Shown: positions 1-64,000 of the stretch, one piece after another
Layout of the letters: every line of letters starts with the position of its first letter
Position numbering within the stretch: position 1 is the first letter of the stretch
DNA from: Pseudonocardia oceani
GTDB taxonomy: Bacteria > Actinomycetota > Actinomycetes > Mycobacteriales > Pseudonocardiaceae
Direction: 5' to 3'
Length of the DNA stretch: 64,000 bases
NCBI RefSeq assembly: GCF_019263585.2
Contig: NZ_JADQDF010000001.1
Location: 5,466,501 to 5,530,500 of the forward strand
Notes under the pieces: generated by a model
What the model was told of the DNA's origin: nothing
Database searches by the model: none
Seen by the model: the letters and a program-made list of their open reading frames with translations, nothing else
Program-made: the position numbers and the translations under genes

Positions 1-1
1 G

Positions 2-1444
2 GCCGCGTTGGCGGCGCTGGCGGGCAACCCGGCGGTCCGCACGCTGTTCGGCGACCCGGTGGCGCTGGACAACCCCGGCGGCTTCGCGGTCTGGCGCACC
101 GGGACCGTGCTCGCGGTCCTGGTCGGGGTGTGGGCCGCGCTCGCGACCACCCGCGTGCTGCGCGGCGAGGAGGACACCGGCCGGCTGGACCTGCTGCTCG
201 GCGGGGTCCTGCCGGTCGCGGCGGTGGTGCGCCTGCACCTGGCGGTCCTGCTGGGGGCGGTCGGTGTCGTCGGGGTCGCCACGGCCGCGGCGCTCGTGCT
301 GGCCGGGGCGGAGCCCACCGGGTCGGTGCTGCACGGGGCCGGAATGGCGGCGGTGGGGGTCGCCGCCATCGGTCTGGCCGGGGTCGCATCGCAGGTGGCG
401 CCGGCACGGGCGGCGGCGAGCGGCCTGGCGGTGGCGGTGCTGCTGGGTGGGCTGCTGGTCCGGATGGTCGGCGACGGGGTGCAGGCGCTGGGGTGGACCC
501 GGTGGCTGTCGCCGTTCGGGCTGGTGGCGCTGGTCGAGCCGTTCCACACCGACCGGGTGCCGCCGCTGCTGGTCCTGGTCGCGGCAGGGCTCGCGGTCGT
601 CGCGGTGGTGCCCTCGCTCGCCGGGCGGCGGGACGTGCGGGCGGGGCTGCTCCCGGCCCGGCCGCCGCGCCGCGCGCGCACGGCGCTGCTCTCCTCTCCC
701 GCGCGGTTCGCCGTGCGCCAGGTGCTCGCCCCGCTGGCCGGGTGGGCGGCCGGGATCGGCGCGTTCTTCCTGCTGATCGGGTCGGTGTCGCGCTCGATGA
801 CCGACTTCCTCGACGCCAACCCGGTGTTCGCCGACCTCGCCGGGCAGGCGGGGTTCGCGGAGCTGGGTTCGGTGCAGGGCTACGCCGCGACCCTGTTCGC
901 CCTGCTCGCCGTGCCGGCCGGCGCGTTCGCCGCGGTCCGCACCGGCGCGCTGGGCTCCGCGGAGACGGGCAGGCGGCTGGACCTGCTGCTGGCCGGGCCG
1001 GTCACCCGCACGCGGCTGCTCGCCGGGCACGTCGCCGTCACGGCGGCCGCGGCGGTGGTGCTCACCGTCGTGGCCGGGGTCGCGCTGTGGGTCGGGGCGG
1101 CGGCGGTCGGCAGCCCGCTGGGGTTCGGCGAGTCCCTCGCCGGCGCGCTCAACACCCTCCCGGTCACCGCGCTGGGCCTGGGCGCGGCCGTCGCGGCGCT
1201 GGGTCTCGCACCGGGCGCGGTGGTGCCGATCGGGCTGCTGCCCGGGGCGGGCGGCTTCCTGCTCACCGTCGTGGCCGACAGTGTCGGCGCGCCGCCGTGG
1301 GTGGTCGGGGTCTCCCCGTTCGCCCACCTGGCCGCGGTCCCGGCGGTGGGTCCGGACCTCGGGGGAGCCGCCGTCATGACGGTCGTGGCGGCTGCGCTGG
1401 TCGTCGCCGGCGCGGTCGGCTACGGGCGCCGGGACGTGCGGTGA
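2..1444 (+). CDS. ABC-2 type transporter permease (5' partial)
   Basis: The reading frame is open to the left edge of the window, so the true start is probably upstream and the protein is cut; at least 480 residues are present. It is a very hydrophobic, Ala/Val/Leu/Gly-rich protein with roughly a dozen membrane spans in two similar halves. Each half carries a cytoplasmic-loop motif of the type R-G-E-E-D-T-G-R-L-D-L-L-L (about residue 50) and S-A-E-T-G-R-R-L-D-L-L-L (about residue 320). This duplicated layout is typical of actinobacterial exporter permeases annotated as polyketide antibiotic or multidrug ABC transporter membrane proteins. Its ATPase partner is not in the window and would be expected just upstream. 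The stop overlaps the GTG start of the next gene (GTGA), so the two are translationally coupled. Substrate unknown. Confidence 0.8.
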   Translation, partial: AALAALAGNPAVRTLFGDPVALDNPGGFAVWRTGTVLAVLVGVWAALATTRVLRGEEDTGRLDLLLGGVLPVAAVVRLHLAVLLGAVGVVGVATAAALVLAGAEPTGSVLHGAGMAAVGVAAIGLAGVASQVAPARAAASGLAVAVLLGGLLVRMVGDGVQALGWTRWLSPFGLVALVEPFHTDRVPPLLVLVAAGLAVVAVVPSLAGRRDVRAGLLPARPPRRARTALLSSPARFAVRQVLAPLAGWAAGIGAFFLLIGSVSRSMTDFLDANPVFADLAGQAGFAELGSVQGYAATLFALLAVPAGAFAAVRTGALGSAETGRRLDLLLAGPVTRTRLLAGHVAVTAAAAVVLTVVAGVALWVGAAAVGSPLGFGESLAGALNTLPVTALGLGAAVAALGLAPGAVVPIGLLPGAGGFLLTVVADSVGAPPWVVGVSPFAHLAAVPAVGPDLGGAAVMTVVAAALVVAGAVGYGRRDVR

Positions 1445-2664
1445 GGATCCTGCTGCTGACCGCGGGCAGCCGCGGTGACGTCGACCCGTTCCTCGCGCTC
1501 GCCGACCGCGCCTCCGCGGCCGGGCACGAGGTCGTGCTGGGGGTGACCCGGGAGTTCGTCGACGCCGCCCGGGCCGTCGCGGCGGACAAGGCGGACGGCG
1601 GACCACCGCGGTTCGAGGTGGCCGCCCTCGACGGCGACTTCGCCGCGCTGGTCGAGGCGCAGGGGGTGTCACCGTGGGCCGCCGCGCGGGCCTTCCGCTC
1701 GACCGTCGCGCCGATGATGGCTGCGATGCTGCGCTCGGCGGTGCGCGTCGCCCTCGACAGCCGGCCCGACGTGATCGTGCACCACCCGAAGGTTCTCAGC
1801 GCCGAGGTCGCCGCCGCGCGGCTGGACCGGCCGCGGGTCCTGGTCGAGATCGTCCCGACGCTGACGCCCACCCGGGAGTTCCCCGCCGCCGGGATCACCA
1901 CGACCGGGCTGGGGCCGCTCAACCCGCTCACCTACCGCCTCGCCGCCGCGGCCGGGTCGGTGTTCGGCGGGGTCCTGCGCGACCTGCGCACCGAGGCCGG
2001 GCTGCCGTCCCGCGGCCCGCTCCCCGGCCCCGCCCGCACGCTGGTGCCGGTCAGCCCGGCGCTGCTGCCCCGCCCCGCCGACTGGCCCGCCGGCACGGTG
2101 GTGACCGGCCAGTGGACGAGGCCCGAGCGGCCGGCCGCCGCCGATCCGGAGCTCGCGGACTTCCTCCACGCCGGGCGCGTGCTCTGCGCCGGGTTCGGGT
2201 CGATGGCCGACGGTGACCCGCAGCGCCGGGCCCGGGCCGTCGTCGACGCCGCCCGCGAGCACGACCTGCGCGTCCTGCTCGTCACCGGGTGGGGAGGCCT
2301 GCAACTCCCGGGAGACCTCGCCGGCGAGGACGTCCTGGTGCGGTCCGCGGTCGCCCACGGGCCCGTCCTCCCGCTCTGCGCGGCCGCGGTGCACCACGGC
2401 GGGGCCGGCACCACGCACGCCGTGGTGCGCGCCGGGCTGCCGTCGGTGGTGGTCCCCTTCCTCGCCGACCAGCCGTTCTGGGCCCGGCTGCTGCACCGGC
2501 GCGGGCTGGCCGCGCCACCGGTCCCGGCCCGGCGCCTCGATCGTCCCCGGTTCGGGGCGGCGCTCGGCGCCCTCCCGGAGGCCGCCACGGTGCGCGCCGT
2601 GGCCGGCCGCATGGCCGACGACGACGGCTGCGGCACGGCGCTCGACGTCGTCGAGCGGATCTGA
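1441..2664 (+). CDS. family 1 (MGT/UGT-like) glycosyltransferase
   Basis: A 407-residue GT-B fold glycosyltransferase that would transfer a sugar from a nucleotide sugar to a small acceptor (lipid, polyketide or xenobiotic). The N-terminus has the family opening I-L-L-L-T-A-G-S-R-G-D-V-D-P; the C-terminal donor domain has H-H-G-G-A-G-T-T-H (about residue 318) followed by P-S-V-V-V-P-F-L-A-D-Q-P-F-W, the usual nucleotide-sugar site of vancomycin-type and sterol-type glycosyltransferases. Length is normal for the family. GTG start chosen because it overlaps the upstream TGA (GTGA) and gives the conserved N-terminus. Coupled to the permease; a decayed relative lies directly downstream. Acceptor cannot be read from sequence. 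Confidence 0.88.
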   Translation: MRILLLTAGSRGDVDPFLALADRASAAGHEVVLGVTREFVDAARAVAADKADGGPPRFEVAALDGDFAALVEAQGVSPWAAARAFRSTVAPMMAAMLRSAVRVALDSRPDVIVHHPKVLSAEVAAARLDRPRVLVEIVPTLTPTREFPAAGITTTGLGPLNPLTYRLAAAAGSVFGGVLRDLRTEAGLPSRGPLPGPARTLVPVSPALLPRPADWPAGTVVTGQWTRPERPAAADPELADFLHAGRVLCAGFGSMADGDPQRRARAVVDAAREHDLRVLLVTGWGGLQLPGDLAGEDVLVRSAVAHGPVLPLCAAAVHHGGAGTTHAVVRAGLPSVVVPFLADQPFWARLLHRRGLAAPPVPARRLDRPRFGAALGALPEAATVRAVAGRMADDDGCGTALDVVERI

Positions 2665-2667
2665 GGT

Positions 2668-3240
2668 CCGGGAAGATCGTCGTGCTCACCCTCGGCACGC
2701 GCGGCGACGTGCAGCCGTTCGTGGCACTGTGTCCGGGGTGTGCGGGCGAAGCTGGCCCTCGCCCGGGCGATGCCGGCGTCGTTCGGCCGCGTGCTGGAGG
2801 ACTGCGCGTCGATCGCGCACGGCCCCGGCAGCGACGCCGACGTCGTCGTGCACAGCGGCCGGGCCATCGGCGCCCCGCACGTGGCCGAACTGCTCGGCGT
2901 GCCCTGCGTGCTCGCGCTGACCGTGCCGCCGTACGTGCCGACCCGGGAGTTCCCCTGGCCCGGTGCGCCGCCGCCGCCCGGGTTCCCGGCTGGGCGAACC
3001 GGGCCGGTCACGTCGGGATGCGCGGGCCGGCGGTGGTGTTCGCCCGTCGTGGACGACTGGCGCGGACGCGACCTCGGGCTACCCGGGCGCCGCGGGCGCC
3101 ACGACCCGCTGGGCCGCCCCGAGGGAGGACCGGTCGCCGTGCTCAACGCGGTGACCCGCCTCCTGGTCTACTCCCGGGGATCGCGCTCGGGTTCACCGGC
3201 AGCAACGATTCCGTCCAGGCGGTGAGCACGTTCGTGCTGC
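2668..3240 (+). pseudogene. decayed second family 1 glycosyltransferase
   Basis: Homology to the same family as the intact upstream gene is spread over different frames. The start reads K-I-V-V-L-T-L-G-T-R-G-D-V-Q-P-F-V-A-L and then loses frame. A second block (about 2740-3000) has A-D-V-V-V-H-S-G-R-A-I-G-A-P-H-V-A and P-T-R-E-F-P-W-P-G. The expected next segment, W-A-N-R-A-G-H-V-G-M-R-G-P-A-V-V-F, is in another frame. G-R-R-G-R-H-D-P-L follows in the earlier frame, and near 3190 F-T-G-S-N-D resembles the start of the donor domain. The donor domain itself is missing. Frameshifts plus deletions indicate a dead gene. Confidence 0.75.
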
Positions 3241-3399
3241 AGGTCGTCGGGTCCGACGACGGGGGGACGCTGGTGCACGAGGCCCTCGACGAGGTCCGCC
3301 ACGGCGTCGACCACCCGGAACTGCAGGCCGGGGTCGCTGCTGACGGCTCCTCAGGTCAGCGCGGGCTCGACGGCACGGAGGTCCGGAGGAGCGCGCTGC

Positions 3400-3640
3400 A
3401 GCCAGGTCGGCGGCGGGGCTCTGTACCGGGACGAGATCATCCACGCCGAGCTGCGCCGGCCGGAGGGCGGAGCGGTGGTGTTCGGATCCGCCGGGCAGGG
3501 GTGGAGGTCGTGGAGCCGCCGCACGAGACGCGGTTCGGTTCGGGTGTCGTCACGAGGGCCTGCTCGCTGCGCGATGTCGAGGGCGATGTCCGGAGGTTCG
3601 CCACCTACCGTGGTGCTCCCTGGCTCAGCCGGTGCGTCGT
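3400..3640 (+). pseudogene. decayed VOC (glyoxalase-like) gene
   Basis: Two blocks of a VOC-family protein are in different frames. Near 3414-3490 the frame reads A-L-Y-R-D-E-I-I-H-A-E-L-R-R-P-E-G-G-A-V-V-F-G-S-A-G-Q-G. From about 3498 a different frame reads V-E-V-V-E-P-P-H-E-T, F-G-S-G-V-V-T-R-A-C-S-L-R-D and then A-T-Y-R-G-A-P-W, the normal ending of these proteins. About 25 residues that should sit between the blocks are absent, so an internal deletion shifted the frame. It ends against the convergent MerR gene, a common partner of VOC genes, so the regulator may have lost its target. The stretch 3240-3400 holds nothing I can assign. Confidence 0.65.
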
Positions 3641-4014
3641 CGGGCGTCGGCCTCGATGCCGCGGATGTCACGGCTGAGGCGCTCGAGGCCCTTGACCTGG
3701 GAGCGGAGGGCCTCGGCACGGCTCTCGGCCAGTGCCCGGTAGGTCGCCAGCCGGGCGGCGAGGGCGGTGACCTCGGCGGGATCGGTGGTGGCGGCGGCGG
3801 AGTCCAGCGTCTCGAGCAGTTCCTTGATCTGGTCGAGCGAGAGGTCGAGCGGGCGCAGCGCCTTGACGAACTCCAGTCGGGCGACGTCGGCCTCGGTGTA
3901 GAAGCGGAACCCGCCCGGAGAGCGGTCCGAGGGCAGGACCAGCCCGATCTCGTCCCAGTGCCGGATCGTGCGCAGTGACAGGCCGACCCGATCGGACACC
4001 TCACCGATCCGCAT
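3625..4014 (-). CDS. MerR family transcriptional regulator
   Basis: A 129-residue DNA-binding regulator. The N-terminal winged HTH is clear: M-R-I-G-E-V-S-D-R-V-G-L-S-L-R-T-I-R-H-W at residues 1-20, then E-I-G-L-V-L-P-S and G-G-F-R-F-Y (about 37-42). The second half is a coiled coil for dimerisation (about 70-120), with no separate effector domain and no Cys cluster suited to metal sensing. It lies 85 bp downstream of the SulP transporter on the same strand and faces the decayed VOC gene. Ligand unknown. Confidence 0.88.
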   Translation of the reverse strand: MRIGEVSDRVGLSLRTIRHWDEIGLVLPSDRSPGGFRFYTEADVARLEFVKALRPLDLSLDQIKELLETLDSAAATTDPAEVTALAARLATYRALAESRAEALRSQVKGLERLSRDIRGIEADARRRTG

Positions 4015-4099
4015 CAGGAACGTGGTCCGTTCCGAACTCCCGCTGCCACCGTCCGGACCCTACCCGAGGGGGAGGGGGCAACCCGGGACGATCATCCGG

Positions 4100-5602
4100 T
4101 CAGTGGGCGCCGCTCAGCCGTCCCGCCATCCGGTCGTGCCGCGCCCGGCTGCCGTCGTTCATCCCCACGACCGTCAGTGTCGTGCCGCGTGCTGCGTACT
4201 TCGTCCGGATAGCGTCGAGCGCGGCCACGGTGGACGCGTCCCACACGTGCGCAGCGGACAGGTCGATGACGACCTCGTCGGGGTCGGACCCGTAGTCGAA
4301 CTGGTAGACGAGGTCGTTGCTGGAGGCGAAGAACAGCTGGCCGCTGACCCGGTACAGCTTGGTGCCGCCGTCGGGATCGACGACCGAGGTCACCTCCACG
4401 ACGTGGGCGACCCGTCGGGCGAACAGCACCATCGCGACGAGCACCCCGACCGCCACGCCGTAGGCGAGGTTGTGGGTGGCGACGGTGACCGCGACGGTCG
4501 AGACCATCACCGCGGTCTCGGACAACGGCATCATCCTCAGTGTCGCGGGCCGGATGCTGTGCCAGTCGAACGTGCCGACCGCGACCATGATCATGACCCC
4601 GACCAGTGCGGCCATGGGGATCACCGCGACGACCTCGCCCAGAGCGACGACCAGGACGAGCAGGAACACCCCGGCGAGGAAGGTGGAGACCCGGGTGCGG
4701 GCGCCGCCGTCCTTCACGTTGATCATGGTCTGGCCGATCATGGCGCAGCCACCCATGCCGCCGAAGAAGCCGGTGACGATGTTGGCCACCCCCTGCCCCC
4801 AGGACTCCCGGGTCTTGTCGGAGCGGGTGTCGGTGATGTCGTCCACGAGCTTCGCGGTCATCAGCGACTCGATCAGCCCGACCAGTGCGATGGTCAGGGC
4901 GTAGGGCGCGATGAGCTGCAGCGTGGCCAGGTCGAGCGGTACGTCCGGCAGGCCGAGTACGGGCAGGCTGTCGGGCAGCGCACCCTGGTCGCCGACGGTC
5001 GGGACCACCACGCCGGCGACCACGGTGAACCCGGTGAGCAGTGCGATCGCCACGAGCGGACCGGGTACGGCCCGGGTGAGCCGGGGCAGCCCGACCAGCA
5101 CCACGAGGCCGACCGCGAGCAGCGCGTACACCGTCCAGGGCACGTCCACGAGGTAGGGCAGCTGGGAGGTGAAGATCAGGATCGCCAGGGCGTTGACGAA
5201 GCCGACCATCACGCTGCGGGGCAGGAACCGCATCAGCCGCGCCACTCCCGCCACGCCGAGCAGGACCTGGAACACGCCCCCCAGCAGGACCGCGGCGATC
5301 AGGTGATCGACGCCGTGCTCCCGGGCCAGGGGGGCGACGACGAGCGCGATGGCGCCGGTGGCCGCGGAGATCATCGCCGGGCGGCCACCGACGAAGGCGA
5401 TCGTGACGGCCATGGTGAACGACGCGAACAGGCCGACCCGCGGGTCGACGCCCGCGATGATCGAGAACGCGATGGCCTCGGGGATCAGGGCGAGGGCGAC
5501 GACGAGGCCCGACACGGCTTCCACGCGCAGGACGGACAGGTGCAGCCAGGGTGGCCGCGAGAGAGTCGTTCGGCCAGGTAGGGCAGGGAGCACTGTGGTC
5601 AC
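4100..5602 (-). CDS. SulP family inorganic anion transporter with STAS domain
   Basis: A 500-residue membrane protein. Residues about 25-390 form the SulP transporter core with 10 or more hydrophobic helices, including A-L-A-L-I-P-E-A-I-A-F (about 38), the family motif preceding the first anion-site helix, and G-G-M-G-G-C-A-M-I-G-Q-T (about 283). Residues about 400-490 are a cytoplasmic STAS domain with D-L-S-A-A-H-V-W-D-A-S. Relatives move sulfate, bicarbonate or dicarboxylates; nothing here decides which, since no sulfate-assimilation or carbonic anhydrase gene is adjacent. The ATG start gives a short polar N-terminus of normal length. The 358-bp divergent region upstream carries a strong palindrome. 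Confidence 0.92.
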   Translation of the reverse strand: MTTVLPALPGRTTLSRPPWLHLSVLRVEAVSGLVVALALIPEAIAFSIIAGVDPRVGLFASFTMAVTIAFVGGRPAMISAATGAIALVVAPLAREHGVDHLIAAVLLGGVFQVLLGVAGVARLMRFLPRSVMVGFVNALAILIFTSQLPYLVDVPWTVYALLAVGLVVLVGLPRLTRAVPGPLVAIALLTGFTVVAGVVVPTVGDQGALPDSLPVLGLPDVPLDLATLQLIAPYALTIALVGLIESLMTAKLVDDITDTRSDKTRESWGQGVANIVTGFFGGMGGCAMIGQTMINVKDGGARTRVSTFLAGVFLLVLVVALGEVVAVIPMAALVGVMIMVAVGTFDWHSIRPATLRMMPLSETAVMVSTVAVTVATHNLAYGVAVGVLVAMVLFARRVAHVVEVTSVVDPDGGTKLYRVSGQLFFASSNDLVYQFDYGSDPDEVVIDLSAAHVWDASTVAALDAIRTKYAARGTTLTVVGMNDGSRARHDRMAGRLSGAH

Positions 5603-5960
5603 TTTCCGCGTCGGGGAGCGCGAGCCACACTCGTCGGGGCTCTAGCGCGAGTCGCACTCTACCTTCACATCAGGTGAGATTTCTCGGTGTCCCTGCTCAC
5701 GCAGGTCTGCCGGCGTCGGGAGCCCGTGACCCACCACTAGGCCTGCTGATCAGCCTGTTCTCGTGCGTCACGCGCGTCGGCGTCCGGCGACTCACGACGT
5801 GTCCTACTTCTGGGTAACCTACCGTCGTGTCACATGCTCGCAGGGACCCCGCGACTGCCGGTTCGGCAGCATCAGCCTACTCTCACGTGAGAGTAGAGAT
5901 GGTTGCTGCAACGGCGCGGCACGAGACGCCCGTGCGCGAGTCCGGGCCTGAGGGGACGAC
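5603..5960. other. divergent intergenic region, SulP / acyltransferase
   Basis: No coding signal was seen in either direction. It is less GC-rich than its surroundings and holds promoters for the leftward SulP gene and the rightward acyltransferase gene. Two dyads are visible: a perfect 20-bp palindrome at 5877-5896, and near the SulP start (5659-5680) a weaker pair, CTACCTTCAC and GGTGAGAT, that resembles its half-sites. Confidence 0.6.
5877..5896. promoter_or_regulatory. 20-bp perfect palindrome, candidate operator
   Basis: CTACTCTCACGTGAGAGTAG is identical to its own reverse complement. It lies 64 bp before the GTG start of the acyltransferase, in the divergent region with SulP. There is no loop and no following T-run, so a homodimeric repressor site is more likely than a terminator. 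The regulator is unknown. Confidence 0.6.
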
Positions 5961-7151
5961 GTGACCTACCGCGAACCTCCGACCGCGCCGACGGTGGCCC
6001 TGGGCCCGATCGTGCCGGGCGAGGCGGTGACCGAGCCGGCACCGCCTGGGCGCGGCCGTTTCGGCCCGACCCTCGATCGTGCGTTCGACCCGCGGTCGAA
6101 CAGTGTGAACGCGCTGCGGCTGGTCCTGGCGGGTCTGGTGCTGTTCTCGCACACGCTGAAGCTGCACGGCGGCTCCGATCCGCTCGGGCGCCTCACCGGC
6201 GGCGACGTGGACATCGGCACGATGGCCGTCGACGGCTTCTTCGCCCTCTCCGGCTTCCTGATCGTCGGCAGCTACCTCAACTCGCCGTCGACCGGGCGGT
6301 ACCTGTGGCGGCGCTGCCTGCGCATCCTGCCGGGGTTCTGGGTCTGCCTGCTGGTCACGGTGTTCGTCGTGCTGCCCATCGCCCAGCTGCTGACGTTGGG
6401 CACCCTCGAGGGATTCCCGCTCACCGGTGAGGCGTCCGCGCTGTCCTACCTGGTCGACAACAGTGCGCTGTTCATCCGCCAGTTCGAGGTGGACGGGCTG
6501 CTGGGCGGGGAACCGGTGAACGGCTCCCTCTACACGCTGTTCTACGAGTTCCTCTGCTACCTCGGCGTCGCGGCCCTGGGTGCCGTGGGGCTGCTGCGCC
6601 GCCGGACCTGGCCGCTGCTCGTGGTGGCGGGCCTGGTCTGGCTGTTCGTGGTCGGGCAGCTCGTCACCGGCGCAGGCATCTACGAGGCCAGCGACACGCT
6701 GAGCATCGCGGTGCGCTTCGGGGCGATGTTCCTGGCCGGAGCGGTCGTGCACCGACTCGCGCACCACATCCCGGTGGGCTGGGCCGGCGGCGCGGTCGCC
6801 TCGGCGCTGCTGGTCTCGGCGGTCGTGCTCGCGGTCCAGGCCGGCGGGGATCCGCAGAGCACCCTGGTCTACGTCGTCGTGGCGCCGCTCGCGGTGGCCT
6901 ACCTCGTCCTGCTGCTCGGTGCGCGTCCCGAGCTGCGCCGGATCGGGGCCCGCCGTGACCTGTCCTACGGCCTCTACGTCTACGCGTGGCCGGTCCAGAT
7001 CCTGCTGATCGTCGCCGGTGCGTCACTGTGGCCGGTGGCCCTGTTCGGGGTGGGGTCGCTGGTGATCGCCCTCGGCATGGCCTGGGCCAGCTGGACCTGG
7101 GTCGAGGCACCTGCGCTGCGGCTCAAGTCGTGGTCACCGCGCCGGACGTGA
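5961..7151 (+). CDS. acyltransferase 3 family membrane protein (OafA/YrhL-like)
   Basis: A 396-residue integral membrane O-acyltransferase, the type that acetylates or succinylates surface polysaccharides, peptidoglycan or glycolipids. The core starts about residue 48 with S-V-N-A-L-R-L-V-L-A, followed by a catalytic-type His in F-S-H-T-L-K (about 63) and F-F-A-L-S-G-F-L-I-V (about 93), all standard for the family. Ten hydrophobic segments follow. The N-terminal 45 residues are polar and cytoplasmic. GTG start with GAGGGGA 6 bases upstream. The downstream flippase begins 13 bp after the stop, so the pair probably decorates and exports the same glycan. Confidence 0.88.
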   Translation: MTYREPPTAPTVALGPIVPGEAVTEPAPPGRGRFGPTLDRAFDPRSNSVNALRLVLAGLVLFSHTLKLHGGSDPLGRLTGGDVDIGTMAVDGFFALSGFLIVGSYLNSPSTGRYLWRRCLRILPGFWVCLLVTVFVVLPIAQLLTLGTLEGFPLTGEASALSYLVDNSALFIRQFEVDGLLGGEPVNGSLYTLFYEFLCYLGVAALGAVGLLRRRTWPLLVVAGLVWLFVVGQLVTGAGIYEASDTLSIAVRFGAMFLAGAVVHRLAHHIPVGWAGGAVASALLVSAVVLAVQAGGDPQSTLVYVVVAPLAVAYLVLLLGARPELRRIGARRDLSYGLYVYAWPVQILLIVAGASLWPVALFGVGSLVIALGMAWASWTWVEAPALRLKSWSPRRT

Positions 7152-7164
7152 ACGGCGGCGAGCG

Positions 7165-8460
7165 GTGAGGATTCCCGCGGTCGCCCGCCGAGCCGGCTGG
7201 AACCTGGCCGACCAGATGGTGTCGAGCCTGACCAACGCGGTCCTGTCGTTCATGGTCGCCAACGCCGTCGACGCCGAGTCCTTCGGCGGCTTCGCCGTGG
7301 CGTTCACGGTCTTCGCGCTGGTGATCGGGGCGGCCCGGGCGCTGGCGACCTCACCGCTGACCATCCGGTTCTCCGACTCCGATCCCGGCGAGCAGCACCG
7401 GGTCGCGGCCTCCGCCAGCGGGATGTCCCTCACCCTGGGGTTCGCCGTCGGCGTGGGCTGTGTCGCGGTCGGTCTGGTGGTGGGCGGTCCAGCACGCGAG
7501 GCACTCGTCGCGATGGGCATGATCCTGCCGGCGGTGGTGGTGCAGGACTCCTACCGCTTCGTGTTCTTCTCCCGGCAGACGCCGGTGAAGGCTGCGGCCA
7601 ACGACGCGTTCTGGGCCGTGCTCCAGCTCGGTGCCGTCGGCGCCATGCTGCATCTCGGGGTGTCGTCGGTCGCGCCCCTGGTGTTCGCCTGGGGACTGTC
7701 GGGCGCCGCGGCGGTCCTGCTCGCCGTCCGCCAGTCGGCGACGGTCCCCTCCCCTCGCCGCACCCTGGCCTGGTTCCGCGAGCAGAGCGATCTCACGCGC
7801 TACCTCCTGGCGACCTGGGCCACCCAGCACGGAGCGGCCCAGGGCGCGATGCTCGTCATCGCCGCCATCGGCACGGTGGTGGCCAACGGGGCGCTGCGCG
7901 GGGCGCAGATCCTGCTCGGCCCCACCTCGATCGTCTCCTCGGCGGCGTTGACCTTCGCCATCCCGGAGTTCTCCCGCCGGCGGGGCCGGCTCTCCCGGCG
8001 GCAGTGGCTGCTCTCGGCGGCCGGGGTGTCCGCCGCGGTCTCCTTCCTGGGGCTGTGCTGGGGCTCGATCTTCCTGCTCATGCCCGACGCGGTCGGTGAG
8101 TACCTGCTGAACGCGACCTGGCCGGCCACCCGCGATCTCCTGGTCCCCGCGGTGATCACACAGGTCCTGAGCTGCGCCATGATCGGTCCGGTGGTCGTGC
8201 TCTATGCGATCGACCGCGCCCAGTCCACCCTCACCATGGAGATCGCACTGGGAGCGGCGACGTTCTCCGGCGGGGTCGGCGGGGTGGTCCTCGGCGGGGG
8301 ACCCGGCGCGCAGTGGGGCTTCGCGATCGCCCACGCCGCGATCCTCCCGTTCTGGTACCTGCGGCTCTGGCGCGAGCTGCACCGGCAGGAACAACCGCCC
8401 GCCGGCGCAGGACCACGGAGTGACGCCGGGCAGCACGAGGGGTTCCCGCGTCATCCGTGA
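7165..8460 (+). CDS. polysaccharide flippase-like membrane protein (MOP superfamily)
   Basis: A 431-residue protein with about 12 hydrophobic segments, arranged like Wzx/MATE-type flippases that turn lipid-linked glycans across the membrane. The N-terminus N-L-A-D-Q-M-V-S-S-L-T-N-A (about residue 12) is typical of the first helix, which lines the cavity. The C-terminal 30 residues are polar and low-complexity. GTG start preceded by a GGCGGCGAG purine stretch, 13 bp after the acyltransferase stop, hence one operon. No glycosyltransferases adjoin it, so the exported glycan is unknown. Confidence 0.75.
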   Translation: MRIPAVARRAGWNLADQMVSSLTNAVLSFMVANAVDAESFGGFAVAFTVFALVIGAARALATSPLTIRFSDSDPGEQHRVAASASGMSLTLGFAVGVGCVAVGLVVGGPAREALVAMGMILPAVVVQDSYRFVFFSRQTPVKAAANDAFWAVLQLGAVGAMLHLGVSSVAPLVFAWGLSGAAAVLLAVRQSATVPSPRRTLAWFREQSDLTRYLLATWATQHGAAQGAMLVIAAIGTVVANGALRGAQILLGPTSIVSSAALTFAIPEFSRRRGRLSRRQWLLSAAGVSAAVSFLGLCWGSIFLLMPDAVGEYLLNATWPATRDLLVPAVITQVLSCAMIGPVVVLYAIDRAQSTLTMEIALGAATFSGGVGGVVLGGGPGAQWGFAIAHAAILPFWYLRLWRELHRQEQPPAGAGPRSDAGQHEGFPRHP

Positions 8461-8620
8461 ACGTCCGAGGAGGACCCGCTGCCCATGCACGATGCCGACG
8501 TCCAGGACCCGCCGCCGCGGACCGGTGCGCGACACGACGCCCGGATCGTCACCGTTGGCGCGGTCGCCTACGGCGGGCTCCGCGAAGGACGTTGACGCAG
8601 GGCCTGGTCGGAGTACGGTC

Positions 8621-11260
8621 ATGACCGGTGTGCCGGGAAGTCTGGTCGGCGTCTCTGTCGGTCCGTCCCGGATGGAGCGCGCCATGGTCTCGAATCCTCT
8701 GCCTCCGTCGGCCCGTGTCAGCGGGGCGAGTGGCCCCGCCGGGTTCGACCCTGGTGACCCGCCCGGGTCTCCCGAGATCGTCGAGCTCGCCGCCGTCGTC
8801 GCGGGGCAGCTCGATCTGGTGGGCGGCAAAGCAGCGGGCTTGTCTGCCCTGATCGAGGCGGGTGAACGCGTGCCCGCCGGTTTCTGCATCACCACGGTCG
8901 CCCACGACGCAGCCGCGGCGGCCGGTGGTCGGCTCGGCGAAGCATCGGCTCTGAAGATCGTCGAGGCGTACCGGAGGCTGGGGGGCGGGCCGGTCGCCGT
9001 CCGGTCGAGCGCGACGGCGGAGGACCTGCCGTCGGCCAGCTTCGCCGGGCAGCACGACACGGTGCTCGATGTCGTCGGCGAGCAGGCTCTGCTCGGTGCG
9101 GTGCAGGTGTGCTGGGCGTCGCTGTCGGGTCCGCGTGCGCGCGCGTACCGCGAGGCGGCCGGTGTCGACGACGCGGCGGTGCGGATGGCCGTGGTGGTGC
9201 AGCGCATGGTCGACCCGCTGGCCGCCGGGGTCTTGTTCACGGCCAACCCGATCACCGGTTGCCGAGCCGAGATGGTCGTCGACGCCGTCGCCGGTCTCGG
9301 CGATGTGGTGGTGGACGGCAGCGTGGCGGCCGATCACTACGTCCTCGCCGGGTCGGCACCGCCCGACTCGGGATGCCTGAGCACCGCTCGGCTCGACGAG
9401 CTGCGTGAGGCCGGTGCCCGGCTGCAGGAGCGCGCCGGTGCACCCCAGGACGTCGAGTGGGCCTTCGACCACGACGGACGGCTGTGGTTGTTGCAGTCGC
9501 GGCCGATCACGACGCTGTTCCCGCAGCCGACCTCGCCCCGTCCGGGTGCGCGGGTGTTCTTCGAGGTCGGCCACATGCAGGGCATGCTGCGTCCGTTCAC
9601 CCCGATGGGGATGTCGGCGATGCGGGTCGCCACCGCGCTGTCGCTCACGGGCGTCGGGATCCCGGCCGACCCGTTCGTGGGCCATCCCGGCCTGGTCGAC
9701 ATCGGCGGACGGATGTTCCTGGACATCACCGCCCTCGTGCGCAACAGGTCGATGCGCGAGAAGCTCCCCGCCTCGATGGCGATCTACGGCCCTCGGGTGT
9801 CGGCCGCGGTCGAGCGGGTGCTCGACGATCCGCGGTTCGCGCCGGTGCCCGGGCGTCCCTACCGGCTGCGCACGGTCGTGCCGGTGGCGATCCGACTGGT
9901 ACCGGGAATGCTCGTCGGGCTGGTGGGCGCGATCCTCGACCCGGCGCACGCACGCAGGCGTGCTCTGCGGGCGACGGCGATGGTGCGACTCGGTGCCCGG
10001 CCGTCGGTGCAGCCGGGCACCGCCGAGGAACGGATCCGGTTCGCGATGGACGTGCAGGGCACGTTCATGCGGGTCGGGATGCGGGAGATGCTGCCGCCGA
10101 TCTACGCGGGCCTCCTCGCCCGGCAGGTCACGATCGCCCTTCTCGCCGGGGTGGCGTCCGAGAGCGAGATCGACGAGACGCTGCGCGGGATGCCGCACAA
10201 CATCACCACGGAGATGGACCTCGCCCTGTGGGCACTCGCGGCCGCCGCGGCACCCCATCGCGACCTGCTCCTGCACACCGCCCCGGCCGAGCTCTCCGCG
10301 CGGTACCGTGCCGGCTCGTTGCCCGACATCGGGCTCGACGAGTTCCTGCGCGGGTACGGCCATCGAGGGGCAGCCGAGGTGGACGTCGGCCTGCCGAGGT
10401 GGGCAGAGGACCCGAGTCCGGTGTTCGCGGCGATCGCCGGCTACCTGCGGGTGACGGATCCGGAGCAGGCACCGGATCGGCGTTTCGCCCGCGCCGCCGC
10501 CGACGCGGAGGCGAAGATCGATGAACTCGTCGCGCGCGCGCGTCGCGGCCGACCGGTGCGGGCCCGGCTCGCGGGGTTCCTGATGCGTCGCGGTCGCGCT
10601 GTCGCCGGTCTGCGCGAGCTGCCGAAGTTCGCGTGGCTCTACGCCTTCGAGGAGATGCGCCGGCAGCTGCTGTCCACGGGTGCGGAACTGCAGGAGCGAG
10701 GGGTGCTGGAGCGGGCCGACGACATCATGTTCCTCGACTTCCGGGAGGCGCTCGCGGCTGCCGCCGGGGCCGATCAGCGCCGGTTGGTCGAGCCACGACG
10801 TGCGGTCCACGTCCACGAGGCCGCGCGACGGTCGGTTCCCGGGGTCGTGCTGTCGGACGGGACGATCCCGGAGGCGCTGATGCCGTCGACACCGCCCGTG
10901 GACGGGGCGCTGATCGGCATGGCAGCCGCGCCGGGGACGGCGACCGGCCGTGCGCGGGTGGTCCTCGATCCTGCGGACGCCCGCATCGAGCCCGGGGAGA
11001 TCCTGGTCGCGCCCACCACCGACCCCGGGTGGACGCCGCTGTTCCTGACCGCGGGCGGCCTGGTCACCGAGACCGGCTCTCCGATGGCTCACGGACCGAC
11101 CGTCGCGCGCGAGTACGGCATCCCGGCGGTGATCTGCGTCCGCGACGCCACTCAGCTGATCAGCACCGGGCAGCTCGTCACCATCGACGGTGCTGCCGGC
11201 ACCGTGACCGTCGCCGACGACGTCGAGCGTCCGAGCAGCAGTACCGCCGGCGTCGGGTAG
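8621..11260 (+). CDS. PEP-utilising enzyme, PEP synthase / rifampin phosphotransferase type
   Basis: About 879 residues. The N-terminal ATP-grasp (PEP/pyruvate-binding) domain shows V-G-G-K-A-A-G-L-S (about 67) and A-V-R-S-S-A-T-A-E-D-L-P (about 125). The middle region (about 320-720) is helical and not conserved with PEP synthase. The C-terminal swivelling domain has the phosphohistidine in S-P-M-A-H-G-P-T-V-A-R-E-Y-G-I-P (His about 824). Length and domain order (ATP-grasp, large middle domain, His domain at the very end) match rifampin phosphotransferase-type proteins rather than pyruvate phosphate dikinase. Proteins of this class also occur in unlinked metabolic roles, so antibiotic resistance should not be assumed. 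ATG start at 8621 has GGAG 7 bases upstream; later ATGs at 8671 and 8683 are possible. Monocistronic. Confidence 0.82.
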   Translation: MTGVPGSLVGVSVGPSRMERAMVSNPLPPSARVSGASGPAGFDPGDPPGSPEIVELAAVVAGQLDLVGGKAAGLSALIEAGERVPAGFCITTVAHDAAAAAGGRLGEASALKIVEAYRRLGGGPVAVRSSATAEDLPSASFAGQHDTVLDVVGEQALLGAVQVCWASLSGPRARAYREAAGVDDAAVRMAVVVQRMVDPLAAGVLFTANPITGCRAEMVVDAVAGLGDVVVDGSVAADHYVLAGSAPPDSGCLSTARLDELREAGARLQERAGAPQDVEWAFDHDGRLWLLQSRPITTLFPQPTSPRPGARVFFEVGHMQGMLRPFTPMGMSAMRVATALSLTGVGIPADPFVGHPGLVDIGGRMFLDITALVRNRSMREKLPASMAIYGPRVSAAVERVLDDPRFAPVPGRPYRLRTVVPVAIRLVPGMLVGLVGAILDPAHARRRALRATAMVRLGARPSVQPGTAEERIRFAMDVQGTFMRVGMREMLPPIYAGLLARQVTIALLAGVASESEIDETLRGMPHNITTEMDLALWALAAAAAPHRDLLLHTAPAELSARYRAGSLPDIGLDEFLRGYGHRGAAEVDVGLPRWAEDPSPVFAAIAGYLRVTDPEQAPDRRFARAAADAEAKIDELVARARRGRPVRARLAGFLMRRGRAVAGLRELPKFAWLYAFEEMRRQLLSTGAELQERGVLERADDIMFLDFREALAAAAGADQRRLVEPRRAVHVHEAARRSVPGVVLSDGTIPEALMPSTPPVDGALIGMAAAPGTATGRARVVLDPADARIEPGEILVAPTTDPGWTPLFLTAGGLVTETGSPMAHGPTVAREYGIPAVICVRDATQLISTGQLVTIDGAAGTVTVADDVERPSSSTAGVG

Positions 11261-11439
11261 GGGCTCCGGAGGTCGTGACCCCGCCGCCGTCGATCTGGGT
11301 CGACCGTCGCGTCGGACCGGTCCACGGGAAGATGCGAGGTCCGGGAGAGGTCGACGAGGTCCGAGTGCGCGTGACCGACAACGGGCGGTGGAAGCCCGTC
11401 GCCCCGCGCGATCCCGCAGGTGCGCGTACTCGTTCTCGG

Positions 11440-11755
11440 CCGATCCTCGCGTCCTCCCGGTCCGGGTCCCGGTGGGTCCAACGTCCGCCGTGGCGATGTG
11501 GCCGCGCCGCCCCGACAGCACCGCGGCGGTCCGCCGATTCGCCTGGACCAGGCGCGGCTCGGTCTGCTCGTCGAGCCGGAAGGTGGGCACGGACAGGGCC
11601 ATCGTTCCGACGGGGCGACCCGTCGCACCGAAGACGGGACGAGCGACGGAGCTGAGGCCCTGCTCCCGCTCGTCGCGCGCAACGGCCACACCTGCCCGGC
11701 GAACGCTGTCGAGGTGCTCCGCGAGGGTGCGTGCCTCGGTGAGTCCGACCGTCAT
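11440..11755 (-). pseudogene. IclR-family regulator, C-terminal fragment
   Basis: Reading leftward from 11755 the frame gives T-V-G-L-T-E-A-R-T-L, R-R-A-G-V-A-V-A-R-D-E-R-E-Q-G-L-S-S-V-A-R-P-V and G-T-M-A-L-S-V-P-T-F-R-L. These are the tail of the effector-binding domain of IclR regulators (a Glu after the D-E/R-E-Q-G-type turn and the A-x-S-V-S/P-x-F-R-L strand). The winged-HTH domain and the first part of the effector domain, about 150 residues, are absent upstream, and no stop follows where the protein should end. A dead fragment. Confidence 0.7.
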
Positions 11756-11946
11756 CGACCGCGTCGTCGGCCGCCCGTGTCGCTGTCGACGTCGGGCCGG
11801 ATCAGCCTCGGGCGGAGGGTGCGGGCTCGTCGTCCTCGCCCTCGATCTCGTCGCCGTCGGGGTGAGGGCCAGCAGATTCGCGACGCCGCGGGCCCCCGCG
11901 AGGGGCGGCGACCGCAGTGCCGACGTGGTCGGGGCGTGCGGAGCCC

Positions 11947-11952
11947 TACGCT
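11947..11952 (+). promoter_or_regulatory. -10 element TACGCT, leaderless start
   Basis: TACGCT ends six bases before the GTG of the HNH gene, with no ribosome binding site between. That spacing puts transcription start on the start codon. The same arrangement precedes the next gene. Confidence 0.5.
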
Positions 11953-11958
11953 GCCGAT

Positions 11959-12315
11959 GTGGTGGCGAGGAGCCGGAAGGCGCGGGCAGGAGCGCGGCGC
12001 CGCAAGCGGATGGCTGCGGTGAGCCACGACCTGACCGAGGAGCAGTGGAGCGCACTGCAGGTGGCGTGGGGCGGATGTGCCTACTGCGGTGCCGCCGACG
12101 GTGTGCCGCAGCGCGACTGCGTCCTGCCCATCTCACGCGGGGGGCGCTACACCGTCGACAACGTCGTACCGGCCTGCCGCTCGTGCAACAGCAGCAAGTG
12201 CAACGAAGAGGTGACCGGGTGGCTGCGCCGCAAGCGGCTCGACGAGCAGGCGTTCCTGGGGCGCTACATCGAGATCCGGTCGGCCATGGTCGTGCGCACG
12301 GCGGGCCTACGCTGA
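11959..12315 (+). CDS. small HNH endonuclease-like protein
   Basis: A 118-residue basic protein. After a Lys/Arg-rich N-terminus ([12 protein letters not shown]) it has a zinc-type HNH core: C-A-Y-C-G (about 37), [10 protein letters not shown] (about 52), [14 protein letters not shown] (about 66). The four Cys of the structural zinc site are all present. The usual first catalytic residue of the motif, His in D-H-V-x-P, is Cys here, so activity may be altered. The GTG start is supported by the TACGCT box six bases upstream; an earlier in-frame start at 11917 would lie before that promoter. It is stand-alone, with no helicase, terminase or methylase beside it. Confidence 0.8.
12308..12313 (+). 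promoter_or_regulatory. -10 element TACGCT, leaderless start
   Basis: TACGCT lies six bases before the ATG of the large LuxR gene, inside the last codons of the HNH gene. No Shine-Dalgarno sequence is present, so the mRNA is probably leaderless and independent of the upstream gene. Confidence 0.55.
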
Positions 12316-12319
12316 CCGG

Positions 12320-15028
12320 ATGCCTGTGCTGGGCACCAAGCTGCACCTGCCCGTGCCGCGCCGCCGACTCGTGCCGCGCGGCCGCCTCGTCGACCGGTTG
12401 CGCGCCGACGAGGGGACGGGTCTGCGGCTGGTGCTCGTCGCGGCACCGGCCGGGTTCGGGAAGACCACGCTCCTGGCCCAGTGGCTGTCGGCGGGCGAGC
12501 CGTCGCCGCGCCGGGTGGCATGGCTGGCCCTCGACCCGGGTGACGCCGACCTCCAGCGCTTCCTGACGCACCTGGTGGCCGCGATCCGGACGGTCGAACC
12601 CGAGGCCGGTGCCGAGGCGCTCGCGCTGCTGGAGGCGGGCGGGTCCGACGAGGTGCTGGTCAGCCTCCTCAACGACCTCGACCTCCTCGCCGGGCCCGTG
12701 GTGGTCGCGCTCGACGACTACCACGTGATCGGTGCGGCAGCCGTCCACGAGGCGGTGGCCTTCCTCCTCGACAACCTCCCTCCGCAGGTCGTGCTGGCGA
12801 TCGCCACCCGGGCCGATCCGCCGCTGCCCCTCGCCCGGCTGCGCGCACGGGGCCAGCTGGCGGAGGTGCGGGCCGCGGACCTCCGGTTCACCTCCGGCGA
12901 GGTGGAGGCGTTCCTCGGCGACGTGATGGGGCTGCGCCTGGACCCCGCACTCGTGACGGCGCTCGCGGCCCGCACCGAGGGGTGGGCCGTCGGGCTGCAG
13001 TTGGCCGCGCTGTCGGCCCGGTCGCGGGCCGGCGCGGACGGGTCCGGGGACGTCACCGGTTTCGTCGAGGCCTTCTCCGGCAGCCACCGGTTCGTCCTCG
13101 ACTACCTCGTGGAGGAGGTACTCGACCGCCGGTCGGACGAGGTGCGCGCGTTCCTGCTGGACACCTCGATCCTCGACCAGCTCAGCGGTCCGCTCTGCGA
13201 CGCCCTCACCGGGCGGTCGGACGGCCAGCGGGTGCTGGAGACCCTCGAGCGCGACGACCTCTTCGTCGTCCCGCTCGACGACGAGCGCCGGTGGTACCGC
13301 TACCACCACCTCTTCGCCGACGCTCTGCGTGCCCGGGCGGCCGCCCGGCCGGGCGACCGCGTCCCGGGGTTGCACGCCGCGGCCGGGCGCTGGCTCGCCG
13401 CGAACGGGCTGCTCGCGGACGCGGTGCGGCACGCCGTCGCGGGCGGCGATCACGAGCAGGCCGCCGATCTCGTCGAGCTCGCCGAGGCCGACCTGCGCCG
13501 GCGCCGCCAGGACCACGTTCTGCGCGCCTGGCTCGCGGCGCTGCCCGAAGAGGTCGTCCGCCGCCGGCCGCTGCTCGCGACGTACGCGGCGTGGAGCCGG
13601 CTCTCCGAGGGCGACGTCGACGGTGTGGAGCCGTGGCTCGACGACGCCGAGGCGGCCCTCGACGCGGCCCCGTCCACGATCCCGGAGGTCGGCGCGTCGA
13701 CCGAGGCGGTACGGGACCGGGCGGCGGAGATCCGCTCGCTGCCCGCGATGATCGCGGTGTACCGGGCGTCGGTCGCGCAGGCCCGGGGCGACACGGACGG
13801 CACCGTCGCCCATGCCCGTCGGGCGCTCGCGCTGGCCGGGCCGCAGGACCACTTCCCGCGTGGTGCCGCGGCCGGCTTCGTCGGCCTGGCGGCGTGGGCG
13901 TCGGGCGACCTCGCGGTCGCGGTGCCGACGTTCACCGAGGCGGTCTCCGCCCTGCGCACGGCCGGGATGGTCGCCGACGAGCTGGGGGCGACCGTCGTGC
14001 TGGCGGGCATGTGGCTGGCGCGCGGTCGTCCGGTCGAGGCGCGCCGGCTCTACGAACGCGCGCTGGCCGTCGCCGGGTCCCGCCCGGGGCCGGTGCTCTC
14101 CACCACCGGGGACCTGCACGTCGGCCTCGCCGAGGTCCTGTGCGAGCAGGGCGAGCTCGACGCGGCCGAGGAGCACCTCGAGGCGGCCGGCGAACTCGGT
14201 GACCGGGCATCGCTGCGGGAGAACCGCCACCGCCGGCACACCGCCACGGCCGCACTGCTGCGGGCGAGGGGGGACCTGGACGGGGCGGTCCTGGCGCTCG
14301 ACCGGGCCGAGGCGCTGTTCCTGCCCGGGTACTTCCCGGACGTGCGGCCGATCGCGGCGACCAGGGCCCGGGTGCGTATCGCCCAGGGCAGGTCGATCGA
14401 TGCGCGGACGTGGGCGGACGAACGCGGTGTCGCGCCGACCGACCCGCCGACCTACCTGGCCGAGCACGATCAGCTCACCCTCGCCCGGCTGCTCGTCGCC
14501 GAGGGTGACCCGCGACGGGCGCTCGACCTCCTCGACCGCGTGGTGGACTCCGCGCAGGCGGCCGACCGCGAGGGCAGTCTGGTCGAGGCGGAGCTGGTGC
14601 GGGCGCTCGCCCATCGCGCCGGCGGTGACCCGGACGCGGCAGCCGCCGACCTCACCACCGCCCTCACGCGCGGCGTGCCGGCCGGGTACCGCCGGCTCTT
14701 CCTCGACGAGGGACCGCCGATGGCCGAGCTGCTCGACCACATCGCCCGCGCCGGCGGCAACGACGCGCGGACGCACGCCGTGCACATCGTGGCCGCCGCC
14801 CGGCGGCCGTCCACCCCGGCTCGGCCCACGCCCGAGGAGGGCCTGAGCGAGCGCGAGCAGGAGGTTCTGCGCCTGCTGGCGACCGAGCTCAGCGGTCCGG
14901 AGATCGCGCGGCACCTGTTCGTCTCGGTGAACACGCTGCGCACGCACACCCGGCACATCTTCACCAAGCTGGACGTGAACACCCGCCGCACCGCGGTGCG
15001 CCGTGCGGCGGACCTCGGCCTGCTCTGA
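12320..15028 (+). CDS. LuxR family ATP-binding regulator (MalT/LAL type)
   Basis: A 902-residue STAND-type transcription activator. The N-terminal NTPase has Walker [12 protein letters not shown] (about 40-50) and Walker [10 protein letters not shown] (about 129-137). A long helical, TPR-like sensor region (about 340-820) follows. A C-terminal Lux[17 protein letters not shown] (about 838) through V-S-V-N-T-L-R-T-H and I-F-T-K-L-D-V, ends the protein. Such proteins bind a ligand, oligomerise with ATP and activate nearby operons. The likely target is the three-gene membrane operon starting 112 bp downstream. Confidence 0.93.
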
Positions 15029-15140
15029 GAGCGGATCACCACGTCCGTCACATCGGATGGTGACGCGGCCTCACCCGGTCTCCTCCTACCGTCACGGACG
15101 TCGCCGAGCACCCCGCGCGGCCCACGACGGGAGCACCGCC

Positions 15141-15815
15141 ATGACCGTGACCACCTCGTCCCTCACCCGAGCGGCCGGCGTCGCCGCGATGGCCGCCGGT
15201 GCGATCTTCATCGGCGTCCAGATCAACCACCCGCACCTCGACGTCGCCTCCATCACCACGACCGAGGTCGTCTTCCGCGGCTTTCTGAAGGTCGCCATGG
15301 CGGCGCTGGCATTGACCGGAATCACCGGCATGTACCTCAGCGAGATCCGTCGCAACGGGGTCCTCGGACTCGTCGGCTACCTGGTGCTGGCCCTCGGATA
15401 CCTCCTGATCCTGTGTACCTCCTTCGCCGCCGCGTTCGTCCTGCCCGGCGTCGCCGGGACCGATCCCGGCTTCGTCGGCGACGTGATCGCGGTGTCCCGG
15501 GGCGGCGCGGCCACCGGTGACGTCGGGGCGCTGGCCCTGGTGTGGAAGGTCCAGGACCTGAGCTACCTGGCGGGCGGTCTCGTCCTCGGCGTCGCCCTGT
15601 ACCGGGCGCGGGTGCTCGCCCGCTGGGCGACCGCACTGCTCGCGTTCGGGGGAGTCGTCAGCATCGTGCTGTCGCTGCTGCCCGACGCCTTCTACCGGCT
15701 GCTCGCGTTCCCGAACGGCATCGCCATGATCGGGCTCGGCTACTCGCTGTGGCGGCTGCGGCGGTCCGTCGGCGACACGACGCCCGTGGCGCGTCCCCAG
15801 CAGACCTCGCTCTGA
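15141..15815 (+). CDS. six- to seven-span membrane protein of unknown function
   Basis: 224 residues with hydrophobic segments near residues 11-27, 50-65, 75-97, 130-155, 163-180 and 185-205. The N-terminus A-A-G-V-A-A-M-A-A-G-A-I-F-I-G-V-Q-I-N-H-P resembles small actinobacterial membrane proteins found next to LuxR regulators, similar to DUF4386-type proteins. No catalytic motif. ATG start with GACGGGAG 8 bases upstream. It is the first gene of a three-gene operon whose members overlap. Confidence 0.8.
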   Translation: MTVTTSSLTRAAGVAAMAAGAIFIGVQINHPHLDVASITTTEVVFRGFLKVAMAALALTGITGMYLSEIRRNGVLGLVGYLVLALGYLLILCTSFAAAFVLPGVAGTDPGFVGDVIAVSRGGAATGDVGALALVWKVQDLSYLAGGLVLGVALYRARVLARWATALLAFGGVVSIVLSLLPDAFYRLLAFPNGIAMIGLGYSLWRLRRSVGDTTPVARPQQTSL

Positions 15816-16468
15816 TGCCCACCCGGCTCCCGACGTGGGGCGTGCCCGCCGCCCTGGTGGCGCTCGGCGTCGTCCCGGTGGTCGCCGGGTCGCTCCGCCT
15901 GGCCGAGCTGTCCGGCGGGGCGGCGGTGCTGCCGCCCGACGGCCGATACACCGCGACTCCCCTGCCCGTCGTCGTGCACATCGTCTGCGCCACGGTGTTC
16001 GCGCTGCTCGGGGCCCTCCAGTTCGCGCCCGGGGTACGGGCGCGACGACCCGCCTGGCACCGCCGGGCAGGGCGCGTCCTGGTGGTCGCCGGGCTCGGGG
16101 TGGCGCTCTCGGCGCTGTGGTTGAACCAGTTCTTCCCGAACCCCGACGCCGATCGGCAGGTGCTGTACCCGCTCCGGGTCGTGTTCGGGGTGGCGATGGT
16201 GGCCGGCCTCGTCCTCGGGCTGCTCGCGGCCCGGCGCCGGGACTTCGGCCGGCACCGGGTGTGGATGGTGCGCAGCTACGCGATCGGCCTCGTCGCCGGC
16301 ACGCAGGTCCTCACCCTGGGGTTCGGCGGGGCGGTCCTCGGCCGCGCACCGGTGACGACCGCCCTGCTGATGGCCAGCGCGTGGGTGGTCAACCTGGTCG
16401 TGGCCGAGTGGGCGCTGCGGTGGCCCGCCGCGCGGACAGGTCCCCGGCCTGCAGGAGCGCTCGCGTGA
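15815..16468 (+). CDS. DUF2306-like membrane protein
   Basis: 217 residues, seven hydrophobic segments. Conserved polar residues within helices fit the DUF2306 group of membrane proteins: H-I-V-C-A-T-V-F-A-L-L-G-A-L-Q-F (about 50), W-H-R-R-A-G-R (about 75), and H-R-V-W-M-V-R-S-Y-A-I-G (about 147). The two His-Arg motifs flank helices in a way reminiscent of heme or quinone proteins, but no function is known. The ATG overlaps the previous stop (TGATG). Confidence 0.78.
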   Translation: MPTRLPTWGVPAALVALGVVPVVAGSLRLAELSGGAAVLPPDGRYTATPLPVVVHIVCATVFALLGALQFAPGVRARRPAWHRRAGRVLVVAGLGVALSALWLNQFFPNPDADRQVLYPLRVVFGVAMVAGLVLGLLAARRRDFGRHRVWMVRSYAIGLVAGTQVLTLGFGGAVLGRAPVTTALLMASAWVVNLVVAEWALRWPAARTGPRPAGALA

Positions 16469-16701
16469 CCACCGCTCCCACGACCTACGCGATACGCGTC
16501 GCCGGGCACCTCGACGACCACTGGTCGGCGTGGCTCGGCCGCCTGCACATGACCCGCGACGACGACGGCACGACGACCGTCACCGTGCCGGTCGCCGACC
16601 AGGCCGAGCTCCACGGGGTGCTCGCCGGGCTGCGCGACATCGGCGCCGTCCTCCTGGAGGTCCGCGCCGTCGAGCCCCGACCCCGTCCCCGGGGCCGGTG
16701 A
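16465..16701 (+). CDS. small soluble protein, third gene of the membrane operon
   Basis: 78 residues, no signal or membrane segment. Sequence features are Y-A-I-R-V-A-G-H-L-D-D-H-W-S-A-W-L-G near the start, D-D-D-G-T-T-T-V-T-V-P-V-A-D-Q-A-E-L-H-G-V-L in the middle, and an Arg/Pro tail. The pattern (an I-R-V-x-G-x-L strand, a polar D/T turn, then L-x-G-L-L-x-x-L-R-D-I-G) looks like a small alpha/beta fold seen in short actinobacterial proteins. GTG start overlaps the upstream stop (GTGA), so it is coupled to the DUF2306-like gene. Function unknown. Confidence 0.75.
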   Translation: MTTAPTTYAIRVAGHLDDHWSAWLGRLHMTRDDDGTTTVTVPVADQAELHGVLAGLRDIGAVLLEVRAVEPRPRPRGR

Positions 16702-16910
16702 CCGAGCGGGTGCGTCAGACGCGCTCGAGCGGGGTGTGCGGAGCGGGCGGGAGCGTGAGACCCGCCGGGTGAACGGCACTCTCGCCCAGCCCCATCGGGC
16801 GAGGGGCCCGTTCGCGCACCGGCCCGACTGCTACACGTAACGCGCGATGGACGGTCGTCGTCGAAGCGTTGTACGGTGGGCCCCTCAGCTCTCGACGAGG
16901 AGGCCCTGGC

Positions 16911-17996
16911 ATGACCGCCGTCCACGACGACCCCACCGCCGAGGAGCAGGAGCAGCTCGACGCGCTGTACGCCGCGTTCGACGCCGCCCACATGAAGCCC
17001 CTGTGGACCCAGATCGGCGGGCTGATGCCCGTCACCCCGCGGCCGGACTCGGTGCCGTTCCTGTGGCGCTGGTCGACGCTGCTGCCGCTGGCGGAGAAGG
17101 CGGGGGAGCTGGTGCCGGTCGGGCGCGGCGGGGAGCGGCGGGCGATCGCCCTGGCCAACCCCGGTCTGCCCGGCACCGCCTACGCCACCCCGACGCTGTG
17201 GGCGGCCATCCAGTACCTGGGCCCGCGTGAGGAGGCGCCCGCGCACCGGCACACCCAGACCGCGTTCCGGTTCGTCGTCGAGGGCGAGGGTGTGTGGACC
17301 AACGTCGAGGGCGACCCGGTCGCGATGCGCCGCGGTGACCTGCTGCTCACCCCGGGCATGCACTTCCACGAACACCACAACACCACCGACCACCCGATGG
17401 CCTGGATCGACGGCCTCGACATCCCGCTGGTCCGCACGATCGACGCCGGCTTCTTCGAGTTCGGCCCCGACGTGCTGTCCACGACCGAGACCCCTGCGGT
17501 GTCGCGCAACGAGCGGCTGTGGGCGCACCCGGGGCTCACGCCCGTCGGCGCTTCGGCCGCGACGGCCTCACCGCTGATGGCCTACCGCTGGGAGCACACC
17601 GACGCCGCCCTGACCGCGCAGCTGGAGCTCGAGGACGAGGGGCACCCCGGCGTCGTCGAGCCCGGGCACGCCGTCGTCCGCTTCACCAACCCGGCGACGG
17701 CGGGGGACTGCCTGTCGACGATGCGCTGCGAGATGCACCGGCTTCGCGCGGGCACCTCGACGGCGCTGACCCGCACCGCCGGGTCGTCGGTCTGGCAGGT
17801 GTTCGAGGGCTCCGGCGTGGTCACGGTCGGCGACGAGCGCTACGAGGTCGGCCGGGGCGACCTGTTCTGCGTGCCGTCCTGGGCCGGGCTCGCGTTCGAC
17901 GCCGGCCCCGAGGGGCTCGACGCCTTCGCCTTCTCCGACGCCCCCGTCTTCGAGGCCCTCGGTCTCGCCCGCACCTCCCGAGAGGACCGCTCGTGA
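16911..17996 (+). CDS. gentisate 1,2-dioxygenase
   Basis: 361 residues, bicupin, Fe(II)-dependent; opens gentisate (2,5-dihydroxybenzoate) to maleylpyruvate in the cytoplasm. The first cupin has A-P-A-H-R-H-T-Q-T-A-F-R-F (about 106) with the two metal His, E-G-E-G-V-W-T (about 125) and P-G-M-H-F-H-E-H-H (about 147), then W-I-D-G-L-D-I-P-L. The second cupin begins about 275. Length fits the family (about 350). The ATG has a GAGGAGG ribosome site 8 bases upstream and a TACGGT box at 16872. It leads an operon with the FAH-family hydrolase (GTGA overlap), the CoA-ester hydroxylase and two CoA ligases, as in the Streptomyces sdg salicylate cluster, where the equivalent is SdgD. Confidence 0.93.
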   Translation: MTAVHDDPTAEEQEQLDALYAAFDAAHMKPLWTQIGGLMPVTPRPDSVPFLWRWSTLLPLAEKAGELVPVGRGGERRAIALANPGLPGTAYATPTLWAAIQYLGPREEAPAHRHTQTAFRFVVEGEGVWTNVEGDPVAMRRGDLLLTPGMHFHEHHNTTDHPMAWIDGLDIPLVRTIDAGFFEFGPDVLSTTETPAVSRNERLWAHPGLTPVGASAATASPLMAYRWEHTDAALTAQLELEDEGHPGVVEPGHAVVRFTNPATAGDCLSTMRCEMHRLRAGTSTALTRTAGSSVWQVFEGSGVVTVGDERYEVGRGDLFCVPSWAGLAFDAGPEGLDAFAFSDAPVFEALGLARTSREDRS

Positions 17997-18808
17997 AGCT
18001 CGCGACCATCCGGACCACCACCGGGACCGCCGCGGTCCGGATCGACGACGACGCCGCGGTCGAGCTCGGCGCGACCGACCTCGGCGCGTTCCTGGCCCGC
18101 CCGGACTGGAAGGACGCCGCGGCGGCCGCGGACGGGCCCCGTCACGACCTGGCCGGGCTCGACTACGCCACGCTGGTGCCGCGTCCGGAGAAGGTGTTCT
18201 GCGTCGGGCTGAACTACCGCACCCACATCCTGGAGATGGGCCGCGAGCTGCCGCGGTACCCGGCGCTGTTCGCCAAGTTCGCCCGCGCGCTGGTCGGTGC
18301 CCACGACCCGGTGGAGATGCCCGTGGGGTCGGAGCAGGTCGACTGGGAGGCCGAGCTCGGTGTCGTGATCGGCGCGGAGGTCCGCCACGCCACCCCGGAG
18401 CAGGCGGCCGCCGCGATCGCCGGGTACACGGTCGTCAACGACGTCACCGCGCGCGACTTCCAGTACCGGTCGATCGAGTGGCTGCAGGGCAAGACCTTCG
18501 AGCGCAGCACCCCGGTCGGGCCGTGGCTCGTCGTCGACGAGGGGACGCCGGGGGAGATCACCTGCGAGGTCGACGGCGACGTCGTGCAGAAGGCGGACAG
18601 CTCGGACCTGGTGTTCTCGCCCGCCGACCTGGTCGCCTACATCTCGCAGATCATCACCCTGGTCCCGGGCGACCTCATCGCCACCGGCACGCCGGGCGGG
18701 GTCGGCCACGCGCGCACGCCCCCGCGCTACCTGGCCGAGGGCTCGGAGCTGGTCACCCGGATCGAGGGCGTCGGCGAGCAGCGCAACACCCTCGTGACGG
18801 GCGCCTGA
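17993..18808 (+). CDS. fumarylacetoacetate hydrolase family protein (probable fumarylpyruvate hydrolase)
   Basis: 271 residues. The FAH fold is clear: V-F-C-V-G-L-N-Y-R-T-H (about 66), V-D-W-E-A-E-L-G-V-V-I-G (about 116) with metal-binding Glu residues, N-D-V-T-A-R-D-F-Q (about 149), and P-G-D-L-I-A-T-G-T-P-G-G-V-G (about 224). In the gentisate route this enzyme would split fumarylpyruvate to fumarate and pyruvate (or act on maleylpyruvate directly). GTG start overlaps the dioxygenase stop. No glutathione- or mycothiol-dependent maleylpyruvate isomerase is in the operon; the DinB protein at 56744 is the only remote candidate. Confidence 0.88.
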   Translation: MKLATIRTTTGTAAVRIDDDAAVELGATDLGAFLARPDWKDAAAAADGPRHDLAGLDYATLVPRPEKVFCVGLNYRTHILEMGRELPRYPALFAKFARALVGAHDPVEMPVGSEQVDWEAELGVVIGAEVRHATPEQAAAAIAGYTVVNDVTARDFQYRSIEWLQGKTFERSTPVGPWLVVDEGTPGEITCEVDGDVVQKADSSDLVFSPADLVAYISQIITLVPGDLIATGTPGGVGHARTPPRYLAEGSELVTRIEGVGEQRNTLVTGA

Positions 18809-18811
18809 GGC

Positions 18812-20374
18812 ATGCGCATCGCCGTCGCGGGAGGCGGCCCTGGTGGGCTGTTCTTCGCCACCCTGATGAAGCGCGCCGACCCGTCCGCCAACGTCACCGT
18901 CTTCGAGCGCAACAAGGCCGACGACACCTTCGGCTTCGGCGTCGTGTTCTCCGACCGCACCCTGGCCGGCATCCACGACGCCGACCCGGTCCTGCGGCAG
19001 GCGCTCACCGAGCACGGCCGGCACTGGGACGACATCGAGGTGCGGCTCAAGGGCGAGCGCATCCGCTGCGGCGGCAACGGCATGGCGTCCGTCGTGCGCA
19101 CGACCCTGCTCGCGCTCATGCAGGCCCGCGCCCGCGACGTCGGCGCCGAGCTGCGGTTCTCCGCCGAGGTCACCCTCGACGACCTCGCCGGCTACGACCT
19201 CGTCGTGGCCGCCGACGGCAGCAGCTCGACCATTCGCGAGCAGCTCGACGCCGACCTGGGCGTCGAGGTGGAGACGGCGACGGCGAAGTTCGTCTGGTTC
19301 GGCACCGACTACCTGTTCGACGGCCTGACGTTCGTGCACGAGCGCAGCCCGGACGGCGTCTTCGCCGTGCACGGCTACCCGATCTCCGACCGGGTGTCGA
19401 CCTTCATCGTGGAGACCGACGAGGCCTCCTGGCGCCGCGCCGGGCTCGACGAGTTCGACGTCACGCAGCCGCCGGGCGTCAGCGACCTGGTCACGAAGGA
19501 CTACCTGGAGAAGCTGTTCGCCGACCAGATCGACGGGAGGCGGCTGCTCACCAACAACTCCCGCTGGGGCAACTTCCGCACCCGCCGCACGCAGCGCTGG
19601 CACAGCCTGGCGCCGCGCCCGGTCGCGCTGCTGGGCGACGCCGTGCACACCGCGCACTTCTCCGTCGGGTCGGGCACGAAGATGGCGATGGAGGACGCGG
19701 TCGCGCTGTCGGCGGCGCTGGCCGCGCACCCGGACGACGTCGCCGCCGCACTGGCGGCGTACGAGGAGGCGGCCCAGCCGTCGGTGCGCAGGATCCAGGA
19801 CTCGGCGCGCCCGAGCCTGGCCTGGTGGGAGCACTTCGGGCGCTACCACGACGCCTTCGAGCCGTGGCAGTTCGCCTACCACTTCCTCTCCCGCAGCATC
19901 TCCGACGCGCGGCTGGCCCGGCGCGCCCCCGACTTCGTTGCGGCGAGCCACCGCGGCTGGGTCGACGCCCACGGCGCCGAGCCGCTGGACACGCCGTTCG
20001 AGCGCGGGGGGTGGTCGACGCCGGAGCGGCTGGTGCGCGTGTCGTCCACCGCGGTGGCGGGTGGGCTCCCGTTCGCCGACGAGCCGCAGCCCCGTGCCTG
20101 GGCCGCCTGCGTCGAGGCCCCCGCCCGCGAGGACGGGCTGCCGGAGGTCGTCGACCGCCTGCGCCGCCTCGCCGCCCTGGGGGAGCGGGCACCGGTGCTC
20201 GTCGCGGTGCACGGCGGTACGGCGCTGACCCGCACCCTGGTCTGCGAGCAGGCCCGGATGCAGGAGCGGCTGCCCGCGCTGCTGGTGGACATCGACGGCG
20301 GCGACGACCTGCGCGACCGCGCGGTCACCACGGTCCTGTCCGGCCGGGCCGACCTCGTCGGGGTCCCGACGTGA
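18812..20374 (+). CDS. FAD monooxygenase, salicylyl-CoA 5-hydroxylase-like (short form)
   Basis: 520 residues. The flavin monooxygenase domain (1-390) has A-G-G-G-P-G-G-L-F at the start, E-R-N-K-A-D-D-T-F-G-F-G-V-V-F (about 31), V-V-A-A-D-G-S-S-S-T (about 131) and L-L-G-D-A-V-H-T-A-H-F-S-V-G-S-G-T-K (about 271). These match salicylyl-CoA 5-hydroxylase (SdgC) and anthraniloyl-CoA monooxygenase/reductase, which hydroxylate aryl-CoA esters with NAD(P)H. Those relatives carry a full old-yellow-enzyme barrel after this domain. Here only about 130 residues follow, ending V-L-S-G-R-A-D-L-V-G-V, which resembles the final strand of that barrel (A-G-R-A-D-L-V). So the reductase part seems lost but the edges kept. 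Starts 3 bp after the hydrolase; its stop overlaps the next GTG. Confidence 0.87.
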   Translation: MRIAVAGGGPGGLFFATLMKRADPSANVTVFERNKADDTFGFGVVFSDRTLAGIHDADPVLRQALTEHGRHWDDIEVRLKGERIRCGGNGMASVVRTTLLALMQARARDVGAELRFSAEVTLDDLAGYDLVVAADGSSSTIREQLDADLGVEVETATAKFVWFGTDYLFDGLTFVHERSPDGVFAVHGYPISDRVSTFIVETDEASWRRAGLDEFDVTQPPGVSDLVTKDYLEKLFADQIDGRRLLTNNSRWGNFRTRRTQRWHSLAPRPVALLGDAVHTAHFSVGSGTKMAMEDAVALSAALAAHPDDVAAALAAYEEAAQPSVRRIQDSARPSLAWWEHFGRYHDAFEPWQFAYHFLSRSISDARLARRAPDFVAASHRGWVDAHGAEPLDTPFERGGWSTPERLVRVSSTAVAGGLPFADEPQPRAWAACVEAPAREDGLPEVVDRLRRLAALGERAPVLVAVHGGTALTRTLVCEQARMQERLPALLVDIDGGDDLRDRAVTTVLSGRADLVGVPT

Positions 20375-22401
20375 CGGGCCTCGACGCGCTGTTCGCCCCC
20401 AAGGGCATCGCCGTCGTCGGCGCCTCCCGCGACCCCGGCAAGCTCGGGGCGACGATGGCGCGGTCGCTCGCCGGGTTCGGCGGGCACCTCGCCCTGGTCA
20501 ACCCGCGCGACGACACCATGCACCCGAGCGTCGCCGCCGCCGCGGACGACGGGCCGGTCGACCTGGCGATCGTCTGCGTCCCCGCCGCCGCGAGCGCGGC
20601 CGTCGTGGCCGAGGCGGCGGCCGCGGGCGCCGGGGCGGCGGTGGTCTGCGGAGGCGGGTTCGCCGAGGCCGGCGGGCCGGGCGCCGGCTACCAGGCCGAC
20701 CTCGCCGCCGTCGTCGCCGGTACCCGAATCCGCCTGCTCGGCCCCAACACCAGCGGCTTCCTCGCCCCGCACGCCGGCGTCACGGCCAGCTTCGTGCCCG
20801 GCGTGGCGCAGGTGCGGCCGGGACGGGTCGCGGTCGTCGCGGCCAGTGGCGGCGTCAACCACGTCCTGGCGTTCCTGCTCACCGAGGCCGGGCACGGGCT
20901 CAGCCTGGCCGTGGGCCTGGGCAACGCCGTCGACGTCTCCGCGCCCGACGTGCTCGACCACCTCGCGGGCGACCCGGGGACCACCGCGGTCGCGCTGCAC
21001 CTCGAGTCCGTCGCCGACGGCCCCCGGCTGGTCGCGGCCGTCCGCAGGCTCTCGGCGCAGCGGCCGGTCGTGGCGCTGGTCGTGGGGCGCCACGACATCG
21101 GGGCGTTCGCCGCCTCGCACACCGGCGCCCTCGCCACGTCCTGGCGCGCCACCCGCGCGGCGCTGGCGCAGGCCGGGGCGGTCGTCGTCGACGACGAGCG
21201 CGAGCTGGTCGACGCGGTCGGCGCCCTGTCGGTGACGCGCGCGCGACCCGCGCGCTCGGCCGGCGTCGGGGTCGTGACCGCCCAGGCCGGACCGGGCCTG
21301 CTGCTGCTCGACGACCTGCGCGGCCGCCGGATCGACGTGCCGGAGCTCGTCCCCGCCACCCGTGACGCGCTGGCGGCCCTGCTGCCCCCGCTCACGTTCC
21401 AGGCCAACCCGGTCGACACCGGCCGCCCCGGCCCGGAGCTGGGCCGGATCCTGCGCGCCGTCGCCGCGGACCCCGGGGTCGACGTCCTCGCCGCGTACGC
21501 CCTCCACGAGCCGGACGCGGTGGACCTCGTCGCGGCCGCCGCGGAGGGCCGGGTCGCCGACGTGCCGGTGGTGCTCGGCGTCGGCGGCGCCGGCGACGAG
21601 GTGGTGCGGCAGCGGCGCGCCCTGCTCGCCGCCGGGATCGCGGTCGCCGCCGACCCCCGCGGCGTGGCCGCGGCCACCGGGGCGCTGGTCGCCGACGCCC
21701 GCGCCCGGTCCCGCGCCGCCGCCCCGACGGCGCCCGCCGAGGTGCCGTACGGGATCCACGGCCCGCACGACGAGGACCGGGCCAAGGGTCTGCTCGACCT
21801 GCTGGGCGTCACGACCCCCGCGCGCCGGGCGTGCGGTTCGCGCGCCGAGGCCCACGCGGCGCTCGCCGAGCTCGGCGGGCCGGTGGCCGTGAAGGTCCTC
21901 GACGCGGCCGTCCTGCACAAGACCGAGACCGGCGGCGTGCACCTCGGCGTCCGGACCGCGGCGGAGCTCGACACCGCCCTCGACGCGCTGCCGGCCGGGC
22001 GCTGCCTCGTCGAGTCCATGGCGCCCGCCGGCGTCGACCTGGTTCTCGGCGCCCGCCGCGACCCCGTCTTCGGGCCGATCGTGCTGCTCGGCATCGGTGG
22101 CACCACCGCCGAGGCGCTCGCCGACGTCGCGATCCGGCTCGCCCCGCTCACCCCGGCGGAGGCGGCGGACATGCCCGACGACCTGGCCGGACGCGCCCTG
22201 CTCGACGGCTGGCGAGGCGGCCCGGTGCTCGACGCGCCCGCGCTCGGCCGGGTCGTCGCCGCACTGGGCGAGCTGCTCGTGGCCAACCCCGGCCTCGCCG
22301 AGATCGAGATCAACCCCCTGCGCGTCACCGCGGCCGGTCCGGTCGCCCTCGACGCCGTCGTCATCCCCCGGGAGACCAGCGATGCCCAGCCCCGTCCGTG
22401 A
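20371..22401 (+). CDS. acyl-CoA synthetase, NDP-forming (CoA-binding + ATP-grasp fusion)
   Basis: 676 residues. The N-terminal CoA-binding Rossmann part has I-A-V-V-G-A-S-R-D-P-G-K-L-G (about 12), then a succinyl-CoA-ligase-like part with the phosphohistidine motif S-H-T-G-A-L-A (about 250). The C-terminal ATP-grasp domain (about 460-670) has V-A-V-K-V, H-K-T-E-T-G-G-V-H-L-G and E-I-E-I-N-P-L-R-V. This is the fused alpha-beta form of ADP-forming acyl-CoA synthetases. The gene is coupled on both sides (GTGA overlap with the hydroxylase, 20-bp overlap with the AMP ligase), so its substrate should belong to the salicylate pathway. Salicylate or a product acid are options; recovery of CoA energy from gentisyl-CoA is another. 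None is proven. Confidence 0.85.
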   Translation: MTGLDALFAPKGIAVVGASRDPGKLGATMARSLAGFGGHLALVNPRDDTMHPSVAAAADDGPVDLAIVCVPAAASAAVVAEAAAAGAGAAVVCGGGFAEAGGPGAGYQADLAAVVAGTRIRLLGPNTSGFLAPHAGVTASFVPGVAQVRPGRVAVVAASGGVNHVLAFLLTEAGHGLSLAVGLGNAVDVSAPDVLDHLAGDPGTTAVALHLESVADGPRLVAAVRRLSAQRPVVALVVGRHDIGAFAASHTGALATSWRATRAALAQAGAVVVDDERELVDAVGALSVTRARPARSAGVGVVTAQAGPGLLLLDDLRGRRIDVPELVPATRDALAALLPPLTFQANPVDTGRPGPELGRILRAVAADPGVDVLAAYALHEPDAVDLVAAAAEGRVADVPVVLGVGGAGDEVVRQRRALLAAGIAVAADPRGVAAATGALVADARARSRAAAPTAPAEVPYGIHGPHDEDRAKGLLDLLGVTTPARRACGSRAEAHAALAELGGPVAVKVLDAAVLHKTETGGVHLGVRTAAELDTALDALPAGRCLVESMAPAGVDLVLGARRDPVFGPIVLLGIGGTTAEALADVAIRLAPLTPAEAADMPDDLAGRALLDGWRGGPVLDAPALGRVVAALGELLVANPGLAEIEINPLRVTAAGPVALDAVVIPRETSDAQPRP

Positions 22402-24058
22402 CCACACCGTGCCCTGGCCGTCCGACGTCGTCGAGGACTACGTCGCCCGGGGCTTCTGGCTCGGCGTCCCGCTCGGCAGCGCGCTGCGGCAGGTCGCGGA
22501 CGGGCACCCGGAGGCCCCGGCGCTGGTCGACGTGGCCGCCGGCGTGCGGCTGGCCCACGGGGAGCTCGCCGACCGCGCCGACGCCGCCGCGGCCCGCCTG
22601 CTCGACCTCGGGATGGCGCCGGGGGAGCGGATCGTGGTGCAGCTGGGCAACGGGTGGGAGTTCGTCGTCCTCACGCTGGCGTGCCTGCGCGCCGGGATCG
22701 TGCCGGTCATGGCGCTGCCCGCGCACCGTCGCACCGAGCTCGCCCACCTCGCCCGGCACGCCGAGGCCACCGCGATCGCCGTGCCCGACCGGTTGCGGGA
22801 CTTCGACCACCAGGCGTTCGCCCACGAGCTCGCCGACGACGTCCGCGAGGCCACCGGCGGTCCGTGGCACGTGCTCGTCGCGGGTGACGACGTCGCGCCC
22901 GGCAGCGTCGACCTGCGCGCGCTGTGCGGCCCCGGCGACCCGGCCGCCGATCGGGCCCGGCTCGACGCCCTGGCCCCGGGTAGCCGCGACGTCGCCGTCT
23001 TCCTGCTGTCGGGCGGTACGACCGGGCTGCCGAAGCTCATCGCCCGCACCCACGACGACTACGCCTACAACGCGCGCCGCAGCGCCGAGATGGCCGGCGT
23101 CGACGCGGGGACGGTGTACCTGGTCAGTCTCCCCGCCGGGCACAACTTCCCGCTGGCCTGCCCCGGCATCCTCGGGACGCTGCTGGCCGGGGGCGTGGTC
23201 GTGACGCTGCCCTCGCCCGAACCCGTCCGCGCCTTCGCCGCGATCCGGGACGAGGGCGTCACGCACACGGCGGTCGTCCCCGCGGTCGCAGGCCGCTGGC
23301 TCGACCACGCCGCCGAGCACGGTGCGCCCGCGCCGCTGCGCGTGCTCCAGGTCGGCGGCGCCCGGCTCGCCGACGAGCTGGCGCGCAGGGTCGCGCCGGT
23401 GCTCGGGTGCCGGCTGCAGCAGGTGTTCGGGATGGCCGAGGGGTTGCTCAACTACACCCGGCTCGACGACCCCGACGACGTCGTCTGCACCACCCAGGGG
23501 CGCCCGATGAGCCCGGCCGACGAGGTCCGGCTCGTCGACGAGCTCGACCGGGACGTCCCCGAGGGCGAGCCCGGCTCCCTGCTCACCCGCGGCCCCTACA
23601 CCCCGCGCGGCTACTACCGGGCGGCCGAGCAGAACGCGCGCGCCTTCACCGACGACGGCTGGTACCGCTCCGGCGACATCTGCCGACGCACGCCCGAGGG
23701 CAACCTGGTCGTCGAGGGCCGCGACAAGGACATGATCAACCGGGGCGGGGAGAAGATCTCGGCCGAGGAGGTCGAGAACCTCGTCCACCAGCTGCCCGCG
23801 GTGGCGCAGGTGGCCGCGGTGGCCATGCCCGACCCACAGCTGGGGGAGCGGGTCTGCCTGTACGTGGTGCCCCGGCCGGGCGCGACCGTGACGCTGGAGG
23901 AGATCCGCGACGCGATGGACGCCGTCGGCGTGGCCCGCTTCAAGCTGCCCGAGCACCTCGTCCTGGTCGACGAGCTGGCCGCCACGAAGGTCGGGAAGAT
24001 CGACAAGAAGGCCCTGCGCGCCGACATCGCCGAGCGGCTCAGCGGCACGCCCGCCTGA
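22382..24058 (+). CDS. aryl acid-AMP/CoA ligase with a salicylate-type pocket (SdgA-like)
   Basis: 558 residues, ANL superfamily. P-loop-like L-S-G-G-T-T-G-L-P-K (about 211), G-M-A-E-G-L (about 351), Y-R-S-G-D (about 436), and the C-terminal catalytic Lys region K-V-G-K-I-D-K-K-A (about 538). The closest recognisable group is EntE/DhbE-type aryl acid adenylating enzymes: H254-N255-F-P-L-A-C260-P-G aligns with the DhbE H234-N235 pocket, and L356 in E-G-L-L-N-Y-T aligns with DhbE V337. In that family Ser/Val marks 2,3-dihydroxybenzoate and Cys/Leu marks salicylate. Here it is Cys/Leu. In Streptomyces WA46 the similar SdgA makes salicylyl-CoA. ATG start overlaps the upstream gene by 20 bp. No carrier-protein gene is nearby, which favours CoA ligation over siderophore assembly. 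Confidence 0.9.
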   Translation: MPSPVRDHTVPWPSDVVEDYVARGFWLGVPLGSALRQVADGHPEAPALVDVAAGVRLAHGELADRADAAAARLLDLGMAPGERIVVQLGNGWEFVVLTLACLRAGIVPVMALPAHRRTELAHLARHAEATAIAVPDRLRDFDHQAFAHELADDVREATGGPWHVLVAGDDVAPGSVDLRALCGPGDPAADRARLDALAPGSRDVAVFLLSGGTTGLPKLIARTHDDYAYNARRSAEMAGVDAGTVYLVSLPAGHNFPLACPGILGTLLAGGVVVTLPSPEPVRAFAAIRDEGVTHTAVVPAVAGRWLDHAAEHGAPAPLRVLQVGGARLADELARRVAPVLGCRLQQVFGMAEGLLNYTRLDDPDDVVCTTQGRPMSPADEVRLVDELDRDVPEGEPGSLLTRGPYTPRGYYRAAEQNARAFTDDGWYRSGDICRRTPEGNLVVEGRDKDMINRGGEKISAEEVENLVHQLPAVAQVAAVAMPDPQLGERVCLYVVPRPGATVTLEEIRDAMDAVGVARFKLPEHLVLVDELAATKVGKIDKKALRADIAERLSGTPA

Positions 24059-24099
24059 CGCGGCCGGGCGCGTGACCCCCACCTGGCTGTGGTCGGGCC

Positions 24100-24300
24100 C
24101 TACGCCCTCCGGCGCCGCCGACGACGGCCCGCGACCTCGGGATCGTCCTCGGTGGCGGCCAGGGCGTGGCGGAACCGCTGCTGGCCGCCCTGCGTGCTGG
24201 TGTCGTAGGCGGCGCCGATCTCGGTCCAGGTGCCGCCCTCTCGGCCGCGGGATCGCGGCGCCGGCCGTCGATCCCGTGCGCGAGGTCGAGAGTGCGCCGC
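24100..24300 (-). pseudogene. frameshifted HTH-protein fragment
   Basis: Reading leftward, one frame gives T-L-D-L-A-H-G-I-D-G-R-R-R-D-P-A-A-E-R and the next gives G-G-T-W-T-E-I-G-A-A-Y-D-T-S-T-Q-G-G-Q-Q-R-F. Joined, they match the short actinobacterial helix-turn-helix proteins with T-W-x-E-I-G-x-A-x-G-x-T-R-Q-A-A-Q-Q-R-F. The frame break and missing N-terminus mark a remnant. Confidence 0.5.
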
Positions 24301-24347
24301 AGTGGTCGCCCCAGGGACCGTGGTGGTGCGGCTTCGGTGATCGCCCG

Positions 24348-24506
24348 CTACAGCCGGCGGAACGACCGGGCCAGCCAGGCGCCGGCCCCGAGGCAGCAGG
24401 CCACGCCGGGCAGCAGCGCCCCGACGGCGGCGAGCATCACGCCGAGGGTGAGCACGGACGTCGCCAGCACGAGCTGCACGAGCAGGCCGGGGGTCACCGG
24501 GCCCAT
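24348..24506 (-). CDS. 52-residue membrane protein
   Basis: A short frame with ATG preceded by a strong GGAGGAGG purine run. The product has a long hydrophobic stretch (L-L-V-Q-L-V-L-A-T-S-V-L-T-L-G-V-M-L-A, then a second one after G-A-L-L-P-G) and ends W-L-A-R-S-F-R-R-L, a positive cytoplasmic tail. It would form one or two membrane helices. No family recognised; it sits between a dead HTH gene and a divergent DUF1330 gene. Confidence 0.45.
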   Translation of the reverse strand: MGPVTPGLLVQLVLATSVLTLGVMLAAVGALLPGVACCLGAGAWLARSFRRL

Positions 24507-24603
24507 CCTCCTCCACGACGCCCCGCGCACCACCACCCGCTCACGTGCGTGCACGCTTACAAGTATGTGGGGGAGAGGAGGACCCGAGGAGCGAGGAGAC
24601 ACG

Positions 24604-24870
24604 ATGATCGAGATCGACGAGGCCGCCCCTGGATGCGATGCCGGGCGAGGGACCCGGGGGGACGGCCTGGAGGTCCTCCACCTCGGCGACGGCGGCCGCG
24701 CGCTGGTCGCCGACGAGGGGCAGGCCTGGGACACGGTCGTGCTGGTGCGCTACCCGAGCCGGCAGGCGTTCGTGGACGTGGTCCGCGACCCGGAGTACCG
24801 GGCGGGGGCGCACCTGCGGGCCGAGGCGCTGGTCGAGAGCGTCCTGCAGCCGACCGTTCCGGCCGGCTGA
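24604..24870 (+). CDS. DUF1330-like small protein
   Basis: 88 residues. The second half matches DUF1330/Dabb-type ferredoxin-like proteins: W-D-T-V-V-L-V-R-Y-P-S-R-Q-A-F-V-D-V-V-R (residues about 42-61), then D-P-E-Y-R-A-G-A-H-L-R-A-E-A-L. The first 40 residues are shorter and more acidic than usual. ATG has GAGGAGACACG upstream. It is convergent with the TetR gene (10 bp apart). Proteins of this fold often sit with fatty-acid or aromatic catabolic genes; role unknown. Confidence 0.7.
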   Translation: MIEIDEAAPGCDAGRGTRGDGLEVLHLGDGGRALVADEGQAWDTVVLVRYPSRQAFVDVVRDPEYRAGAHLRAEALVESVLQPTVPAG

Positions 24871-24880
24871 CCCGGCGGGG

Positions 24881-26083
24881 TCACGCCTGCGGCAGCCCGA
24901 GCACGGCCCGGGCCGCGCCGACGAGCTCCGCGGTGAGGACGGGGTAGCGCCGCAGGTGGGGGATCCGCACGCAGTCGTCGACGAGCGTCTTCGCCGTGCG
25001 CACCAGGGTCGCCGCGAGGGCGTCGGGAAGGTCGGGCCGGGCGACCGACAGCCACCGCTGCCACTCCAGGACGTGGTCGGCCTGGATCCGGTCGATGCGC
25101 TCCCGGGCGGCGTCGGGGAGGTAGAGCCGCTCGGTGAGCCCGACGGCGAGCAGGTCGGTGGCCTCGCGGGCGACGCGGACGTAGCCCTCGATGAGCAGGC
25201 CGAGCACCGCCTCGTCGGGGCAGGGTGTGCGCATGGCGCGGTCGGCCTCCAGCGCCAGCCACTCGTGGAACCGGCTGACGGCCGCGACGAGGATGTCGGC
25301 CTTGGTGTCGAAGTAGCGGTACAGAGCGGGGCCGACGATGCCGAGCCCGGCGCCGATGTCGTCGATGCTGACGCCGGCGAAGCCCTTGGCGCGGAACTCC
25401 CGCGCCGCCACGTGGAGCAGCTGCTCGCGACGCGCGTTCGGCTCCCGGTCGGCCTCGTGCACCGGCCCGACCGGCGCGGCGGCCACGGGGGCGGCGATCA
25501 CCCGCTTGCCCGCCTCGGCGAGCTCCTGGGTGAGGCGCGCGTGGGGGAGCGCGCTGTCGTAGAAGCCGGGCCCGGAGATGATGCTGACGGTGACCCAGCC
25601 GCGGATGTCGGCGGTCTCGCGGTCGAGGTCGCCCCGGGTGGCGCGCACGACGAGCTCCTCGAGCTGCTCGGCGATCCACCGCGTCCGGCGCCGGACCAGG
25701 CGGAAGTCGTCGACGGCCAGGTGGCGGGCCTCGCGCTGCCAGAGCAGGGACAGCCGGCGGCTGTCGAGCGCGGCCCCGGTGAGCGCGACGAGGCGGGCGT
25801 CGACGTCGTCCTGCCCGGGCGGCCGCTCGCCCAGCTCGGTGATGACGTCGATGACGTGCTGCTGGTCCTCCCGCACGACGTGCGCGAGGAGGGCCTGCTT
25901 GTTGTCGTAGTGGCGGTAGAGCGCGCGGGCGGTGATGCCGCTGGCCTCGGCGATGTCGTCCATGCGGACGGCGTGGAAGCCGCGGACGCTGAACAGCTCG
26001 CCGGCGTTGCGGGCGATCTCGGCCCGCCGGTGCCGGGGGCGGGTGCGGGGTGGGGGCAGTGACCCTGCCGGGGCAGCGTCCAT
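24881..26083 (-). CDS. tandem TetR/AcrR regulator (two repressor units in one chain)
   Basis: 400 residues, twice the usual TetR length. Unit 1: HTH at about 20-66 with V-R-G-F-H-A-V-R-M-D-D-I-A-E-A-S-G-I and A-L-Y-R-H-Y. Unit 2: HTH at about 217-263 with F-R-A-K-G-F-A-G-V-S-I-D-D-I-G and A-L-Y-R-Y-F-D-T-K. Each is followed by a helical ligand domain. The single chain could bind DNA as a pseudo-dimer. It lies 58 bp after the SMP-30 gene on the same strand, probably transcribed at the end of, and controlling, the acyl-CoA operon. Confidence 0.88.
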   Translation of the reverse strand: MDAAPAGSLPPPRTRPRHRRAEIARNAGELFSVRGFHAVRMDDIAEASGITARALYRHYDNKQALLAHVVREDQQHVIDVITELGERPPGQDDVDARLVALTGAALDSRRLSLLWQREARHLAVDDFRLVRRRTRWIAEQLEELVVRATRGDLDRETADIRGWVTVSIISGPGFYDSALPHARLTQELAEAGKRVIAAPVAAAPVGPVHEADREPNARREQLLHVAAREFRAKGFAGVSIDDIGAGLGIVGPALYRYFDTKADILVAAVSRFHEWLALEADRAMRTPCPDEAVLGLLIEGYVRVAREATDLLAVGLTERLYLPDAARERIDRIQADHVLEWQRWLSVARPDLPDALAATLVRTAKTLVDDCVRIPHLRRYPVLTAELVGAARAVLGLPQA

Positions 26084-26141
26084 GCCGTGGTCTCCTCTCG
26101 CCCTGCGGCGGCATCCTAGCGAGAGGGACCACGGCGGGAGC

Positions 26142-27001
26142 TCACGCGGCGGGCGCGCCCGTGCGCCCCACGCGGGCCGCGGCGACCACCGCGGTCGACC
26201 GGCCCTGCACGAACTCCTCCAGCGTGGTGGCGTTGCAGGTCATGTACAGCGTGCCGAGGTCGTCGTCGCCGAACGCGCAGGAGATCGCCTGCGCCCCCGT
26301 CACGGGCACCTTGTCGGTGAGCTCGCCGCCCTCCACGACGCGGTAGAAGCCCGCGTCGTCGCCGGTGGTGAGCGCGTTGCCGAACCACACGCCGCCCTCG
26401 TCGTCCAGCGCGATCCCGTCCGGCATGAACCCGTCCGCGAGCTGGGCCCAGGCGCGCGGGCGCGTCAGCGAGCCGTCGGCGGCGACGTCGAACGCGGTGA
26501 TCCGGTGCAGGAACGTCTCGGCGAGGAGCAGGACCCCGTCGGGCGTGAGCGCCATGCCGTTCGGGAACAGCACGTCGCCCTCGACGCGGTGCACCTTCCC
26601 CTCCGGGTCGATGTGCGCGAGCGCTGTGGGCCTCGGGTCCTCGGTGCCGACGGCGAACCCGAAGTTGCCGGCGTAGGCGTGCCCGGCGGCGGTGACGAGC
26701 AGGTCGTTGCCGGGTCCGCCGGCGATGTCGCCGAAGTCGGCGTAGGGGGACAGGGCGCCGTCGGCGGCGATCCGCTGCACGGTGGCGTCGGCCTGCGACA
26801 CCACGAGCGTCGACCCGTCGGGCAGGAACCCGAGTCCCGACGGCGCCCCCGGGACCTCGGCGACGGTCGTGGCGCGGCCGTCGGCGTCGAAGACCAGTAC
26901 CTTCCCGCTGAAGAAGTCGCTGGCCCACAGCCTGCCGTCGCGCCAGCGCAGGGACTCGAGGAACCGGTGGCCGGAGGCGAACTCGGTCAGGGTGTGCTGC
27001 T

Positions 27002-27005
<4 letters not shown>
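26142..27005 (-). CDS. SMP-30/gluconolactonase family protein
   Basis: 287 residues forming a six-bladed beta-propeller. Visible family positions are an acidic metal residue in F-L-E-S-L-R-W-R-D-G-R-L-W-A-S-D (about 15), N-D-L-L-V (about 100), F-P-N-G-M-A-L-T-P-D (about 145) and P-D-G-I-A-L-D-D-E-G-G-V-W (about 195). Members hydrolyse lactones with a divalent metal. The ATG overlaps the stop of the acyl-CoA ligase (ATGA), so it belongs to the operon and may open a lactone intermediate. No signal peptide. Confidence 0.86.
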
Positions 27006-28638
<1,633 letters not shown>

Positions 28639-28642
<4 letters not shown>

Positions 28643-29667
28643 GCCGCCCTCCCGCCGTCCAGGAGGGCGGCGCCGACCCGCTGCCGGAGCTCGACCTCGT
28701 CGCCGTACCAGCCGCGCAGCGCCAGGGCGCGCCGGTAGAACCAGCTCACGTCGCTCTCGGTGGTGAACCCCATGCCGCCGTGCAGCTGGATCGCGTCCTC
28801 GCAGACCCCGACGGCGGCCTCGGCGGCGTGCGCCTTGGCGGTAGAGGCGAGCAGGTCCAGAGCCGCGGGCGGCGCCCCGTCGGCGTCGGCGACGGCGGAC
28901 AGGCACAGGTTGTGCAGCCCCGTCGACCGCGCATGCATGTCGGCGGCGATGTGCTGGACCGCCTGGAAGCTCCCGATGGGCCGGCCGAACTGCTCGCGCT
29001 GCCCGATGTGCTCGACGGTGCGGTCGAGGGCGCCCCGGGCGAGCCCGCTGAGCTCGCAGGCGAGCAGCAGCCGGGCCCAGGAGCGCAGGCCGGCGACGCG
29101 CCCGTCGCCCGTCAGGACCTCGTCGGGGACGACCTCCTCCAGCGTGACGCGGGCGAACGCGGTGGCGGGGTCGGCGCTGTCGAGGGCCTCGATGCGCACC
29201 CCCGGCGCGGCCGCGCCGACCAGGCAGACCGCCTCCCCGGCGACCACCACCAGCCGGTCGGCCTGCGCGGCGAACCGGACGGCGTCGACGGTGCCGGTGA
29301 GCCGGTCCCCGGTCAGGACGGCCGTCCCGAGGGCGCCGGCACCGGGGTCGACCAGCGCGGCCGGAACGCCCTTCCCGTCCGCGTCGACGCCCTCCACCAG
29401 CGCCGGGAGCAGGCTGTTCTCCAGCTGCGGGCCGATCACCAGGTGCCGTCCGTACTGCTCGAAGACCGGGCCGAGGTCCGACAGGGTCGCGCCGAGGCCG
29501 CCCCGGTCCTCCGGCACGGCGAGCGCGTACCAGCCCAGGTCGGCCGACTCGGCCGCGAGCTCGGCGTCCCAGCCGCCCCGGTCGAGCAGCACGCGGCGGC
29601 GGTCGCCGTCGTAGGCGCGGGTGAGGTAGTCGTCCACCGCGGTGGCGTACTCGTGCTGCTCAGCCAC
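28639..29667 (-). CDS. acyl-CoA dehydrogenase, small partner
   Basis: 342 residues. N-terminal helical domain, then a weakly conserved middle strand domain and a C-terminal domain with Q-F-G-R-P-I-G-S-F-Q-A-V-Q-H-I-A-A-D-M (about 230) and Q-L-H-G-G-M-G-F-T (about 295), all family marks. It is shorter than the usual 380-400 residues and lacks the standard S-E-P-x-A-G-S-D flavin-binding loop. That, together with its adjacent longer homologue, fits the alpha2beta2 acyl-CoA dehydrogenases of actinobacterial side-chain degradation, where each flavin site is shared. GTG start, 8-bp overlap with the other subunit. Confidence 0.88.
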
Positions 29668-30829
29668 GGGGGAGCTCCAGGAGTCGTTGGGCGACGATGG
29701 TCCGCTGGACCTGCGCGGACCCGCCGTAGATGGAGGCGGCGCGGGAGTAGAGGTGCTCGTGCGCCCAGTGCCCCGACCGCAGGCCCGACGGGCTCGCGCC
29801 GGGCACCGCACGCAGGGCGCCGAGCAGGCCGGCGATCTCGGCGAAGACGGTCTGCTCCACGTCGTTGAGGACGAGCTTGTCGACCGAGTCGGCCGGCGTC
29901 GGCCCGGTCCCGGCGACGAGCCGGGCCGCGGTCTGCCGCGTCTGGGCGTCCAGGACGCGCATCGCGATGTGCGCGCGCCCGACCGCGTCCCGCGCCCGGT
30001 CGCTCACCGAGCCGTGCGCGCGGAGCGCGGCGACCGCGTCGTCGAGGGCGACCTCCAGCTCGACGCGGCGACGGAGGTTGGCGCCCGAGCGCTCGCTGCC
30101 GAGCGTGTGCGTGGCGATGGCCCAGCCGTCGTCCAGGCCGCCCAGCAGGTTGCCGCGCGGCACGCGCACCTCGTCGAGGAAGACCTCGCAGAACTCCTCG
30201 TCGCCGGTCATCTGCCGGATGGGTCGGGTCGTGATGCCGGGGCTCGCCATGTCGGCGAGCAGGTAGCTGATTCCGGCCTGCTTGCGGACCGCGGGATCGG
30301 TGCGGACCAGCAGCGCGCACCACTGGGCCTTGTGCGCCCAGCTCGTCCAGATCTTCTGGCCGGAGACCACGAAGTCGTCGCCGTCGACGACGGCCCGGGT
30401 GCGCAGCGAGGCCAGGTCGGAACCGGCCTCGGGCTCGGAGAAGCCCTGGCACCAGATGTCCTCGCCCGACAGCAGCCGGGGCAGCAGCTCGCGGCGCTGC
30501 TGCTCGGTGCCGTAGCGGTCGATCGACGGGCCGACGACCTCCAGGCCGATGAGGCCGACGGGCTGCGGCGCCCTGGCCCGGACGAGCTCCTCGTCGAACA
30601 CGAGCTGGTGGGCGTGGGTGAGCCCCTGGCCGCCCGCCTCCCGCGACCAGGCGAGGCCGGCCCAGCCGCCGTCGAACAGCGTCCGCTGCCAGCGCCGCAG
30701 CACGGCGAACCGGCCGTCGGGGTCCTCGGGGATCTCGGGGATCCCTGTGCCGGCGAGCCAGGACCGGACGCGGTCGCGGAACGCCTCGAGCGGTTCCCCC
30801 GTCACCGGGTTGTCGGTCACCGCGCTCAC
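29660..30829 (-). CDS. acyl-CoA dehydrogenase, large partner
   Basis: 389 residues. Family motifs: W-C-Q-G-F-S-E-P-E-A-G-S-D-L-A-S-L (about 128), W-T-S-W-A-H-K-A-Q-W (about 160) and a C-terminal I-Y-G-G-S-A-Q-V-Q-R-T-I (about 365), where the Glu of the common G-T-S-E-I-Q-R is Gln. It would oxidise an acyl-CoA to the enoyl-CoA together with the neighbouring subunit. GTG start overlaps the hydratase stop (GTGA). Confidence 0.9.
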   Translation of the reverse strand: MSAVTDNPVTGEPLEAFRDRVRSWLAGTGIPEIPEDPDGRFAVLRRWQRTLFDGGWAGLAWSREAGGQGLTHAHQLVFDEELVRARAPQPVGLIGLEVVGPSIDRYGTEQQRRELLPRLLSGEDIWCQGFSEPEAGSDLASLRTRAVVDGDDFVVSGQKIWTSWAHKAQWCALLVRTDPAVRKQAGISYLLADMASPGITTRPIRQMTGDEEFCEVFLDEVRVPRGNLLGGLDDGWAIATHTLGSERSGANLRRRVELEVALDDAVAALRAHGSVSDRARDAVGRAHIAMRVLDAQTRQTAARLVAGTGPTPADSVDKLVLNDVEQTVFAEIAGLLGALRAVPGASPSGLRSGHWAHEHLYSRAASIYGGSAQVQRTIVAQRLLELPRG

Positions 30830-31599
30830 CGCCCCGTGTAGACGGGGGAGCGGCGGTCGAGGAAGGCGTTGACCGCCTCCTTCGAGTCCTCGTAGCCCGA
30901 CAGCTCGCGGGTGAGGCCCTGCTCGAACTCGTAACCGGCCTTGAGGTCGGAGTACTCGATGCCGTTGAGGCTCCGCTTGGCCAGGCGCAGCGTGACCGGG
31001 CTGTGCCGGGCGATCGACCGCGCCAGCTCCTGCGCCGCGTCGAGCAGCTGCTCCGGCGGGACGATCTCGACGATGCCGCCGTAGGGCAGGAGCTGCTCGG
31101 CGGGGTAGAGGTCGCCGGTGTAGTGCATCAGCCGGACCATCCCCTGGGGCACCAGCCGGGACAGGTGCTTCGCGCCGCCCAGCACCCCGACGTTGACCTC
31201 GGGGGTGGCGAACCGGGCGCCCTCCGCGGCGACGACGAGGTCGCACGAGGCCGCGATCGCGAGGCCGGATCCCACGGCGACGCCGTGGACCGCCGCGATG
31301 ACCGGGTAGGGCGAGTCGTAGATCGCCCAGAACGCCTCCCGGGCCAGCAGCAGCCGCTCCGGCGCGTTGTCGGGGTCGAGCGTCTGGAACTCGGCGAGGT
31401 CGTTGCCCGCGCAGAAGTGCTTGCCCCGCCCCGCGAGCACGACGACCCGGGCGGTGGTGAGGCGGTCGGGCAGGGTGCGGAAGAACGTGCGGATCTCGCT
31501 GTAGAGCTGGTGATCGGTGGCGTTGACCGGGGGCCGGTCCAGCCACGCGGTGGCGATCGGGCCGTCCTCGTGCCACTCGATGAGCTGCAGGTCGTCCAT
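30826..31599 (-). CDS. enoyl-CoA hydratase/isomerase family protein
   Basis: 257 residues, crotonase fold. G-R-G-K-H-F-C-A-G-N-D-L-A-E-F (about 58) is the CoA/oxyanion motif, H-G-V-A-V-G-S-G-L-A-I-A (about 105) the second oxyanion segment. At the two catalytic-Glu positions of typical hydratases, the sequence has F-A-T-P-E-V-N-V-G (about 127) and G-A-K-H-L-S-R-L (about 138): the first keeps Glu, the second has lost it, so isomerase, hydrolase or lyase activity is possible. Located 17 bp after the flavin-dependent oxidoreductase. Confidence 0.9.
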   Translation of the reverse strand: MDDLQLIEWHEDGPIATAWLDRPPVNATDHQLYSEIRTFFRTLPDRLTTARVVVLAGRGKHFCAGNDLAEFQTLDPDNAPERLLLAREAFWAIYDSPYPVIAAVHGVAVGSGLAIAASCDLVVAAEGARFATPEVNVGVLGGAKHLSRLVPQGMVRLMHYTGDLYPAEQLLPYGGIVEIVPPEQLLDAAQELARSIARHSPVTLRLAKRSLNGIEYSDLKAGYEFEQGLTRELSGYEDSKEAVNAFLDRRSPVYTGR

Positions 31600-31616
31600 G
31601 CGCGGTTCTCCTCGGG

Positions 31617-32591
31617 TCAGCGGTGGTAGGCGGCGGCGAACGCCTCGAGCTCGCGGGGGATGTCGCGCCCGGCGGGCTGGAAGTGGACGTGTCCGCACCC
31701 GGCCTTCTCCAGCTCGGCGAGCCGGTCCCGCCACTGGTCGCGGGTGAGCGCGACGCCGGAGCCGGCCATCACCTCGCGGGTGACGAAGGGCCGGTCGATG
31801 TCGTTGAGGCCGACGACGTGACGGTCGTGCAGCGCGATGTGCCGGACGTCCGCGGGGACGTGGTCGTAGGCCGCCGCCCAGACGTGCCCGCCCTCGCCGA
31901 GCAGCTCGTCGATCACGCCGTGCTCGACGGCCCAGTGCAGGAACAGGGCGGCGGCGTGGCCGGCGGCGTCGACCGCGCGCTCGGACCCGGGGTCCTCCCC
32001 GTCGTCGAGCACGGTGCCGATGACCATCATCGTCTGCGGGCCGAAGTCCGGTTCGGGGACGGTGATCCGGAACAGGTCCGCCCCGAGGTCCTTCGCGACG
32101 CGGGTGCCCTTCGGACCCTCCCCGGCGACGGCCCAGGGCACCGAGACCGGCAGGGCCGGGCCGAACCGCTCGTCGGGGTGGATGAGCTGCATGACCGCGC
32201 CCTCCCACTCGACCTGCTCGCCGCGCAGCAGGGCCTGCACGACCCGCGTGTAGTGCTCGACCTGCGCCCACGGCACGGGCGGGCGGCCCATCGCGAGGCG
32301 ACCGGTGAAGCCGCTGCCGACGCCGATGAGGACGCGGTCGGGCCCGGCGGTGTGGACGAGGGTGGTGATCGCCGACGCCGTGACCATCGGGTGGCGCAGA
32401 CTCGGGATCAGCACGCCCGGGCCGAGCACGATCCGCTCGGTCAGCTCCGCGGCCCGGTCGAGCACCATCCAGACGTCCGGGTAGAGCGCGGGCGAGTCGT
32501 AGCAGAGGGCCCTCTCGTAGCCGAGCTCCTCCGCGATGCGGATGTGCTCTGGGGTCTCCAGGGACGTGGCGAACGAGCATCCCAGCTTCAT
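31617..32591 (-). CDS. LLM class flavin-dependent oxidoreductase
   Basis: 324 residues, luciferase-like TIM barrel that uses FMN or F420. It starts M-K-L-G-C-S-F-A-T-S and has E-E-L-G-Y-E-R-A-L-C-Y-D-S (about 21), L-G-P-G-V-L-I-P-S-L-R-H-P (about 57) and R-V-L-I-G-V-G-S-G-F-T-G-R (about 86). First gene of the leftward acyl-CoA operon; ATG chosen at the conserved N-terminus. It likely carries out a Baeyer-Villiger type or dehydrogenase step; the lactonase-like SMP-30 gene at the operon end would fit a Baeyer-Villiger product. Confidence 0.88.
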   Translation of the reverse strand: MKLGCSFATSLETPEHIRIAEELGYERALCYDSPALYPDVWMVLDRAAELTERIVLGPGVLIPSLRHPMVTASAITTLVHTAGPDRVLIGVGSGFTGRLAMGRPPVPWAQVEHYTRVVQALLRGEQVEWEGAVMQLIHPDERFGPALPVSVPWAVAGEGPKGTRVAKDLGADLFRITVPEPDFGPQTMMVIGTVLDDGEDPGSERAVDAAGHAAALFLHWAVEHGVIDELLGEGGHVWAAAYDHVPADVRHIALHDRHVVGLNDIDRPFVTREVMAGSGVALTRDQWRDRLAELEKAGCGHVHFQPAGRDIPRELEAFAAAYHR

Positions 32592-32772
32592 CGTCGGGCC
32601 TCCCGGTCGTGGTGGACACGCGCTCCGGCGGAGGGTGTCGGGGACAGAAAGTAGGTCCGGCGACGTGAGCTTGTCAACGAACACTAACGCAAGAAATACG
32701 ATGACTACTGGTTATCGTGGGTGCAGAGCGCTAATGTCCATGAGGACTCACCCGCAGGTCCAGGAGGGCGCC
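32592..32772. promoter_or_regulatory. divergent promoter region of the acyl-CoA operon
   Basis: 181 bp between the LLM gene and the Dabb gene. The stretch 32671-32718 is unusually AT-rich for this DNA (for example GTCAACGAACACTAACG and AAGAAATACGATGACTAC), as expected of paired promoters and an operator. The likely regulator is the tandem TetR protein of the same operon. Confidence 0.45.
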
Positions 32773-33075
32773 ATGCTGCTGCACTGCCTCACGCTCAGGT
32801 TCACCGACGCCGCGACCGACGCCGACGTCGAGGCGTTCCGGGACGCGCTCGCGGCGCTGCCCGACCAGGTCCCGTTCCCGATCCGCACGCGGCAGGGGCG
32901 CGACCTGGGGGAGCGGCCGACGAACGCGGACTACGCGGTCGTCACCGAGTTCGCGGACGCCGACGACTTCCGGGAGTACCTGCGGCACCCTGCGCACCTG
33001 GCGGTGCCGCGCGACCACGTCGCGTCGGTGCACAGCGTGCAGTTCGTGGTCGGGGACGGACCGACCGACGCGTGA
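32773..33075 (+). CDS. Dabb (stress-responsive A/B barrel) domain protein
   Basis: 100 residues of ferredoxin-like fold: H-C-L-T-L-R-F-T-D at the start, D-V-E-A-F-R-D-A-L-A-A-L-P (about 20), Y-A-V-V-T-E-F-A-D-A-D-D-F-R-E-Y (about 54), and H-P-A-H-L-A-V (about 72). Family members are dimeric and include small cyclases and decarboxylases as well as proteins of unknown role. ATG with AGGAGGGCGCC upstream. Divergent from the acyl-CoA operon and probably co-regulated with it. Confidence 0.85.
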   Translation: MLLHCLTLRFTDAATDADVEAFRDALAALPDQVPFPIRTRQGRDLGERPTNADYAVVTEFADADDFREYLRHPAHLAVPRDHVASVHSVQFVVGDGPTDA

Positions 33076-33124
33076 GTCGGGTCCGGTGGCTGCGGCGTCC
33101 CGCCGGCCGTGATCGGGTGGGAGC

Positions 33125-33952
33125 ATGACCGCCCCCGGGTACGACGCCACCTTCCTCGACGTGCCGGTGCCGCTGCCCGCGGCGGACCGGGTGGTGCGCG
33201 AGCTGACCTACGTCCACTTCACGGTGCTGCTCGACCCGGCCCGGCGGCTGGCGGTGGCGACCGGCGTCAACATCGACGGCGCCGCCCTGCGCGACCTCGA
33301 CCGCAGCGACGGCTGGCGGCTGGACCTGCGCGTCGACGCGGGGGAGCAGGCCGGCGCGGACGTCTACGCCGACAACGACCTCGACCGCGGGCACCTCGTG
33401 CGCCGCAGCGACCCCGTGTGGGGTGCGGAGGCGGAGCAGGCCGAGTGCGACACGTTCGTCTACCCGAACGCGGCGCCGCAGGCAGGGCTGTTCAACCAGT
33501 CCCGCGAGCTGTGGCTCGGTCTCGAGGACCACGTGCTCGCCTACGCCGACACCTACGACGCGCGGGTGAGCGTGTTCACCGCGCCGGTCCTGGCCGCGGA
33601 GGACCCGCCCTACCGCGGCGTGGGGATCCCGCGCCTGTTCTGGAAGGTGGCCGCCTGGGTCGCGCGTCCTGCACCCGACGCGGAGCCGGTGCTCGCGACG
33701 ACCGGGTACGTGCTCGACCAGACCCCGCAGCTCGACGACATCGACCTGGAGACCGAGCGCGCGCGGCTGGCCGGGGAGCCGCCGCCGCTGGGCCCGTTCC
33801 GCATCTTCCAGGTGCCGGTCGCCGACATCGCCGCCCTCACCGGGCTGGACCTCGGCCCACTCGCCGCGGCCGACCGCCTACCGGCCGCCGCGTCGGTCGG
33901 CACCCGCGAGCGGTGGGTGGAGCTGGGCGCCCTGTCCGAGATCCGGATGTGA
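33125..33952 (+). CDS. DNA/RNA non-specific endonuclease
   Basis: 275 residues with the beta-beta-alpha-metal nuclease motif L-D-R-G-H-L-V-R-R-S-D (catalytic His 90) and a downstream F-N-Q-S-R-E-L-W-L-G-L-E-D carrying the metal-binding Asn. Family relatives (NucA/Serratia type) cut DNA and RNA with Mg. There is no signal peptide, so it is either cytoplasmic or exported by other means; no immunity gene is adjacent. ATG preceded by GTGGGAGC. Confidence 0.88.
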   Translation: MTAPGYDATFLDVPVPLPAADRVVRELTYVHFTVLLDPARRLAVATGVNIDGAALRDLDRSDGWRLDLRVDAGEQAGADVYADNDLDRGHLVRRSDPVWGAEAEQAECDTFVYPNAAPQAGLFNQSRELWLGLEDHVLAYADTYDARVSVFTAPVLAAEDPPYRGVGIPRLFWKVAAWVARPAPDAEPVLATTGYVLDQTPQLDDIDLETERARLAGEPPPLGPFRIFQVPVADIAALTGLDLGPLAAADRLPAAASVGTRERWVELGALSEIRM

Positions 33953-33954
33953 AG

Positions 33955-34390
33955 GGGCGGCCGGCCCGTACTCGACGTCGCGCCAGCCGACGGGCTCGCC
34001 GAGCGCGGCGGTGCCGTCGTCAACGTGGCGTCGGCGCTGTCGTGGATCGGGCTCGGCGCGAGCTACAGCGTGTCGAAGGCGGCGCTGTGGAGCGCCACCG
34101 ACTCGATGCGCCTCGACCTCGCCCCTCGCGGCGTGCAGGTGGTCGGGGTCCACATGGGCTACGCCGACACCGACATGGCGGCCGGCGTCGACGCCCCCAA
34201 GACCTCGCCCGCCGACGTCGTCCGGCAGGTGCTGGACGGGGTGGAGTCGGGGGCGTCGGAGGTGCTGGCCGACGACACCGCCCGCGGGGTGCGGGCGGGC
34301 CTGCACCTGCCCGTCGACGAGCGGTACGCGCCCTTCCTGGCGCCGTCTGACCGACCCACCGCACCGCCGTCGTGTGGGCCGCACCGCTGA
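33955..34390 (+). pseudogene. SDR C-terminal half (5' deleted)
   Basis: The frame gives G-G-A-V-V-N-V-A-S-A-L-S-W, then the active-site Y-S-V-S-K-A-A (near 34070), L-A-P-R-G-V-Q-V-V-G-V-H-M-G-Y-A-D-T-D-M and a normal C-terminus. The first 100 residues, with the cofactor motif G-x-x-x-G-x-G, are gone; the nuclease stop lies only a few bases upstream. So only the second half of a short-chain dehydrogenase remains. Confidence 0.75.
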
Positions 34391-34427
34391 CGCAACGGCG
34401 GTGCGGCCCCGGCGACGGCGGTGCGGT
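34358..34427. repeat. nested inverted repeats (possible terminator)
   Basis: Outer arms ACCGCACCGCCGTCG (34358-34372) and CGACGGCGGTGCGGT (34413-34427) are exact complements; inside them GGCCGCACCG (34377-34386) pairs with CGGTGCGGCC (34399-34408). The core GGCGGTGCGG also recurs directly. It overlaps the end of the SDR fragment. Confidence 0.85.
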
Positions 34428-34524
34428 CGGACGCCGTGGGGTGCGGGCGCGCGGGAGGGCCGGCGCGGCCGTCCCGCGCGCGTTCCCTGCTCCCGCGAGG
34501 CCCCGGGGGCGCGCGGGAGCCGGT

Positions 34525-35157
34525 TCAGCGCGCGGGAACGACCTCGGCCCGCCACACGAGCCCGAACTTGCTCGCCAGCACCACGTCGTCCCGGCGGTGC
34601 GCGATCGCCCGCCCGACGAGCTCCTCGTTGCCGTAGGCGTCGGCGGTGTCGACCATCCGGACGCCGGCGTCGAGCGCCGCCCCGGGCGAGTACGACGTCC
34701 GGGCCGACGCCGCGTACGTCCGCCGGGCCTGCGACGCGAGCCTGCGGCGGCTGCGCTCCGACCGCATCGACCTCTACTACCTGCACCAGCGCAGCGACAC
34801 GGTCCCGATCGAGGAGACGGTCACGGCGCTGGCCGGCCTGGTCGACGCGCGACGGACCTCGGGATCGCGGTCGTCGCCCACTCGCCGACCGGCCACGGGG
34901 CCCTGCACGACCCGGCCGCGGACGGACAGGCGGTCCTGAGCGACACGGCCGCGGCCCACGGCGTCACCGCGGGGCAGGTCGCGCTGGCCTGGGTCCACGC
35001 CCGCGGCCGCGTGCACGGCCTCGACGTCGTGCCGCTGCCGGGCACGAGCCGCGTCGCGCACGCGCGGGCGAACGTCGCGGCGGCCTCGCTCGTCCTCACG
35101 CCCGGGGAGCTGGCCCGGCTCGACGCCGCGTGGCCGGTGGACGCCCCGCCCGCGTAG
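34525..35157. pseudogene. aldo/keto reductase broken by an internal inversion
   Basis: The early part of an aldo/keto reductase ([19 protein letters not shown] and [10 protein letters not shown]) lies on the minus strand at about 34700-34530. The continuation ([15 protein letters not shown], then R-I-D-L-Y-Y-L-H-Q) is on the plus strand from about 34690. After V-D-A-R near 34850 a deletion changes frame to [12 protein letters not shown] and a normal C-terminus ending at 35157. Catalytic Asp, Tyr and Lys are on the inverted piece. Dead gene; the order of events cannot be told from this sequence. Confidence 0.78.
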
Positions 35158-35243
35158 CCACCCGCCTCCGAATGGCGCGTTCGGTCCGCGCGCCGGCGGG
35201 TACGACGTCCGCGCGGGCCGGTGGGGCGCGCGAGGAGGGAGGC

Positions 35244-36395
35244 ATGATGCGAGCGATGGTCTACCGGGGCCCGCACAAGGTCCGGGTCGAGGACAAGCCG
35301 GTGCCGACGGTCGAGCACCCGAACGACGCGATCGTCAAGGTCGAGCTCGCCGCGATCTGCGGCTCCGACCTGCACCTCTACCACGGGATGATGCCCGACA
35401 CCCGGATCGGCCACACGTTCGGCCACGAGTTCGTCGGCCGGGTGGAGGAGGTCGGGTCGTCCGTGCGGAACCTGCAGCGCGGCGACCGGGTGATGGTGCC
35501 GTTCAACATCTACTGCGGGACGTGCTGGTTCTGCGCGCGCGGCCTGTTCTCCAACTGCCACAACGTCAACCCCAACGCGACGGCCGTCGGCGGGATCTAC
35601 GGCTACTCGCACACCTGCGGCGGCTACGACGGCGGTCAGGCGCAGTACGTGCGGGTGCCCTTCGCCGACGTCGGCCCGAGCGTCATCCCCGACTGGATGG
35701 ACGACGAGGACGCGCTGCTGTGCACGGACGCGCTGGCCACGGGCTACTTCGGGGCGCAGCTCGGAGGCATCGTCGAGGGTGACGTCGTCGTGGTGTTCGG
35801 GGCCGGGCCGGTCGGGCTGTACGCGGCGCGGTCGGCGTGGCTGATGGGTGCGGGGCGCGTGATCGTCATCGACCACCTGGAGTACCGGCTGGAGAAGGCG
35901 CGCAGCTTCGCCCACGCCGAGACCTACAACTTCACCGAGCACGACGACGTGGTCGTGCTGCTCAAGCGGCTCACCGGGCACCTGGGCGCCGACGTCGCGA
36001 TCGACGCGGTGGGCGCCGAGGCCGACGGCAACCTGCTCCAGCACGTCACGTCGGCGACCCTCAAGCTGCAGGGCGGCTCGCCCGTCGCGCTCAACTGGGC
36101 CATCGACGGCGTCCGCAAGGGCGCCACGATCTCGGTGGTCGGGGCGTACGGGCCGCTGTTCAGCGCCGTGAAGTTCGGCGACGCCATGAACAAGGGGCTG
36201 ACGCTGCGGATGAACCAGGCGCCGGTGAAGCGGCAGTGGCCGCGGCTGTTCGAGCACATCCGCGCCGGCTACCTCAAGCCCAACGACATCGTGACCCACC
36301 GGATCCCGCTGGAGCACATCGCCGAGGGCTACCACATGTTCGCCAACAAGCTCGACGGCTGCATCAAGCCGGTCGTGCTCCCGCACGCGTCCTGA
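35244..36395 (+). CDS. zinc-dependent alcohol dehydrogenase, formaldehyde dehydrogenase-like
   Basis: 383 residues, medium-chain dehydrogenase/reductase. Catalytic zinc ligands in I-C-G-S-D-L-H (Cys about 39) and G-H-E-F (about 60); structural zinc Cys cluster C-G-T-C-W-F-C-A-R-G-L-F-S-N-C (about 92-106). NAD fold V-V-V-F-G-A-G-P-V-G-L-Y-A-A (about 181). The length, the long insert after the zinc cluster and H-T-C-G-G-Y-D-G-G-Q-A are typical of glutathione-independent formaldehyde dehydrogenase-like and related alcohol dehydrogenases. ATG after GAGGAGGGAGGC; a second ATG follows 3 bp later. Ten bp before the next gene. Confidence 0.9.
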   Translation: MMRAMVYRGPHKVRVEDKPVPTVEHPNDAIVKVELAAICGSDLHLYHGMMPDTRIGHTFGHEFVGRVEEVGSSVRNLQRGDRVMVPFNIYCGTCWFCARGLFSNCHNVNPNATAVGGIYGYSHTCGGYDGGQAQYVRVPFADVGPSVIPDWMDDEDALLCTDALATGYFGAQLGGIVEGDVVVVFGAGPVGLYAARSAWLMGAGRVIVIDHLEYRLEKARSFAHAETYNFTEHDDVVVLLKRLTGHLGADVAIDAVGAEADGNLLQHVTSATLKLQGGSPVALNWAIDGVRKGATISVVGAYGPLFSAVKFGDAMNKGLTLRMNQAPVKRQWPRLFEHIRAGYLKPNDIVTHRIPLEHIAEGYHMFANKLDGCIKPVVLPHAS

Positions 36396-36405
36396 GGAGA
36401 GGGTC

Positions 36406-37047
36406 ATGACCTACACGTCCGAGCGGCCCCCCGTGGCCGAGACGAGCGACGACCTGCGCGCCCGCATCCCCGGTTGGGGTGCCGACCTCGACCCGGCCGA
36501 CCGCCCGTCGGTGCCCAAGCTGCAGTGGCAGGAGGACCGCAGCGGGGCCCACTGGGACTTCCCGGACCGACAGCCCGAGGATCGCCCGCGCGAGCGGTCC
36601 ATCGAGCACGCGTTCCTCACGCCGGTGTTCGGGACGTCCTGCCCGACGAGCGGGGTGTCCGGGGCGATCCGCCGCCTCGCCTACGCCCGCTACAGCGAGG
36701 GCCGACTCGCGCACTGGCTGCTGCTGGTGCTCGGCGACCGCGTCGACGCCTGGGGCAGCCACGCCCGGTCGTTCCTGTCGCTGCGCCCCGACAACCCGGT
36801 CACCGAGACCGGGGTGCTCAGCGAGTTCCGCCGGCACGGCGTGTCCTCGCGGTTCGGGCGGGGGCGCACCGACCTGCCCCACCAGCTGGTCGTCACGCCG
36901 GTCGTCGTCGCGGGGCCGTGGGTGCTCGGCGCCGCCGCCCTCGTCCGGCTCGCGCGGCGGCGGGCGCGCCGTCGTCAGCCCGCGGAGCTGCCGGCCACCG
37001 TCCTGAGGCGGTCGCTCCGGGCGCTGCGGGCGAGCACCTCGCGGTAG
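36406..37047 (+). CDS. conserved hypothetical protein with one membrane helix
   Basis: 213 residues. The N-terminal two thirds is soluble and rich in charged residues (D-P-A-D-R-P-S-V-P-K-L, W-D-F-P-D-R-Q-P-E-D-R-P-R-E-R-S). A hydrophobic helix at about 166-185 (V-V-V-A-G-P-W-V-L-G-A-A-A-L-V) is followed by a very Arg-rich tail. No known fold. It starts 10 bp after the zinc dehydrogenase with GAGGAGAGGGTC, so the pair is an operon; it may anchor or assist that enzyme. Its last 73 bp overlap the convergent glycosyltransferase gene. Confidence 0.78.
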   Translation: MTYTSERPPVAETSDDLRARIPGWGADLDPADRPSVPKLQWQEDRSGAHWDFPDRQPEDRPRERSIEHAFLTPVFGTSCPTSGVSGAIRRLAYARYSEGRLAHWLLLVLGDRVDAWGSHARSFLSLRPDNPVTETGVLSEFRRHGVSSRFGRGRTDLPHQLVVTPVVVAGPWVLGAAALVRLARRRARRRQPAELPATVLRRSLRALRASTSR

Positions 37048-38141
37048 AGGCGCAGGTACCGGTCGGCCATGCGCGCGGGGGTGAACCGCCGGACGGCCTC
37101 GCTGCGGCAGTGCCCGCGGTCGAGGAGCTCCGCGCGGCCGACGGCGTCGGCCAGGGCGTCCTCGTCGCCGGGGTCGACGAGGACCCCGGTCCGGCCGTCC
37201 TCGACGAGCTCGGGCAGGCAGCCGCGCCGGAACCCGACGACCGGGACGCCCATCGCGAGGGACTCGACCACGGCGGTACCGCCGGGCTCCTCCCAGTCGA
37301 TCGGGAACAGGGCGGCCGCGGCGCCGCCGAGCACCTCGTCGCGCTCGCGCCCGCCGACGGTCCCGACCCAGCGCACCCGGCGGCCGTCGACGAGCGGGGC
37401 GACCTCCTCGCGGAAGTACCGGACGTCGGCGTTGTCGACCGGACCGGCGGCGGCGAGCGCCCCGGGGGTGTGGAACGGGCCGACGGGCCCGGCGAGGACG
37501 AGGTCGCGCCCGAGCCGGTGCGCGACCCGCGCGGCGACGTCCTGGCCCTTGTAGCGGGTGATCCGCCCGAGCACCACGAGGTGGCCGCGGTAGGGCACCT
37601 CCGGGGCCCGGCCGGCGAGCGGGGTGGCCAGGTGGACGTGCCCGACGCTCATCGCCCGCAGCGGCCGCGGTGCGGTCGTCAGCTGGTGGAAGGAGACGCC
37701 GTTGACCCACACCCGTCCGCCCCCGTCGACGTTGCCGTACAGGTCGGGGTGCTTGTGCAGGTCCCAGTGCAGCGTGTGCAGCACCGGTGGGGCGTCGGCG
37801 CCCAGCGCGGCGAGCACGGTGAGGCCGAAGGCCTCCTGGTGGTCGTGGACGAGGTCGATGTCGCCCCGGCGCACCCGGCAGGCCACGTGGTGCAGGTGCG
37901 CGGCGGCGATGCCCATCGACTGGTTGTAGGGGCGGGCGAGCTCGGCGAAGCGGCCCGCCGGGAACACCGCGACCCGCTCGTCGACCTCCACCTCCGAGTC
38001 TCCGACGGACGCGAGCACCACGCGCACCCCGCGGGCGCGCAGCGGCGGGATGAGCGTCGCCAGGACGTTCTCGATGCCGCCGTACCCGGGCGGGGGCACC
38101 GCGAGCCAGGGACCGGCGTTGACGAGCACGGTGAGGGCCAT
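36975..38141 (-). CDS. family 4 glycosyltransferase
   Basis: 388 residues, GT-B retaining glycosyltransferase. N-terminus P-P-P-G-Y-G-G-I-E-N-V-L-A (about 16) is the acceptor-domain glycine loop; donor domain V-L-G-R-I-T-R-Y-K-G-Q-D (about 190) and the E-x7-E motif region W-E-E-P-G-G-T-A-V-V-E-S-L-A-M-G-V-P-V (about 292). Probably transfers a hexose to a lipid or another sugar. Divergent from the Gfo/Idh gene, with an inverted repeat between; convergent and overlapping with the preceding gene. Confidence 0.88.
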   Translation of the reverse strand: MALTVLVNAGPWLAVPPPGYGGIENVLATLIPPLRARGVRVVLASVGDSEVEVDERVAVFPAGRFAELARPYNQSMGIAAAHLHHVACRVRRGDIDLVHDHQEAFGLTVLAALGADAPPVLHTLHWDLHKHPDLYGNVDGGGRVWVNGVSFHQLTTAPRPLRAMSVGHVHLATPLAGRAPEVPYRGHLVVLGRITRYKGQDVAARVAHRLGRDLVLAGPVGPFHTPGALAAAGPVDNADVRYFREEVAPLVDGRRVRWVGTVGGRERDEVLGGAAAALFPIDWEEPGGTAVVESLAMGVPVVGFRRGCLPELVEDGRTGVLVDPGDEDALADAVGRAELLDRGHCRSEAVRRFTPARMADRYLRLYREVLARSARSDRLRTVAGSSAG

Positions 38142-38151
38142 GGCCGTTGTT

Positions 38152-38178
38152 GCCCGTTTCGAGCACCCCGAAACGGGC
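38152..38178. promoter_or_regulatory. 10-bp inverted repeat between divergent genes
   Basis: GCCCGTTTCG, a 7-base loop, then CGAAACGGGC. Both arms are exact. It fills half of the 48-bp gap between the start codons of the glycosyltransferase and the Gfo/Idh gene, so it can act as an operator for both or as a leader hairpin. Confidence 0.6.
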
Positions 38179-38189
38179 TAGTCGGGCGC

Positions 38190-39173
38190 ATGAACCGCAG
38201 GTCAGAGCCTCGATCGCCCGGTTGCCGCGTCGGGTTCGTCGGAACGGGGGGCGTCGCCGTGCGCCATGCCACCGTCCTCGCCGGGTTCGACGACGCGGTG
38301 CTCGTGTCGGCCACCGACGCCGATCCCGCGCGGGCGGTCGCGTTCGCCACGACGTTCGGCACGGACGCCGCCCCCGACGTCGACGCGCTGCTGGCCCACG
38401 GGCTCGACGCGGTCTACGTGTGCGTGCCCCCGTTCGCGCACGGGCCGATCGAGGAGCGGCTGGCCGACGCCGGCGTCGCGGTGTTCGTGGAGAAGCCGCC
38501 CGCCGTCGACGAGCCCACCGCCGAGCGGCTCGCCGCGGGCTTCACCGCCGCCGGGACGACGACCCGGGTGGGGCTGCACTGGCGGGTCGGCGAGCCGGCG
38601 CTGCGGGCGCGCGCCCTGCTGGAGGGGCGGACCGTGCGGGTGGTGAGCGGCCGGTGGCTCGACACGCTGCCGCCGGTGCCGTGGTGGGGCGACCCCGCGC
38701 GGTCCGGCGGGCAGGTCGTCGAGCAGGCCGTGCACGTGCTCGACCTGGCCCGGTTCCTCGTCGGGGAGGTGGCCGAGGTGCAGGCGTTCGCCGGAGGTCC
38801 CGTCGAGGGCGGCGGCGTCGACGTCGCGACGGCGGCGGTGCTGCGCTTCGCCGGGGGTGCGGTCGGCACCCTGGCGACGACGTGCGCGCTCGACCGCAAG
38901 GACTCCGCCGCCCTGCAGATCGTCACCGACGACCTCGTCCTCGACGTCGGCGAGCGCCGCTTGGAGGTGCGCGAGAACGGTGCCACCACGCACCGCCCGT
39001 TCGACCCGGCGACCGCCCACCGGGCCGCCGACCGCGCCTTCCTCGACGCCGTCGCCGGGCACCCGCCCGCCGACGACCTGCCCGACCACGCCGAGGCGCT
39101 GCGCAGCCACCGCCTCGCCTGCGCGGTGAGCCGCTCCGCGCGGTCCGGCCGTCCCGAGCGGGTCCACCCGTGA
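38190..39173 (+). CDS. Gfo/Idh/MocA family oxidoreductase
   Basis: 327 residues. NAD(P)-binding start C-R-V-G-F-V-G-T-G-G-V-A (about 12), E-K-P-P-A-V-D-E-P-T (about 99), which holds the usual catalytic Lys-Pro, and a C-terminal sheet domain with G-G-Q-V-V-E-Q-A-V-H-V-L-D (about 172), with the family His. Substrates in this family are sugars, inositols and amino sugars. Coupled to the next gene by GTGA. Confidence 0.88.
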   Translation: MNRRSEPRSPGCRVGFVGTGGVAVRHATVLAGFDDAVLVSATDADPARAVAFATTFGTDAAPDVDALLAHGLDAVYVCVPPFAHGPIEERLADAGVAVFVEKPPAVDEPTAERLAAGFTAAGTTTRVGLHWRVGEPALRARALLEGRTVRVVSGRWLDTLPPVPWWGDPARSGGQVVEQAVHVLDLARFLVGEVAEVQAFAGGPVEGGGVDVATAAVLRFAGGAVGTLATTCALDRKDSAALQIVTDDLVLDVGERRLEVRENGATTHRPFDPATAHRAADRAFLDAVAGHPPADDLPDHAEALRSHRLACAVSRSARSGRPERVHP

Positions 39174-40267
39174 GCGCGTCCACCGACCGGGTGCTCGTCG
39201 TCGACCGTCCCGGGCACGCGGAGATCCGGCACCTGCCCCGGCCCGACGCGCCGGTCGTCGTCCAGACGCTGGCCAGCGGCGTGTCCGCGGGCACCGAGCT
39301 GAGCTTCTACACCGGCACGAACCCCGCCCTGCACGCCCGCTTCGACGCCGACCTCGGGCTGTTCCGCCGCGACGAACCCGCCACCGGCTACCCGGTGACG
39401 CGGCTGGGCTACATGGAGGTCGCCCGCATCACGGCGCTCGGGACCCCGGTGCCCGGCCTGGAGGTCGGCGCGACGGTCGCCATGACCTACGGCCACCGCA
39501 GCGGCTGGGCGGCCGACCCGGAGCGCGAGCGAATCGTCGCGCTCCCGCCCGACCTCGACCCCCTGCTCGGGATCTACGTCGCGCACATGGGCCCTATCTG
39601 CGCCAACGGCCTCCTGCACGCCGCCGCCGACCGGGTCGGCACGCAGGTCGCCTCCCTGGGCGACGGCGTGCGCGGGCTGCGCGTGGCCGTCGTCGGAGCG
39701 GGGGTGGTCGGGCTGCTGTGCGCGCTGTTCGCCCGCCACCACGGTGCCGCCGAGGTCGTGGTCGTCGACCCCACCCCGGGGCGCCGCGCCGCCGCGGCCG
39801 CCCTGGGCGCCGACGTCCTCGACCCCGACGCCGGCGACCCGGCCCTGGAGCTCAAGCGCCGCTGGCGCCACGGCCCGGGTGACCGTGGCGCCGACGTCGT
39901 CCTGCAGTGCCGCGGCCGCTCCGCCGCCCTCGCGACGGCGCTGCGGCTGTGCCGGCCGCAGGCCACCGTCGTCGACCTGGCGTTCTACGGCGACGACGCC
40001 GCCGCGGTGCGCCTGGGCGAGGAGTTCCACCACAACGGCCTGGGCATCCGGTGCGCCCAGATCGGCCGGGTGCCCCGCGGCACGGCCCCGGGGTGGGACC
40101 GCGACCGGCTGTCCGCGGAGACCGTCGACCTGCTGCGGGCGCACGGGGCGGCCGTCCGCGAGCACCTCGTCACCGACGTGCTGCCGCTCGACGCCGCCCC
40201 CGCCCTCTACGACGACCTGCAGCGCCGCGCCCGGCCGGTGCTGCAGGCCGTGCTCTCACCCTGCTGA
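39170..40267 (+). CDS. medium-chain dehydrogenase/reductase, zinc ligands not obvious
   Basis: 365 residues. The N-terminal part has L-A-S-G-V-S-A-G-T-E-L-S-F-Y-T-G, the family form seen in BchC-like and sugar dehydrogenases with Ser-Ala-Gly-Thr-Glu in place of the catalytic Cys motif. The cofactor fold is V-A-V-V-G-A-G-V-V-G-L-L-C-A (about 171). Glu in G-T-E may be the zinc ligand. Forms an operon with the Gfo/Idh gene; together with the divergent glycosyltransferase it suggests modification of a sugar or cyclitol. Its stop codon lies inside a 17-bp tandem repeat. Confidence 0.82.
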   Translation: MSASTDRVLVVDRPGHAEIRHLPRPDAPVVVQTLASGVSAGTELSFYTGTNPALHARFDADLGLFRRDEPATGYPVTRLGYMEVARITALGTPVPGLEVGATVAMTYGHRSGWAADPERERIVALPPDLDPLLGIYVAHMGPICANGLLHAAADRVGTQVASLGDGVRGLRVAVVGAGVVGLLCALFARHHGAAEVVVVDPTPGRRAAAAALGADVLDPDAGDPALELKRRWRHGPGDRGADVVLQCRGRSAALATALRLCRPQATVVDLAFYGDDAAAVRLGEEFHHNGLGIRCAQIGRVPRGTAPGWDRDRLSAETVDLLRAHGAAVREHLVTDVLPLDAAPALYDDLQRRARPVLQAVLSPC

Positions 40268-40305
40268 CCCCGGCACTCTGCTGACCCCGGCACCCTGCTG
40301 ACCCC
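40261..40305. repeat. 17-bp tandem repeat at a gene end
   Basis: CTGCTGACCCCGGCACT occurs as two near-perfect copies and a partial third. The TGA of the dehydrogenase is inside the first copy, and each further copy carries TGA in the same context. It fills the 39-bp gap to the convergent hydantoinase gene. Confidence 0.9.
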
Positions 40306-40306
40306 C

Positions 40307-42598
40307 TCACCGCGCCGACCGCACCCCGACGTGGTCCACGTGCAGCGCCGGCACCACCGCCGAGTACAGCGCGGTCGCGCACCCGGGGCAGGTGTACTGG
40401 CGGAACACCACCGGGTCGTCGACGTAGTCGGTCGGGTCGGCCAGCATCTGCGGACCGGCGTCGGTGGTCGGGCCCTCGTGCAGCGCGAGGTCGAGACTCC
40501 CGGGCTCGCCCAGGTGCTCGCCGCAGTGCCGGCAGCCCACCACGGTGCGGCCGTCCTCGGTGACCTCGACGAGGTTGTCGTCGAGCCGCCGCCCCGCGGT
40601 GGTGTCGATCTTCGAGCCGCTCGACGGGGAGGAGGACCGCTCCCGCCGGACCGTGCGCAGCCGCTCCCGCTCGTCGGCCGTCGCCCCCGCGTCGACGGCG
40701 CCGTCGCGGACGACCACGCCGTAGACCGCCCGGGCCGCCGCGGCGGTGATCTTCTCCTCACGAAGGTCGCGGACGACGGCGTCGGGCTCGCGGTGCAACG
40801 GGTCGCCGTAGCCGCCCCCGCCCTGCCACGTCATCGCGAGCACCTCGCCCGGCGCGAGGTAGCTCGACGCGTAGTTCTGGCCGATCTCCAACGTGTCGCT
40901 GACCTCGTCGAGCGAGGACGGCATCGTCCCGGCGGCGAGCAGCTCGGCGACCCGGCTCTGCCGCGCGACGACGTCGAGCCCGCTGTTGCCGGGGTGCCCG
41001 CCGGACAGGCCGGCGTTCTGGGCCACCGCCTTGCCCGCCGACGCGAGCACGAGGCCCATCGGCAGCGAGGTGCCGTGCGGGGTGATCGCCACCGACGCCC
41101 CGACCCCGCCGCGGTGGCGCCCCGGGCCGCCGGAGTCGGGCTCCTCGCGGCGCCACAGCGTGAGGACCGGATAGAGGAACTCGGTCATCTCGACGTCGGG
41201 GATGCGGCCCATCGGGATGCAGAACAGGCCGCCGGTGTCGATGCCGTCGGCGTGCGGGCGCGCGCCGTAGCCGCCGGCCATCGGCTCCATGATGATGTTG
41301 AGGAACGGCACCGGCTGCTCGCCGCGCTGGTCGAGGCCCGCGATGACGGCGGTGTCCCACGTGCCGCAGCACGTCGCCTGGACGTTGCGGCCCAGCTCCA
41401 GCGAGCGGTCGAGCATCTGCGCGAGGCACTCGGCCACGAGGCTGCCCGTCAGCCAGGCCGGGCCGATCGGGCCGCGTCCGACGGCGGCGGGGAACGTCGC
41501 GTTGTTGAGCGTGCCCTCCTCGGTGACGAGGTCGAAGCAGCGCATCAGCCCGCCCGCCGACCACGGGATGTCACCGGCCAGGATCGGCAGCAGCGCGAGC
41601 ATCACCCCGCCGCGCATCCCGGCGTAGGTGCAGTTGACGACGCCGGACTGCGGGTCGGTGCCCGTGAAGTCGAACGTCAGGTGGTCGCCGGTCTTCGTCG
41701 TCGTCAGCGTGATCCTGTGCAGCCCGCGGTCGCCCTCGTGGGACTGGTCCTGGTAGCCCGTGGCGCTCCACGACCCGTCGGGCAGCGAGGCGAGCTTGTC
41801 GCGCAGCCGGTGCTCGGCGTCGCCCATCATCCGCTTCATCACGGCCTTGACCGTGTCGGCGCCGTACTGCGCGATGAGCGCGAGGATCCGCTCCCGGCCG
41901 ACGTTGTTGGCGCCGACCTTGGCCCGCAGGTCCAGACCCACGAGCATCGGGACGCGCGAGCGGCGCACCCAGACGTCGGCGACGTCGCGCTGGAGCTGGA
42001 AGTCGCGCACGACCTTGACCGGCGGCGTGGGCAGCGACTCGGAGAACACGTCCTGCGCCGCGGGGGAGAAGGAGCCCAGCCCGACGCCGCCGAGGTCGGG
42101 CTCGTGGCAGATCGCGCTGGTCCAGGCGAACAGCTTCCCCTCGTGAAAGACCGGCTGGTAGACCATCGTGTCGTTCTGGTGCAGCCCGCCGCCGACCCAC
42201 GGGTCGTTGGTGAGGAACATGTCGCCCTCGGCAATGCCGGGGTTGGCGGCGCGGTGGCGCAGCGTCCAGTAGATCGCCAGGTCGACGGCGCCGACGAGCA
42301 TCGTGTTGTAGAGCCCGACCTGCACCTCCTGGCCGACCTCGTCGCTGATGGCGAAGTCGAAGTCGTTGGCGTCGGTGACGATCGGCGAGCCGGACATGCG
42401 CTTGAGCGCCTCGCCCATCTCGTCGGTGACCGACCACAGGCGGTGCCGGACGACCTCGTAGGTGAGCGGGTCGAGGCCGTCGATCTGCTCCTGCGTGACG
42501 GTGTGGGTCGCGAGCGTCGACGGCAGCGAGCGCTGCAGCTCGTCGGGGTCGACGGGACGGCTGGAGAAGACCTCCGAGCCGGGGATGGGCATGGTCAC
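40307..42598 (-). CDS. hydantoinase B/oxoprolinase family protein fused to a Zn-ribbon tail
   Basis: 763 residues with the GTG start (ATG 6 bp later is possible). Residues about 30-620 are HyuB-like: D-P-L-T-Y-E-V-V-R-H-R-L-W, G-D-M-F-L-T-N-D-P-W-V-G-G-G-L-H-Q-N-D, D-F-T-G-T-D-P-Q and G-G-G-G-Y-G-D-P. Family members form ATP-dependent hydantoinases or acetone/acetophenone carboxylases with a HyuA subunit. The last 90 residues carry C-R-H-C-G and C-P-G-C-A, a zinc-binding pair that resembles the small gamma subunit of acetone carboxylase, here fused. GTG overlaps the stop of HyuA (GTGA). Confidence 0.88.
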   Translation of the reverse strand: MTMPIPGSEVFSSRPVDPDELQRSLPSTLATHTVTQEQIDGLDPLTYEVVRHRLWSVTDEMGEALKRMSGSPIVTDANDFDFAISDEVGQEVQVGLYNTMLVGAVDLAIYWTLRHRAANPGIAEGDMFLTNDPWVGGGLHQNDTMVYQPVFHEGKLFAWTSAICHEPDLGGVGLGSFSPAAQDVFSESLPTPPVKVVRDFQLQRDVADVWVRRSRVPMLVGLDLRAKVGANNVGRERILALIAQYGADTVKAVMKRMMGDAEHRLRDKLASLPDGSWSATGYQDQSHEGDRGLHRITLTTTKTGDHLTFDFTGTDPQSGVVNCTYAGMRGGVMLALLPILAGDIPWSAGGLMRCFDLVTEEGTLNNATFPAAVGRGPIGPAWLTGSLVAECLAQMLDRSLELGRNVQATCCGTWDTAVIAGLDQRGEQPVPFLNIIMEPMAGGYGARPHADGIDTGGLFCIPMGRIPDVEMTEFLYPVLTLWRREEPDSGGPGRHRGGVGASVAITPHGTSLPMGLVLASAGKAVAQNAGLSGGHPGNSGLDVVARQSRVAELLAAGTMPSSLDEVSDTLEIGQNYASSYLAPGEVLAMTWQGGGGYGDPLHREPDAVVRDLREEKITAAAARAVYGVVVRDGAVDAGATADERERLRTVRRERSSSPSSGSKIDTTAGRRLDDNLVEVTEDGRTVVGCRHCGEHLGEPGSLDLALHEGPTTDAGPQMLADPTDYVDDPVVFRQYTCPGCATALYSAVVPALHVDHVGVRSAR

Positions 42599-44736
42599 GA
42601 CGGGCTCCCGACGGTGGAGGTGGGCCGGACGGCGGAGGTGGGCCGGAGGGTGAGGTTGCCGAGGCGGTCGACGGTGCCGGTGGTGCCGCCGGGCACGACC
42701 ACGGTCGTCGTCGGCACCTCGACGATCGCCGGTCCGGTGAGGACGTGGCCCGCGCGCAGCCTGCGGTAGTCGTAGATCGTGGTGTCGACGTAGCCGGTGG
42801 CGGCGTCGAGGCACACCGGGCGGCTGCCGGCGACCGCGTCGGACGGGTCGGGGGAGTCGGCGACGCCCGTCTCGGGCAGCTCGGGCGAGAACGGCAGCCG
42901 GCCCACGCCCCGCACGCGGAACGTGATGGCCTGGATGCCGGCCTCGCGGAATCCGGCCTCGGCACCGTAGAGGGCGGCGTAGCGCTCCTCGAACGCCGCC
43001 GCCGCGGCCTCGACCGCGGCCGTGTCGAGCGACCCGCCCGGCACCGGCGCGGTGACCTCGGCGAGCTGCATCGTGTAGCGCATGTCGATCTCGCGGTGCA
43101 GCTCCACCGCGGAGAACGACACGCCCTGGCGGTCGAGGCCGTCGCGGACGCGCTGCTCGAGCTCGGCGAAGTTGCGCTCGGCCCGCTGCGGGTCGAACGG
43201 CACGACGGTGGGGTCCGACAGCTCGGCCGCGAGGACGATGTCCGACGCCGCGAGCCCGAACGCCGAGAACGCCGATGCCACCGGGCCCAGCGGCACGACG
43301 ACCTCCTCGACGCCCACCTCGGCGGCGTAGCGCGCGCAGTGCGCGGGCCCGGCGCCGCCGAACGCGTAGAGGACGAACCCGCGCGGGTCGTGCCCGGCCT
43401 CCACGACGGACTTGCGCAGCAGGTCGCCGGTCTGCGCGTTCTGGATCGCGTGGATCGCGGCGGCGGCCTCCTCGACCGAGAGGCCCAGCGGCTTCGCGAT
43501 CTGCGTGTCGATCGCCTGGCGGGCCAGCTCCAGCGACAGCGGCTTGCGCCCGCCGAGCAGGCCGCGCTCGGTGAGGATGCCCAGCACGAGGTTGGCGTCG
43601 GTGTTGGTCGGCTCGGTGCCGCCCTGGCCGTAGCAGGCGGGCCCGGGCACGGCCTGCGCGCTGCGCGGCCCGATCCGCAGGTTGCCGCCGGCGTCGAGCC
43701 AGGCGATCGCCCCGCCGCCCGAGCCGATGGCGTCGACGCGCAGGGTGGGCACGTTGACCGGGTGGTGGTTGATGATCGTCGTGGTGTCGCGGACGGGCTC
43801 GCCGTCGACGACCAGGCCGGCGAGGAACGTCGTCCCGCCGACGTCGGTCGAGATGATGTTGCGGTGGCCGAGCTGGCGGCCCAGCTGCACCGACCCGACG
43901 ACGCCGCCGGTGAGCACCGAGCCGACGGTCGAGATCGCCGCGGCCGGGGCCTGCGCGGCCGCGACGGCGCCGCCGTTGCTCTGCATCACCAGCAGCGGAC
44001 CGGCGAGGCCCCGCGCGCGCAGGGCGTCCTCGAGCGTCGTGAGGTAGTCGCGCAGGCCGGGCCCGATCTGCGTGCTCATGATCGTCGTCGCGTTGCGGGA
44101 GAACTCGCGGATGCGCGGGCTGACCTCGCTCGACAGCGCGACGAAGACGTCCGGGTCCTGCTCGGCGACCAGCTCGCGCAGGCGCTGCTCGTGGGCGGGG
44201 TTGCGGAAGGACCAGAGCAGGGAGATCGCGATCGCGCGGACGCCGTCGTCGAGCAGGGCGCGGATCGCGGCGCGGGCGCCGTCCTCGTCGAGGGCGACGA
44301 TCACGGTGCCGTCGCGGTCGATGCGCTCGGTGACCTCCAGCGCGTGCCGCTTGGGCAGCAGGTGGTGGCCCTTGTCCTGCTCCAGCACGTGCTGCAGCTC
44401 GTGGGGGGAGCGGCCGAGGTAGCGGCCCTCGACGTTCATGATGAAGATCGAGTCGCGGTGCCCCTTGGTGGTCAGGAACCCGACCGGCGGCACGTTGCCC
44501 ATCACCAGCGCGTTGAGCGAGGAGGTGGTGCCGTGCGCGATGTGGTGGGTGTCGGCCAGCATCTCGGGCAGCGTCCGGCCGATCTGCTCGGCGAGCAGCC
44601 CGAGGACGTCGAGCACACCCCGGGAGTAGTCGGGCGGGGTGGAGGGCGACTTCGCGGCGACCACCGTGCCGGAGTCGTCGTCCAGCACGGCGTCGGTGAA
44701 CGTGCCGCCCACGTCCACGCCGATGACATAGGTCAT
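42595..44736 (-). CDS. hydantoinase A/acetone carboxylase beta-like protein
   Basis: 713 residues. It begins M-T-Y-V-I-G-V-D-V-G-G-T-F-T-D-A-V, the ATP-binding phosphate-1 loop of the HyuA fold, and has H-G-T-T-S-S-L-N-A-L (about 68), S-T-D-V-G-G-T-T-F (about 298), G-S-G-G-G-A-I-A-W (about 342) and A-F-G-G-A-G-P-A-H (about 457). With the HyuB partner it would couple ATP hydrolysis to carboxylation, or to opening of a cyclic amide. Leftward operon facing the monooxygenase operon across a 113-bp promoter region. Function within the locus is inferred, not shown. Confidence 0.9.
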   Translation of the reverse strand: MTYVIGVDVGGTFTDAVLDDDSGTVVAAKSPSTPPDYSRGVLDVLGLLAEQIGRTLPEMLADTHHIAHGTTSSLNALVMGNVPPVGFLTTKGHRDSIFIMNVEGRYLGRSPHELQHVLEQDKGHHLLPKRHALEVTERIDRDGTVIVALDEDGARAAIRALLDDGVRAIAISLLWSFRNPAHEQRLRELVAEQDPDVFVALSSEVSPRIREFSRNATTIMSTQIGPGLRDYLTTLEDALRARGLAGPLLVMQSNGGAVAAAQAPAAAISTVGSVLTGGVVGSVQLGRQLGHRNIISTDVGGTTFLAGLVVDGEPVRDTTTIINHHPVNVPTLRVDAIGSGGGAIAWLDAGGNLRIGPRSAQAVPGPACYGQGGTEPTNTDANLVLGILTERGLLGGRKPLSLELARQAIDTQIAKPLGLSVEEAAAAIHAIQNAQTGDLLRKSVVEAGHDPRGFVLYAFGGAGPAHCARYAAEVGVEEVVVPLGPVASAFSAFGLAASDIVLAAELSDPTVVPFDPQRAERNFAELEQRVRDGLDRQGVSFSAVELHREIDMRYTMQLAEVTAPVPGGSLDTAAVEAAAAAFEERYAALYGAEAGFREAGIQAITFRVRGVGRLPFSPELPETGVADSPDPSDAVAGSRPVCLDAATGYVDTTIYDYRRLRAGHVLTGPAIVEVPTTTVVVPGGTTGTVDRLGNLTLRPTSAVRPTSTVGSPS

Positions 44737-44788
44737 GACTCACGCTCCTTCGCGGAGACGGCCGCAGTGAGCTGCGGTCCTGACGGTT

Positions 44789-44805
44789 GCGTAGACTATT
44801 CAACG
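44789..44805. promoter_or_regulatory. CGTAGA operator candidate at the divergent promoter
   Basis: GCGTAGACTATTCAACG, followed by GTCTGCG, sits between the HyuA and monooxygenase genes in an AT-richer patch. CGTAGAC and GTCTGCG form an imperfect inverted repeat. CGTAGA recurs in the promoter at 49446, suggesting one regulator (the TetR at 48731) for both. Confidence 0.45.
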
Positions 44806-44849
44806 TCTGCGAAAGTAGTCAAGGACGTCATCGATCCGAGGAGGAACGC

Positions 44850-46328
44850 ATGCAGCCACGCCGGGTAGCGGTGCTCGGGGGTGGGCCCGGCGGGCTCTAC
44901 GCCGCCCGCCTGCTCAAGCTGGCGCAGCCCGCCTGCGAGGTCGTCGTGCACGAGCAGGGCGACCGCGAGACCACGTTCGGCTTCGGCGTCGGGCTGGCGG
45001 CGGGCACGCAGCGCAAGCTCGAGGCCGCCGACGCCGACACTCTGCGCGACATCCAGGCCGCGGGCCGCCGCCACGACATGACGATGGAGGTCGGCGGCGC
45101 GGTCGCCCGCGTGCGCAACGACAACCTCATCGGCATCGCCCGCACCGAGCTCCTCGACGTGCTCCAGCGCCACGCCGAGAAGGCCGGCGTGCAGCTCGAG
45201 TACGGCTCCCGGCGCACCGCCGACGACCTGGACGCCGACGTGGTCGTCGCCGCCGACGGCGTCGGCAGCGCCACCCGCGAGGCCGGGGACTTCGGGACGG
45301 ACGTCGAGACCGGGCGCGGGCTCTACCTCTGGTGCGGCGCGGCCTTCGCGCTCGACGACGCCGTCTTCGCGCCCGTCGACACCGAGCACGGCACGTTCGT
45401 CACCCACGCCTATCCCTACTCGCCCGACCGCAGCACGTTCCTGGTCGAGACCGACGAGGCGACGTGGCGGGCGGCCGGGTTCGAGGTCCCGGACCTGGAT
45501 GCGGACGGCACCGACGCCCGTTCCCTCGACCACCTCGCCGCCGTCTTCGCCGGGCACCTGCGCGGCCACGCGCTGATCGGCAACCGCACCCGCTGGACGC
45601 GGTTCCGCACCGTCCGCTGCGACCGCTGGTCCGACGGGCGCATCGTGCTGCTCGGCGACGCCGCCCACACCGCGCACTTCTCCATCGGCTCGGGCACCAA
45701 GCTCGCGATGGAGGACGCGATCGCGCTGGTCACGGCCCTGGGGGAGGAGGACGGCGCGGCCGCCGCGTTCGTCCGGTACGAGGCCGAGCGCCGTCCGGCC
45801 GTCGAGCGGCTCCAAGAGCTGGCCCGGCGCAGCCGCCTGTGGTGGGAGTCGTTCCCCTCGCGCACCCACCTGCCGGTGGAGCGGCTGATGGTGTCCTACA
45901 TGACCCGGGCGGGGAACGTGCCGCTCGACCGGTTCGCCGAGACCAGCCCCGACGTGGTCGGCGCCGCGCTCGCGCAGTACGCGGGCGCCGCGCCGGTGGT
46001 GCCCGACGACGTGACGGGCTGGGTGCTCGACCACGCGGCCGACCCGCCCGCAGTCGGTGCGGCGGAGACCGTCGTCGACGCCGTCGTGGAGGACCCGTGG
46101 GGCCGCGAGGCCGACGCCGTCGTGGCCGGGAGCACCGGGTCCGGGGCGGTGCGGGTCGTCGGCCCGCCGGACCGGCCCGCGCTGCTCACCCGGCTCGACC
46201 TGGCCGAGCGGCTGCGCCTGGAAGCGGGTGCCGTCGTGACGGTCGAGGGCCCGCCGGAGCTGCGCGACGACCTCGCCGCCGGGCTGGTCAGCGGCCGCGC
46301 CGACCGCGTGGCGCTGGTGGCGTCGTGA
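44850..46328 (+). CDS. FAD-dependent aryl-CoA-type monooxygenase (second copy)
   Basis: 492 residues. L-G-G-G-P-G-G-L-Y (about 9), F-G-F-G-V-G-L-A-A-G-T (about 42), V-V-A-A-D-G-V-G-S-A (about 131) and L-L-G-D-A-A-H-T-A-H-F-S-I-G-S-G-T-K (about 265). It has the same architecture as the enzyme at 18812, with clearly diverged sequence. The flavin domain is followed by about 110 residues ending L-V-S-G-R-A-D-R-V-A-L-V, again like the last strand of an old-yellow-enzyme barrel. It probably hydroxylates the CoA ester made by the following ligase. ATG with GAGGAGGAACGC upstream; stop overlaps the next GTG. Confidence 0.86.
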   Translation: MQPRRVAVLGGGPGGLYAARLLKLAQPACEVVVHEQGDRETTFGFGVGLAAGTQRKLEAADADTLRDIQAAGRRHDMTMEVGGAVARVRNDNLIGIARTELLDVLQRHAEKAGVQLEYGSRRTADDLDADVVVAADGVGSATREAGDFGTDVETGRGLYLWCGAAFALDDAVFAPVDTEHGTFVTHAYPYSPDRSTFLVETDEATWRAAGFEVPDLDADGTDARSLDHLAAVFAGHLRGHALIGNRTRWTRFRTVRCDRWSDGRIVLLGDAAHTAHFSIGSGTKLAMEDAIALVTALGEEDGAAAAFVRYEAERRPAVERLQELARRSRLWWESFPSRTHLPVERLMVSYMTRAGNVPLDRFAETSPDVVGAALAQYAGAAPVVPDDVTGWVLDHAADPPAVGAAETVVDAVVEDPWGREADAVVAGSTGSGAVRVVGPPDRPALLTRLDLAERLRLEAGAVVTVEGPPELRDDLAAGLVSGRADRVALVAS

Positions 46329-47917
46329 GCGTCCCGTACCCGCCGGAGTTCGTCCGCCGCTACCGCGAGGCCGGGCTGTGGGGCGACCGGACGCTGGCCG
46401 AGGAGTTCCACGCCGTGGCCCGCGCGCACGCCGACCGGCCCGCCGTGGTCGCCGCCGAGGGTCGCCTCACCTTCGACGAGCTCGACGCCGCGTCCGACCG
46501 CCTCGCCGCCGGGCTCGCCGCGCGGGGCCTGGCGCCGGGCGACCCGGTGCTGTTCCAGGTCGCCAACCGGCTCGCGACCGTCGTCGCCTGGTACGGCGTG
46601 CTCAAGGCCGGGCTGGTGCCGGTCTGCACGCTGGCCGCGCACCGCGGCCACGAGATCGGCGACATCAGCAGGCGGGTCGGGGCGGTCGCGCACCTCGTGG
46701 AGGCCGGGACGCGGGGGTTCGACCTCGTCGCGTTCGCCCGCGAGCAGGCGGCCGGGCACCCGACCCTGCGCCACGTCCTCGTGCTCGACGAGCTGGACGC
46801 GCTGGGTGCGGGGCTCGACCGGGCGGCCGCGCGCGCGGTCGTCGAGGACGTCCAGCGCGGCATCGACCCCGACGACGTCGCGGTGTTCCAGCTCTCCGGC
46901 GGCACGACCGGGGTGCCCAAGGTGATCCCGCGCCGCCACGCCGAGTACTGGTACAACGCCGCCGAGTACGCCCGCTCCTGGAGCTGGACGCCCGGCACCC
47001 GCGTCGCGCACCTCATCCCGGTGATCCACAACGCCGGCATCGTCTGCGCGGTGCACGCCCCGCACTCGGCCGGGGCCGCCCTGGTGCTCGGCACCGCCGA
47101 CCTCGACGCCTCGCTGCCGCTGCTCGCCCAGGCCGGCGCCACGCACGTCCTGCTCGGGCACGGCCACTTCGGCGCGCCCGACCACCCCGGCTTCGACGCC
47201 GTCGCGCGCACCCTGACCCAGGTCGTGCTGTCCGGGAGCAAGGTCCCGCCCGCGCTGTTCGACGCGATCGAGCGCCGCGGACTCTGGTCGGGCCAGCTGT
47301 TCGGGATGGGCGAGGGCCTGTTCCTCACCACCCGGCCCGGTGCCTCCCGCGAGGCGCGCGCGACGACCGTCGGCACCCCGCTCTCGCCGCACGACGAGAT
47401 CCGCGTGCTGGAGCCGGGCGCCGAGGACGAGGTCGCCGACGGCGAGGTCGGCGAGCTGTGCTGCCGCGGGCCGTACACGCTGCGCGGCTACCTCGACGCG
47501 CCCGAGCACAACGCCCGCGCGTTCACCTCCGACGGCTTCTACCGCACCGGCGACCTCGCCGCGGTCCGCACGGTCGACGGCGAGCGCTGCGTGTCGATCG
47601 AGGGCCGGATCAAGGACCTCATCAACCGCGGCGGCGAGAAGATCAGCGCCGAGGAGGTCGAGCTGCTCCTGCTGCGCCACCCCCGCGTGCGCGGCGCGGC
47701 CGTCGTCGCGGTGCCGGACCCGCGGCTGGGGGAGCGCAGCTGCGCGTTCCTCGTCGTCGACGGGGAGCCGCTCGGGCTGCCGGAGGTGCAGCAGCACTTC
47801 GCCGGCCTGCAGGTCGCGAAGTTCAAGTGGCCCGAGCGCGTGGAGCTGCTCGCCGAGATCCCGCGCACGCTCGTCGGCAAGGTCGACAAGAAGCGCCTGA
47901 CCGAAGGACTGACATGA
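46325..47917 (+). CDS. EntE-like aryl acid-AMP/CoA ligase with a non-salicylate pocket
   Basis: 530 residues, ANL superfamily: L-S-G-G-T-T-G-V-P-K (about 195), H235-N236-A-G-I-V-C241 (pocket motif), G-M-G-E-G-L-F333 (about 327), F-Y-R-T-G-D (about 407), I-N-R-G-G-E-K-I (about 430) and the final V-G-K-V-D-K-K-R. It belongs to the same group as the ligase at 22382, but the pocket reads Cys/Phe with Ala after the conserved His-Asn, and the Asn-Tyr-Thr following is Leu-Thr-Thr. A different aromatic acid is expected. GTG overlaps the monooxygenase stop. Confidence 0.88.
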   Translation: MSVPYPPEFVRRYREAGLWGDRTLAEEFHAVARAHADRPAVVAAEGRLTFDELDAASDRLAAGLAARGLAPGDPVLFQVANRLATVVAWYGVLKAGLVPVCTLAAHRGHEIGDISRRVGAVAHLVEAGTRGFDLVAFAREQAAGHPTLRHVLVLDELDALGAGLDRAAARAVVEDVQRGIDPDDVAVFQLSGGTTGVPKVIPRRHAEYWYNAAEYARSWSWTPGTRVAHLIPVIHNAGIVCAVHAPHSAGAALVLGTADLDASLPLLAQAGATHVLLGHGHFGAPDHPGFDAVARTLTQVVLSGSKVPPALFDAIERRGLWSGQLFGMGEGLFLTTRPGASREARATTVGTPLSPHDEIRVLEPGAEDEVADGEVGELCCRGPYTLRGYLDAPEHNARAFTSDGFYRTGDLAAVRTVDGERCVSIEGRIKDLINRGGEKISAEEVELLLLRHPRVRGAAVVAVPDPRLGERSCAFLVVDGEPLGLPEVQQHFAGLQVAKFKWPERVELLAEIPRTLVGKVDKKRLTEGLT

Positions 47918-48702
47918 CCCCGCTGCACCCGACCCCGCTGCACCCGACCCCGCTGCACTCGACCCCGCTGCACCGGATCGGGCTGGTCGTCCCCAGCTCG
48001 AACGTCACCGTCGAGACCGAGGTGCCGGCGCTGCTCGCCCGGCACGCCGGCGCGCGGTTCTCCTTCCACTCCAGCCGGATGCGCATGCACACGGTCAGCC
48101 CGGAGGAGCTGCGCGCCATGAACGACCAGCGGGGGCGGTGCGTCGACGAGCTGGCCGACGCCGGCGTCGACGCCCTGCTCTACGCCTGCCTCGTGGCGCT
48201 CATGGCGCAGGGGCCGGGGGAGCACCGGCGCGCGAAGGAGGCCGTCGCCACCCAGCTCGCCGCGGCCGGGCAGGCGCCGGCGGTCCTGTCCAGCGCGGGC
48301 GCGCTCGTGTCCGGTCTGCACGCGCTGGGCGCGCAGCGGATCGGGCTCGTCACGCCCTACCTGCTCCCGCTGGCGAAGCAGGTCGTGGAGTACCTGGAGT
48401 CGGAGGGGTTCACGGTGCAGTCCTTCGCCGCGCTCGAGGTCGGCGACAACGCCGAGGTCGGCTGCATCCCCGGCGACCGCGTCCTCGACGCCGCCCGCGG
48501 GCTCGACCTCACCGGCGCCGACGCGCTCGTCATCTCCGCCTGCGTGCAGATGCCGTCGCTGGACCTCGTGGCCCCGGCCGAGGCGGAGTTCGGCCTCCCG
48601 GTCCTCTCGGCGGCCACGGCCGGGGCGCACGCCCTGCTGCGCGCGCTGGAGCTGCCCGCCGTGCTGCCCGGGGCCGGCGCGCTGCTCGCCGCGGGCGGGT
48701 GA
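47914..48702 (+). CDS. maleate isomerase / aspartate-glutamate racemase superfamily protein
   Basis: 262 residues. After an N-terminal extension of four T-P-L-H-P-like repeats it has I-G-L-V-V-P-S-S-N-V-T-V-E (Asn at the usual substrate position), Y-A-C-L-V-A-L-M (first catalytic Cys) and I-S-A-C-V-Q-M-P-S (second catalytic Cys). The two-Cys pattern and the N-terminal Asn fit maleate cis-trans isomerase, which makes fumarate from maleate; arylmalonate decarboxylase-type enzymes are less likely because they have one Cys. ATGA overlap with the ligase. It implies a C4 dicarboxylate end product in this locus. Confidence 0.85.
   Translation: MTPLHPTPLHPTPLHSTPLHRIGLVVPSSNVTVETEVPALLARHAGARFSFHSSRMRMHTVSPEELRAMNDQRGRCVDELADAGVDALLYACLVALMAQGPGEHRRAKEAVATQLAAAGQAPAVLSSAGALVSGLHALGAQRIGLVTPYLLPLAKQVVEYLESEGFTVQSFAALEVGDNAEVGCIPGDRVLDAARGLDLTGADALVISACVQMPSLDLVAPAEAEFGLPVLSAATAGAHALLRALELPAVLPGAGALLAAGG
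47916..47975. repeat. four 15-bp tandem repeats at a gene start
   Basis: GACCCCGCTGCACCC is repeated four times (the third and fourth copies with one change each) directly after the ATG of the maleate isomerase-like gene, encoding T-P-L-H-P units. Copy changes stay in frame. Confidence 0.95.
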
Positions 48703-48717
48703 CGTGCCGCGCCGCAC

Positions 48718-48723
48718 TACGCT
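48718..48723 (+). promoter_or_regulatory. -10 element TACGCT, leaderless TetR start
   Basis: TACGCT ends seven bases before the ATG of the TetR gene, with no ribosome site. This gives the regulator its own leaderless promoter just after the preceding operon gene. Confidence 0.5.
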
Positions 48724-48730
48724 CACGCCC

Positions 48731-49435
48731 ATGAGCGGCCCGGCGGAGCGCAGGAACGGCCGCGGCGGCTCCCGCCGCGAGCTCGTCGAGAACGAGATGT
48801 ACGACCACGCCGTACGGCTGTTCGCCGAGCGCGGGTTCGCCGGCACGAGCCTGCAGGACATCGCCGACGCCATGGGCGTCACGCGTCCGGCGCTCTACTA
48901 CTACGTCAAGAGCAAGGACGAGCTGCTGGCGAAGCTGGCGGCCGACGTGGCGGGAGGGTCGGCGGCGGAGATGGCCGAGATCGCCGCCCGCACCGACCTG
49001 GACGCGCTGGGCAAGCTGCACGCCATCGCGCGGCTCACGGTCGTGCGCCTGGCCCGTCAGCCCGACCGGTTCCGGCTGCTCATCCGCTCCGAGGCCGAGC
49101 TGCCCCCCGAGCTCGCCGCGTCCTACGACGCCAGCAGGCGCGCGGTGCTCAAGGCCGTCGCCGACGTCGTCGAGCAGGGGGTGGTCGCCGGTCTGCTCCG
49201 TCCGGTCGACGCCCGCGTGGGCGCGCTGGCCGTGATCGGCATGTGCAACTGGGTGGCGTGGTGGTTCCGGCCCGGACGCGACGACGTCGACGCCGTGGCC
49301 GACCAGATCGCCGACATGGCGCTCGCCGCGCTGCAGCGCGCCGACCACCGGACGCCGGAGGGGGAGGGTCCCGCCGCCGCGATCGCGATGCTGCGCCAGG
49401 ACCTGGACCACCTCGAACGCATCCTGGACGTGTGA
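48731..49435 (+). CDS. TetR/AcrR family transcriptional regulator
   Basis: 234 residues. HTH at about 20-66: A-V-R-L-F-A-E-R-G-F-A-G-T-S-L-Q-D-I-A and A-L-Y-Y-Y-V-K-S-K-D-E-L-L-A-K-L. The helical ligand domain is like those of regulators for CoA-thioester catabolism. The ATG is supported by the -10 box at 48718; a GTG 27 bp upstream would lie before it. Located inside the second catabolic locus; CGTAGA repeats at its two promoters are the likely binding sites. Confidence 0.9.
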   Translation: MSGPAERRNGRGGSRRELVENEMYDHAVRLFAERGFAGTSLQDIADAMGVTRPALYYYVKSKDELLAKLAADVAGGSAAEMAEIAARTDLDALGKLHAIARLTVVRLARQPDRFRLLIRSEAELPPELAASYDASRRAVLKAVADVVEQGVVAGLLRPVDARVGALAVIGMCNWVAWWFRPGRDDVDAVADQIADMALAALQRADHRTPEGEGPAAAIAMLRQDLDHLERILDV

Positions 49436-49445
49436 TTCGTCGCTC

Positions 49446-49483
49446 GCGTAGAACTGTTGACGCTTCCGTAGAAGCAAGCGTAG
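49446..49483. promoter_or_regulatory. CGTAGAA direct repeats before the VOC operon
   Basis: CGTAGAA occurs at 49447-49453 and 49467-49473, exactly 20 bases apart, with a third CGTAG at 49479. This lies in the 58-bp gap between the TetR gene and the VOC gene and overlaps the promoter. Confidence 0.5.
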
Positions 49484-49486
49484 CGT
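49481..49486 (+). promoter_or_regulatory. -10 element TAGCGT, leaderless VOC start
   Basis: TAGCGT is followed by seven bases and then the ATG of the VOC gene. No ribosome binding site is present. Confidence 0.45.
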
Positions 49487-49493
49487 TGCGGTC

Positions 49494-50123
49494 ATGACGG
49501 AGCTCGACCACCGCGTCCAGGGCGTCGACCACACGGCGTTCCCCACCTTCGACCCCGCCGGCACGGTCCGCTTCTACCGCGACGTGCTCGGCTTCCCCGT
49601 CGTGCACTCGATCTGCGCGGCGGGCTGGGGCCCGGAGGACCACCCCGACTTCATCCACTTCTTCTTCGACATCGGCAACGACGACCGCATCGCGTTCTTC
49701 TACTACTTCGGCCTCGCCCCGGTGCACGAGCACGCGCGAGGCGACGTCTACGCGGGCTTCGGCCCGGACGTGCCGGAGTTCTTCGTGCGGTCGCGCCACC
49801 TCGCGATCCACGTCGCCGACGAGGACGACCTGCTGGAGTACCGGCGTCGCCTCGACGACAGCGACTGGCCCGTCGAGATGCAGATCAAGCACGAGACCAT
49901 CGAGTCGATCTACACCCACGACCCCAACGGCTACATGGTCGAGTTCACGCGCGCGATGCGGCCGGTCACGCCGCAGGAGGACCTCGACGCGAACCTCACC
50001 ATCGACGCGCTGCTCGACGTCGTCGACGAGGGAGAGCCGACGTTCGGCAAGCTGCTGGCGCGCAAGGCGGAGCTGATCGTCGAGCGGGCGGCGGCGTGGG
50101 AGCTCGCCCGGACGCCGCGATGA
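49494..50123 (+). CDS. VOC superfamily protein (extradiol dioxygenase-like fold)
   Basis: 209 residues. G-V-D-H-T-A-F-P-T (His about 10) is the first metal ligand, T-V-R-F-Y-R-D-V-L-G-F-P-V (about 23) the standard helix, S-R-H-L-A-I-H-V-A (second His, about 103), and I-Y-T-H-D-P-N-G-Y-M-V-E-F (third ligand Glu, about 145). A 60-residue helical tail follows. His-His-Glu fits a metal-dependent VOC enzyme such as a ring-cleaving dioxygenase or an isomerase. It starts an operon with two coupled genes and may open the ring after the monooxygenase. Confidence 0.82.
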   Translation: MTELDHRVQGVDHTAFPTFDPAGTVRFYRDVLGFPVVHSICAAGWGPEDHPDFIHFFFDIGNDDRIAFFYYFGLAPVHEHARGDVYAGFGPDVPEFFVRSRHLAIHVADEDDLLEYRRRLDDSDWPVEMQIKHETIESIYTHDPNGYMVEFTRAMRPVTPQEDLDANLTIDALLDVVDEGEPTFGKLLARKAELIVERAAAWELARTPR

Positions 50124-50368
50124 CCGTCCTCTACGTCCTCCACGTCCCCGAGAACACGCCGCTGGCGAAGGTCGCCGCGCAGGACCCGGCCGTCACCGTC
50201 GACCGGATCGGGCCCTACTTCGCGATCGCCGCCGACGGTCCGATCGTCATCGACCGCCGGGCCACCGGCTGCCGGCACGCCGTCTGGTACAGCTCGGTCG
50301 CCGGGGTGGAGCGGGGCAGCCGGATCACCCAGCACGACAAGGACGCGCTGCGGGTGGAGCCGGCATGA
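50120..50368 (+). CDS. 82-residue protein of unknown function
   Basis: M-T-V-L-Y-V-L-H-V-P-E-N-T-P at the start, then V-D-R-I-G-P-Y-F-A-I-A-A-D-G-P-I-V-I-D-R and A-V-W-Y-S-S-V-A-G. All beta/alpha in character, no membrane segment, no known family. ATGA overlap with the VOC gene and ATGA overlap with the hydrolase, so it is made in step with both. It could be a small accessory or subunit of the VOC enzyme. Confidence 0.75.
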   Translation: MTVLYVLHVPENTPLAKVAAQDPAVTVDRIGPYFAIAADGPIVIDRRATGCRHAVWYSSVAGVERGSRITQHDKDALRVEPA

Positions 50369-51609
50369 CCACGACCGAACGGCTGGGCGCGGGGCGATAC
50401 CTCGACGCCGGTGCCCGGCCGGACGCCACGCGCACATCGCTGCACGAGCTGACCACCGCCGACGGCGCGACGGTCCGCGGCGTGCTGGCGACGGTGCCGG
50501 GCGCCACCACGGTGGTGTGCCTGATGCACCCGCGCCAGGACCTCACCCACCACCCGCTGGTGCCGGTGCTGCTGCAGGCCGGCGTCGCGGTGTGGACGCA
50601 GCACACGCGGTCGGTCAACAACGACCTGGTGCTGGTCCACGAGCAGGCGCTGCTCGACGTCGCCGCGGGGCTGGTGCTGCTGCGCGAGCGGTTCGCGTCG
50701 GTCGTCACACTGGGGCACTCCGGGGGCGGCCCGCTCTACGCGTTCTACCTGGAGCAGGCCGGTCTCCCGCCCGCCGACCGGATCGCGACGACGCCGGGCG
50801 GGCGCCCCACCGGGCTCGCCGACGCCGTGCTGCCCGGCGTCGACGGGGTGGTGTTCCTGGCCCCGCACCCCGGCCAGGGCCGGCTGCTGCTGGGCTGCAT
50901 CGACCCGTCGGTGGCCGACGAGGCCGACCCGCTCTCGGTCGTGCCCGGCCTCGACCCGTACGACCCGGCCAACGGGTTCGCCGAGCCGCCGCGCAGCTCG
51001 TCCTACGACGCGGCCTTCCTCGACCGCTACCGGGCCGCGCAGCGCGCCCGGGTCGCCCGGATCGACGCCGTCGCGCGGCTGCACCTGGCGCGCGCGGCCG
51101 AGGCCCGGGCCACGGCGAAGCGCACCGGCTCGGCGGCCGACCGGCGCCGCGCCCTGGCCCCGCGGATCATGGTGGTGCCGCGCACCGACGCCGACCCGCG
51201 CACCGTGGACCTGTCGATCGACCCCAGCGAGCGGCCCTACGGCTCGCTGTTCGGCCGCCGCCCCGACCTGATCAACTACGGGCAGGTGGGGTTCGGGCGG
51301 GTCACCACGCCCGAGGCCTGGCTCTCGACGTGGTCGGGGCTGAGCTCGCACGCCGACTTCGTCCGCTGCGCGCCCGGCGTCACCGCCCCGACGCTGTTCC
51401 TGGAGCTGACCGGCGACCAGGCCGCGTTCCCGGCCGACTCCCGGCGGATGGTCGACGCCCTGGGAGCCGCCGACCTCACCCACCGCACCGTCCGCGGCCT
51501 GCACTTCGGCGCCGCGATCGCCGAGGGCGAGCCGACGGGCAACGCGCTGGCCGGGCAGGAGATCGCCGCCTGGCTGGGCGAGCGGTTCGCGACGGTGCCG
51601 CCGGGCTGA
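50365..51609 (+). CDS. alpha/beta hydrolase
   Basis: 414 residues. Nucleophile elbow G-H-S-G-G-G-P-L-Y (Ser about 119), preceded by V-V-C-L-M-H-P-R-Q-D and followed by a long helical cap (about 195-320). Late motifs P-T-L-F-L-E-L-T-G-D-Q-A-A-F-P (acid) and G-L-H-F-G-A-A (His) complete a triad. The early L-M-H-P-R-Q and the cap set it apart from common esterases. Last gene of the three-gene VOC operon; it would hydrolyse an ester, thioester or ring-opened C-C bond product. Confidence 0.82.
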   Translation: MTTTERLGAGRYLDAGARPDATRTSLHELTTADGATVRGVLATVPGATTVVCLMHPRQDLTHHPLVPVLLQAGVAVWTQHTRSVNNDLVLVHEQALLDVAAGLVLLRERFASVVTLGHSGGGPLYAFYLEQAGLPPADRIATTPGGRPTGLADAVLPGVDGVVFLAPHPGQGRLLLGCIDPSVADEADPLSVVPGLDPYDPANGFAEPPRSSSYDAAFLDRYRAAQRARVARIDAVARLHLARAAEARATAKRTGSAADRRRALAPRIMVVPRTDADPRTVDLSIDPSERPYGSLFGRRPDLINYGQVGFGRVTTPEAWLSTWSGLSSHADFVRCAPGVTAPTLFLELTGDQAAFPADSRRMVDALGAADLTHRTVRGLHFGAAIAEGEPTGNALAGQEIAAWLGERFATVPPG

Positions 51610-51616
51610 CCCGCGC

Positions 51617-53407
51617 TCACCCGGCGTCGACGACCACCCCGTACCGCACGGCCAGCTCCGCGAGCCCGTCGTCGTAGCCCTGGCCGACGGCGCGCACCCG
51701 CCACACGTCCTGGCGCCGGTAGACCTCGGCCAGCAGCATCGTGCGCTCGGTGGTGCCGGCGTCGAGCGTGGCGGTGGCGGCCGTCGCAGTGTCGCCGTCG
51801 ACGCTGACGGTGACCGCGCCCAGGTCGCCGAACGTCGCATCGCCGTCCAGCGCGGCCGCCACGACGATCCGGTCGTGCTGGGCGGAGACGAGGTCGAGGT
51901 CGATGCGGACGCTGCGCTCGCTGTCGCCGTCGGTGTTCACGGCGACGGTGCCGTGCTCGCTGACCGGCGCGTTGTAGAAGACGAAGTCCTCGTCGGCGAT
52001 GACGCACTCGTCGGCGTCGACGAGGAACGCGACGACGTCGACGTCCGTGCCGCCGGCCAGGGCGTCGGCGCGCCAGGCCACGTTGACGGTCCAGACGCTC
52101 TCCGCGGGCAGGTCGAGCACCGCGCCGCGGGGCAGGACCGGCACGCCGGCGCCGGGCGCGGCGCTGCGGTGGCGGCCGACGTAGTCACCGGGGTCGGGCA
52201 CGGTGCACGGCGCGGGCAGGGCGATGCCGAGCGCGACCTCGCCGCGGTGCAGGGGCAGCTCGGCCTCGCGGATGCGCGGCAGGCGCCGGTCGGTCTCGCC
52301 ACCCGCCATGAGGACGACGTCGGTGACGCCCGCGGTGAGGTTGACCGCCGCCGCGCCACCCGCGCCGGTGATCTCCGCGCGCACCGCCGCGGCCTGGGCG
52401 TGCGTGCCGCCCAGGACCAGCACGCGCCGGCCGTGCAGCGGTCCGCGCACGACCTGCCGGGCGGTCCCGGTGCGCCGCGGGGCGCGCGGCTCCACGGGCG
52501 TGCCGGGCCGCACGTCGTCGAGCAGGCGGAGCAGGGTCGCCTCGTCCACGACCGGGACGCCCTCGGCCCGCGCCCGGGCGGCCTTGCGCGTGGTCGAGGC
52601 GGGTGCGTTGGTGACCAGGACGCTGGTCAGCCGGCTGACGGAGTTCTGCACGTCCAGGCCCGCCGCGGTGAGCCGGGCGGCCAGCCGCGGCCGCGGCACG
52701 TCGGTGGCCCCGGTGACGGCGACCTTCATGCCCTGCACGAGCGGCTGCTCCGCGGCCAGGCGCCCGGGGTAGGCCCACGGGCACGGCGGGGAGGCGGCGT
52801 GCGGCGGGTAGCGGGTGGCGGTGGTGCGGTCGTCGCAGCCGATCAGGGGCAGGGGCAGCCCGAGGTTCGCCGCGAGCAGCAGGCTGTGGGTGAGCACCCG
52901 CGACAGGACATGGGCGTCGTCGTCGGCGGTGTGCGCACCGACCTGCGGGACGCCCCAGTAGGCCGCGAGGGTGGCCAGCTTGTGGTTGGGGACGTCGATC
53001 CCGAGGCGGCGGCTCAGCGCGAGGGTGCACAGGCGCCGGTCCACGGGCAGCTTGATGCCGGCCCGGTCGGACTCCGCGGCGAGGAACCCGTGGTCGAACG
53101 CGGCGTTGTGCGCGACCAGGATCCGGCCGTCGAGCACCTCCAGCAGGCGCGGTGCGATCTCCTCGAAGCGCGGCGACCCGGCCAGCCGCTCGCGGGTGAG
53201 CCCGTGCACGTGCACCGGCCCGGGATCGCAGCCGGGGTCGACGAGCGAGCTGAAGCGCGGGCCGTCGGGCCGGCCCGCGGCGTCGAGGCCGACGGCGGCG
53301 ACGGAGAGCACCCGGCTGCGGTCGGGGTAGAAGCCGGTGGTCTCGACGTCGACGACGGCGAAGGTGTGGCCGGCGTCGAGCAGGTCGTCGATCTGGGCGG
53401 TGGTCAC
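51617..53407 (-). CDS. DnaQ-like exonuclease-BRCT-TerD fusion protein
   Basis: 596 residues. Domain 1 (about 1-175): DEDDh exonuclease with V-V-D-V-E-T-T-G-F (Exo I), H-N-A-A-F-D-H-G-F-L (Exo II) and H-T-A-D-D-D-A-H-V (Exo III). Domain 2 (about 225-310): BRCT with M-K-V-A-V-T-G-A-T and a second R-R-V-L-V-L-G-G-T-H-A. Domain 3 (about 410-596): TerD-like sheet with W-R-A-D-A-L-A, D-A-D-E-C-V-I-A-D-E-D-F-V-F-Y-N and D-R-I-V-V-A-A-A-L-D. GTG start with GGAGG 9 bases upstream. A combination of nucleic-acid processing and calcium-binding stress domains; no other tellurite genes nearby. Confidence 0.85.
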   Translation of the reverse strand: MTTAQIDDLLDAGHTFAVVDVETTGFYPDRSRVLSVAAVGLDAAGRPDGPRFSSLVDPGCDPGPVHVHGLTRERLAGSPRFEEIAPRLLEVLDGRILVAHNAAFDHGFLAAESDRAGIKLPVDRRLCTLALSRRLGIDVPNHKLATLAAYWGVPQVGAHTADDDAHVLSRVLTHSLLLAANLGLPLPLIGCDDRTTATRYPPHAASPPCPWAYPGRLAAEQPLVQGMKVAVTGATDVPRPRLAARLTAAGLDVQNSVSRLTSVLVTNAPASTTRKAARARAEGVPVVDEATLLRLLDDVRPGTPVEPRAPRRTGTARQVVRGPLHGRRVLVLGGTHAQAAAVRAEITGAGGAAAVNLTAGVTDVVLMAGGETDRRLPRIREAELPLHRGEVALGIALPAPCTVPDPGDYVGRHRSAAPGAGVPVLPRGAVLDLPAESVWTVNVAWRADALAGGTDVDVVAFLVDADECVIADEDFVFYNAPVSEHGTVAVNTDGDSERSVRIDLDLVSAQHDRIVVAAALDGDATFGDLGAVTVSVDGDTATAATATLDAGTTERTMLLAEVYRRQDVWRVRAVGQGYDDGLAELAVRYGVVVDAG

Positions 53408-53530
53408 GGCGGACGTCCTCCGGGCACGGGCGAGCGGCGAAGGGGGAGCGTCGCCGTCCGATCTCTCGCGCGGCGGAGGTGATCCGTTACGTGCGGTGAC
53501 CGGTGGAGTCACGTCGCACACCGGGTGGTG

Positions 53531-53580
53531 ACCTCGCACAGGGTCGGCGGTGTGCGAGGTGCGTGCTGGGTGTGCGAGGT
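53531..53580. repeat. TGTGCGAGGT repeats, inverted and direct
   Basis: ACCTCGCACA (53531-53540) pairs with TGTGCGAGGT (53551-53560), and a second TGTGCGAGGT follows at 53571-53580. A weaker CGTCGCACA lies just upstream. It is in the 237-bp gap upstream of the exonuclease fusion gene; a regulatory site or hairpin is possible. Confidence 0.8.
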
Positions 53581-53632
53581 CGGCACCGACCGCTGGGACG
53601 GATCAGGGGCTGCGGGTCGGAGGGTCGCCGTG

Positions 53633-53803
53633 ATGGTCGCAGCGGTCCGTGAGCGGTGGCGCGGCTCGCAGCGCTACATCGCCGAGCAGGTCCCCGGCGC
53701 CCAGCTCCACGTCTTCCCGGTCGACGAGGCCGACTCGCACTTCCCGTTCCTGGAGAACCCGGCGCGGTTCGACGAGGTCGTCTCGGCATTCCTCGACGCG
53801 TGA
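53633..53803 (+). pseudogene. alpha/beta hydrolase C-terminal fragment
   Basis: 56 codons: V-R-E-R-W-R-G-S-Q-R-Y-I-A-E-Q-V-P-G, then H-V-F-P-V-D-E-A-D-S-H-F-P-F-L-E-N-P-A-R-F, ending V-V-S-A-F-L-D-A. This is the usual last stretch of alpha/beta hydrolases, with the catalytic His in S-H-F-P. The nucleophile part is missing, so only the tail survives. Confidence 0.6.
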
Positions 53804-53820
53804 GCGGGTAGTCCCGCTGC

Positions 53821-56190
53821 ATGGATCATGCGAAGCGCCGGACGACGGACTACGACGAGTCGGACCTGCGCGTCGGCGAGCCCGAGGACTGGGCCGCCGG
53901 CGCCACCGGCGTCGCGGTCTCGATGAAGCGGTCGCTGGAGCGCATGGGTCCCTCGCGCACGGCCCGCACGCTGCTGAAGCTCAACCAGGCCGAGGGCTTC
54001 GACTGCATGAGCTGCGCGTGGCCCGACCCCGACCCGGGGCACCGGTCGGTCGCCGAGTTCTGCGAGAACGGCGCGAAGGCCGTGGCCGAGGAGGCCACCA
54101 CCGACCGGGCGACGCCGGACTTCTTCGCCCGCCACAGCATCGCCGAGCTCGACGCGCGCTCGGAGTACTGGCTCGGGCAGCAGGGCCGGATCACCCACCC
54201 GATGGTCAAGCGACCCGGCGACACGCACTACCGCGCGATCGACTGGGACGACGCCCTCGCCCTGGTCGGCGACGAGCTGCGCGCCCTGGGCAGCCCCGAC
54301 GAGGCCACGTTCTACACCTCCGGCCGGGCGTCGAACGAGGTCGCGTTCGCCTACCAGCTCTTCGCGCGCGCCTACGGTACGAACAACCTGCCGGACTGCT
54401 CGAACATGTGCCACGAGTCGACGTCGATCGCGCTGCAGGAGTCGATCGGGATCGGCAAGGCCAGCGTCGTGATGAGTGACCTGGAGAACGCCGAGCTGAT
54501 CGTCATCGCCGGGCAGAACCCGGGCACGAACCACCCGCGGATGCTCACCCACCTCGAGATGGCCAAGGACCGCGGCGCCAAGATCCTGACGATCAACCCG
54601 CTGCGCGAGGCCGGGCTCACCCGCTTCAAGAACCCGCAGCGGCCCAAGGGCGTCGTCGGTCCGGGCACGGCGCTGTCGGACCTGCACCTGCCGATCCGCG
54701 TCAACGGCGACCTCGCGCTGTTCCAGGCGATGGGCGCGCTGCTCGTCGAGTGGGACGCGCTGGACCACGACTTCATCGAGCGCCACACCACCGGCTTCGA
54801 CGCGTGGAAGGCCCACGTGGCCGACATCGACTGGTCCGACGTCGTCGCGTCGACGGGCCTGACGCGCGAGCAGATCACCGAGGCCGCGCAGATGCTGCGC
54901 GACTCCGGCTCCACCGTGTTCTGCTGGGCGATGGGCATCACCCAGCACCGCAACGGCGTCGCGACGATCAAGGAGATCACCAACCTGGCGCTGGCCCAGG
55001 GCGGCATCGGACGGCCCGGTGCCGGGCTGTTCCCCGTCCGCGGGCACTCCAACGTGCAGGGCGACCGCACGATGGGCATCTGGGAGCGGGTGCCCGACTC
55101 GTTCCTCGACGCGATCCAGGAGGAGTTCGGCTTCGACCCGCCGCGCGAGCACGGGCTCGACACCGTGGACTCGGTGCGGGCGATGCGCGACGGGAAGGTC
55201 CGCGTGTTCGTCGGGCTGGGCGGCAACTTCGCCCAGGCGACGCCCGACACCGACGTCACCGCGGCCGCGCTGCGCTCCACGAGCCTCACCGTCCAGATCT
55301 CCACCAAGATCAACCGCAGCCATCTGGTGTGCGGGGAGACCGCGCTGATCCTGCCCACCCTCGGCCGAACCGAGAAGGACGTGCAGGCCGGCGGGCCGCA
55401 GTGGATCTCGGTCGAGGACTCGACGTGCTCGGTGCACTCCTCGCGCGGCCCGCTGCCGCCGGCGAGCCCGCACCTGCGCTCGGAGGTCGCGATCATCACC
55501 GGCATCGCGGAGGCGACGATCGGCGACCGCCACGGCATCGACTGGGCCGCCATGCGCCGCGACTACAGCCGCATCCGCGAGCACATCGCGCGGGTCGTGC
55601 CGGGCTGCGAGAGCTACGAGGTCAACGCCCGGCGTCCCGGCGGGTTCGTCCTGCCGCACCCCCCGCGCGACACCCGGACGTTCCCGACCGAGTCCGGGTC
55701 GGCGGAGTTCGCCGTGTCGCCGGTGGAGGTGCTGCACGTCCCCGACGGGCACCTGCTGCTGCAGACGCTGCGCAGCCACGACCAGTTCAACACCACGATC
55801 TACGGGCTGTCCGACCGCTACCGCGGCATCGAGGACGGGCGGCGCGTCGTGTTCCTGCACCGCGAGGACATCGCCGCCCTCGGCTTCGACGACGGCGACC
55901 ACGTCGACCTCACCACCCGCTGGGACGACGACGACGTCGAGCGCTGCGCCCGCGACTTCCGGATCGTCGCCTACGACACCCCGCGCGGCACGGCGGCGGC
56001 CTACTACCCGGAGACCAACCCGCTCGTGCCGCTCGACCACACCGCCGAGGGCAGCCACCAGCCCGCGTCCAAGTCGGTGATCATCTCGCTCGCCCGCTCG
56101 GCGGGCCCCGCCGGCGGCACCGGCCGGCAGGAGGGCGTGTCCGACGACGCGGGGGAGAAGGACCACCCGCAGCCGAAGCACCTGTCCTGA
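53821..56190 (+). CDS. FdhF/YdeP-like molybdopterin oxidoreductase
   Basis: 789 residues. M-S-C-A-W-P-D-P (about 63) marks the FdhF/YdeP group that lacks the iron-sulfur N-terminal Cys set of formate dehydrogenase H. Later motifs T-S-G-R-A-S-N-E-V-A (about 161), S-N-M-C-H-E-S-T (about 197), G-Q-N-P-G-T-N-H-P (about 231) and the C-terminal molybdopterin-binding domain with R-S-H-D-Q-F-N-T-T-I-Y-G (about 653) place it in the molybdopterin oxidoreductase family. Related E. coli YdeP takes part in acid resistance; substrate unknown. The hairpin AGCGGG-TAGT-CCCGCT ends 2 bases before the ATG, and there is no clear ribosome site, so initiation may be structured. Confidence 0.88.
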   Translation: MDHAKRRTTDYDESDLRVGEPEDWAAGATGVAVSMKRSLERMGPSRTARTLLKLNQAEGFDCMSCAWPDPDPGHRSVAEFCENGAKAVAEEATTDRATPDFFARHSIAELDARSEYWLGQQGRITHPMVKRPGDTHYRAIDWDDALALVGDELRALGSPDEATFYTSGRASNEVAFAYQLFARAYGTNNLPDCSNMCHESTSIALQESIGIGKASVVMSDLENAELIVIAGQNPGTNHPRMLTHLEMAKDRGAKILTINPLREAGLTRFKNPQRPKGVVGPGTALSDLHLPIRVNGDLALFQAMGALLVEWDALDHDFIERHTTGFDAWKAHVADIDWSDVVASTGLTREQITEAAQMLRDSGSTVFCWAMGITQHRNGVATIKEITNLALAQGGIGRPGAGLFPVRGHSNVQGDRTMGIWERVPDSFLDAIQEEFGFDPPREHGLDTVDSVRAMRDGKVRVFVGLGGNFAQATPDTDVTAAALRSTSLTVQISTKINRSHLVCGETALILPTLGRTEKDVQAGGPQWISVEDSTCSVHSSRGPLPPASPHLRSEVAIITGIAEATIGDRHGIDWAAMRRDYSRIREHIARVVPGCESYEVNARRPGGFVLPHPPRDTRTFPTESGSAEFAVSPVEVLHVPDGHLLLQTLRSHDQFNTTIYGLSDRYRGIEDGRRVVFLHREDIAALGFDDGDHVDLTTRWDDDDVERCARDFRIVAYDTPRGTAAAYYPETNPLVPLDHTAEGSHQPASKSVIISLARSAGPAGGTGRQEGVSDDAGEKDHPQPKHLS

Positions 56191-56239
56191 CGTCACGGAC
56201 CCGCCGGCGGGGTCCCGCCAACGCCTCCCCGGCGTCGGT

Positions 56240-56410
56240 CGGGCCCAGGGCGGTGACGGCCGCCGCGTCGATCACGGAGAGCTCGACCGGCACGCCGTCA
56301 GGGGCCCGCAGGTCGAGGTGGTGGCCCGACCCGGAGTCGGGGACGAGCGAGCAGGGCAGCCCGAACTCCGTCAGGCGGCGGTGCCGGTCGTGCAGGGCGC
56401 CGACGAGCCG
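56240..56410 (-). pseudogene. VOC-family fragment
   Basis: Reading leftward: H-D-R-H-R-R-L-T-E-F-G-L-P-C-S, D-S-G-S-G-H-H-L-D-L-R-A-P-D-G-V-P-V-E-L-S. This is the last half of a glyoxalase-like domain, ending at the metal-binding Glu strand. No beginning of the gene is present; it abuts the LuxR fragment on the opposite strand. Confidence 0.55.
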
Positions 56411-56499
56411 AACACCCCGATCCAGAAGCTGTGCGCCGGCCGGCTCGGCGCGCTGCTCGGGCGGCCCGGGCAGGCGCGGGCGCACCCGCAGGCCGCGCT

Positions 56500-56697
56500 G
56501 CGGGCCGCCGCCCGGCCCGCTGTCGCCGCGGGAGTTCGGAGATCGCCACGCTCGTGGCCGAGGGGCTCGGCAACCGCGCCATCGCGCAGCGCCTGACGCT
56601 CCCGGAGCGGACCGTCGAGAACCGCGTCAGCCAGATCATGCGCAAGCTCGACCGCCCGTTGCGGGTCGCGGTCGCGGCGTGGGTGCGCGAGCGGTGA
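56500..56697 (+). pseudogene. LuxR HTH fragment with a 1-bp insertion
   Basis: A LuxR DNA-binding domain is split between two frames. L-S-P-R-E-F is in one frame; E-I-A-T-L-V-A-E-G-L-G-N-R-A-I-A and T-V-E-N-R-V-S-Q-I-M-R-K-L are in the next. Removing one G near 56538 restores the whole motif. The receiver or sensor part is not recognisable upstream, so this is an old fragment that also carries a frameshift. Confidence 0.65.
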
Positions 56698-56743
56698 GCG
56701 GGCGCAGCGTTACCCGGCGTAGTTCTCCGGGCATACGGACCCC

Positions 56744-57259
56744 ATGAACGGCATCGACGTCCTGACCGACGGGTTCTCGCGCCTGCGCGAGAGCGCGCAC
56801 GCCGCCGTGGCGGACCTGACCCCCGACCAGCTCGCGTGGCGCGCCGACCCCGAGGCCAACACCGTCGCCTGGCTGCTCTGGCACCTGGCCCGCGTGCAGG
56901 ACGACCACGTGGCGGGCCTCGCCGGGAGCCCGCAGGTGTGGACGCGCGACGGGTGGTCGGAGCGGTTCGCGCTCCCGTTCGACGACGCCGAGATCGGCTA
57001 CGGCCAGGATACGGACGCCGTCGCCGCGGTGCGCCCCGGCTCGGTCGACCTGCTCACCGGTTACCTCGACGCCGTCCTCGACCGCACCGGTGAGTACCTG
57101 CGCACGCTGGGCGAGACCGACCTCGACCACGTCGTCGACGCCGACTGGGACCCGCCCGTCACGGTCGGGGTGCGGCTGGTGAGCGTGCTCGACGACGACC
57201 TGCAGCACGTGGGCCAGGCCGCACTGCTTCGCGGTATCGCGCGACGGATGGCAGGCTGA
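56744..57259 (+). CDS. DinB family protein (DUF664-type)
   Basis: 171 residues, four-helix bundle. N-A-W-L-L-W-H-L-A-R-V-Q-D-D-H-V (about 44, as A-N-T-V-A-W-L-L-W-H) has the first metal His; D-D-L-Q-H-V-G-Q-A (about 153) the last one. These proteins include mycothiol-dependent enzymes such as maleylpyruvate isomerase, and many of unknown role. A mycothiol link would let it serve the gentisate pathway 40 kb away, but that is speculative. One base separates its stop from the idi GTG, so the two are probably co-translated. Confidence 0.85.
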   Translation: MNGIDVLTDGFSRLRESAHAAVADLTPDQLAWRADPEANTVAWLLWHLARVQDDHVAGLAGSPQVWTRDGWSERFALPFDDAEIGYGQDTDAVAAVRPGSVDLLTGYLDAVLDRTGEYLRTLGETDLDHVVDADWDPPVTVGVRLVSVLDDDLQHVGQAALLRGIARRMAG

Positions 57260-57260
57260 C

Positions 57261-57806
57261 GTGGTGCCCACTCCCGAACAGGTCGTGCTCGTCGACGACG
57301 CGGGGCGCCCGGTGGGCGTCGCCGAGAAGGCCACCGTGCACGGCCGCCAGACCCCCCGCCACCTGGCGTTCTCCTGCTACGGCTTCGACGCGGCCGGCCG
57401 CGTGCTGGTCACGCGCCGCGCCCGCGGCAAGCGCGCGTTCCCCCTGGTCTGGACCGGAACCTGCTGCGGTCACCCGGCGCCGGGGGAGGACATGGCCGAC
57501 GCCGTGCACCGCCGCCTGGAGCACGAGCTCGGCCTCCGCGCCCACGACCTGGGACTGGTGCTGCCCGACTTCTCCTACCGCGCGTCGGACGTCAACGGGG
57601 TGGAGGAGCACGAGTTCTGCCCCGTGTTCGTCTGCTCGCTCGACGGCGACCCCGAGCCCCGGCCCGACGAGGTCGAGACCTGGGAGTGGTGGGGCTGGGA
57701 GCGGTTCCTCGACGCCGCCGCGGGCGGGGAGCTCTCGCCGTGGGCGACGCTGCAGGCTCCGCTGCTGGCGGAGACGGTCGACCCGCGGACGCGGCGGACG
57801 GGCTGA
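57261..57806 (+). CDS. idi: isopentenyl-diphosphate delta-isomerase
   Basis: 181 residues, Nudix fold type I IPP isomerase: interconverts isopentenyl and dimethylallyl diphosphate. Conserved active-site segments: H-L-A-F-S-C-Y-G-F (about 34), W-T-G-T-C-C-G-H-P (catalytic Cys about 69), R-R-L-E-H-E-L-G (Nudix helix, about 84) and E-E-H-E-F-C-P-V-F (metal-binding Glu and catalytic Glu, about 114), then W-E-W-W-G-W. Length normal. GTG start one base after the DinB stop. No carotenoid genes are nearby. Confidence 0.93.
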   Translation: MVPTPEQVVLVDDAGRPVGVAEKATVHGRQTPRHLAFSCYGFDAAGRVLVTRRARGKRAFPLVWTGTCCGHPAPGEDMADAVHRRLEHELGLRAHDLGLVLPDFSYRASDVNGVEEHEFCPVFVCSLDGDPEPRPDEVETWEWWGWERFLDAAAGGELSPWATLQAPLLAETVDPRTRRTG

Positions 57807-58507
57807 CCGCAAGCCGGGCGGCCTTCCTGAGATCGTCCCCGGCGAGCGGCGCAAATCGGCTGGGCCGGCCGGATCACCCGTTCGAGCCGCTGGTGAGCGG
57901 TGATCGCCGGGAGTGCGACGTGGCGGCCCCAGCCGCGAGTGTGGCGCGACGGTCCTGAGCTGATCCCCGCCGGCCGCCGGCCGCCGGCCGCGGCGGTCAT
58001 CGGGCGGCGGCGATCAGGGGCCGTCCCGCGCGAGTTCCCGTCTGCCGCGCGCGTTTCCGGCTCCCGCGCGGCACACGCCACGTTCCCGGCGATCTCAGGC
58101 CGTCGGACCCACCCGACCACCGGCTCCCGACCCCATTCCCCCACAAACAGCGCGCCGATCCTCCACGCATGGTGATTCCGAGCCGTCAACGCCCTTTTCG
58201 GGGTCGTTCGGAGCGGGCGACGGGTGATGCCCGTTCGGGGGGTCGATCACGGTGGGTAGTTCCAGGATCCGATGTTCGGACGATCGGGTGATGTGATCTT
58301 GCTCAGAGTGACGGTAACGCGGTGACCTGGGGGGAACTCCGGAGGTGCGGACGCCCGAAAAAGAGCAATATCCTCACGTCGAGTATTTGTGGTCATCCGA
58401 TAGTGGTAGTTGATAGGGGTGCTGCGGGTGAATCCGGATAGCGTTCTCCATGTCAGCGAGGCTCCCCCTCACAGGCTGGCATTCGGATCACCAGAAGGAG
58501 AAGTACT
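57807..58507. other. 701-bp intergenic region with repeats and an AT-richer leader
   Basis: No coding signal in either strand. 57968-57995 is a simple GCCGGCCGCCGGCCGC-type repeat. 58018-58090 carries a short repeat shared with the decay zone at 34468. From about 58170 the DNA becomes unusually AT-rich (for example AAAAAGAGCAATATCC and GATAGTGGTAGTTGATAG), indicating promoter and long leader for the secreted-protein gene. Confidence 0.55.
58020..58040. repeat. dispersed intergenic repeat (copy 2)
   Basis: GCCGTCCCGCGCGAGTTCCC here matches GCCGTCCCGCGCGCGTTCCC at 34468-34487 with one difference; both are followed by CTCCCGCG within 30 bases and by more CGCGCGGGA-like pieces. Confidence 0.6.
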
Positions 58508-58858
58508 GTGCTGAAGAAGGCTGGCATCCTGGTCGCCGCAACCGCCGCGGGTCTGCTCGCGGTGAGCCCGCTCGCCTTCGCCGGCGACAAGGGCGGCTGG
58601 GACGGACACGGGGACAACGACGGTGACCGCCAGGTCAACCGCGTCGACAACGACCGCGACAGCGCCCAGACCGGCCTCGTCAACGTGGGCGACGTCAACG
58701 CCCTCAACGACGTCAACGTCTGCCCGGCCATCCCCGTCGCCGCGGGCATCGGCAACATCCTCGGCATCCTGGGCACCGGCGCAGCCGACGCCGACGCCGA
58801 CGGTGCCGCCGCGTGCGTGAACGACGACAGCGTGAACCAGGCGAACTTCGACGACTGA
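58508..58858 (+). CDS. small secreted Asp/Asn-rich protein
   Basis: 116 residues. Signal peptide: K-K-A-G-I-L-V-A-A-T-A-A-G-L-L-A-V-S-P with cleavage after A-F-A-G, about residue 24. The mature part is acidic (D-K-G-G-W-D-G-H-G-D-N-D-G-D), then N-V-G-D-V-N-A-L-N-D-V-N-V-C-P-A-I-P-V and a second Cys in A-A-A-C-V-N-D-D. Two Cys could form one disulfide. The K-K-A-G start, the small mature part and the V-N-x-x-N pattern recall actinomycete surface proteins such as rodlins, but no confident family match. GTG start with GAAGGAG 8 bases upstream. A palindrome and a terminator follow directly. Confidence 0.82.
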   Translation: MLKKAGILVAATAAGLLAVSPLAFAGDKGGWDGHGDNDGDRQVNRVDNDRDSAQTGLVNVGDVNALNDVNVCPAIPVAAGIGNILGILGTGAADADADGAAACVNDDSVNQANFDD

Positions 58859-58867
58859 TCGTCGCGC

Positions 58868-58885
58868 CGGGGACAGCTGTCCCCG
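58868..58885. repeat. 18-bp perfect palindrome after the secreted-protein gene
   Basis: CGGGGACAGCTGTCCCCG is its own reverse complement and begins 9 bases after the stop codon. In RNA it would be a tight loop-poor hairpin in the 3' untranslated region, upstream of the terminator. Confidence 0.75.
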
Positions 58886-58906
58886 TAGTTCGACCGGGGA
58901 GCCCGT

Positions 58907-58943
58907 GCCGGGCCGCGATTCCGCGGCCCGGCTCGGGTGTTTT
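58907..58943 (+). terminator. Rho-independent-like terminator
   Basis: GCCGGGCCGCG, loop ATTC, CGCGGCCCGGC (perfect 11-bp stem) followed by a short T-run (TGTTTTCG). It closes the secreted-protein transcript and separates it from the flavin reductase. Confidence 0.75.
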
Positions 58944-59013
58944 CGCGTTCGGCACGGTCCGCGCCGGACGTGACGGATGACCGTCACACCTCCCCCGAAC
59001 CGGGCGCCGTGGT

Positions 59014-59019
59014 TAGGCT
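59014..59019 (+). promoter_or_regulatory. -10 element TAGGCT, leaderless start
   Basis: TAGGCT, then six bases, then the ATG of the flavin reductase. No ribosome site is present. Confidence 0.5.
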
Positions 59020-59025
59020 CGACCC

Positions 59026-59532
59026 ATGAGTGCGCCTCCGGGACCGGTCTCGCCCGCGGTCATGCGTGACGTGCTCGGGCACTTCGTGTCCGGGATCGTC
59101 GTGATCACCGCCGCAGGACCGGACGGTCCGCTGGGCTTCACGTGCCAGTCCTTCTCGTCGCTGTCGCTGGAGCCGCCGCTGGTGAGCTTCGCGCCGTCGC
59201 GCACGTCGACGACGTGGCCGCGCATCCGCGAGGTCGGCGCGTTCTGCATCAACGTCCTCGCCGCCGACCACCAGGAGATCTCGGCCGGGTTCGCGCGGTC
59301 GGGCACCGACAAGTTCGCGGGCGTCGCCTGGCGGCCGGGCCCGTCGGGGGCTCCGCTGCTCGAGGGCGTCAGCGCCTGGGTCGACTGCACCCTGTGGGGC
59401 GAGCACGACGGCGGCGACCACACCATCGCGATCGGGCACGTCCAGGACCTGGGCGCCGACGCCGCCCGTCTGCCGCTGCTGTTCTACCGCGGGCGCTACG
59501 GCGTCACGGCCGACCCGGGCGACCTCGGCTGA
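59026..59532 (+). CDS. flavin reductase family protein
   Basis: 168 residues, FMN-binding split barrel. F-V-S-G-I-V-V-I-T-A (about 20), C-Q-S-F-S-S-L-S-L-E-P-P-L-V-S-F (about 40), F-C-I-N-V-L (about 69), and near the end F-Y-R-G-R-Y-G (about 155). These are typical of NADH:flavin reductases that supply reduced flavin to two-component monooxygenases (HsaB/HpaC type). No oxygenase component is adjacent, so it may serve another locus. Leaderless. Confidence 0.9.
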   Translation: MSAPPGPVSPAVMRDVLGHFVSGIVVITAAGPDGPLGFTCQSFSSLSLEPPLVSFAPSRTSTTWPRIREVGAFCINVLAADHQEISAGFARSGTDKFAGVAWRPGPSGAPLLEGVSAWVDCTLWGEHDGGDHTIAIGHVQDLGADAARLPLLFYRGRYGVTADPGDLG

Positions 59533-59646
59533 GGCTCGTCGCCGCTGGCCGGACCCCGATCGTCGCACGGTGGAGTGAACTCCAGTTCGGCTCGGCGCGG
59601 CGTGTGTCGCCGGTGCCGCCGGGGGAGTAGACATGTCGTCGACCGG

Positions 59647-59681
59647 CGCCGCCCGTGCTCAGGGGAGCCCGACGGGCGGCG
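59647..59681. terminator. hairpin between convergent genes
   Basis: CGCCGCCCGT (59647-59656) and ACGGGCGGCG (59672-59681) are exact complements with a 15-base loop. It lies in the 164-bp gap between the flavin reductase and the convergent aldo/keto reductase, and could terminate both. A second small dyad TGGAGT-GA-ACTCCA is at 59571-59584. Confidence 0.55.
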
Positions 59682-59696
59682 TCGGTCAGATTCCTC

Positions 59697-60662
59697 TCAG
59701 CTCCACGACCGCGCCGAGCGGGCCGCCCAGTAGGCGGCGGGTTCCTCGGCCGGCACGTCCAGCACGTCACCCGGGACGGCCACGGCGGCCGCGTTGCTCG
59801 CCACCTGCGCCGCGTCGACGGCCCCCGAGAGCACCAGCCCGGCCCACGGCTGCGCGAGCGCCGCGGCGAGGGCCAGCCGGTCCAGCGGGATCCCGGCCCG
59901 CTCCGCCAGCGCGACGGCCCGCGGGTCGGCGTCGGGCGTGGGCGCGAGCCGGCCGTTGGCCACCGGCTCCTTGACGATCACCAGCGCGCCGGCCGCGTGC
60001 GCCTCGGCGAGCGCCGGCCCGGCCGAGGGCTCCAGGACGTTCCACGTCGACTGGACCGAGGTGAACAGCGGCTCCCCGTCGACGACGACCTCCAGCGCGC
60101 GGCGCACCGCGTCGGCCTGGGCGGGTCCGGAGGTCGAGATCCCGACGCGCACCCCCTGCTCGCGCAGCCCGGCCAGCGCACGGTGCAGCGGCGCGTCGTC
60201 GAGCACTCCGGTCTCGAGCGTGGCCGAGTGGACGTGGTAGATCGCGGGGACGCCGAGCGTCGCCCGGGTCTGGGCCCACTGCTCGGAGAACGCCGCGAGC
60301 GAGTGGTCCTTGACCTCGTGCACGTCGGCGTCGAGGCGCCACCCGCCGACGTAGCGGTAGCCCCACTTCGACCCCACGCGCACCGGACGGTCGGGGTGCG
60401 CGGCGCGCCAGGAGGCCACGAACTCCTCCGCGCGGCCGTAGGACCGGGCGACGTCGACGTAGCGGACGCCCGCCGCCCACGCCGCGTCGAGCACGGCGTG
60501 GGTGCGGGCGCGCAGGGCGTTGACATCGCGGTGGCCGCCGAGGTCGGACGCGCGCCCGGACGTGATGTACGCCGGACGCGCGACCGCCGCGAGGCCGATA
60601 CCCAGGCGGTCGGTGCCCAGGCGGTCGGCGTCGCGGCGGTCGGTGTCGATCGGCGTGCTCAG
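59697..60662 (-). CDS. aldo/keto reductase
   Basis: 321 residues if translation begins at a CTG that overlaps the TGA of the sigma factor (CTGA). [13 protein letters not shown] (catalytic Asp and Tyr, about 70), V-G-S-K-W-G-Y (Lys, about 97), Y-H-V-H-S-A (His, about 140), and a late [11 protein letters not shown] (cofactor loop, about 285). No ATG, GTG or TTG lies in frame between the sigma stop and the conserved start of the fold; an in-frame start further upstream would be deep inside the sigma gene. Probably an operon with the sigma factor. Confidence 0.85.
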
Positions 60663-61741
60663 CTGGCGTAGGCCCGCAGGCGGTCGGCGCGCTCGCCGAT
60701 GCGCAGCTTGGCCATGACCTCGCGCTCGATCTGGCGGACGCGCTCGCGGGAGAGCCCGAAGCGGCGGCCGATCTGGTCGAGCGTGCGCGGCTGGCCGTCG
60801 TCGAGGCCGTAGCGCATGCGGATGACGTGCTGCTCGCGGTCCTCCAGTGTGGAGAGCACGCGCCGCAGGTCGTCGTGCAGCAGGTGCGAGATCACCGTGG
60901 TCTCGGCGTCGGTGGCCTCGCCGTCCTCGATGAAGTCGCCCAGCGGCGCCTCCTCGTCGGACCCCACCGGCATGTCCAGGCTCACCGGGTCGCGCGCGTG
61001 GTCGAGCAGGTCGGCGATCTTGCCCTCGGGGATGCCGGACTCCTCGGCCAGCTCCTCGTGGGTGGCGTCGCGGCCCAGCTTCTGGTGCAGGTCGCGCTTG
61101 ATGCGCGCCAGCTTGTTGACCTGCTCGACGAGGTGCACGGGCAGCCGGATCGTGCGGGCCTGGTCGGCCATGCCGCGCGTGATCGCCTGCCGGATCCACC
61201 AGGTGGCGTAGGTCGAGAACTTGAAGCCCTTGGCGTAGTCGAACTTCTCGACCGCGCGGATCAGGCCGAGGTTGCCCTCCTGGATGAGGTCGAGCAGCGG
61301 CATCCCGCGGCCGGTGTAGCGCTTGGCCAGCGAGACGACCAGCCGCAGGTTGGCCTCGAGCAGGTGGTTGCGGGCGCGCTCACCGTCGCGCACGATCGCG
61401 CGCAGGTCGGCGGCGTACTGCTTCTCCAGCGGCTCCTCGGCGGTGTCGAGCACGTGCTTGGCGAACACGCCGGCCTCGATGCGCTTGGCCAGGTCGACCT
61501 CCTGCGCCGCGGTGAGCAGCGCGGTCTTGCCGATGCCGTTGAGGTAGACGCGGACCAGGTCGGCCGCCGGGCTCTGCGCGTCGAGGTCCTCGGCGGACAT
61601 CTCGGGGCGCTCCCCGGGCGCGGCCGAGGCGAACACCGATGCCACCGGCTCGGCGGAGTCGTCGACGGTGCGGGAGCCGGTACGCTGGCTCGGGACGGTG
61701 CGGCCGGCGGTGGCCGGGCGGGCCTTGGTGGGCGCTGTCAT
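60659..61741 (-). CDS. sigB: RNA polymerase sigma factor, SigB-like (group 1/2 sigma-70)
   Basis: 360 residues. Region 1.2/2 starts V-R-V-Y-L-N-G-I-G; region 2 has [47 protein letters not shown]; region 4 has [12 protein letters not shown]. No long acidic N-terminal region of a principal sigma factor, so a SigB-type general or stationary-phase sigma is likelier than the housekeeping SigA. ATG chosen because GGGAGGAAG lies 7 bases upstream; an alternate start 66 bp earlier lacks a ribosome site. Confidence 0.92.
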
Positions 61742-61896
61742 GGTGTCTTCCTCCCCTGCGCGGCCCGGGCGAAACGGATCTGTGGTCCGTCGTCGCCGGG
61801 CTCTCACGCAGTTGAACGCGCCCGTGCCGGGAATCGTTCCCGACTCCGGGCGCGCTCTCGTGCACCCTCAGCGCATCCTCAGCGATGCGGCCCCGG

Positions 61897-63153
61897 TCAC
61901 GGAGCCGGGATGCGGGGCGTGTCGCCGGGATCGGCCACCGCGCCCGCGCGCTCGCGGCGCGTCACCCCGGGAGCCGACAGGGCGTAGACGGCCTCCATGA
62001 GCGGGGGCCAGTCGTCGCGCAGCGCGTCGCGCCCCATGAACAGCCCCAGGTGCCCACCGGTCGCGGTCCGGCGGGTGACCTGCGGGGCAGGCGTGCCCAC
62101 CGCGTCGGCCGCGGCGAACAGCTGCGCGGGCGGCGTGATGTGGTCGGTCGACCCGGCCAGCAGGAACAGCGGACAGGTGATGTTCGCGAGGTCGGCGCGG
62201 CGCCCGTCGACGACGAGGTCGCCCGAGATGAGCTCGTTGCCGTGGAACAGGTGCTCGACGAGCCACAGGTAGAACGCGCCCGGGATGTCCTGGGTGTGCT
62301 TGAACCAGTCCTCGAACACGCGGTAGCGCTCGACGTGCGCGGCGTCGTCGATGTTCTCCAGGAGCTGGAGCTGGCGCGACACCTCCGACTGCGGCTGGAT
62401 CGCGACGAAGTTGGCGAGCACGGCGGCGCCGGGCATGTTGCCCCCGCCCATGCGCACCAGCGCGCGGTAGGGTGCGAGGCCCAGCGCGCCGGTCATCGCG
62501 CGGGTCGAGGAGGCGATCACCGACTCGCCGGCGTGGAAGTCGATGGGCGCGCCCGCCAAGGTCAGGGTGTGGACGCGCTCGGGGTGCAGCGCCGCGTAGA
62601 TCGCGGCGAGCCACCCGCCCTGGCAGTCGCCGACGAGGTTGGCGCGCCCGCCCATGCGCCGGATCGACCGGTCGATGAGGTCGAGGTAGTCGGTGATGCC
62701 GACGTCGCGGGTGGCCGTGGTGGCGGGGCGCCACTCCAGCGCGTAGAGCTTCGTCAGCCCGGCGGCGGCGAGCACGGCGAGCTGGCTCTGGCGCGGGGAG
62801 AAGTCGATGACGTGGCTCGAGTGCCCGGCCTGCGGCGGCAGCACCAGCGTCGGCACGACGTCGTCGTGGGCGTCGGCGGGTGCGGTGAAGTCGCGCAGGT
62901 GCGCGAACGGCGTCGACAGCGTGATCGTGTTCTCGCGGTGCCAGCGGGGCTCGCGGCGGTCGGCCATCGTGCTCCACCACAGCGCGCCGCGGGCGAGGTT
63001 CGCCAGCGGGGTCCGGGGGCGGGTCACGGCGTCGAGCCACAGGTTGCCCGCCGAGCGCGTGAGCTCGACGGTCGTGCGGGCCGCCGCGTTGGCGTTGTAG
63101 GCCGCGAGGTGGCGCAGGGCGCCACCGATTCCGGTGGAGGTGGGTGCGGTCAT
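61897..63153 (-). CDS. PHA synthase family alpha/beta hydrolase
   Basis: 418 residues. The lipase-like box has Cys instead of Ser, V-G-D-C-Q-G-G-W (Cys 177), which defines the PHA synthase family; A-G-S-T-D-H-I-T-P-P (Asp) and T-G-G-H-L-G-L-F (His) complete the triad. It is shorter than class I PHA synthases (about 560-600), missing most of the N-terminal domain, so it may be a divergent synthase or a hydrolase. ATG chosen at M-T-A-P-T-S. Divergent from the phaC gene, sharing a promoter region with four operator-like repeats. Confidence 0.85.
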   Translation of the reverse strand: MTAPTSTGIGGALRHLAAYNANAAARTTVELTRSAGNLWLDAVTRPRTPLANLARGALWWSTMADRREPRWHRENTITLSTPFAHLRDFTAPADAHDDVVPTLVLPPQAGHSSHVIDFSPRQSQLAVLAAAGLTKLYALEWRPATTATRDVGITDYLDLIDRSIRRMGGRANLVGDCQGGWLAAIYAALHPERVHTLTLAGAPIDFHAGESVIASSTRAMTGALGLAPYRALVRMGGGNMPGAAVLANFVAIQPQSEVSRQLQLLENIDDAAHVERYRVFEDWFKHTQDIPGAFYLWLVEHLFHGNELISGDLVVDGRRADLANITCPLFLLAGSTDHITPPAQLFAAADAVGTPAPQVTRRTATGGHLGLFMGRDALRDDWPPLMEAVYALSAPGVTRRERAGAVADPGDTPRIPAP

Positions 63154-63190
63154 CACGGGCTCCCGGGTGCGGGACGGCAGCGTCGCCGTC

Positions 63191-63345
63191 GTTACCCGAC
63201 GGTAGGTGGCGCTAGGCATGTGACGCAACAGCTGGCTTACCCGGAGGTAGCGTTCGGGATGTCAAGCACCTACGTGACCACGCTCGCACGTGACCTGTGA
63301 CCAGCAGTTATGTCTACCCGTGGGTAAGCCGTCACCCTGGGGTAG
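63191..63345. promoter_or_regulatory. four TACC-N4-GGTA dyads in the divergent PHA promoter
   Basis: Copies at 63193-63204 (TACCCGACGGTA), 63238-63249 (TACCCGGAGGTA), 63315-63326 (TACCCGTGGGTA) and 63333-63344 (CACCCTGGGGTA, one change). The first three also share flanking G/C-TT or a leading C and trailing AG/AAG. All lie between the two start codons, so one regulator probably governs both genes. Confidence 0.7.
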
Positions 63346-63390
63346 TCCCCGTGTGCCACGAGCACCGACATCGACGACGAAGGAGTTGCC

Positions 63391-64000
63391 GTGACCCAGA
63401 CGAGCGACCCGACCAGCACGCTCCAGCGGACCGCATCGGGGGTGGTGAACGGCGTGCGCGACCTCCTCGACCCCGGTGCGCTGGCCGCCCGGGTCGATCC
63501 CGTGGCGTTCGGCGGGGCGCTCGGCGACGTCGCGAAGGGGCTGCTGGCGCACCCGCTACCGGTGGCGCGCCGCACCGCGGGTCTCGCCGCCGGCTCGGGC
63601 CGGGCCGCGCTGGCCGCGCTCGCGCGCAGCGTCGGCGGCCACGGCGCCGGGCCCGCGCCGCTGCCCGACAAGGACCGCCGCTACGCCGACCCGGCATGGG
63701 AGGGCAACGCGTACTACTACCTGCTCCGCCAGCAGCACGCGCTGTTCGCCGAGTACCTGGAGGCGGTGGCGAAGGGCGTCGAGCTGAAGCCCGTCTCCCG
63801 GCGGAAGATCGACTTCCTGGTGCAGCAGGCCGTCGAGGCGACCTCGCCGGTCAACTGGCCGTGGTCGAACCCGACGATGGTGAAGAAGGCGTTCGAGACC
63901 GGCGGGCAGAGCCTGTTCCGCGGGAGCCGCAACCTGCTGCGCGACGTCGTCGGCGGCGGCGGGATGCCGCGCCAGACGACGCCCGGCGAGTTCGAGGTCG
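63391..64000 (+). CDS. phaC: poly(3-hydroxyalkanoate) synthase, N-terminal part (3' partial)
   Basis: The frame opens with GTG, preceded by AAGGAG 6 bases upstream, and stays open to the window end (203 codons seen). It carries the PhaC N-terminal domain: D-R-R-Y-A-D-P-A-W-E-G-N-A-Y-Y-Y-L-L-R-Q-Q (about 98), then V-E-A-T-S-P-V-N-W-P-W-S-N-P (about 150) and G-G-Q-S-L-F-R-G. The catalytic half with its Cys box lies beyond the window. It polymerises hydroxyacyl-CoA into storage granules. It diverges from the shorter family member at 61897. Confidence 0.88.
   Translation, partial: MTQTSDPTSTLQRTASGVVNGVRDLLDPGALAARVDPVAFGGALGDVAKGLLAHPLPVARRTAGLAAGSGRAALAALARSVGGHGAGPAPLPDKDRRYADPAWEGNAYYYLLRQQHALFAEYLEAVAKGVELKPVSRRKIDFLVQQAVEATSPVNWPWSNPTMVKKAFETGGQSLFRGSRNLLRDVVGGGGMPRQTTPGEFEV

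Follow-up and report, generated by a model that had tools for sequence, protein, structure and literature searches.

Storage polymer genes of proteobacteria are under granule- or fatty-acid-responsive control by regulators of the PhaR and PsrA/PhaF types, whose operators and protein lineages differ from those considered here. The closest described system for the present locus is FasR (Rv3208) with its fas-acpS target in Mycobacterium (PMC7382501, PMC7652896). According to these papers, FasR activates fas in mycobacteria and its binding is disrupted by long-chain acyl-CoA (PMC7382501), three inverted repeats before fas are bound by the protein (PMC7382501, PMC7652896), and M. tuberculosis FasR was crystallised with a 25-bp DNA fragment, TACCCGTACGTAGAACTCGCCAGTA, neighbouring dimers being arranged on DNA at roughly 90 degrees (PMC7382501). 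The Pseudonocardia promoter described here resembles the mycobacterial system in its orthologous regulator, its dyad core and its three sites per promoter, and some relatives (L096) share the 13-bp tandem spacing. It differs in its predicted target, which is phaC with a PhaC-like hydrolase gene and not FAS-I, for which no gene was found in this genome, and in its sites being 45 and 77 bp apart.

Another point of comparison is MLDSR of Rhodococcus jostii RHA1, presumably an XRE-type relative of the protein whose gene follows phaC here. In its report (PMC5504291), MLDSR is tied to a storage body, like the XRE input proposed below, whereas its published box, GNT(T/A)GCTNNTGCTANC, differs from both dyads at our promoter. 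Among the matches listed in our literature searches, which covered open papers, none described PHA genes as controlled by FasR or a FasR regulon centred on acyl-CoA use without detected FAS-I. FasR and its mycobacterial target are thus familiar, and the proposed array at PHA genes and acyl-CoA-use regulon are new as far as those matches go.

The dyad array between phaC and a divergent hydrolase gene

The window, meaning the whole 64-kb stretch of DNA analysed (C3:5466501-5530500), belongs to a genome of 6.82 Mb in three contigs. It contains an intergenic gap of 237 bp between the start codons of a hydrolase gene (ATG at 63153, minus strand) and phaC (GTG at 63391, plus strand). Three exact dyads lie in this gap, A (TACCCGACGGTA, 63193-63204), B (TACCCGGAGGTA, 63238-63249) and C (TACCCGTGGGTA, 63315-63326), each a predicted FasR operator, together with a fourth copy carrying one mismatch (CACCCTGGGGTA, 63333-63344); successive copies start 45, 77 and 18 bp apart. 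The first-pass annotation had described three perfect and one near-perfect dyads in a 237-bp divergent promoter, with 45 bp between the first pair and 18 bp between the last, and the motif scan and the two start codons reproduced all of this.

The exact motif TACCNNNNGGTA (TACC-N4-GGTA) occurs in the window at three sites only, all in the array. When one mismatch was allowed, 9 matches were obtained against a shuffle mean of 4.35, and the loose motif is not rare in the window, since 4 of 100 shuffles reached 9. The genome-wide search that had been suggested as a check gave 20 exact sites, three of them in the array, against 10 for the reversed control pattern, and 39 sites for the looser TACY-N4-RGTA against 22 for its reversed control. 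Under random uniform placement, the expected number of triples within 134 bp is 1.3e-6 for the exact sites and 1.1e-5 for the looser ones. A like density of the motif in random intergenic regions of the genome, which the first-pass annotation had named as grounds for refutation, was not seen.

Both flanking genes had been assigned to the PHA synthase family, an assignment that holds for the right-hand gene and, by domain scores, fails for the left-hand one. The product of phaC (580 aa; plus strand, 63391 to the window end at 64000 and beyond, complete at L016:1391-3133) has a PhaC_N domain scoring 193.1 bits against a cut-off of 23.7, and phaC of Pseudonocardia hydrocarbonoxydans is 92% identical to it; relatives such as this one place the genome in or near Pseudonocardia. 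The left gene (61897-63153, minus strand) encodes a PhaC-like alpha/beta-hydrolase of 418 aa with a GDCQGG box, for which the Pfam search returned DUF3141, PHB_depo_C and Abhydrolase_1 and no PhaC_N, and which scores far under every NCBIfam PHA cut-off (best 118.5 bits against 365.3). Residues G175, C177, Q178, G179 and G180 of the box are invariant in 16 homologues. When its AlphaFold model (mean pLDDT 85.4) was compared with the PDB, the first 15 matches were PHA synthase chains (TM-scores of about 0.4-0.6, 15-19% identity), followed by other alpha/beta-hydrolases; as modelled, its fold is nearest to PHA synthases. A second phaC homologue in the genome (C3:5555430-5557127, 38% identity) has no TACY-N4-RGTA nearby.

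We surveyed the array in 110 phaC loci (30 from one search and 80 of 264 matches), some of which represent the same place twice. A divergent upstream hydrolase gene was present in 45, and removal of 15 with duplicate intergenic sequence left 30 distinct promoters. Throughout the genus the dyads take the form TACY-N4-RGTA with steady spacing: three exact copies were found in 23 promoters, two in 3, one in 3 and none in 1, amounting to 78. In the three-copy promoters the A-B spacing is 43-46 bp in 23 of 23, and from B to C it measures 74-78 bp in 19 promoters, 65 bp in another 3 and 123 bp in the last. Among the 23 other half-site orderings, scanned in the same 30 promoters, TAYC, a pattern that contains TACC-N4-GGTA, gave 36 matches, YACT gave 9, two gave 1 each, and 19 gave none. 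Both sequence and spacing hold at loci with a PhaC of about 66-70% identity. The earlier suggestion that such an array gives cooperative control of storage polymer synthesis is supported in so far as the genus conserves a regulatory array at this PHA promoter; cooperativity and an effect on the polymer are predictions. The genus alignment keeps dyads A, B and C; the TAC/GTA ends of the fourth, which lies 18 bp from C, are kept only in near relatives, and this copy is not supported as a conserved site.

The dyads were also sought where the gene arrangement differs. No exact dyad was found in 420 bp at any of nine loci where phaC and an XRE gene occur and the hydrolase is missing, and the loci of the distant hydrolase homologues L100 (53%) and L092 (46%) contain no dyad. 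These results suggest that the dyads go with this particular hydrolase promoter, within or near the genus. In P. humida (L096), the hydrolase gene does not adjoin the phaC homologue, and two exact dyads (L096:8052-8076) lie just upstream of the hydrolase with the same 13-bp offset as in the FasR crystal DNA. The gene divergent from the P. humida hydrolase (L096:8304-8705) looks phasin-like by eye; its product had no Pfam match and only a marginal match in the genome under study (E 0.0098).

An XRE-family helix-turn-helix gene (124 aa, L016:3158-3532, outside the window, read from open frames) lies 24 bp after phaC, and all 45 loci that have the divergent hydrolase show such a gene behind phaC. 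Many other actinobacteria likewise have an XRE homologue close to phaC, frequently on its upstream side. The genus alignment has another dyad, GCTTG-N6-CAAGC, after dyad B (L277-L280 among the loci), which in the window is degenerate, with two changes in its left half (63252-63267), and is a possible XRE regulator site. Exact copies occur once each in four relatives (G037, G014, G052 and G001), always in this promoter, and none was found genome-wide in our genome. The argument from this dyad rests on position and not on number, because its reversed control gave 3-10 matches in the same four genomes. From its placement, it may serve the XRE protein encoded after phaC.

The same dyad at fasR, fas and acyl-CoA genes

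A TetR-family gene away from the array (C3:3861293-3861994) encodes a protein scoring 210 bits against M. tuberculosis FasR (PDB 6o6p), with the segment SKPVLYQHF identical, and 267.9 bits against the FasR equivalog model NF053731 of NCBIfam, under its cut-off of 330. Judged by these scores, the candidate regulator is an orthologue of FasR and not a mycobacterial FasR equivalog. It is present in 40 of 40 genus genomes, and across the order 99 of 101 genomes have a FasR. One of the 17 exact sites outside the array lies just upstream of this fasR gene. In addition, fasR is preceded by an exact dyad at 28 of the 30 genus loci read (30 of 40 matches), that of the genome under study included; one of the two misses has only 108 bp of upstream DNA and the other has a one-mismatch copy. 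The dyad runs into a -10-like box, TA(A/G)GNT, in 25 of the 30. Elsewhere in the order 17 of 29 fasR loci have it, comprising all 11 loci of the family's other genera and 6 of 18 from other families. The TAYC control was matched in 22 of 30 genus loci, 0 of 11 in the family set and 4 of 18 beyond, and the other orderings gave 0 or 1.

FAS-I (PF08354) was detected in 11 of the 101 order genomes, all of one family, and the PF08354 search of the genome under study gave no FAS-I match. We read the upstream regions of fas in all 11, where start codons were assigned mechanically and distances are rough. An exact or one-mismatch dyad precedes fas in 11 of 11, and an exact one in 5 of 5 FAS-I genomes outside genus g13 (permuted controls: 3, 2 and 1 of 5). 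In g13, at least three one-mismatch copies were found in 6 of 6 fas promoters, two of which form TACCCGTGCGTAGAACTCGCCAGTA or a close variant in all six genomes and so closely resemble the 25-bp crystal DNA, and a further-off exact copy is present in 4 of 6. The number of one-mismatch copies in g13 proves little, because the permuted YACT pattern is nearly as frequent (mean of 2.83 per region against 3.17 for the dyad), and this control slightly lowered our confidence both in FasR as the regulator and in its ancestral role proposed below. The weight of the g13 evidence, as we read these sequences, is in the match to the FasR crystal DNA and not in copy number. The DNA helix twists by 34.3 degrees per bp. 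The crystal DNA (PMC7382501) consists of two one-mismatch copies of the dyad 13 bp apart, an offset of about 86 degrees that would fit dimers at roughly 90 degrees. The three inverted repeats of the FasR papers would correspond to the three dyads seen here at fas.

Besides fasR and fas, the motif marks etfB: an exact dyad lies within 300 bp of the gene in 29 of 30 family loci (L282-L311; 30 of 40 matches), against 7 of 30 for the best permuted control, and the one locus without it, L283, is from the same genus. The etfB site is very stable across the family and seems worth a study of its own. Dyads were also seen within about 20 kb at etfB, a GT4 glycosyltransferase gene and a methyltransferase-like gene (L004, L189, L190), a gene set that we presume to resemble the mycobacterial methylglucose-lipopolysaccharide locus.

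All 39 TACY-N4-RGTA sites of the genome were inspected. Among the 36 outside the array, about 11 lie at fasR or at acyl-CoA/lipid genes: etfB, a thioesterase/enoyl-CoA hydratase pair, a 4Fe-4S oxidoreductase, WS/DGAT, a zinc dehydrogenase (presumably Ccr), a DUF4442 protein, thiolase and three acyl-CoA dehydrogenases, a count that for two of the dehydrogenases and DUF4442 supposes a start codon slightly downstream of the mechanical one. The remaining sites, about 25, are at other genes or at none visible, with no lipid tie seen. Relatives were compared by tblastx with a strict cut-off. In G009 (among 20 of its 49 sites), eight of them are found again in the same position or no more than 24 bp from it, namely those of two acyl-CoA dehydrogenases, etfB, WS/DGAT, a glycosyltransferase, a methyltransferase-like gene, the zinc dehydrogenase and one other. 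In G142, a member of another genus (among 44 of 62 sites), those at etfB and DUF4442 do so within 5 bp. Genome-wide counts of TACY-N4-RGTA and its reversed control in four relatives were 49 and 25, 50 and 37, 41 and 13, and 62 and 14; the excess is weak in the relative with 50 against 37.

Candidate regulators of the array

The first-pass annotation had assigned the array to an unknown regulator, which is probably wrong: the motif of the conserved array matches the sites found at fasR, fas and etfB as well as the FasR crystal DNA. We consider it probable, from these sequence matches, that the dyads are operators of FasR, an acyl-CoA-sensing TetR protein, with mainly repressive control of storage. 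A different TetR regulator with the same core might instead read the array and own the fasR site. TetR proteins are numerous, and G142 has two TACCGATCGGTA in the stretch separating an SDR gene from another TetR gene (L237:1001-1048), suggesting that other TetR proteins may use a like core; this alternative is nevertheless unlikely, as a single regulator would account for the fasR sites family-wide, those at fas in genomes that have FAS-I, and the FasR crystal DNA.

The XRE protein itself could bind TACY-N4-RGTA and regulate its own operon, a proposal favoured by the presence of its gene after phaC at all 45 loci with the divergent hydrolase and by the fact that a short dyad with an N4 centre suits an XRE dimer. 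We regard it as very unlikely, because the nine hydrolase-less loci without an exact dyad have phaC with a close XRE protein (the same SNAYLSQ(V/I)ERG segment), because the motif is also found at fasR, fas and etfB, where no XRE gene was seen nearby, and because the phaC promoter has the other dyad, GCTTG-N6-CAAGC, found once per genome in four relatives. That the array is a functionless chance cluster is the least credible reading. The genome does contain 20 exact copies, several outside visible promoters, but the genome counts, the minute expectation for triples and the conservation of sequence and spacing in the genus led us to reject it, with virtually no weight left to it.

FasR would then act as follows. 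One FasR dimer would bind each TACY-N4-RGTA, placing three dimers on the divergent phaC/hydrolase promoter. FasR would occupy A, B and C when acyl-CoA is scarce and, by analogy with M. tuberculosis FasR, would be released by long-chain acyl-CoA. It would mainly repress acyl-CoA-using and storage genes, so that a rise in acyl-CoA would make FasR leave and switch on acyl-CoA use and storage. For this promoter we infer that FasR binds, which ligand it answers to, in which direction it acts and how PHA is affected, and mainly repression is suggested by the closeness of the dyads to starts, or their overlap with a -10-like box, at acyl-CoA-using genes and fasR. A sigma-70 consensus scan of 63100-63420 placed no promoter at the array, and FasR might therefore activate phaC instead.

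Since no FAS-I was found in the genome, FasR may here govern acyl-CoA use and storage, with etf, acyl-CoA dehydrogenases, thiolase, WS/DGAT and phaC as its predicted targets. A broader reading, which we hold tentatively and stop just short of favouring, is that FasR was ancestrally an acyl-CoA gauge over oxidation and storage (etf, acyl-CoA dehydrogenases, thiolase, WS/DGAT and PHA synthase) and not a fatty-acid-synthase activator, was recruited to FAS-I where that enzyme is present, and at phaC was joined with a private XRE operator into a two-input storage switch.

For PHA storage in actinobacteria, this yields a candidate regulator together with an operator code, and it points to a possible role of FasR where FAS-I is absent. 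The operator code predicts target genes from sequence across the order, including mycobacteria. If FasR reads the dyads, polymer storage would be tied to the fatty-acid state of the cell.
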